From assembly GCA_946482295.1 (NCBI GenBank), contig CAMLRB010000020.1, positions 1 through 24,726 of the forward strand: a DNA stretch of 24,726 nt, written 5' to 3'. This document shows positions 1 through 24,726 of this stretch, in pieces (the stretch's first letter is position 1; every line of letters begins with the position of its first letter). Made by a program: the position numbers and the translations under genes. The notes under the pieces are model-generated. The model did no database searches and had not been told where the DNA came from. It worked only from the letters and a program-made list of their open reading frames with translations. Origin of the DNA: an uncultured Bacteriovorax sp. GTDB lineage: Bacteria; Bdellovibrionota; Bacteriovoracia; Bacteriovoracales; Bacteriovoracaceae.

Positions 1-264
1 TATTTTGCTCGAAAGTGGAGTGATTGTTTTGTGAATGCGGTTGATCCCGGATGGGTTCCGACTCGCATGGGGGGAAGTAGTGCTCCAGATGATCTGCAAA
101 AAGGTGCAGAGACACAGGCCTGGTTAGCTACGAGTCTTGCGCCTTCAGCTCTTGTGAGTGGTCAGTATTTTCATCACCAAAAAATTCACAACTCAAATCC
201 TGAAGCTGATTCCGTTCACGATCAGGAATTACTTGTGAATGACCTTCTTAAGAGGTGCCACTAG
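1..264 (+). CDS. Short-chain dehydrogenase/reductase, C-terminal part (5' end outside window)
   Basis: The frame is open from base 1, so this is the 3' part of a gene that begins upstream. The visible 87 residues include VNAVDPGWVPTRMGG, the segment after the catalytic YxxxK of SDR-family NAD(P)(H) oxidoreductases (VxPGxxxT). The Rossmann N-terminus and the catalytic Tyr/Lys lie outside the window, so the substrate cannot be inferred. The last codons (AGG TGC CAC TAG, residues RCH-stop) lie inside the 54-bp palindrome at 254-307: Cys, His and the stop codon are repeat-derived. A start codon inside the visible segment (GTG at 31) is unlikely because the fold would be cut. Family call confident, function unknown. 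Confidence 0.8.
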   Translation, partial: YFARKWSDCFVNAVDPGWVPTRMGGSSAPDDLQKGAETQAWLATSLAPSALVSGQYFHHQKIHNSNPEADSVHDQELLVNDLLKRCH

Positions 265-307
265 CCCTTTTGTTTCGCAAGTGCGAAACCAAAAGTATAG
301 TGGCACC
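254..307 (+). repeat. 54-bp palindromic repeat, copy 1
   Basis: Imperfect palindrome: 26-bp arms around AG, beginning GGTGCCACTAGCCC and ending AAAAGTATAGTGGCACC. Four mismatches between the arms; inner stem CGCA/TGCG gives a tight hairpin. It is nearly identical to the copy at 6694-6747, differing at position 11 (G here, T there). That G creates the TAG that stops the upstream dehydrogenase. The right border is a perfect 10-bp tandem duplication, CCTTGAATCG twice (306-325), which includes the terminal CC of the palindrome. There is no T-run directly after the hairpin, so it is not a textbook intrinsic terminator. Confidence 0.95.
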
Positions 308-325
308 TTGAATCGCCTTGAATCG
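306..325 (+). repeat. 10-bp tandem duplication at right border of repeat copy 1
   Basis: CCTTGAATCG occurs twice head to tail (306-315 and 316-325). The first unit begins with the last two bases of the palindrome, so the duplication arose across the repeat boundary. Confidence 0.9.
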
Positions 326-378
326 AAACTTTTTTTCTCTCCTGATCTTAATCTAAAAATAAGATTCAACATGTTTTC

Positions 379-398
379 ATGACTCGAATTGCAGTCAT
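379..398. promoter_or_regulatory. Inverted repeat upstream of the CBS gene (possible operator)
   Basis: ATGACT (379-384) and AGTCAT (393-398) form a perfect 6-bp inverted repeat with an 8-bp spacer, 31 bp before the CBS gene start. The spacing resembles a dimeric regulator site, but no second copy was found in the window. The rest of 326-429 shows no clear promoter. Confidence 0.3.
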
Positions 399-429
399 AT
401 GATTAATAAAATGTAACCGGGAGGATACA

Positions 430-849
430 ATGCTAGCGAAAGATTGCATGACAAAAAATGTAGAAATCGGAAGACCAGATATGTCCTTACAAGAAGCTGC
501 TATGAAAATGAAAAAAGGTGATTTTGGCATTCTTCCAATTGGCGTTAAAGATAGGTTAGTGGGAATGATCACAGATCGTGACATTGCCGTTCGTGCCGTC
601 GCCGAAGGAAAAGACCCAAAAAACGTTCAGGTCGGTGAGTGCATGACCAGCAAGGTTCTTTATTGCTACGATGACCAACGAGTTGATGAAGTCATTAAAA
701 ATCTAGGAGAGAATCAAGTGAGAAGATTGCCAGTGTTAAATCGTCAGAAGCGATTAGTTGGCATATTGTCTCTTGGAAATTTAGTTCAAACTGATGTTAG
801 CCCTCAAGAAGTCGATGATGCTTTAATTAAAATATCTAAGAAAATGTAG
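430..849 (+). CDS. Two-CBS-domain protein
   Basis: A 139-residue stand-alone pair of CBS domains (about residues 7-60 and 70-127). Visible signatures are DCMTKN at the first domain start, GMITDRDIAVRAV closing CBS1, ECMTSKV opening CBS2, and RLPVLNRQKRLVGILSLGNL closing it. CBS pairs of this size bind adenosyl nucleotides or act as small stress/dormancy proteins; Hrp1 (Rv2626c) of M. tuberculosis has the same size and architecture. No catalytic domain is attached. Start is fixed by GGGAGG at 419-424, 5 nt before ATG. A strong hairpin follows the stop. It precedes the PRTase-esterase fusion, another gene type seen in dormancy regulons. Ligand unknown. Confidence 0.9.
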   Translation: MLAKDCMTKNVEIGRPDMSLQEAAMKMKKGDFGILPIGVKDRLVGMITDRDIAVRAVAEGKDPKNVQVGECMTSKVLYCYDDQRVDEVIKNLGENQVRRLPVLNRQKRLVGILSLGNLVQTDVSPQEVDDALIKISKKM

Positions 850-858
850 TTCTTATCA

Positions 859-885
859 GGGATGCTGTTACTTTAACAGCATCCC
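859..885 (+). terminator. Hairpin after CBS gene
   Basis: Perfect 12-bp stem GGGATGCTGTTA / TAACAGCATCCC with a 3-nt loop (CTT), 9 nt after the stop codon. No T-tract follows, so it may end transcription with help or protect the 3' end. The remaining gap to 980 shows only weak inverted repeats. Confidence 0.65.
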
Positions 886-980
886 CACGAGAAGCAGAAC
901 TTCTGTTTGCCTGGAATATTTCCCCATTCTTCCGCCCTGTTCATCGGGAAGGGAATGACTTCATATTTTTTAAAGTAAAC

Positions 981-1000
981 TGAGGAGTTGTGAGGAGTTG
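981..1000 (+). repeat. Tandem-duplicated Shine-Dalgarno segment
   Basis: TGAGGAGTTG occurs twice in tandem (981-990, 991-1000), so the leader of the 1003 gene carries two GAGGAG ribosome-binding cores. The proximal one (992-997) is 5 nt from the ATG; the distal one is 10 nt further upstream. Confidence 0.85.
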
Positions 1001-1002
1001 TT

Positions 1003-3597
1003 ATGATTAAGTATTTTAAAAACAGAATTGAAGCAGGGAATATTTTAGCTGATAAACTTTTATCTTTTCAAAACCTAGACCCTGTTGTGCTGGCACTCCC
1101 ACGTGGTGCTGTTCCCATGGCCTATGAGATTGCAAAAAAACTACATGCACCACTGGATGTCGTTTTAGTAAAAAAAATAGGCGCCCCTGGACACGAGGAA
1201 TTCGCTATCGGTGCCATTGCAGAAGATGAAAAACCTATATTGAATCACCAGATCATTTCAATGTACAAATTTGATCCAGTGGAAATAGAAAATGTCGTTT
1301 ATAAGCGTATTTCTGAAATACGCGCTCGTGCAAAAATGTATCGAGAGAAATATCCTGCCGTAGCGTTAAAGGGGAGAAGTGTTATTGTTGTTGATGATGG
1401 ATTAGCCACCGGTGCAACAATGTCGGCGGCCATTACATGGCTGCGCTCTCAAGAGGTAGACAAAATTATTGTCGCAGTTCCAGTCTCATCATGGGAAGCG
1501 GCCGAAGACATTCGCTCCAGAGTAGATGAGTTCATCTCTTTAATAGTTCCCGACAATATGATGGCCGTCGGAAGATGGTATAAAGAATTTTCCCAAGTCA
1601 GTGATGAAGAAGTTCTGGAATGTCTCCAGAAGCAAAAAGGTAACGAATCAGACACTGATAATAAGACTGTTTGGATTGAAGATGGAGCAGCTCGCCTGCA
1701 AGGAGTGTTGAGCATTCCGGCACAGGCAAAAGGACTTGTTCTCTTTGCTCACGGAGGAGGGAGCTCGCATAAAAGTCCCCGCAATTTGTACGTTGCCAAG
1801 GCACTAAATGAAGCAGGATTTGGAACATTATTATTTGATCTCCTGACAGTAAATGAAAGTCTAAATCGTAAAAATGTTTTTGATATTGATTTAATGGCCA
1901 GTCGATTGCTGGTTGCTACTGATTGGGCAAAGAAAGTTAATCCTGACCTGCCAATTGGATATTTTGGAGCGAGCACTGGTGCAGCTGCTGCCCTGAAAGC
2001 AGCTCAAGATCGACTGGATATTTTTTCTATTATAAGTCGCGGTGGGCGCCCTGATCTTGCCCTGGATTCTCTGCCACAAGTTTATGCGCCTACTTTATTA
2101 CTTGTGGGACAGGAAGATCATCCTGTCATTCCACTAAATGAGCTAGCAAAAAAACATTTAAAGAATTCAGAAATGATTTTAATCCCACATGCAGGTCATC
2201 TCTTTGAAGAGGCAGGAACCTTGGAGCAAGTGGTAGAATATGCCGTCAGCTGGCTATCAAGTTGTCTCAAACTGCATCTTGAAAAAAACATTGATACTCA
2301 TTTTGATGTCAAAGAAAACATTGTTAATGAAATAGAACAAAGTGCGCGGGCGTTTTCGATTACTTCGGATCTCGATGACTGGATTCGAGAAATCAGTCAG
2401 CATAAAATTGTCATGTTGGGCGAAGCAACTCATGGCACGAGGGATTTCTATTCTTTAAGACGAGAAATTTCCAAAAAACTATTAAAGGACCATGGTTTTA
2501 ATTTTATAGCAGTTGAAGGGGACTGGCCGGATTGTATCCGATTAAATCAATACATTCATAATCAAAACGATCACAGGAATGAAGACATTGTTTGCGGAGA
2601 ATTTCATCGCTGGCCAACCTGGATGTGGGCAAACGAAGAAGTGGCCTCTCTTATAAAGTGGATGAAAAAAAACCGCAAAGGTTCTTTTTATGGATTGGAT
2701 GTTTACTCACTCTATGACTCGCTTGATGAAATAAAAAAATGCATCGAAAAGGTTGATCCCGTTATCTCCATGAACATTATGAAAACATATAAGTGTTTCG
2801 AAGCTTATCGCTTCGATGAATACGCTTATGCACGCTCGCTTTTGAAAGTGCCTAAAGGTTGTCTGAACGAAGTCGTCACGAATTTGAGATCACTTTTAAG
2901 AGTTCGCTTGGAAGAGACAACATTTAATCTTGATGAATTTTTTGGTGCAAAACAAAATGCGCGAGTTATCACCAATGCGGAAAAATATTATCGGGCCATG
3001 ATACTAGGTGGTGCTGAATCCTGGAATGTCAGAGACCATCACATGTTGGAAACTCTCGAAGAGCTCCTCAGACTGCATGGTCCGGATTCAAAAGCAATTA
3101 TCTGGGCCCATAACACACATATTGGCGATTATCACGCAACAGATATGCTGGAAAATGGCTATATCAATCTAGGGGGACTTGCTCGCGAAAAGTTTGGAAT
3201 GGAGAACGTTTTTCTTTTAGGATTTAGTACTTTTCAAGGGACGGTTACTGCGGGTCATGCTTGGGGAGGAGAAGAAATAAAAATGAATCTTCCAAAAGCT
3301 CAAGTAGGCTCCTATGAAGAATACCTTCATCAGGCATCAGTCAATTTGAAATCAAATAAACTTCTTATCGACCTCAAATCCGTAGGAAAAAATAGTTTCT
3401 TAAACCGAAAATTACCACATCGAGCTGTTGGTGTTGTGTATGATCCCGACCACGAATCAAAAGGTAATTATGTTCCTACCGAACTCGCCAAGCGCTATGA
3501 TGGTTTAATGTTTGTAGATCAGAGCACGGCCTTAGGATCTCTGTCAGCGACATATGTCCGTGAAAAACTGCCAGAAACTTGGCCAGCAGGCCAGTAA
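1003..3597 (+). CDS. Fusion: phosphoribosyltransferase + alpha/beta hydrolase + erythromycin-esterase-like protein
   Basis: An 864-residue cytoplasmic-looking protein with three modules. Residues 1-210: a type I PRTase (COG1926 kind) with PRPP loop VIVVDDGLATGATM at 127-140. Residues about 220-425: an alpha/beta (dienelactone-like) hydrolase with HGGGSS (250-255), nucleophile Ser324 in GASTG, and probable acid Asp372 and His399. Residues about 445-860: an erythromycin-esterase/succinoglycan-synthesis-type domain with LGEATHGTRDF (Glu474, His477), VEGDWPD (Glu505) and WAHNTH (His703, His706). All three sites look intact. Fusions of these families are known, e.g. PRTase-esterase Rv2030c of M. 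tuberculosis, next to hspX. Real substrate unknown; macrolide resistance should not be assumed. Start set by GAGGAG at 992. Ends at a 54-bp repeat. Confidence 0.9.
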   Translation: MIKYFKNRIEAGNILADKLLSFQNLDPVVLALPRGAVPMAYEIAKKLHAPLDVVLVKKIGAPGHEEFAIGAIAEDEKPILNHQIISMYKFDPVEIENVVYKRISEIRARAKMYREKYPAVALKGRSVIVVDDGLATGATMSAAITWLRSQEVDKIIVAVPVSSWEAAEDIRSRVDEFISLIVPDNMMAVGRWYKEFSQVSDEEVLECLQKQKGNESDTDNKTVWIEDGAARLQGVLSIPAQAKGLVLFAHGGGSSHKSPRNLYVAKALNEAGFGTLLFDLLTVNESLNRKNVFDIDLMASRLLVATDWAKKVNPDLPIGYFGASTGAAAALKAAQDRLDIFSIISRGGRPDLALDSLPQVYAPTLLLVGQEDHPVIPLNELAKKHLKNSEMILIPHAGHLFEEAGTLEQVVEYAVSWLSSCLKLHLEKNIDTHFDVKENIVNEIEQSARAFSITSDLDDWIREISQHKIVMLGEATHGTRDFYSLRREISKKLLKDHGFNFIAVEGDWPDCIRLNQYIHNQNDHRNEDIVCGEFHRWPTWMWANEEVASLIKWMKKNRKGSFYGLDVYSLYDSLDEIKKCIEKVDPVISMNIMKTYKCFEAYRFDEYAYARSLLKVPKGCLNEVVTNLRSLLRVRLEETTFNLDEFFGAKQNARVITNAEKYYRAMILGGAESWNVRDHHMLETLEELLRLHGPDSKAIIWAHNTHIGDYHATDMLENGYINLGGLAREKFGMENVFLLGFSTFQGTVTAGHAWGGEEIKMNLPKAQVGSYEEYLHQASVNLKSNKLLIDLKSVGKNSFLNRKLPHRAVGVVYDPDHESKGNYVPTELAKRYDGLMFVDQSTALGSLSATYVREKLPETWPAGQ

Positions 3598-3608
3598 GAG
3601 GTAAGAGG
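3595..3608 (+). repeat. 7-bp tandem duplication at left border of repeat copy 2
   Basis: TAAGAGG at 3595-3601 and 3602-3608. The first unit contains the stop codon of the fusion gene; the second ends with the first GG of the palindrome. Confidence 0.9.
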
Positions 3609-3660
3609 TGCCACTATACTTATGGTTTCGCAAGAGCGAAACCATAAGTATGATGGCACC
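3607..3660 (+). repeat. 54-bp palindromic repeat, copy 2
   Basis: 26-bp arms starting GGTGCCACTATACTTATGG, centre AG. Arms differ at three positions (CT/TC inversion near the outer end, and the innermost base). Same subtype as the 4233 copy (CTTATGG inner arm). On the right the outer end is repeated: GGCACCATT at 3655-3663 recurs at 3668-3676 (period 13). Confidence 0.95.
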
Positions 3661-3765
3661 ATTAGAAGGCACCATTGGCAGTCGATTTTGACTGTTAAGT
3701 GTGAGTAATTATATTGTGACTTGAAATCACTATCTACCGTTTTAAAGTGGATTTATAGTTTATCT

Positions 3766-4230
3766 ATGTTGGATTTCATAACTAATTTTTTTAAGCTACC
3801 TTGCACTTTTGATGATTTGCGGACTTCAGAAAAAAGAGCTTATCTTTTTGTTGCGATAGTATTTGGTCTAACTTCTTTATTTATTCTTGCAGTAGTCGTG
3901 CAGGTGTTTTTTAAAGATAAGGAATTACTTGCCAGACCTCTAGGTCTAATTCTGAGCTTAAATTTTATAACCTTTTTTATCTTTGCAAAACTCTCTAGAG
4001 ACTTATCAGTTAGAACTCATTTATTAAAAGAATATCGCGATCTGCTCGTTGTTAAAAAACGCTTTTATTTTTCGTTTTTATCGCTAGTAGGATTTCCCTA
4101 CATGTTGCTTGCTACTTGGGTCTTGAAAGCGGGTGATTTAGAATCTTTTTGGAAAATGTCTTTCCTCTTTTTATCTAGTTTAACGATAATGATTTTCTTT
4201 GATTATAAAATACTTAGAAAATTTTCTTAA
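3766..4230 (+). CDS. Small multi-pass membrane protein of unknown function
   Basis: About 154 residues and strongly hydrophobic, with four likely membrane spans: a long one near residues 28-52 (from LFVAIVFGLTSLFILAVVV), then around PLGLILSLNFITFFIF, FSFLSLVGFPYMLLATWVL, and FLFLSSLTIMIFF. Charged loops between spans (KEYRDLLVVKKR) resemble a compact inner-membrane protein. No family recognised. Start uncertain: ATG 3766 is used here; an in-frame TTG at 3721 would add 15 residues. Neither has a convincing Shine-Dalgarno. The stop TAA (4228-4230) is followed after two bases by repeat copy 3, and the gene is convergent with the isochorismatase-family gene. Confidence 0.6.
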   Translation: MLDFITNFFKLPCTFDDLRTSEKRAYLFVAIVFGLTSLFILAVVVQVFFKDKELLARPLGLILSLNFITFFIFAKLSRDLSVRTHLLKEYRDLLVVKKRFYFSFLSLVGFPYMLLATWVLKAGDLESFWKMSFLFLSSLTIMIFFDYKILRKFS

Positions 4231-4232
4231 GA

Positions 4233-4286
4233 GGTGCCACTATACTTATGGTTTCGCTAGTGCGAAACCATAAGTATAGTGGCACC
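4233..4286 (+). repeat. 54-bp palindromic repeat, copy 3 (best copy)
   Basis: Almost perfect palindrome: 26-bp arms starting GGTGCCACTATACTTATGG with one mismatch, the innermost base. It lies between convergent genes. On the minus strand, its first 30 nt are read as GGT GCC ACT ATA CTT ATG GTT TCG CAC TAG, giving the last nine residues and the stop codon of the isochorismatase-family gene. No tandem duplication at the borders, unlike copies 1, 2 and 4. The left flank TTCTTAAGAGG is the same as at copy 1. Confidence 0.97.
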
Positions 4287-4781
4287 ATTCAAGTTGGTAA
4301 GTATTTGACGTGGGCCAAGGGCTTCGATTGCTATGTTATGAATTATTTCATTAACTGTTGTACAAGCATCTACAACGATAGAGACTTTGTACTTCTCTGC
4401 ATTCTTGGAAAGAGCAGTGTGGGTCACGCAGTTTTGTGTCATCATTCCACACATAATAATGTGTTCGACACCAAGCTTATCTAGGACAGTTTCAAGATTG
4501 GTTTTGTAAAATGAGTCAGCGTACTGTTTACTTACCACAGGAGCATTCGGAACTGCCTCAAGAATTTTTTGATGTATCCTAGCTCCACTACTTCCAAGGG
4601 TGAATAATGGTGCATCTTCACCAAGAACATGTTGGATAAGAACAACAGGAATATTTTGTTTTTTGGCCAGGTCGATAAGCTCTAACGTACTATTTAATGT
4701 CTTTTCGGGATTCCACAATGGAAACTTTCCATCTGGAAAATATTCGTTTTGGATATCAATAACGACTAATACTTTTCTCAT
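4257..4781 (-). CDS. Isochorismatase-family cysteine hydrolase
   Basis: A 174-residue member of the isochorismatase/nicotinamidase-like fold. The probable triad is Asp9 (VIDIQNEYF), Lys85 (VVSKQYADSF) and Cys118 (CGMMTQNCVTHTA). These enzymes hydrolyse amides or vinyl ethers; the substrate here is unknown. ATG 4781 is chosen because AAGG lies 6 nt upstream; the ATG 27 nt earlier has no ribosome site. The C-terminus is unusual: residues 166-174 (GATILMVSH) and the stop are encoded by the 54-bp palindrome, so the original gene probably ended differently. It is the last gene of a leftward set with two SnoaL-like genes (41-nt gap) under a divergent AraC-type regulator. Confidence 0.85.
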   Translation of the reverse strand: MRKVLVVIDIQNEYFPDGKFPLWNPEKTLNSTLELIDLAKKQNIPVVLIQHVLGEDAPLFTLGSSGARIHQKILEAVPNAPVVSKQYADSFYKTNLETVLDKLGVEHIIMCGMMTQNCVTHTALSKNAEKYKVSIVVDACTTVNEIIHNIAIEALGPRQILTNLNGATILMVSH

Positions 4782-4822
4782 ATTCAACCTTACTGCTTTT
4801 TCATTCATTGGAGTAAATTTGC

Positions 4823-5200
4823 TTAAAACATTGGATTGTTGTTTGCACGCGCATCTGGCATTGGCATCATAGCATCCCAGTGCTCTGCTAACTTGTTATT
4901 TTCTATTCGGTAAATATCGATAAATCGCCATTCTTTTCCGGCCATCTCATATCGTGAGTGAAGGAAAACAGTATCACCTTCGACTGCAATATGTTTGAAA
5001 CTGATTTTTTGTTTTGGTACTCCTTGCGATATAAGCATTTTTAGAAGCACTTTTACACCGTCTGCTCCATCCGCGATTGTTGGATTGTGTTGAATAAAGT
5101 TCTTAGTCATATATTCATCTACAGCCGTAACATCTAAATCTCCAAAAATCTTTTGGTATGCTGTTGAAGCAATTTGTTTGATTTTATCTTCAGTGTTCAT
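4823..5200 (-). CDS. SnoaL-like (NTF2-fold) protein
   Basis: A 125-residue cone-shaped NTF2/SnoaL-like protein. Cues are the N-terminal helix, EYMTKNFIQHNPTIADGADGVKVLL (the 'QHNP' segment common in SnoaL-type polyketide cyclase homologues), and a C-terminal sheet KEWRFIDIYRIENNKLAEHWDAM. Family members are isomerases, cyclases or ligand carriers; the substrate cannot be read here. AGGAA precedes ATG by 5-6 nt. Middle gene of a leftward cluster, 39 nt after the second SnoaL-like gene. The two are only distantly similar to each other, so not a recent duplication. Confidence 0.8.
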   Translation of the reverse strand: MNTEDKIKQIASTAYQKIFGDLDVTAVDEYMTKNFIQHNPTIADGADGVKVLLKMLISQGVPKQKISFKHIAVEGDTVFLHSRYEMAGKEWRFIDIYRIENNKLAEHWDAMMPMPDARANNNPMF

Positions 5201-5239
5201 AGTATTTCCTATTTTCTTAAAGCTTGTTGATGGCTTTTT

Positions 5240-5638
5240 TTAACGACTCCAAAAATTATTCTCGGCTTCTTGATCTTCAGAGAAGAGCCAAACCTCTTTT
5301 ATTTTTCCATCTTGAATTTTCAATAGGTCAATTCCGGCCATTGACATGCTTGCTCCTTTTCGTTGAGCTGAAAACTGAATAATGACTGATACTAAATCTC
5401 CATTTGCCATAATATGTTTCGGCTCAAGCTTCAAAGTACCTTGGGTTATCTCCATCATTTTGCCCAAATGGGGAAACAGTTCTTGTTTTCCTTTATAAGT
5501 TCCAGAGGCCTGGTGATTTCCTGGTTGGTGCCAAATGACATCATCTGCAATGAGTTGTCCGACTTGCTCCATTTCCCCTTTGGCCAGGTGATCGAAATAA
5601 GATTTAATAATTTTTAAATTTTTCTCGTTTGTATTCAT
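5240..5638 (-). CDS. SnoaL-like (NTF2-fold) protein, second copy
   Basis: A 132-residue NTF2-fold protein: IIKSYFDHLAKGEMEQVGQLIADDVIWHQPG (typical helix then WHxPG), a central sheet, and AGIDLLKIQDGKIKEVWLFSEDQ at the end. Belongs to the SnoaL/ketosteroid-isomerase-like superfamily. Strong AAGGAG 6 nt before ATG. First gene of the leftward set, transcribed away from the GlxA-type regulator at 5719, whose promoter region it shares (80 bp between starts). Function inferred only at fold level. Confidence 0.8.
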   Translation of the reverse strand: MNTNEKNLKIIKSYFDHLAKGEMEQVGQLIADDVIWHQPGNHQASGTYKGKQELFPHLGKMMEITQGTLKLEPKHIMANGDLVSVIIQFSAQRKGASMSMAGIDLLKIQDGKIKEVWLFSEDQEAENNFWSR

Positions 5639-5678
5639 AGATGGCTCCTTTTTTTAACTATTTTAATCCAATTTGGGC

Positions 5679-5709
5679 TGGTACAATAGTGGCATAAATG
5701 CCATTTATG
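5679..5709 (+). promoter_or_regulatory. Extended -10 promoter and 17-bp palindrome ahead of the AraC-type regulator
   Basis: TGGTACAAT (5679-5687) is an extended -10 element. Just downstream, CATAAATG-C-CATTTATG (5693-5709) is a perfect palindrome over the expected start of transcription. It also contains a spurious ATG at 5698. Placement fits an operator for the regulator itself or the divergent cluster. Confidence 0.55.
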
Positions 5710-5718
5710 AGGTTGAAT

Positions 5719-6672
5719 ATGACAAAGCGAAAAAGTGTGAATATTGGGGTACTTGTCCATAACAGGTCAGCCTTTGGTGTAACTATTTTAATTAAAGAAA
5801 TTTTTCAAGCCGCAAATTATGTCTTAGGAACTGAAACCTACAAGATAGATTTTATTAGCTATAAGAAACGAATCATTAAAACTGACATTTTCCAAATTCA
5901 ATTACAAAAGAGCAAAGAGAATTATGATTATGTGATAGTTAGTCCAACACAAGGGATGGATGAAAATATGCTCATTGATTGGCATAAAGAGAGCGAACTT
6001 CTTAAATCATTGCACGAGAATAATGTTGTGATCGCATCGGCCTGTTTAGGGGTTCTGCTTCTGGCCAGCACTGGAATACTTGATGGTAAACAAGCAACAA
6101 CTCACTGGGCCTGTGAGAGTTTTGCAAAAAAGAATTTTCCCAACGTTCAATGGAATATGCAGAAAATGCTTTGCGAGACTCCATCCATTATTACAGCTGG
6201 CGGCTACCTTGCGATTGTAGACCTAACACTTAATATCATATCAAGATCAAGTGGAAAAAAGGTTACTCAAGAAATAGGAAAGCTTTTACTTGCCGACAGT
6301 GCGAGAGAAAAACAATCTATTTATGCGGCAGAGTTAATAGTAAGCACTCAAGAAGTAGATCAGTTTAAGTCTTTAGAAAGATGGATTGATTTGAATATTC
6401 ACAAGAATATTTCAATCCAGGAAATGGCAGACCGCTGTGGCATGAGCTTGCGTAGTTTTCAAAGAAGAGTCATCTCATCTTATGGGTACCCTCCTAAGAA
6501 ATTTCTCCAATTGAAGCGGGTTCAGAAAGCACGTTTACTGCTAGGAAATTCAAAATTAAGTATTGAAGATGTTGTATCACAAGTAGGTATGAGTGACGTT
6601 TCATCATTCAGAAAAATCTTTCTGCGTGAATTTGGGATGACGTTGTCTGAATATAGAAGACGAATATTTTAG
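5719..6672 (+). CDS. GlxA-type AraC-family regulator (DJ-1/PfpI-like sensor + AraC HTH)
   Basis: 317 residues. Residues 6-180 form a DJ-1/PfpI (class I glutamine amidotransferase-like) fold with Cys109 at the nucleophile-elbow position (SACLGVLLLASTGILDG) followed by TTHW, typical of the GlxA subfamily. Residues about 215-317 are a double HTH AraC domain (ISIQEMADRCGMSLRSFQRRV; LSIEDVVSQVGMSDVSSFRKIF). Such proteins bind DNA and sense a small ligand, mostly unknown. ATG 5719 is preferred because GAGG lies 6 nt upstream; ATGs at 5698 and 5707 fall within the palindrome and lack a ribosome site. Divergent from the SnoaL/isochorismatase set, the likely target. Followed by repeat copy 4. Confidence 0.9.
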   Translation: MTKRKSVNIGVLVHNRSAFGVTILIKEIFQAANYVLGTETYKIDFISYKKRIIKTDIFQIQLQKSKENYDYVIVSPTQGMDENMLIDWHKESELLKSLHENNVVIASACLGVLLLASTGILDGKQATTHWACESFAKKNFPNVQWNMQKMLCETPSIITAGGYLAIVDLTLNIISRSSGKKVTQEIGKLLLADSAREKQSIYAAELIVSTQEVDQFKSLERWIDLNIHKNISIQEMADRCGMSLRSFQRRVISSYGYPPKKFLQLKRVQKARLLLGNSKLSIEDVVSQVGMSDVSSFRKIFLREFGMTLSEYRRRIF

Positions 6673-6681
6673 CCCCCTCTT

Positions 6682-6695
6682 TTGGAGGTTGGAGG
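6682..6695 (+). repeat. 7-bp tandem duplication at left border of repeat copy 4
   Basis: TTGGAGG at 6682-6688 and 6689-6695; the second unit ends with the first GG of the palindrome. Confidence 0.9.
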
Positions 6696-6747
6696 TGCCA
6701 CTATCCCTTTTGTTTCGCAAGTGCGAAACCAAAAGTATAGTGGCACC
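6694..6747 (+). repeat. 54-bp palindromic repeat, copy 4
   Basis: Arms start GGTGCCACTATCCCTTTTG, centre AG, right arm ends AAAAGTATAGTGGCACC. Differs from copy 1 at a single base. Located between convergent genes (AraC-type regulator and VTT-domain gene). Bordered on both sides by 7-bp tandem duplications that include the terminal dinucleotide of the palindrome. Confidence 0.96.
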
Positions 6748-6759
6748 GTTAGCCGTTAG
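6746..6759 (+). repeat. 7-bp tandem duplication at right border of repeat copy 4
   Basis: CCGTTAG at 6746-6752 and 6753-6759. The first unit starts with the last CC of the palindrome. The second contains the complement of the stop codon (TAA) of the leftward VTT gene, so that stop is present twice. Confidence 0.9.
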
Positions 6760-7325
6760 AGTTTGACTCCCGCATCCGCCAACTCATCTTTCATTCCCCA
6801 GAATTTCTTCAGAAGTCTTGGGGAGTGTGAGCCGAGATAGGCGAGAATGTTGAACTTGATAAAGCGTCCGATGAAAATGGCCACTGTCAGTTCAAGTGGT
6901 GGTATGTGAGCAAGAGCTGCGAGAATAATCACAGGTTGTTGCATGAGTGGGCTGATGGCCACGACAAAGACAACAATCAAGCCGTATTTATCAAAAAACT
7001 GATCTGTTATAATCCACATTTGACTTTGTTCAAGGCCAGGAAAAAAATTCAAGACCCAGGGTAAGCCTTGATGTTCAACGAGATAAAAAAGAGCGAGTGC
7101 TCCGATTGTTGAACCAATAGTGATGTTAAGAGCAAAAAGCGCCCAACGTTTTGGGAGAAGCATGGAGCTCGCAACCAAAATGCCATCGTTGGGTATGATG
7201 ATAATGAGATTATCTAGGGCCGCAAGCAAACCAATGAGTGGAGGATACCAGCTGCGATCAGCATGTTGTTCAAGTTTTTGAACATAGGTTTGAATGGCGG
7301 AATGTAGTTTTTTTCTAATAGACAT
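6756..7325 (-). CDS. VTT/DedA-like (YqaA-type) inner-membrane protein
   Basis: 189 residues with several membrane spans. It carries the VTT (SNARE-associated/DedA-like) hallmarks: an N-terminal hydrophobic stretch LIGLLAALDNLIIIIPNDGILVASSMLLP, a Gly-rich central span TIGSTIGALALFYLVE, and SPLMQQPVIILAALAHIPPLELTVAIFIGRFIKF with the conserved Gly-Arg before the last helix. Bacterial DedA proteins act in membrane homeostasis and lipid flipping; the exact role here is unknown. Start ATG 7325; an upstream TTG would add only three residues. No good ribosome site. Ends in the duplicated border of repeat copy 4 and is convergent with the regulator gene. Confidence 0.8.
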   Translation of the reverse strand: MSIRKKLHSAIQTYVQKLEQHADRSWYPPLIGLLAALDNLIIIIPNDGILVASSMLLPKRWALFALNITIGSTIGALALFYLVEHQGLPWVLNFFPGLEQSQMWIITDQFFDKYGLIVVFVVAISPLMQQPVIILAALAHIPPLELTVAIFIGRFIKFNILAYLGSHSPRLLKKFWGMKDELADAGVKL

Positions 7326-7578
7326 TACAAACAATTCTATAGAAGAGTCGTGGAAACTGAAATCATTACCTGTCTGACATCTAAGATGTTAGTTTCAGCA
7401 TCACCCGTTAATCTTGATGCCTTTCATAAACTTGTGCAGACCATACTGTTTCCAGATCTTTACTCTATGCCTAAACCTGACCATTTTTTTTACACCACTG
7501 AAAGTTTTTCAAAAATTCAGTGCTTGTGCTGGGAATTAGATAATCTCGACTTAATAGTAATTTTCCGGAATGGGCCCA

Positions 7579-8640
7579 ATGAAAAAGATTATATTTTCGG
7601 TACTCGCATTAGTCGTAGGAACGTCTTCGTTTGCTAATGAGATCTACTTCAGTAAAAAACGCATGGAGCGTTTTGCTTGTCAGGTTGCGGGGTCTATTAA
7701 GGGGGCTTACCCTGATAAAAATCTTCGAGATTTTAAAAGAGAGATCTTGGATATTTTGCGAACGGAAATTGATCCTTGGGTTGATGCTTATCCAATTCCC
7801 GCAGGATTTTCTCTGCCAAAGTATGTGCAGAAGCTCACGGGCTTTCCGGGGTTTCCAATGGATCGATCAGAATATTATCTTCTAAATGCTTTTATCCTTT
7901 ATGGTAACCCAACTTTAAAGTTGGATGGGCCAGTAGAAAATACCTTTGCCTCTTTCATCCACTTGGCGAGAAAGCGTCATGTCGCTTATTTGAATGGAGA
8001 GACAAAGAAATTTAAATTAAGAGATGAGAAAAATCTTCTTCAACAAATAGAAGCGCATCTACCTAATGTGGCCAATTATTCTTTCCCTTTTCGTGGGAGT
8101 GATGGTTTGCCCATAGTGCAGAAAAAAGCCGGTGCTAAAGAAAAAGATTTGTATAAATTAGCTATCGGTAATCATAACCATAAACGCTATAATGAATTTG
8201 TGTATGAGTCTCAACAATACAATCATTTTTCATCACCATTGTTTATGTGGTTGTTGGGGCAAAAAGACTATTCAGTTACTCCCGAAAAACTCTTCAGCAA
8301 GGCCCTAGAGATTTATGGTGACCCCATGGTTGCTCTGGGAGTTATTCCTTGGATTTTCAGTGGAGATGCGCTGACGGTTGATCGTGGAACGTCATCTGTC
8401 GTTTCGTATAAAATGGAAAAGCTCGTCGAGGGAGATGATATTCCTGGGCTTCAGTACCATTTTTGGGGATACCTCACACAGGGGATTATCGGAAATACAG
8501 TTCGCGTTGGCACACTTGCGTATGTTTACGAGAAGCTTTATCAAAAAGATATCCAGGATTGGACAGTGGATGCGCTATCGTTAAAGACTGGATTACAAGT
8601 TCGTGCCTCTTTTAAGAACCTGGAGCTGTGCCAGCGTTAA
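7579..8640 (+). CDS. Secreted protein of unknown function
   Basis: 353 residues from ATG 7579 (an in-frame ATG at 7570 would add three). Begins MKKIIFSVLALVVGTSSFANE, a clear Sec signal peptide with likely cleavage after SFA. The mature part has no repeats, no membrane span and few Cys. Segments such as YPIPAGFSLPKYVQKLTGFPGFPMD and HFWGYLTQGIIGNTVRVGTLAYVYEKLY look like a folded, mixed alpha protein. No family recognised. Ribosome site poor. The 250 bp upstream hold no gene I can support, though TAGATAAT near 7545 could be a -10 box. Probably periplasmic or exported. Confidence 0.75.
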   Translation: MKKIIFSVLALVVGTSSFANEIYFSKKRMERFACQVAGSIKGAYPDKNLRDFKREILDILRTEIDPWVDAYPIPAGFSLPKYVQKLTGFPGFPMDRSEYYLLNAFILYGNPTLKLDGPVENTFASFIHLARKRHVAYLNGETKKFKLRDEKNLLQQIEAHLPNVANYSFPFRGSDGLPIVQKKAGAKEKDLYKLAIGNHNHKRYNEFVYESQQYNHFSSPLFMWLLGQKDYSVTPEKLFSKALEIYGDPMVALGVIPWIFSGDALTVDRGTSSVVSYKMEKLVEGDDIPGLQYHFWGYLTQGIIGNTVRVGTLAYVYEKLYQKDIQDWTVDALSLKTGLQVRASFKNLELCQR

Positions 8641-8705
8641 AGGTGAACTGCTGATTAAATTGATTTTTTTTAAGATGAACGTTACTGTAAGGAAACTTTT
8701 AAAAG

Positions 8706-9419
8706 GTGTACTTTCTGAAAAAATTTAACCTCATCTTTTTACTTATCTTCTTAAGCTTTAATACTATTGTGAAAGCTGAAACAGTTAAAGTCGGACTCTT
8801 TGATTTTCCTCCTTTTTACATTAACGACGGTTCTAAACAATTCAATGGTTCCTTAGTTAAGTTACTCCATGAGATTTTAAAAAAAGCTAATCTTAAATAC
8901 GAAATGGAAATGTATCCTGTCAAAAGGCTTTATCTCGCTCTTGCGAGTGGCGAGAAACATGTTTTCATAGGCGTAAAAAATGCTCCTGAGTATGAGGGAA
9001 AAGTTTATTATAGTAAAAAACCAGTCACCACAATTAAACTCTGCGCCTTCTCTATAGGGGAAACGCCGCTCATTCATTCAAAAGAAGATTTGAATGGTAA
9101 AAATGTTATCCTCGTTCGAGGCTATTCCTACGCTGGTCTTATCAATTATTTTAAAGATCCAAAAAACAAAATGGATCTTCACTACGCCACTGCACATGAC
9201 GATGGCATTTCTATGCTTAGGGTACAAAGAGCAAAGTACCTGGTCGATTATTTAGATGCCGGTGAAGAATACTTGAAAAAACAAAAAAACATTGACCTTA
9301 AATGCAGCGTGATCACGACTGCAAAGTTACATATCATCGTATCTAAAGCCGCCCCGAATGCTTCAGAATTGTTTCAAAAACTTGAGAAAGCTTATGCAGA
9401 AATTCAAACACCAAAATAG
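8706..9419 (+). CDS. Periplasmic solute-binding protein, family 3-like
   Basis: 237 residues. Signal peptide near residues 1-24 (LIFLLIFLSFNTIVKAE), then VKVGLFDFPPFYIND, the typical first strand of extracellular solute-binding family 3 (polar amino acid type). Also GSLVKLLHEILKKANLKYEM, VFIGVKNAPEYEGKVYYSKKPV and DLNGKNVILVRGYSY, matching lobe 2. No permease or ATPase is next to it, so it may be an orphan sensor or binding protein. Start is a GTG at 8706 because no ATG precedes the signal sequence; TAAGGA lies 12 nt upstream, rather far. Two cysteines in the mature chain could pair. Ligand unknown. Confidence 0.82.
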   Translation: MYFLKKFNLIFLLIFLSFNTIVKAETVKVGLFDFPPFYINDGSKQFNGSLVKLLHEILKKANLKYEMEMYPVKRLYLALASGEKHVFIGVKNAPEYEGKVYYSKKPVTTIKLCAFSIGETPLIHSKEDLNGKNVILVRGYSYAGLINYFKDPKNKMDLHYATAHDDGISMLRVQRAKYLVDYLDAGEEYLKKQKNIDLKCSVITTAKLHIIVSKAAPNASELFQKLEKAYAEIQTPK

Positions 9420-9485
9420 GCCTAAATGCTCTCTTAAGTAAAACCGATTCATTATAAAATTGCGCAGCGAGTTGTTAATTTCTCA

Positions 9486-9515
9486 TTGACAAAAATCCGA
9501 TTGGAATCACAATCA
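9486..9515 (+). promoter_or_regulatory. Possible sigma-70 promoter of the 9551 hydrolase
   Basis: Perfect -35 TTGACA at 9486-9491. The best -10, CAATCA at 9510-9515 (18-bp spacer), is weak. It is the only consensus -35 in the 131-bp gap. Confidence 0.4.
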
Positions 9516-9550
9516 TAAAGCTCGATTCATTTTAAAAAAGGAGTTTAAAA

Positions 9551-10444
9551 ATGAAAGTTTTGATTACACTCGCGTTTATTTTATTGTCTGCCTCATCCTT
9601 TGCACTCACGCCTTCACGCATGCTGAACATTGAAGGAATGCAAATCGCTGCTTATGAAAGTGAAGGTACAAAAGGTCCTGGTGTCTTACTTATTCATGGG
9701 AACACTTCTAGTGCTGAATTTTTTGAAAAAGTTCTCTCGTCACCATTTGCAAAACAATACAAAGTGGCAGCGATTGATCTGCAAGGTTTCGGGCGATCAT
9801 CGAGACAACCTTTTTATACCGCTGGAACTTTTGCAAATACAATTGCGATGTCTGCTGAACTTTTAGGAGTTGATCATGGAGTGATTGCTGGGTGGAGTTT
9901 AGGAGGAGATCTCGCTCTTCAGGCCGCTCATCTTCTTCCACACGTTAAAGGTTACTTCCTATTTGGAACGGCCCCAGTTGGATTTGATCCATCACTTCCA
10001 CCATCGTATTTAACGCCAGAAGAATCGTATGCGGGAGCTGCTGTTTATTACGGATTTAATCCGGCCCTCACACCTGAACAGATTGCAGACTATGTAACGG
10101 CCTTTTTTAGACCAAATTACAATGTGCCTCAATCGCTAATCGCTGAAGGTCTAAACACAGATCCAAATACTCGTCTTGCGGTTTATTTCGCAGTAACTGG
10201 ACAAGATGCGAGCTTTAAAGATGAGATTGCGATTGTGAGAAATCTTTCTGTTCCAGTTGCGCTAGTCGTGGGCGATCAAGAAGCCTTTGTCAGAAAAAGT
10301 TTCTTGGATGCACTAGCTCCATCAATGCCAACTCTTTGGCAACAAAAAGTTTATCTTGTTAACAATGCTGGACATGCCATTCAGTGGGAAAAAGCTCACC
10401 AATTCACGACAATATTGAAAAGATTTATCAAATCGATTCAGTAA
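9551..10444 (+). CDS. Secreted alpha/beta hydrolase
   Basis: 297 residues. Signal peptide MKVLITLAFILLSASSFA. Alpha/beta hydrolase fold with oxyanion motif IHGNTSS (His49-Gly50), nucleophile Ser116 in AGWSLGG, probable acid Asp242 (VVGDQEAF) and His275 (NNAGHAIQWE). GGWSLGG-type elbow and lid insertion (about 140-220) suggest an esterase, lipase or haloperoxidase-like enzyme in the periplasm or outside; substrate unknown. AAAGGAG lies 7 nt upstream of ATG. Convergent with another secreted alpha/beta hydrolase (10499), with a bidirectional hairpin between. They are not obvious duplicates. Confidence 0.88.
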   Translation: MKVLITLAFILLSASSFALTPSRMLNIEGMQIAAYESEGTKGPGVLLIHGNTSSAEFFEKVLSSPFAKQYKVAAIDLQGFGRSSRQPFYTAGTFANTIAMSAELLGVDHGVIAGWSLGGDLALQAAHLLPHVKGYFLFGTAPVGFDPSLPPSYLTPEESYAGAAVYYGFNPALTPEQIADYVTAFFRPNYNVPQSLIAEGLNTDPNTRLAVYFAVTGQDASFKDEIAIVRNLSVPVALVVGDQEAFVRKSFLDALAPSMPTLWQQKVYLVNNAGHAIQWEKAHQFTTILKRFIKSIQ

Positions 10445-10461
10445 AAAGGTTATTTATGATG

Positions 10462-10489
10462 AGGCCGCTTCTGGTTTAAGAAGCGGCCT
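10462..10489. terminator. Bidirectional terminator-like hairpin
   Basis: AGGCCGCTTC / GAAGCGGCCT, perfect 10-bp stem with an 8-nt loop (TGGTTTAA), between the convergent hydrolase genes. AT-rich flanks on both sides, no long T-run. Confidence 0.75.
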
Positions 10490-10498
10490 TATTAATGA

Positions 10499-11452
10499 CT
10501 AGAGTAAGAAGGCAAGTATTTGTCTGTGGGCATCGTCAGCAATGACACTCACTTCATTGTCGATTTCATGCAACGATTTTGGATAATAAATTTGAGCAAA
10601 AGTCGGGGCCTTTGCTTTTAAAATTTTACTTCCTTTACGAGAGTTAACGTAAGAATCTTTTTCTCCAGATAAAAGAACAAGACCTTTAACCTGAGGATTG
10701 ATTTTCATCTTACGTGCCTTGATTGATGTGGCAAATAAATCAACAGCAAAATCTTTTATCTTTAACGGAGAAGAAGGAAAAATTCTATCTACATGTGGAT
10801 TGTATTCGTTTATTTCATATCTTTTGCTGGTCAATGTATTCAAAGTAATTTTATCAAATTCAAATTCTCTGAAATCTTGTTCTCCAATGATGAAGTTAGG
10901 AACAATACCAGGAGCTATTAAAATGACTTTTGAGGCCGAATTATCGATGGCCATTAAGTATGCTGCCAATCCGCCCGTAGACCAACCTAGGACAATTGGT
11001 TTTGCGTACTTTGATAAGTCGCGAGCATATCGTTTATAAATAATGCTACCCAATCGCGGAATGTCATTAAGTCGTGTGCTATTCATGGATCCCGTAGATC
11101 CACCTTGTCCAATGTAATCAAAGGCGATCACTCTAAAGCCAGCAGCAGTAAGTTTAGAAAAAAGTGGTTTATGATTTAACATGGAATCTGCAAGACCTTC
11201 GAAATAAATGATATTACCTTTAAAAGGAACCAATTTATTTTCTTCCATGAATCCTGCACGTATTTTTGCAGAAACCACTTCTTCAGTAGGAGATGATCCA
11301 ATTATTGATGTGACAGGGTAGGTGACGTGAGTTTGGTAGTTAATAAATTCGCAATTAGTACTTTTTGAAAAGCTCTTCCAATCTACTGAACAATCCTCAG
11401 CGCTCGCATAAAATGATGAAAATAATAAAGATAATAGAATCAAATTCTTCAT
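10499..11452 (-). CDS. Secreted alpha/beta hydrolase (serine aminopeptidase S33-like)
   Basis: 317 residues from ATG 11452: MKNLILLSLLFSSFYASAED is a clean signal peptide, and GAGAG lies about 6 nt upstream. The open frame extends 29 codons further, but that extension is not signal-like and lacks a ribosome site. Fold cues: IIYFEGLADSMLNHKPLFSKL, FDYIGQGGSTGS, nucleophile Ser158 in LGWSTGGLAA, Asp266 (LSGEKDSYV), His295 (KSLHEIDNE). The layout resembles monoacylglycerol lipase or S33 hydrolases. Cys21 and Cys34 may form a disulfide. Convergent with the 9551 gene. Confidence 0.85.
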   Translation of the reverse strand: MKNLILLSLLFSSFYASAEDCSVDWKSFSKSTNCEFINYQTHVTYPVTSIIGSSPTEEVVSAKIRAGFMEENKLVPFKGNIIYFEGLADSMLNHKPLFSKLTAAGFRVIAFDYIGQGGSTGSMNSTRLNDIPRLGSIIYKRYARDLSKYAKPIVLGWSTGGLAAYLMAIDNSASKVILIAPGIVPNFIIGEQDFREFEFDKITLNTLTSKRYEINEYNPHVDRIFPSSPLKIKDFAVDLFATSIKARKMKINPQVKGLVLLSGEKDSYVNSRKGSKILKAKAPTFAQIYYPKSLHEIDNEVSVIADDAHRQILAFLL

Positions 11453-11535
11453 AAATACTCTCTGTATAATTGCTTTAGAATATAATAACATCCAATAATT
11501 CTGTGTGAGGGAAGCCTGTAAAAATTTCGCTAAAA

Positions 11536-11997
11536 TCAAATTAATAAACTCAGCTGTTCTAGTTGTTCCGGCATCGCCCCGCTCGAACCCGAGTCAATCG
11601 CCTCATCCAAAGATTCTTTTGTCGGATAGAGATCATGCACGATCACCAGCGTCCCTTCATTCACTTCTTCAAAAGTCACTGTTGTAATATTGGCAGCATC
11701 GGCGCCACCTTCTTCATTAGTCCATACTAAACGCGAGTTTGGAGTAACTTCAAGATACTTTCCAAAAAATTCCGCCGTCTCCTCACCCGCACTGAACACA
11801 AGACGATATGTTCCACTGGGGCGCACATCCATCTCACATGACTTCAGAGTTATCGGGAATGATTTAGGCACCCACCATTTCTTAAATTTTACAGGATTGG
11901 TCCATGCTTCAAACACTTGGTGCAACGGTCCTTTGATAATGCGTGAAGAGATAAGTTCGCGATCTGACTTTCTTTCTGCGTTTTTTTGCCCTTCCAT
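11536..11997 (-). CDS. AHSA1-type SRPBCC domain protein
   Basis: 153 residues of the START/SRPBCC superfamily, AHSA1 branch: SRIIKGPLHQVFEAWTNPVKFKKWW (the classical start), GTYRLVF, FFGKYLEVTPNSRLVWTNE, TVTFEEVNEGTLVIVHD, and a C-terminal helix with GAMPEQLEQLSLL. The fold makes a hydrophobic ligand cavity, and such genes often sit beside TetR or ArsR regulators. Here it is divergent from the tetR gene with an operator between, and a second AHSA1 gene lies in the same cluster at 13340. GGGA lies before ATG. Ligand and role unknown; it is not a true Hsp90 co-chaperone. Confidence 0.82.
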   Translation of the reverse strand: MEGQKNAERKSDRELISSRIIKGPLHQVFEAWTNPVKFKKWWVPKSFPITLKSCEMDVRPSGTYRLVFSAGEETAEFFGKYLEVTPNSRLVWTNEEGGADAANITTVTFEEVNEGTLVIVHDLYPTKESLDEAIDSGSSGAMPEQLEQLSLLI

Positions 11998-12020
11998 ATA
12001 TTTTTCCCATAAATAGTTCT

Positions 12021-12049
12021 TTGAAATAAACCGACCAGTTGGTATATTT
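12021..12049 (+). promoter_or_regulatory. tetR promoter with TetR-type operator
   Basis: TTGAAA (12021-12026), 16 bp, TATATT (12043-12048) make a plausible sigma-70 promoter reading into the TetR gene. The spacer holds ACCGACCAGTTGGT (12030-12043), an imperfect palindrome extending as a 26-bp dyad over 12024-12049. The start of transcription would fall within a few bases of the ATG at 12058, and no Shine-Dalgarno is visible, so the transcript may be nearly leaderless. GACCA-N2-TGGT recurs at 23003. Confidence 0.6.
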
Positions 12050-12057
12050 GTGACAAT

Positions 12058-12672
12058 ATGGCAAGACCAATAAAAAATCTAGCAAAAAAACCTTCCCGTG
12101 AACTTCTTCTGGAAGCAGCTACGGAACTCATCCGCACTAACGGATATACTTCAACGACTGTTGATGATCTTTGTGCCAAAGCAGGAGTAAGTAAGGGAAC
12201 GTTCTTCCACAATTTCGATTCTAAAGAAGATCTCGCTGTATCGGCCGCCCATCGCTGGTCAGAAGTGACATCGGCCTTTTTTAAAGAAGCTGCTTATCAT
12301 AAGAAAAAAGATCCACTGGATCGAGTGCTGGGATACATTCGTTTTCGCAAAGAGATTTTGCGTGGGGATTTGCCGGAGTTCACATGTCTCGTGGGAACGA
12401 TGGCACAGGAAGTTTACGCCAAACATCCCGAAATCAATCAGGCCTGTTTTGATTCTATTTTTCAGCATGCAGAAACTTTGAAGATAGATATAGAAGAAGC
12501 AAAAAAAATGTATGTCCCTCGTGCACGATGGACATCACAAAGTCTCGCTCTACATACTCAGGCCGTGATTCAAGGTGGATTCATTATAGCGAAGGCCGGA
12601 GGGGACGTGAAGTTTGCAAGCGATAGTATTGATCACCTGGAAAAGTATATTCAGCTGTTATTTGGAAAATAA
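12058..12672 (+). CDS. TetR/AcrR-family transcriptional regulator
   Basis: 204 residues. HTH near residues 13-58: LLLEAATELIRTNGYTSTTVDD followed by AGVSKGTFFHNFDSKEDL, the TetR recognition helix signature. Ligand domain from about 75, with a TetR_C-like region containing PEFTCLVGTMAQEVYAKHPEI and a C-terminal dimer helix. Lies between divergent AHSA1 genes and precedes GST, AHSA1 and DUF1428 genes with short gaps (14, 17 and 4 nt), so probably represses its own operon plus the divergent gene. No ribosome site is seen. Effector unknown; GST and SRPBCC neighbours suggest a small electrophile or hydrophobic compound (inference). Confidence 0.9.
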   Translation: MARPIKNLAKKPSRELLLEAATELIRTNGYTSTTVDDLCAKAGVSKGTFFHNFDSKEDLAVSAAHRWSEVTSAFFKEAAYHKKKDPLDRVLGYIRFRKEILRGDLPEFTCLVGTMAQEVYAKHPEINQACFDSIFQHAETLKIDIEEAKKMYVPRARWTSQSLALHTQAVIQGGFIIAKAGGDVKFASDSIDHLEKYIQLLFGK

Positions 12673-12686
12673 AAGAAGGAAAACTC

Positions 12687-13322
12687 ATGCCCACGATAGA
12701 ATTTAGTTGTCTCACAGATATTCCAAACATGACCAAAGGCCTCGTTCGCGAACTGCGTGTTCGCTGGATGCTTGAAGAGCTGGGACTTCCTTATGAAGCC
12801 ATAGTGTATCCTCATCCTGAAACAAAGAAACAACCTTATCTTTCCATGCAGCCATTTGGACAAGTCCCGTATTTCAAATCAGATGATCTTCAGATGTTTG
12901 AAACAGGTGCGATTCTAATTCATTTGGCCCTAAAGTATAATAAGCTTCTTCCCTCGGACGAAATTAAACGCGCGCACACATTACAATGGTTGTTTTCCGC
13001 TCTCAATTCTGTTGAGCCCTTTCTTTTTCACTTATTCATGTTGAAGTTTGATAAAGAAGTGACAGAAGGGACAAAAGAGAAGGCCCGTGAAATCTGCCGC
13101 AATCGTATTCGGGTACTCTCTGAACAGTTAGGAGAGAATGAATTTTTTGTGGAGAGTTTCAGCATCGCTGACATTGTCATGACGACTGTATTGAAAACTT
13201 CGACCATGAACAATTTCCTTGATCCGCATCCCAATCTTGCCAATTACTTGCAAAGAATGGAGTCGCGTCCGGCGTATCAGCGCGCACTAAGTGAACATGT
13301 AAAACTTTATAAGGACTCATAA
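12687..13322 (+). CDS. Glutathione S-transferase family protein
   Basis: 211 residues. N-terminal thioredoxin-like half (about 1-80): RELRVRWMLEELGLPYEAIVYPH then QPFGQVPYFKSDDLQMFETGAILIHLA, where the cis-Pro (VPYF) and the E-T/S of the glutathione site (FETGAI) are visible. C-terminal helical half with FFVESFSIADIVMTTVLK (N-capping box region) and RMESRPAYQRAL. Conjugation of glutathione or a related thiol is the likely role; substrate unknown. AGAAGGA before ATG. Third gene from the tetR promoter in the operon arrangement; the short gap suggests cotranscription. Confidence 0.88.
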   Translation: MPTIEFSCLTDIPNMTKGLVRELRVRWMLEELGLPYEAIVYPHPETKKQPYLSMQPFGQVPYFKSDDLQMFETGAILIHLALKYNKLLPSDEIKRAHTLQWLFSALNSVEPFLFHLFMLKFDKEVTEGTKEKAREICRNRIRVLSEQLGENEFFVESFSIADIVMTTVLKTSTMNNFLDPHPNLANYLQRMESRPAYQRALSEHVKLYKDS

Positions 13323-13339
13323 GACTTAGAGGAGAATTT

Positions 13340-13750
13340 ATGACAAAAATTACAATTGAAGCTCTCGTAAAGGCCGACATTAAAAAAGTCTGGAAGAATT
13401 GGACAGAACCAAATCACATTACCCAATGGAATTTCGCGAGTCCTGATTGGCAGTGCCCGCGGGCCTCAAATGATTTAAGAGTCGGCGGAGTCTATGCTGC
13501 TCGCATGGAAGCTAAAGACGGAAGCTTCGGTTTTGATTTCGAAGCAACTTACGATGAAGTACTTCCGGAAAAACAGATCACTTATACAATGGGCGATGGA
13601 AGAAAAGCGACGACGACATTTGAACCGTCAAATAACGGAACAAAAGTTGTGACGATCTTCGATGCTGAAAATATTCATCCTATCGACATGCAAAAAGATG
13701 GATGGCAGGCGATTCTCAATAACTTTAAAACTCATACAGAAAAGGAATAA
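13340..13750 (+). CDS. AHSA1-type SRPBCC domain protein, second in cluster
   Basis: 136 residues: ITIEALVKADIKKVWKNWTEPNHITQWNFASPDW is the AHSA1 entry, RVGGVYAARMEAKDGSFGFDFEATYDEVLPEKQITYTM gives the central sheet, and QKDGWQAILNNFKTH the closing helix over the cavity. Only distantly similar to the divergent AHSA1 gene at 11536, so an old paralogue. AGAGGAG lies 6 nt before ATG. Sits between the GST gene (17-nt gap) and a DUF1428 gene (4-nt gap). Ligand-binding or lyase-like role possible; not established. Confidence 0.85.
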   Translation: MTKITIEALVKADIKKVWKNWTEPNHITQWNFASPDWQCPRASNDLRVGGVYAARMEAKDGSFGFDFEATYDEVLPEKQITYTMGDGRKATTTFEPSNNGTKVVTIFDAENIHPIDMQKDGWQAILNNFKTHTEKE

Positions 13751-13754
13751 ACCA

Positions 13755-14111
13755 ATGGCGAAGTACATCGATTTTTGTCTCATCCCTTTACCAAAAAAAG
13801 ATTTAATAAAATATAAAAAGACTACAATAAAAGTCGGGAAGATTCTCCTCAAGCACGGCGCTCTTGCTAGTCGTGACTATGTAGCTGACGATGAAAATGC
13901 AACGAAGAAATCAATTCCGTCGAAAATTAAACTTAAAGCAGGTGAGGTGGTGATTGTTGCCCTTGCAGAGTTCAAATCGAAAGCTCATCGCGATAAGGTC
14001 TTCAAGCTTATGCACAAAGATCCTGCCATGGAGCCGATTATGGCGGAAATGACCGGGGATCATAAGCGAATGCTATTTGGTGGATTTAAGAATCTCGTTG
14101 ATTTGGAATAG
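13755..14111 (+). CDS. DUF1428 (YbaA-like) protein
   Basis: 118 residues. Starts MAKYIDFCLIPLPKKDLIKY, and ends KLMHKDPAMEPIMAEMTGDHKRMLFGGFKNLVDLE, the C-terminal signature of DUF1428 (dimeric ferredoxin-like alpha/beta barrel, E. coli YbaA). It diverges in the middle: the usual 'RVVECW' segment is replaced by ALASRDYVADDENATKKSI. A second, more typical DUF1428 gene is at 22544. Starts at ATG 13755 with AAGGA 8 nt upstream. The frame also runs open upstream into the AHSA1 gene but that is a shadow. Last gene of the tetR operon. Function of the family unknown. Confidence 0.85.
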   Translation: MAKYIDFCLIPLPKKDLIKYKKTTIKVGKILLKHGALASRDYVADDENATKKSIPSKIKLKAGEVVIVALAEFKSKAHRDKVFKLMHKDPAMEPIMAEMTGDHKRMLFGGFKNLVDLE

Positions 14112-14114
14112 CGG

Positions 14115-14132
14115 GACAGTAGTGCCACTGTC
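14115..14132. terminator. Small hairpin after the tetR operon
   Basis: GACAGT / ACTGTC with loop AGTGCC, 3 nt after the DUF1428 stop. The loop and inner stem contain AGTGCCACT, close to the outer end of the 54-bp repeat family, and it may be a decayed remnant. An A-run rather than a T-run follows, so terminator function is uncertain. Confidence 0.4.
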
Positions 14133-14232
14133 TAAAAAATAACAGGTGTGTAATTTTAGGGAAAAAGTAAATAAGTTGTCTTGGTAGGGGGTACTATCTA
14201 GCTAATTGTAGTATTCCATCCAGGCCAACTTA

Positions 14233-14748
14233 ATGTTTTACCGACTTTTTTTTAAAGCAGCTATCCTTTTGGCCTTTGTTTCCGGCCTGCAGGCCTCCGA
14301 TCTTCAAGAATGTGCTAGCAAAAACTTGGGATGCGACTTCTATCGTTGTGTAGATAAGGAAATGCCGTGTGGAGACGATGGCTATTTATTAGGGTTCGGT
14401 GAGAGATTCTGCCTTCGTTTTGACAACATCTTAGATAATTTGAGTCCCCAGGGAAAAACATGGTTCTTCACGGCCCGTCAGTGTCTAACAGAGAAGATTC
14501 TTACTCTGGATAAATCCAGCAGCTGCCATGAAATCGAAGAAAAATCTTATAGTGATCATAAACCTTGTTACATCGAATCCGGTTACTGTGATCTCTCTGT
14601 AAAGGACAAGGCCTTCATCATGAAAGTTATTTCTCCTCTTCTTATGAAAAAGAAGGTCCTCTCTGTAGGAATGGACGTTCAATTAAACTGCATGAAGATT
14701 TCTAGAGAAAGAGTCATTGATCCAAATGCAGAAAAGGAAATGCCATGA
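14233..14748 (+). CDS. Secreted Cys-rich protein with stanniocalcin-like cysteine pattern
   Basis: 171 residues. Signal peptide within residues 1-21 (AAILLAFVSGLQA). The mature chain has ten cysteines: 27, 34, 39, 46, 60, 84, 98, 112, 119, 153, enough for five disulfides. Order and local residues (GC-x4-CV, C-x-DDGY, LSPQGKTW then CL) resemble the conserved core of stanniocalcins (GC-x4-CL, CDTDGMY, DTQGKAF, CI). This likeness was judged by eye from memory. No bacterial function known to me. The stop overlaps the next ATG (ATGA at 14745), so the two secreted proteins are translationally coupled. No strong ribosome site before ATG 14233. Confidence 0.7.
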   Translation: MFYRLFFKAAILLAFVSGLQASDLQECASKNLGCDFYRCVDKEMPCGDDGYLLGFGERFCLRFDNILDNLSPQGKTWFFTARQCLTEKILTLDKSSSCHEIEEKSYSDHKPCYIESGYCDLSVKDKAFIMKVISPLLMKKKVLSVGMDVQLNCMKISRERVIDPNAEKEMP

Positions 14749-15314
14749 AAATCAAAACGATGATCACTGTCCTTATCCTGCTATTGATTTCTCCTACTGT
14801 TTTTGCAAAACAGAGTGTTGAACTTCCCCCAATAAATTTTCAAGTCAGCGCTACTGATGCACTCTCGAAGTTTGAGAGGACTCTTTTGTACCCAGAAGGA
14901 TTGCTTAAACGTTTCCGACCATTAGGTGCAAAAATTAGTGAAAAACGAGTTTCTCAAAACGTGATTAGTTTTATCGCGACGAAAACTGTTTTATTCATTT
15001 CAAAGTCGGTTTATGTAAATGGAATAATAGATACATCAGAAAATAATAAAGCTTGTTCGAAAGGTGAGTTGGGATATAGTTTTAAAATGAGCTTTGATTC
15101 TTCCGACTCATTGGTAACAGATAATTTGGAAGGTTTGGAAGCTACTATTTGCCTTCATTCGCAATCAAAAACAAAATTAGAGGGACTCGTAAAATCAAAA
15201 ATCATTATTGGTAATAATTATTCAAAGGTGTTGGGCCCCATTGCCATAGATTTAATCAAAGGACAAGTGTCTCCTTTACTCAATGCTTTAACAGAAGAAA
15301 TAACATCTCTATAG
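14745..15314 (+). CDS. Secreted protein of unknown function, coupled to the Cys-rich gene
   Basis: 189 residues. Sec signal peptide MKIKTMITVLILLLISPTVFAKQ. The mature part alternates beta-rich segments (NVISFIATKTVLFISKSVYVNGIID) and has two cysteines that could pair (ACSKG, TICLH). End helix PIAIDLIKGQVSPLLNALTEEI. Not recognised; the fold may be a periplasmic ligand- or lipid-binding one, as guess only. Starts within the stop of the preceding gene (ATGA overlap), a sign of translational coupling. Its TAG stop (15312-15314) uses the first G of a half copy of the palindromic repeat, and it is convergent with the chemoreceptor gene. Confidence 0.7.
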   Translation: MKIKTMITVLILLLISPTVFAKQSVELPPINFQVSATDALSKFERTLLYPEGLLKRFRPLGAKISEKRVSQNVISFIATKTVLFISKSVYVNGIIDTSENNKACSKGELGYSFKMSFDSSDSLVTDNLEGLEATICLHSQSKTKLEGLVKSKIIIGNNYSKVLGPIAIDLIKGQVSPLLNALTEEITSL

Positions 15315-15330
15315 GTGCCACTATCCTTTT
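15314..15330 (+). repeat. Half copy of the 54-bp palindromic repeat
   Basis: GGTGCCACTATCCTTTT matches the left arm of copies 1 and 4 (one C missing) and then stops. It spans the junction of two convergent genes: its first G completes the TAG of the rightward gene and its last TT is part of the complement of the chemoreceptor stop codon. The right arm is absent. Confidence 0.8.
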
Positions 15331-16927
15331 AAATGCGGAAATGGCCGATGAGCTCACTGAGTTTAGTGGCCACTGCATTTAATTCATCTCCAACTTTTTT
15401 CATTTCTTCGGCCGATTGAACTGAGCTCTCTGTAAGATTCATAATTGACTGAAGATTGTGATCGATTGAATCAGCGGCCATACTTTGCTCTCTGGCAGAA
15501 TTAGAAATTGAAGCGGCCATTGTATTTACTTTTGCTACTTCTTCAGCAATTTGTTCTAGTGAGCGTGAAGATTCTCCAACGAAAGACCTGCCGTCTTCGG
15601 CAACTTTTCGTGTCTCTCTCATGATCTTTACAGATTCAGCAATAATAGAAAGTAAGGCATTTGTGATGTTTGTAATTTGTTCTGTTGATTTTTTTGTTTC
15701 ACTGGCCAGATTCCCAATTTCTTGTGCAACTACTATGAAGCCTTTTCCTTGTTCTCCGGCACGTGAAGCTTCAACGGAAGCATTGAAAGAGAGAAGTTTT
15801 GTTTTCAATGTTATATCATTAATTAAAGTGATGACGTTATTAATTTGCGAACTCTGAGTTTCTAATTTTTCAATTTGTCCTGTTACAAAATCAATCTTAG
15901 TTGCGAGCTGTTCGATTTTCTCTCTTGCAAGAAGAGCTTTATCATTACCTGATGATGTCTCACTGTTGGCCGTCTCAATGGCATTTTGTGTTTCAGTTGT
16001 ATTGCTGGCGACATTTTTAGATGTAGAGTTCAATTCTGTTACAGCGGAAGCAACTTTGTTTGTTTCATCCTGTTGATCGATGAGATTAGTTTCAGTTAAT
16101 CGAGAGAGATCACTAACCTTGTTAGAACCTTGAATAAGAGTTTGGCAAGTTTCATTGACTTCGACCATGGCATTGTGAAATTTTCCAATCATAGTGTTGA
16201 ATGAATCAGACATTTCACCAATTTCATCTTTGCTTTTGATTTTATTTGCCCGGAGGGTGAGATCAAAGTTTTGTGAAATCTCTTTTAAAAGATGAGATAA
16301 GTATTTTATCGGAGAGAGAATAAGAGAGCGGAGTAAAATAGCGATTAAAATAAGGGACCCCACAAAAAGGCCTGCCATTATTTTAGCGCTGAAAACAGCT
16401 TTCTCATAAATTTGCTTATCTAGATTTACGAGAGAATAACTAATCTTAACAGCTCCAAGAACTTCACCTTCTTTTGTCTGATGACATTCAATACAGTTTG
16501 TTCCCCTAAAATTCGAGGAAGACCTAAAAGGAGTGATGACAGTGAGAATTCGTTTGTCTTTGTCTTGCGTAATGGCCTCGTAGGGAATTCCTTCGAGTGC
16601 CTTCTTTTCAATTTCATCTTTCGGACTTTCATGATCGAGACCAGGCCCAAATAATTTTTTAACTGCTTCGCTTCTGAAAATACGAGCTTCAACAAGATCT
16701 TTTCTTTGTAAAGTTTTGCTACGAAGAATTTCTCTTTGTTCCATTGCTCCTGAGATCATAAGGGTGTTGACACTATCAAAATACTGTTCGACAGCTTCAT
16801 GGGCTTGATTACGAACTATTGATTCGACGAATTTTTTTTCATTCGTATAGTTGATAGTAATAACGGCCAGGATCATTACGCTGAAAATTATTAAAAGAAT
16901 GGTCAAAATTTTTGTTTGCAGTGACAC
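15329..16927 (-). CDS. Methyl-accepting chemotaxis protein with periplasmic CxxCH haem motif
   Basis: 532 residues. TM1 near 7-26, periplasmic domain 30-178, TM2 near 180-202, HAMP about 203-255, then a long coiled coil with the signalling hairpin (TKLLSFNASVEASRAGEQGKGFIVVAQEIGNLA). The periplasmic domain has NCIECHQ: Cys145, Cys148, His149 form a c-type haem attachment site, as in the DUF3365/Tll0287-like haem sensor domains of some Geobacter chemoreceptors. Redox, O2 or NO sensing is a fair guess. The hairpin is slightly divergent (usual NAAIEAARAGE). Start is GTG 16927; no ATG in frame nearby. Stop overlaps the half repeat at 15314-15330. Confidence 0.9.
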   Translation of the reverse strand: MSLQTKILTILLIIFSVMILAVITINYTNEKKFVESIVRNQAHEAVEQYFDSVNTLMISGAMEQREILRSKTLQRKDLVEARIFRSEAVKKLFGPGLDHESPKDEIEKKALEGIPYEAITQDKDKRILTVITPFRSSSNFRGTNCIECHQTKEGEVLGAVKISYSLVNLDKQIYEKAVFSAKIMAGLFVGSLILIAILLRSLILSPIKYLSHLLKEISQNFDLTLRANKIKSKDEIGEMSDSFNTMIGKFHNAMVEVNETCQTLIQGSNKVSDLSRLTETNLIDQQDETNKVASAVTELNSTSKNVASNTTETQNAIETANSETSSGNDKALLAREKIEQLATKIDFVTGQIEKLETQSSQINNVITLINDITLKTKLLSFNASVEASRAGEQGKGFIVVAQEIGNLASETKKSTEQITNITNALLSIIAESVKIMRETRKVAEDGRSFVGESSRSLEQIAEEVAKVNTMAASISNSAREQSMAADSIDHNLQSIMNLTESSVQSAEEMKKVGDELNAVATKLSELIGHFRI

Positions 16928-17029
16928 GTTATCATCTCTTTTAAATAGAAGTTTAAGATTGTAGTTTAATGAATTTTAAATTTAAAAACATGATAGTAAT
17001 TAGCTAAATTTAATTGGTTCTATCAGATA

Positions 17030-17047
17030 CTGAATTGTTTTATTCAG
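17030..17047. promoter_or_regulatory. Inverted repeat between divergent chemoreceptor and hydrolase genes
   Basis: CTGAAT-N6-ATTCAG (17030-17047), flanked by CAGATA on each side (17024-17029 and about 17045-17050). It lies in the 199-bp divergent promoter region and could be an operator. No other copy seen. Confidence 0.3.
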
Positions 17048-17126
17048 ATATAAATTTATACCCGGAAGATTTCTTGCAGTTATATAACAGGCCGGGCACT
17101 ACGCTATTTATTTACATGGAGAGTTT

Positions 17127-18035
17127 ATGGGATATAAGACTGAAAAAGTGACGTTTAGAGGTTTTCAAGATCACCAGATAGATGCTCGATTGGAGCGCCC
17201 TGAAGGTGAAGTTAAAGCTTACGCTATCTTTGCCCATTGTTTTACGTGTTCCAAAGATGTTCATGCCGCAACTAGAATTTCGCGTGCGCTTACAAATGTA
17301 GGAATTGCAGTCCTGCGTTTTGATTTTACTGGACTGGGAAATTCCGAAGGCGATTTTTCGAACACAAATTTTACAACTAACGTGGGGGATCTCACTGCCG
17401 CTTATCTGCATCTAACTTATCATCTTGAAGCGCCTGAGATTTTGATTGGTCATTCTCTTGGGGGAGCAGTTGTTCTTGCAAGCGCTAATTCTATGCCCTG
17501 TGTGAAAATGGTAGCTACCATTGGAGCTCCTAGCGATGTTAAACATCTTGAACATCTATTCGCCAAAAAAATTCAGCAAATCGAAACAAACGGTCAAGCA
17601 GACGTAGAACTTGCAGGAAGATCTTTTAAAATTAAAAAGCAATTTCTTGATGATGTAAGAACCATTTCGCTTGAAAATAAAATTTCAGAATTGACCGCTT
17701 CTCTGATAGTTTTTCATTCTCCTGATGATCTAACGGTGGCCATTGAAAATGCATATGAAATTTTTAAATGTGCACCTCAACCAAAAAGCTTCATTAGTCT
17801 GAATGGTGCCTCTCACATGCTGGATAAAGTAGAAGACAGCACGTTTGTGGCCAGAACTCTTGCCAACTGGTGTGAACGCTATCTACAAGAGAAAAAGAAA
17901 AACAAAGCTCATGAAATCGAGGAGAAAATGCTTGATGAATCAAGTGCTGAGAGTTTTCCGGCGAGCGATTCACCAGGATTCATCTCAAAGTCCCATGAGG
18001 ATAGAGAGACTCATCCGAACATAGTGGAGCAATAG
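17127..18035 (+). CDS. Alpha/beta hydrolase related to hydrolase/OsmC fusions, OsmC part absent
   Basis: 302 residues. FAHCFTCSKDVHAATRISRAL, VLRFDFTGLGNSEGDFSNTNF and nucleophile Ser110 in IGHSLGGAVV are typical of the hydrolase half of bifunctional alpha/beta hydrolase-OsmC proteins; Asp (FHSPDDLTV) and His (NGASHML) complete the triad. In those proteins an OsmC peroxidase-like domain follows; here it is missing, replaced by a charged tail with MLDESSAESFPASDSPGF, a short motif also found at the ends of other proteins. Strong GGAGAG before ATG. The P-type ATPase gene starts 6 nt after the stop, so the two are likely cotranscribed. Substrate unknown. Confidence 0.85.
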   Translation: MGYKTEKVTFRGFQDHQIDARLERPEGEVKAYAIFAHCFTCSKDVHAATRISRALTNVGIAVLRFDFTGLGNSEGDFSNTNFTTNVGDLTAAYLHLTYHLEAPEILIGHSLGGAVVLASANSMPCVKMVATIGAPSDVKHLEHLFAKKIQQIETNGQADVELAGRSFKIKKQFLDDVRTISLENKISELTASLIVFHSPDDLTVAIENAYEIFKCAPQPKSFISLNGASHMLDKVEDSTFVARTLANWCERYLQEKKKNKAHEIEEKMLDESSAESFPASDSPGFISKSHEDRETHPNIVEQ

Positions 18036-18041
18036 TAGCTC

Positions 18042-20618
18042 ATGTCAGAACCTTGGTCGCAAAAAACACTGAACTTATTAAAAAGCTTGAACACAAGTCA
18101 AAGCTCTGGTCTTTCTCTAGCTGAACTTTCTGAAAGAGAAAAAAGCTACGGAAAAAACATTCTCCATTCTGGCATTGAAGTCAGCAGGTTTACATTACTA
18201 ATTCATCAATTAAACAACCCGATGGTCTACACACTCGTTGGTGCAGCAGTAATTGCATTCTTATTAGGGGAAACTCTTGATGCAGTGGCCATCGTGGCAA
18301 TCGTTGTATTAAATGTTGCAATCGGATTTATTCAAGAGTCCAAGGCCGAAGCGGCCATTATGGCCCTTAAAAAACTCACCGTCCCTAAAGCGCGAGTTCT
18401 TCGAGATGGGAAGATTCAATCAGTAGAATCATCCGAAATTTTCCCTGGTGATATTCTTATTCTAGAAGCAGGAGATTATGTCGTCGCTGATGCCCGTCTA
18501 ATAGAATCCTATCAGTTAACGGCGAATGAATCTGTTCTGACGGGCGAGTCACTTCCAATCGATAAAATATCTACAGAAATTTCGGAAGAAGCTGAACTTG
18601 CAGAACGAAATAACATGTTGTTTGCAGGCACTGCTGTGGCCTCAGGAGCAGGGAGAGCGGTTGTTGTCTCAACAGGAATGAAAACCGAGCTAGGGCGTGT
18701 GGCCGGTTTCCTTCATCACTCTGAAGCTGTCAAAACTCCAATACAGGAGAGGATCGAAAAAGTTGGTCATAAACTTCTTCTTCTTGGCATTCTTGTTATC
18801 ATCATCGTTGTCGTCTTTGGTTTATTTCAGGGGGAGCCTTTATTCAGTATATTTATGACGGCCATTAGTCTGGCCATTGCTGCAATCCCAGAAGGACTTC
18901 CAACAGTAGTGACATTGTCTTTAGCTCTTGCAGTTCGACGACTGACAAATCGTCATGCTCTGGTGAGAAATCTAAGTTCCGTTGAGACGTTGGGCTCCAC
19001 TGATATCATTTGTACTGATAAAACAGGAACTCTTACGACAGGTAAAATGAGGGTGAGAGAAGTTTATACTCTACAAAATGGTGCTCAAGAAACAGCAATC
19101 TTTGAAGGCAATGACCACTTCTATGAAGCTCTTATCCTCTGTAATAATGCTTCACTGGATTTCGGAGGTACAGGAGATTCAACAGAAATTGCTCTACTCA
19201 TGATGACGGAAGAAAAGGGAATCGATATCTCCAAAGTGAGAGAAGAAAATCTTCGTGCACATGAATGGAGTTTTGAAAGTGATCGTAAGCGAATGAGTGT
19301 TGCGATTCAAGATAGCTCTGGAACACAAATATATTGCAAAGGTGCACCTGAGAGTTTGTTACCTCTTTGTCTTTTATCATCCGAAGAAAAACTGAAAATT
19401 GAAAAATCTATCGCGGATCTTTCACACATTGGAAGACGCATCCTTGCTTTTGCCCATAGGGAAGAAGTGAATTACAATTTTTCTGCTAAAGAGCATAATG
19501 AAATAGAAAGAGATTTTAAGTTTCTCGGCTTCGTAGCTATGGCCGATCCACCCAAAACAGAAACTATTGCTTCTATTAAAGATTGCAAAGAAGCAGGTAT
19601 TAAAGTTGCGATGATTACGGGTGATCATCCTGTGACGGCAAATGCTATCGCAAAGGAACTTGGCATTCCCATCGAAGGATCATTTGATCAGGTATTAACC
19701 GGCAAAGAAATTAATACGCTCTCTCCCGAGGAGCTGGCCCTACGAGTAGAAAAAACGGCGGTCTATGCTCGAGTAACTCCGGAACATAAATTCAAAATAA
19801 TTCAATCCTTGCAATCTAATGGGCATATCGTCGCTATGACTGGCGATGGGGTTAATGATGCCCCAGCTTTAAAAAAGGCGGATATCGGTGTGGCCATGGG
19901 ACTAGCAGGGACTGAAGTTGCTCGTCAAGCTTCATCTATGATCCTGACTGATGATAATTTTTCTACAATTGTGGCAGCAGTTGAAGAAGGACGGTCAATA
20001 TTTGGGAATGTAAAACGAACGATTCAATATTTACTCTCAACAAACCTCGCTGAAATTCTCATTATGTTGGGAGCTGTTATCTTTTCTCTTCCCATACCGC
20101 TGACGCCGCTTTGTCTACTTTGGATAAATCTAGTAACAGATGGATTTCCGTCGCTTGCTCTATCTGCAGAGCCAGCGGAAAAAGGTTATTTAAAAACTAG
20201 CAAAGGCCCTTCCCCCGATTCTTTTTTTGATTATTCTTTCATGAAAGAAATGTTTATCGTAGCTTTATTAATGACGGCCATTGAGCTTACTGTTTATTAC
20301 ATTTTTATTCAAAAATCTGATGTAATAACGGCAAGAAGTTATGCTTTTATCCTACTTGTTTATCTAAGTTTGTTCCGTTCTTTTTCCTGCCGTAGTGAAA
20401 ATAAAACATTCTTTGAATTGCCATTTAATCCATGGCATTTAGGATCGGTCATCCTTCCCATTTTTTTACAACTATTAATCCAGTCAACCGAAGCTTATGA
20501 AACTCTTTTTAAAGTGCGTGCCCTCTCACTTATTGAGAATTTTTATCTCTTTCTTCTAGGCCTCTTACCTGTCACTGTGGTTGAGCTTGTTAAACTATGG
20601 CATCGTAAAAGGCAATAG
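18042..20618 (+). CDS. P-type cation-transporting ATPase (type II, Ca2+-ATPase-like)
   Basis: 858 residues of an ATP-driven inner-membrane cation pump. N-terminal cation-ATPase domain, actuator with TGES (167-170), TM4 with PEGLP (283-287), phosphorylation motif ICTDKTGTLT with Asp326, nucleotide domain, MITGDHPVTA, and GDGVNDAP (601-608). TM6 has WINLVTDGFPSLAL, the N-x-x-T-D pattern of type II pumps, so Ca2+, Mn2+ or Na+ are possible; the ion cannot be settled. No N-terminal metal-binding Cys motif and no CPC, so not a heavy-metal (type I) pump. Same broad class as CtpF and PacL. GGAG lies about 12 nt upstream. Coupled with the preceding hydrolase gene. Confidence 0.93.
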   Translation: MSEPWSQKTLNLLKSLNTSQSSGLSLAELSEREKSYGKNILHSGIEVSRFTLLIHQLNNPMVYTLVGAAVIAFLLGETLDAVAIVAIVVLNVAIGFIQESKAEAAIMALKKLTVPKARVLRDGKIQSVESSEIFPGDILILEAGDYVVADARLIESYQLTANESVLTGESLPIDKISTEISEEAELAERNNMLFAGTAVASGAGRAVVVSTGMKTELGRVAGFLHHSEAVKTPIQERIEKVGHKLLLLGILVIIIVVVFGLFQGEPLFSIFMTAISLAIAAIPEGLPTVVTLSLALAVRRLTNRHALVRNLSSVETLGSTDIICTDKTGTLTTGKMRVREVYTLQNGAQETAIFEGNDHFYEALILCNNASLDFGGTGDSTEIALLMMTEEKGIDISKVREENLRAHEWSFESDRKRMSVAIQDSSGTQIYCKGAPESLLPLCLLSSEEKLKIEKSIADLSHIGRRILAFAHREEVNYNFSAKEHNEIERDFKFLGFVAMADPPKTETIASIKDCKEAGIKVAMITGDHPVTANAIAKELGIPIEGSFDQVLTGKEINTLSPEELALRVEKTAVYARVTPEHKFKIIQSLQSNGHIVAMTGDGVNDAPALKKADIGVAMGLAGTEVARQASSMILTDDNFSTIVAAVEEGRSIFGNVKRTIQYLLSTNLAEILIMLGAVIFSLPIPLTPLCLLWINLVTDGFPSLALSAEPAEKGYLKTSKGPSPDSFFDYSFMKEMFIVALLMTAIELTVYYIFIQKSDVITARSYAFILLVYLSLFRSFSCRSENKTFFELPFNPWHLGSVILPIFLQLLIQSTEAYETLFKVRALSLIENFYLFLLGLLPVTVVELVKLWHRKRQ

Positions 20619-20631
20619 TGCGGCAGGGGGC

Positions 20632-20652
20632 AATTGCAAGTGAGTTGCAATT
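20632..20652. promoter_or_regulatory. Palindromic operator upstream of zinc-type gene (copy 1)
   Basis: Perfect 8-bp inverted repeat AATTGCAA-N5-TTGCAATT. Core TGCAAGTGAGTTGCA (20635-20649). It matches, at 12-14 of 15 core positions, two sites before the COG0523 gene. Overlaps a plausible -35 (TTGCAA, 20645-20650) paired with TACATT (20668-20673). Fits a Fur-family (Zur-like) repressor site. Confidence 0.75.
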
Positions 20653-20702
20653 ATTGAATTTACCATTTACATTATTTCCATAACATTTTTTGGAGAGTCA
20701 AA

Positions 20703-21206
20703 ATGAGATTATTGTTAATTTTAGGCCTAGGCTTATTGGTTAGTTCCTCAGCATTTGCAGATAAACATGGGCATTCCTTAGGATCACACGAGCATGGAGC
20801 AGTTACATTAGGTATTGCCATTGATGGACAAACGATCGAGTTGGATTTGGAAGGCCCTGCCGAATCGTTCTTGGGTTTTGAACATGCACCTGTTAACCAA
20901 AAAGATAAAAATATTTTTACTCAAACAAAGTCACTTTGGGAGAGTAAAAAATCAGAGCTCATAAAATTTGATTCTAAGCTCGGTTGCGTTCAAGAGAAAG
21001 CAAAATTCGAGCAAATTATCGAAGGAAATCATAGTGAAATTGAAGCATCGGCAACATTTCTTTGTAAAATGAAACCAGACGGATCAGTGGCCGTAGTGAA
21101 TTTTAAAAATCATTTTTCTGGGATTAAAAAATTAAAAGTTGAAGTTGTAGGCAAGCATTCTAAAGAATTTAACATCAAAGAAAAATCACAAAAGATTAAT
21201 CTATAA
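20703..21206 (+). CDS. ZrgA-like (DUF2796) periplasmic zinc-binding protein
   Basis: 167 residues. Signal peptide MRLLLILGLGLLVSSSAFA. The mature protein starts DKHGHSLGSHEHGAVTL, a His cluster (His22, 24, 29, 31) that can bind Zn2+, followed by LDLEGPAESFLGFEHAP, the hallmark of DUF2796/ZrgA. Two Cys (KLGCVQE, FLCKM) may pair. ZrgA family proteins are zinc-regulated and help zinc acquisition, working with ZnuABC. No ZnuABC is in the window. An operator shared with the COG0523 gene precedes it. GGAGAG before ATG. Convergent with the COG0523 gene. Confidence 0.85.
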   Translation: MRLLLILGLGLLVSSSAFADKHGHSLGSHEHGAVTLGIAIDGQTIELDLEGPAESFLGFEHAPVNQKDKNIFTQTKSLWESKKSELIKFDSKLGCVQEKAKFEQIIEGNHSEIEASATFLCKMKPDGSVAVVNFKNHFSGIKKLKVEVVGKHSKEFNIKEKSQKINL

Positions 21207-21209
21207 AAA

Positions 21210-21227
21210 GAGGGCCTCACGGCCCTC
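21210..21227. terminator. GC-rich hairpin after zinc-type gene
   Basis: GAGGGCC-TCAC-GGCCCTC, perfect 7-bp stem, 3 nt after the stop codon. No T-run follows. Confidence 0.7.
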
Positions 21228-21230
21228 CCT

Positions 21231-21276
21231 CTACATTAAACTTGTTCATTGTTACGGATTTTTGTGTTTAATGTAG
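21231..21276. terminator. Long-loop inverted repeat between convergent genes
   Basis: CTACATTAAAC (21231-21241) and GTTTAATGTAG (21266-21276), perfect 11-bp arms with a 24-bp loop. Reads the same from both strands, so could end both transcripts or act as a protein site. Confidence 0.5.
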
Positions 21277-21279
21277 ATC

Positions 21280-22449
21280 TTAAACAGCAAAATAATTGTT
21301 GAAAGGGCTTTCAGTATTCATCCAGACGCTCTTACCAAGTTTTAATTCTTCCTCCGTCAGTAGTGCATTCTGAAGTTTTCGAATGATCTCTGCACGGTCC
21401 ATATCTTGTCCGATAAAAACTAATTCTTGAACACGATCGCCAAATTCTTCATCCCAACCCGCTTCAACTTTTCGAAGTTCCTCTTCTTCTAAATTCCATT
21501 CGGCCCTGTCGAGCGAGGCCAGCCAAAAGCCAGAATTTTCAATGGTGCTGACGAGACCTGCTTGCGACCAGAGACCTACAAACTCTGGATTTGAAGCAAC
21601 CCAAAAGAATCCTTTAGAACGAATAATATCTTCAGAAAGATCGCTAAAAAATTCCATTAATCTTTGAGGATGAAAAGGTTTTTTATCTTTAAACACAAAA
21701 CTACCAATTCCATATTCTTCTGTTTCAGTCGATTCTTCTCCTCGTAATTCTTGCATCCATCCAGGTGAATTCATCGCCACTTCGAAATTAAAAAGATTTG
21801 TGTTGAGAATTTTTTCGAGAGGAATTTGCGACTTATGTGTTTCGATGATGCCTGCTCGTGGATTAATCTTTTGCAAAATGGCCTTAAGCCTTTCCTTATC
21901 TTCTTGATCCTTGATGAGATCGACTTTGTTCAATAAAATGACATCTGCAAATTCAATTTGAGAAATGAGAAGATCTGTTATCGTTCTTTCATCTTCTACT
22001 CCCAATTCAAGATTTCTCTCTTTGAGAGACTGTGATTCAACATAATCTTTAAAAAAGTTAAAACCATCAACAACAGTCACCATCGTATCAAGGCGTGCAT
22101 GCTTGGAAAGCGAGTCGCCACTTTCATCTTCAAATGTAAAAGTTTCTGCAACTGGTATTGGTTCTGAAATTCCCGTCGATTCAATGACCAAGTAGTCATA
22201 CTTTTTTTCTTGAGCAATTTTTTTAATAGCAACCAAAAGATCCTCACGAAGTGTACAACATATACATCCGTTACTCATTTCGACGATTTTTTCTTCCGTT
22301 CTTACAAGGCCAGCATCGATATTGACTTCGCTCATATCATTGACGATAACAGCGATTTTCAATCCATGTTGGGCATTTAAAATGTGGTTGAGGAGGGTGG
22401 TTTTTCCTGCCCCTAAAAATCCGGATAAGACGGTAACTGGTAATTGCAT
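21280..22449 (-). CDS. COG0523 (CobW/ZigA-type) GTPase metallochaperone
   Basis: 389 residues. Walker A GFLGAGKT (10-17), CxCC zinc motif GCICC (Cys62, Cys64, Cys65), G3 region DYLVIESTGISEP, G4 NKVD, and a CobW C-terminal domain after about residue 260 (IRSKGFFWVASNPEFVGLWSQAG). Members of this branch move Zn2+ to client proteins in zinc shortage. The length and the SKGFFW segment fit the ZigA/YciC group. AAAGGAAG precedes ATG. Two tandem operators sit at the promoter, shared with the ZrgA-like gene, so probably induced when zinc is low. Which proteins it serves is unknown. Confidence 0.92.
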   Translation of the reverse strand: MQLPVTVLSGFLGAGKTTLLNHILNAQHGLKIAVIVNDMSEVNIDAGLVRTEEKIVEMSNGCICCTLREDLLVAIKKIAQEKKYDYLVIESTGISEPIPVAETFTFEDESGDSLSKHARLDTMVTVVDGFNFFKDYVESQSLKERNLELGVEDERTITDLLISQIEFADVILLNKVDLIKDQEDKERLKAILQKINPRAGIIETHKSQIPLEKILNTNLFNFEVAMNSPGWMQELRGEESTETEEYGIGSFVFKDKKPFHPQRLMEFFSDLSEDIIRSKGFFWVASNPEFVGLWSQAGLVSTIENSGFWLASLDRAEWNLEEEELRKVEAGWDEEFGDRVQELVFIGQDMDRAEIIRKLQNALLTEEELKLGKSVWMNTESPFNNYFAV

Positions 22450-22467
22450 GGTCTTCCTTTGTTGATA

Positions 22468-22488
22468 AAATGCAAGTGATTTGCAATT
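22468..22488. promoter_or_regulatory. Palindromic operator at COG0523 promoter (proximal)
   Basis: Core TGCAAGTGATTTGCA (22471-22485), flanked by A/T. Covers the expected transcription start, 19 bp before the ATG. Near-identical to the sites at 22492 and 20632. Confidence 0.8.
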
Positions 22489-22516
22489 AATAAATGCAAA
22501 TCATTCGCATTGTCAA
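22487..22516 (-). promoter_or_regulatory. Promoter of COG0523 gene
   Basis: On the minus strand: TTGACA (22516-22511), 18-bp spacer, TATTAA (22492-22487). The distal operator fills the spacer; the proximal operator starts at the -10 and covers the start site. Confidence 0.65.
22492..22512. promoter_or_regulatory. Palindromic operator at COG0523 promoter (distal)
   Basis: Core TGCAAATCATTCGCA (22495-22509). It sits 24 bp (centre to centre) from the proximal site, between -35 and -10. Confidence 0.75.
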
Positions 22517-22543
22517 TATTGCCATGCGGCGAACGTATATTGT

Positions 22544-22894
22544 TTAGAGATCCACAATCGTTTCAAATCCACCAAAGATCATGCGTGACCCATCAAACGG
22601 CATTTTGCTAAATTGTTCTTTCATCTCGGGGTCTTCTTCCATTTTTTTCATCGATTGATCGCGAACTTCTTTGGAAGGATATTCAACCCAACTAAAAAGA
22701 ACATCTTCATTTTCGGTGGCCTTCACGGCACCATAGAAGTCAGTTTTCTTTCCATGCGGAACATCACTTTGCCAGCATTCAACAACACGAGTGGCCCCAA
22801 ATTGTTTAAATTTTTTCGCGGCCACTTTTGCTTGATCAACATAGAGCTGTTTATTTTCTTTAGGAACAGCGACGACGAATCCATCCACGTACAT
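22544..22894 (-). CDS. DUF1428 (YbaA-like) protein
   Basis: 116 residues: MYVDGFVVAVPKENKQLY, QFGATRVVECWQSDVPHGKKTDF, DVLFSWVEYPSKEVRD and MPFDGSRMIFGGFETIVDL match the DUF1428/YbaA family end to end (memory of E. coli YbaA). A dimeric ferredoxin-like barrel is expected; function unknown. ATG 22894 is chosen because GGAGG lies 5 nt upstream; the ATG four codons earlier is part of that ribosome-site segment. A more divergent relative is in the tetR operon at 13755. A possible promoter (TTGACC-17-ATTAAT, minus strand 23016-22988) carries a TetR-type site, which may link both DUF1428 genes to one regulator. Confidence 0.92.
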   Translation of the reverse strand: MYVDGFVVAVPKENKQLYVDQAKVAAKKFKQFGATRVVECWQSDVPHGKKTDFYGAVKATENEDVLFSWVEYPSKEVRDQSMKKMEEDPEMKEQFSKMPFDGSRMIFGGFETIVDL

Positions 22895-22942
22895 ATGTAC
22901 CTCCATTTTTAAGGATCGTTCCTTAACATTTCTTTCATAATA

Positions 22943-22957
22943 GGTGCCACTTCTTTT
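22943..22957 (+). repeat. Possible fragment of the palindromic repeat
   Basis: AGGTGCCACT followed by TCTTTTAG resembles the left arm with a small deletion. Only the first 9-10 bases match well, so this may be chance. Confidence 0.4.
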
Positions 22958-23002
22958 AGTTGGGATAGAGGACTGAATTTTGCTTTCATTAATCTATAGA
23001 CA

Positions 23003-23014
23003 GACCATTTGGTC
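23003..23014. promoter_or_regulatory. TetR-type palindrome GACCA-TT-TGGTC
   Basis: Perfect 5-bp inverted repeat, overlapping the -35 (TTGACC) of a possible leftward promoter for the 22894 gene and 18 bp before the small ORF at 23032. The core GACCA-N2-TGGT matches the operator inside the tetR promoter at 12033-12043. Confidence 0.55.
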
Positions 23015-23031
23015 AAATTCTCGGAGCAAAT

Positions 23032-23127
23032 ATGTTTGCAATGGTACTTGAAGAATCAAGCTGCATAGGTGTTCTAGATGCCATATCCGCTTTTATGGGG
23101 CGAGCGAAAAATATAATCAATAGCTAA
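23032..23127 (+). CDS. Possible small ORF, 31 residues
   Basis: ATG to TAA, encoding MFAMVLEESSCIGVLDAIS and a short tail ending AKNIINS. GGAG lies 5 nt before ATG, and the TetR-type palindrome is just upstream. One Cys, no signal peptide or clear membrane span. Could be a small regulated protein or chance; codon signal too short to judge. It also contains the inverted repeat CTTGA-N4-TCAAG. Confidence 0.3.
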   Translation: MFAMVLEESSCIGVLDAISAFMGRAKNIINS

Positions 23128-23211
23128 TCTTATTCGTAAAGACGGGGAGGATTATTTCAAACTTCTTTCTAAATCAAATCATTTCCCTCCGTTTTAATCA
23201 CGCTAAGTTTA

Positions 23212-23241
23212 TTTACATGCCCGTGTTCAAAAAAATACGAT
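23212..23241 (+). promoter_or_regulatory. Possible sigma-70 promoter for Hsp20 gene
   Basis: TTTACA (23212-23217), 18-bp spacer, TACGAT (23236-23241). No heat-shock sigma-32 motif or CIRCE element was seen. Confidence 0.45.
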
Positions 23242-23293
23242 TTAAATACTGGCGAAGAAAAGATCGCTTATCAAAATAACAAAGGAGATATTT

Positions 23294-23764
23294 ATGGCAC
23301 TTTGGAACAGAGATTTAATTCCCTCTAGATGGAGTGAAAGATCAGTCATGCCTAATGTAGATTTGGATGAAATGTTTAATCGTATGCGGAGGGAGTTTTT
23401 CTCACCAGATTTTTTTCAAAATAGTTTGGAATCTATGGGCCCACGAGTAGAAGTTCAGGAAACGGACAAAAATATTCTTGTGAGTGCCGAACTTCCAGGA
23501 ATGAAGGAGAAGGATATAAATGTAAGTTTGAAGGATGACAATCTTATCATAGAAGGTGAAAGAAGAAGCGAAAAGAAGAAAGAAGGTAAGAACTTCTATC
23601 GATCAGAATTCAGCTATGGAAATTTTTATCGTTCTATCCCGCTGAACGTCGGAGTTGATAAAGATAAAGTCGAGGCCACATATAAAGATGGCATCCTTGA
23701 AGTGACTCTCAACAAGTTAGCTGAAAGTCAGCAGAAGGTTAAAAAGATTGAAATTAAGCACTAG
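23294..23764 (+). CDS. Hsp20/alpha-crystallin small heat-shock protein
   Basis: 156 residues. N-terminal arm (1-48) with DEMFNRMRREFFSPDFF, then the alpha-crystallin domain (about 50-150): PRVEVQETDKNILVSAELPGMKEKDINVSLKDDNLIIEGERR, FYRSEFSYGNFYRSIPLNVGVDKDKVEATYKDGILEVTL with the GILEV motif. ATP-independent holdase that prevents aggregation; cytoplasmic oligomer. AAAGGAGA lies 7 nt before ATG. A terminator follows, and a HtrA-like protease gene lies just after, so holding and degrading damaged protein may be linked. Part of the stress-type gene mix of the window. Confidence 0.95.
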   Translation: MALWNRDLIPSRWSERSVMPNVDLDEMFNRMRREFFSPDFFQNSLESMGPRVEVQETDKNILVSAELPGMKEKDINVSLKDDNLIIEGERRSEKKKEGKNFYRSEFSYGNFYRSIPLNVGVDKDKVEATYKDGILEVTLNKLAESQQKVKKIEIKH

Positions 23765-23791
23765 AAAACTAATTTTAAATAGTTTGTGGAT

Positions 23792-23819
23792 GGTCTTCCT
23801 TCGTGAAGGCCACCTTTTT
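23792..23819 (+). terminator. Intrinsic terminator after Hsp20 gene
   Basis: GGT(CTT)CCTTC-GT-GAAGG(CC)ACC hairpin directly followed by TTTTTG: the clearest rho-independent terminator in the window. Only 18 bp remain before the next gene's start codon. Confidence 0.8.
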
Positions 23820-23836
23820 GTATTCAGGGAATTCCT

Positions 23837-24726
23837 ATGAAGCAAAAAGTTTTAAATAGAGCGATCAGTGCTGTTGTACAAATTCATGTTGAAGGATTAT
23901 TAGAAGGTGATGAGATTGAGATTCTTGATCCGCGAGAAATAAGAAAAGGACATTGGATTGGCTCTGGTGTTCTAATCAGAATTAATGAAGAAGAAGGTTA
24001 TATTCTAACTAATGCTCATGTTGTAAAAAACGGCCTCACATACAGAATTAGAACCATGCTCACGAGTGAGGAAAGTTTCCAGGTGAAATTAATTGGGATG
24101 ATTGAAACGCTAGAGCCAGATATCGGTCTTCTCAAAATAATTGATTCCGAGCTTATTCGCATGAAAGAAATCATTCCTGAAATTCCATATCTTGAAATGG
24201 AAAGGGAAGAAATAATCGATCGCGATCTGAGTATAAAGGCCATTGGTTATCCCTTTGGTATGGAAGAACCTAATGTATCGAGTGGGAAAGTGACCAATTT
24301 CATCTTAGGATCAGATACAGAGTGTGAACGAATTGTTACTGATGCTCCAATTAATCCGGGAAACTCTGGTGGACCTGCTGTTTCAGAAAATGGAAAAATT
24401 ATTGGAATAAATACATCTATCATTTTTGGAGCGAATGACATTGGATTCATAACACCAATCAATTTTGTAAAGATTGTCGTGCAAAATTTAACTGAAGGGA
24501 AAAAAACAGATCTAACTGATCTTGGAGGACGTTTTCAAAAAAATTCAAAAGAATGTGCTTCTTACTTAAAGGCACCAACTACAGATGGAGTAATAGTGAC
24601 AACACTATTTACGAATGGTCTGATGGAAAAAGCAGGACTCAAATCGCGTGACATCCTCTTCAAAATTAATGAATTTTTATTTGACGCTCATGGAATTGTT
24701 AAGACAAAAAACATTTTGCGGCATCG
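23837..24726 (+). CDS. HtrA/DegP-like serine protease, 3' end outside window
   Basis: About 296 residues are visible and the frame stays open to the end. Trypsin-like domain with His61 (LTNAHVVK), Asp95 (PDIGLLKI) and Ser177 (NPGNSGGPAV), followed by the start of a PDZ domain (GVIVTTLFTNGLMEKAGLKSRDILFKINEFLFD). All three catalytic residues are present. Unlike usual DegP/HtrA, no Sec signal peptide or anchor is visible: it begins MKQKVLNRAISAVVQIHVEG. It may be cytoplasmic, or a longer start is missing; no in-frame start is seen upstream before the terminator. AGGGA lies 6 nt before ATG. Next to Hsp20. Confidence 0.88.
   Translation, partial: MKQKVLNRAISAVVQIHVEGLLEGDEIEILDPREIRKGHWIGSGVLIRINEEEGYILTNAHVVKNGLTYRIRTMLTSEESFQVKLIGMIETLEPDIGLLKIIDSELIRMKEIIPEIPYLEMEREEIIDRDLSIKAIGYPFGMEEPNVSSGKVTNFILGSDTECERIVTDAPINPGNSGGPAVSENGKIIGINTSIIFGANDIGFITPINFVKIVVQNLTEGKKTDLTDLGGRFQKNSKECASYLKAPTTDGVIVTTLFTNGLMEKAGLKSRDILFKINEFLFDAHGIVKTKNILRH

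Follow-up and report, generated by a model that had tools for sequence, protein, structure and literature searches.

A 54-bp palindromic repeat at gene 3' ends in an uncultured Bacteriovorax sp.

Repeat copies and their folding

The window, i.e. the whole stretch of DNA that was analysed (24,726 nucleotides of contig CAMLRB010000020.1, uncultured Bacteriovorax sp.), contains four full copies of a 54-bp palindromic repeat, which are present where they had been predicted from the sequence alone and are designated here by their first position (Table 1). These are the full copies known, and all four lie within this window. Although located at unrelated loci, they are nearly identical, with 45 to 53 of their 54 bases shared in pairwise comparisons. 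An A precedes the first GG in each of them, the AG at the centre (columns 27-28) is invariant, and the copies fall into two subtypes, type A (254 and 6694) and type B (3607 and 4233), all of which agrees with the original prediction. Three features had been overlooked. The first is a partial copy, recognized because GGTGCCACTATCC occurs once outside the full copies vs 0.0002 occurrences expected, which lies alone, 8.6 kb away from the other copies. The second is a weak match, AGGTGCCACT, and the third is a set of tandem duplications at five of the eight ends of the full copies.

As assessed by comparison with shuffled sequence (200 shuffles each, both strands), the four full copies fold far better than chance, with z values ranging from -7.8 to -14.3. 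The stem consists of 25 bp closed by a 4-nt loop, rather than of the 26-bp arms initially proposed, and is perfect in copy 4233 only. In a hairpin scan of the window, copy 254 was below the listing threshold. Covariation among four copies is uninformative, since only 1 of 25 pairs is changed on both sides and 411 of 500 shuffles scored equally high. Rfam gave no match in the window at gathering score. A chance origin of the repeat was rejected on the basis of the sequence matches among copies and of their folding relative to shuffles. Likewise, it is unlikely that type A is a perfect palindrome that decayed after copying, because both type-A copies have the same mismatches.

Table 1. Coordinates of the repeat copies, edge duplications and genes discussed in the text
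Feature	Position	Strand	Remarks
SDR gene, 3' part	1..264	+	final codons and stop inside copy 254; protein P0121
Full copy, type A	254..307	+	includes SDR gene stop codon (262-264)
Tandem duplication, period 10	306..325	+	right end of copy 254; listed by TRF
Tandem duplication, period 7	3594..3609	+	left end of copy 3607; listed by TRF
Full copy, type B	3607..3660	+	stop of gene 1003-3597 is 9 nt before
Imperfect tandem duplication, period 13, 9 matching bases	3655..3676	+	right end of copy 3607; absent from TRF list
Full copy, type B, perfect 25-bp stem	4233..4286	+	2 nt past stop of 3769-4230 (+); includes stop of 4257-4808 (-), 4257-4259
Isochorismatase-family gene	4257..4808	-	final nine codons and stop inside copy 4233
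Tandem duplication, period 7	6682..6696	+	left end of copy 6694; listed by TRF
Full copy, type A	6694..6747	+	convergent genes either side; stops 21 and 8 nt away
Tandem duplication, period 7	6746..6759	+	right end of copy 6694; absent from TRF list
Partial copy, 17 nt, type A left end	15314..15330	+	overlapped (1 and 2 nt) by two convergent stop codons
AGGTGCCACT, weak match	22942..22951	+	doubtful fragment or chance; divergent gap

Placement at gene 3' ends and entry into coding sequence

A stop codon lies inside each full copy or no more than 21 nt away, the stop-to-repeat distances being -11, 9, 2, -30, 21, and 8 nt, and two of the copies sit between convergent genes. The copies are thus directly at gene ends, as had been claimed, except that 254 and 4233 hold the stop of the gene rather than merely following it. 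The associated claim that promoters are free of the repeat is true of the full copies as far as their positions go. The bias is weak, however: divergent gaps account for 952 of 2351 intergenic bases, so that four of four copies fall outside them with P ~0.13 only, and one such gap contains the weak match at 22942. Promoter-like matches inside the repeats show no excess, with a total of 19 vs 19.0 in shuffles.

Two copies (254 and 4233) extend into coding sequence, where they supply the stop codon. The isochorismatase-family protein has a C terminus, GATILMVSH*, that is read from the repeat, whereas 11 aligned relatives have other ends. The SDR protein ends with RCH*, read from copy 254. RCH* is also the end of P0123, an SDR relative encoded on another contig, but P0122, which is nearer to the SDR protein, is without the repeat tail, and common descent of the tails of P0121 and P0123 is therefore not simple. 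Copies 254 and 4233 each have a single private base, which creates the stop; in each frame, stop-creating substitutions represent 6 of the 162 possible. When the C-terminal 22 residues of 240 listed proteins were scanned for repeat-like motifs, 30 rows matched. Three of them are noteworthy, P0001 (GATI) and P0121 and P0123 (both RCH), and the remaining 27 have the VPS/VPLS endings usual in the isochorismatase family. A protein search with repeat translations, in which nine-residue tails are hardly able to score, returned none of 339 candidates at E up to 10.

Orientation, edge duplications and searches beyond the window

The original prediction was that all copies point in the same direction regardless of gene strand. 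A common direction is clear for 254 and 6694, which match at 53 of 54 bases forward and 45 of 54 reversed, but not for 3607 and 4233, which match at 50 of 54 either way and whose polarity rests on the loop and the left flank TAAGA. Independence from gene strand was overstated, as every full copy has a + strand gene to its left. For this reason, orientation could equally track that gene or replication; moreover, four copies oriented alike have a chance probability of 1/8 only.

At five of the eight ends of the full copies, there is a tandem duplication of 7-13 bp consisting of flanking sequence together with the outermost 2-6 nt of the repeat (P ~3e-6, with a threshold set after the fact). These edge duplications differ from a classical target-site duplication in that both units are on one side; inspection of the flanks of the four copies identified no direct repeat placed one on each side. 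It is conceivable, albeit doubtful, that the edge duplications are a record of movement, the repeat having spread or been re-copied through stuttering template switching during replication or repair, without a transposase. A copying polymerase would enter the hairpin for 2-6 nt and abort; it would then resume from a point in the flank, 7-13 nt back, and re-enter the hairpin.

Genome contigs were scanned with the pattern GGTGCCACTA-N24..44-TAGTGGCACC, which requires exact 10-bp ends, so that copy 3607 itself would fail. Five stretches were found (three in two Corynebacterium species, one in Hymenobacter, and one in a Cyclobacteriaceae MAG), but they were rejected as relatives because their middles are unlike the repeat here. 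Two viral scans and one BLAST search each of plasmids and of phages with the repeat yielded no copy. No viral relatives of the P-type ATPase encoded in the window were found, and its plasmid relatives, all <60% identical, were not used. In the open-licence literature that we searched, the repeat is not described, and Term-seq in Bdellovibrio was likewise not found.

Nature of the repeat

Near-identity at four unrelated loci, together with entry into two coding sequences, backs the original view of the repeat as a REP/MITE-like dispersed element that is more than a plain terminator. We consider it probable that the repeat is a small dispersed palindromic element working like a REP element, its mobility and function being inferred. 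The repeat would spread as a non-coding passenger, and its insertions would survive chiefly at gene 3' ends, where the loss would be limited to the last few codons. Selection might then favour substitutions by which the repeat-encoded tail becomes shorter. In transcripts, the hairpin may protect the 3' end, as a cap, from 3'-to-5' exonucleases; because the repeat is palindromic, such a cap could serve both genes of a convergent pair. Counting against this reading, the analysis met with neither a mobilising enzyme, among the 27 window proteins, nor an empty site or a transcript end, the searches beyond the window gave no convincing copy, and the bias away from divergent gaps is weak.

The main job of the repeat could instead be termination, with a bidirectional terminator that in this lineage needs no U-tract having been multiplied by recombination. 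Like intrinsic (Rho-independent) terminators, the copies form strong hairpins at gene ends, including the two between convergent genes, and the window has other gene-end hairpins without a T-run (859-885 and 10462-10489). However, unlike such terminators, the repeat is one sequence found at unrelated loci and has no T-run. Indeed, the predicted lack of a T-tract was borne out at the six gene ends examined, where the 8 nt beyond the stem include 1-3 T, and the 11 terminator-like hits in 1-7500 all lie away from the repeats. Hairpins with a T-run follow the Hsp20 and GTPase genes in the window, so that ordinary terminators seem to exist in this host. As it also leaves copying and entry into coding sequence unexplained, this explanation is unlikely.

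REP elements, which the repeat resembles, are short palindromes that are found near the 3' ends of genes, in gaps between genes that converge or share a direction, and can fold as RNA, as described in the excerpted parts of PMC3733652. According to the same excerpts, GTAG/CGTC REPs are close to gene 3' ends and often supply TAG stops, which is mirrored here by the 3'-end placement of all four full copies and by the stops supplied in two genes. Most of their stems are 6-9 bp long and none exceeds 12-13 bp (PMC3733652, in part), whereas the repeat here has a 25-bp stem, as well as tandem duplications at its ends. In the excerpts of PMC2817692, REP copy number is usually >100 per genome. By inspection, the flanks of the four copies carry neither a GTAG nor a CGTC tag; they end with AAGA, AAGA, AAGA, and TGGA on the left and begin with TTGA, ATTA, ATTC, and GTTA on the right. 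Because of the missing tag and the longer stem, we do not class the repeat as a REP. For a REP-type element whose mobility depends on a RAYT, a Y1 tyrosine transposase with its gene elsewhere in the genome, as had been suggested, the single-stranded hairpin, the position at gene 3' ends and the repeat-supplied stops all fit. Nevertheless, the tag is absent, the stem exceeds the described range, no transposase family, including RAYT, was matched among the 27 window proteins scanned, and edge duplications are unexpected, since IS200/IS605-type insertion makes no larger target-site duplications (PMC2817692, excerpts). RAYT mobility thus found no support, and we regard it as improbable.

A minimal MITE, formed when internal deletion in a DDE insertion sequence joined its two terminal inverted repeats, is very improbable. 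The 25-bp inverted arms fit the 15-30 bp terminal repeats of MITEs, and bacterial MITEs are likewise non-coding, have inverted ends, lie beside genes and fold in RNA (PMC3733652, same excerpts). However, at 54 bp in total, with arms separated by a 4-nt loop only, the repeat is shorter than the 70-300 bp given there; in addition, no full copy has a two-sided target-site duplication, and no related insertion sequence was seen.

Rickettsia palindromic elements are named in those excerpts as well. The repeat resembles them in being a palindrome that enters reading frames, but it terminates the frame instead of lying within it, and sequence and tag differ. Rickettsia elements enter and lie within reading frames, and integron attC sites have the core boxes RYYYAAC and GTTRRRY. 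Integron-like recombination sites bounding gene modules would account for the 3'-end placement of the palindromes, their apparently common direction and the different gene groups that separate them, but this is barely credible because such boxes are absent at the repeat ends (inspection of the four copies), no integrase family was matched among the 27 proteins scanned in the window, the copies are unevenly spaced, and the partial one is isolated. Uptake sequences and protelomerase sites were considered and dropped as unsupported.

For annotators, a dispersed REP-like element means that the final residues of some proteins in this lineage derive from a repeat. The finding also bears on the open question of how bacterial palindromes multiply without a dedicated transposase, as CGTC REPs apparently do (PMC3733652, excerpts). 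With same-side junction duplications of 7-13 bp and apparent stop gains that trim the tail, both the insertion step and the selection that follows would be readable from sister genomes.

A family of 54-bp palindromes

The original prediction of a family of 54-bp palindromes is confirmed, with four full copies in the window, named by their start positions, which are identical to each other at 45 to 53 of 54 positions when compared in the same orientation. Copy 4233 forms a perfect 25-bp stem with a 4-nt loop, and the stem of copy 3607 deviates at two adjacent pairs (one of them G-U). The left arm of type A is asymmetric (CCCTTTTG versus ACTTTTGG in the right arm read backwards) and, because this is common to both type-A copies, the asymmetry was probably inherited. 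RNA folding of the four copies on both strands gave energies of -33.5 to -47.6 kcal/mol (z -7.8 to -14.3), and 0/200 shuffles matched the real fold in each of these eight tests. There is also a partial copy, which the stop codons of both flanking genes overlap by 1 and 2 nt, and, apart from the full copies, GGTGCCACTATCC has one occurrence versus 0.0002 expected. The repeat family is real and probably mobile.

Repeat copies and tandem duplications at their ends
Feature	Position	Remark
Full copy, type A	254-307	
Full copy, type B	3607-3660	
Full copy, type B	4233-4286	
Full copy, type A	6694-6747	
Partial copy	15314-15330	17-nt left end of type A, between two convergent genes
10-nt match, doubtful	22942	in divergent gap
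Tandem duplication	306-325	period 10
Tandem duplication	3594-3609	period 7
Tandem duplication, imperfect	3655-3676	period 13, 9 matching bases
Tandem duplication	6682-6696	period 7
Tandem duplication	6746-6759	period 7

Gene ends and stop codons

Stop-to-repeat distances are -11 nt (254), 9 nt (3607), 2 and -30 nt (4233), and 21 and 8 nt (6694). The listed genes are separated by 26 gaps, 16 between same-direction genes and 5 each in convergent and divergent arrangement. Of the four full copies, two fall in same-direction and two in convergent gaps, and the partial copy occupies a third convergent gap. Since divergent gaps represent 952 of 2351 intergenic bases, the lack of full copies there is by itself weak evidence (P about 0.13). 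Nearness to stops is judged to be the stronger point.

Two copies extend into coding sequence. Copy 4233 encodes GATILMVSH and the stop of an isochorismatase-family protein ending in TNLNGATILMVSH, and 11/11 aligned relatives (12 of 120 matches listed, including the query) have other C termini. Among the matches listed, the first named relative comes from Bdellovibrio sp. HCB-162 and is 76% identical. The SDR protein ends in LLKRCH, with AGG TGC CAC TAG reading into copy 254. In its alignment (16 of 120 matches listed, including the query), a 90% identical relative, P0122, ends in LLVKYLA, and an 84% identical relative encoded on another contig, P0123, ends in LVNNLRCH. These last three residues suggest, at the protein level, that another genome has a repeat copy at this gene end, positioned two codons earlier. 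As P0122 is closer than P0123 and has no RCH tail, this gene end would reflect either two separate hits or repeat loss in one lineage. For the SDR protein, the matches listed include named relatives from a Bacteriovoracaceae MAG, Halobacteriovorax marinus, and Peredibacter starrii. Judging by the relatives of these two proteins, the DNA probably comes from a member of Bdellovibrionota.

Compared with the other three copies, 254 and 4233 have exactly one private base each (columns 11 and 26, where ancestral bases were inferred from the four copies), which makes the SDR and the isochorismatase-family stop, respectively. With the other copies' base, these frames read on to CHYPFCFASAKPKV and GATILMVSHLRNHKYSGTS before a stop. 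Because each frame would gain an earlier stop from 6 of 162 possible substitutions, the joint probability is near 0.0014, for a pattern spotted after the fact. From these sequences, we read the stop-making bases as selection for short tails; the SDR change would be old if the P0123 stop is shared by descent.

The predicted lack of a T-tract is borne out, with 1-3 T in the 8 nt after the repeat, and none of the 11 terminator-like matches in 1-7500 lies at a repeat. Promoter-like matches are present inside repeats, but the total is no higher than in shuffles (19 versus 19.0). By inspection, the Hsp20 and GTPase genes have T-run hairpins on their 3' side. Strong hairpins without a T-run also occur at gene ends (859-885 and 10462-10489), both single-copy and unrelated in sequence to the repeat. 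The likeliest use of the repeat is as a putative 3'-end cap for both genes of a convergent pair.

Elsewhere in the window, two similar AT-rich palindromes, AATTGCAAGTGAGTTGCAATT (20632-20659) and one beginning AATGCAAGTGATTTGCAATT (22469-22511), precede genes for ZrgA-family zinc uptake (20703) and a CobW-type GTPase (21280-22449), and are presumably zinc-regulator (Zur) sites. There are two DUF1428 paralogues (13752-14111 and 22544-22906). The ORF at 1003-3597 (864 residues) combines phosphoribosyltransferase, alpha/beta hydrolase, and erythromycin-esterase-family domains.

Duplicated edges

At 5/8 repeat ends, the flank and the first 2-6 nt of the repeat are duplicated in tandem, the exceptions being the left end of 254 and both ends of 4233. 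Tandem Repeats Finder reported 3/5, at its lowest score. As 30 Markov shuffles gave a mean of 10.5 and as many as 23, the window total of 18 such duplications is unremarkable; it is their placement at repeat ends that stands out. A random point touches a duplication with at least 7 matching bases in 3.6% of cases (20,000 points), which puts five of eight ends at P about 3e-6, under a threshold set post hoc. Where the duplication is perfect (four cases), the joint shares 0-2 nt. Target-site duplications were rejected because they sit one on each side, which these do not. Either a polymerase that entered the hairpin, aborted, and restarted, or a staggered break at the hairpin base followed by fill-in, may have produced the edges. 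Nine bases (TTCTTAAGA) are common to the flanks on the left of 254 and 4233, and five of these recur at 3607; the element may prefer such targets or may itself extend further. Another perfect tandem duplication (TGAGGAGTTG twice, 981-1001) lies just 5' of the start codon at 1003, over the likely ribosome-binding site.

Comparison with known repeats

An exact-end scan of genome_contigs (one genome per species, 84,980 species), which would miss divergent relatives and any copy with an altered end, such as 3607, found five stretches, none of which resembles the repeat in its middle, and there were no copies in the viral contigs, plasmids, and phages searched. Palindrome-ended stretches (GGTGCCACTA...TAGTGGCACC) in two Corynebacterium species (L001 352-398, L002 96-143, and L005 7063-7109) have similar outer flanks (AAGG or AAAG/CCTT or CCTA) and differing middles, and may form a small family distinct from the present one.

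MITE membership was rejected on size and target-site duplication. Pfam found no transposase or integrase family in 27 window proteins, a set without the truncated last ORF (23837-24724) and short unannotated ORFs. In a 2013 survey (PMC3733652), palindromes tagged with GTAG or CGTC lie mostly between convergent and same-direction genes, near 3' ends, and their termini are a frequent source of TAG stops. The present repeat likewise lies near gene 3' ends and supplies stops. However, both tags are absent from all four copies, and the stem is 25 bp versus the 6-13 bp given there, so by this comparison the repeat is best described as REP-like, not REP. The palindrome family is ordinary in kind, and what is unusual is its stem length, the missing tag and, above all, the duplicated edges.
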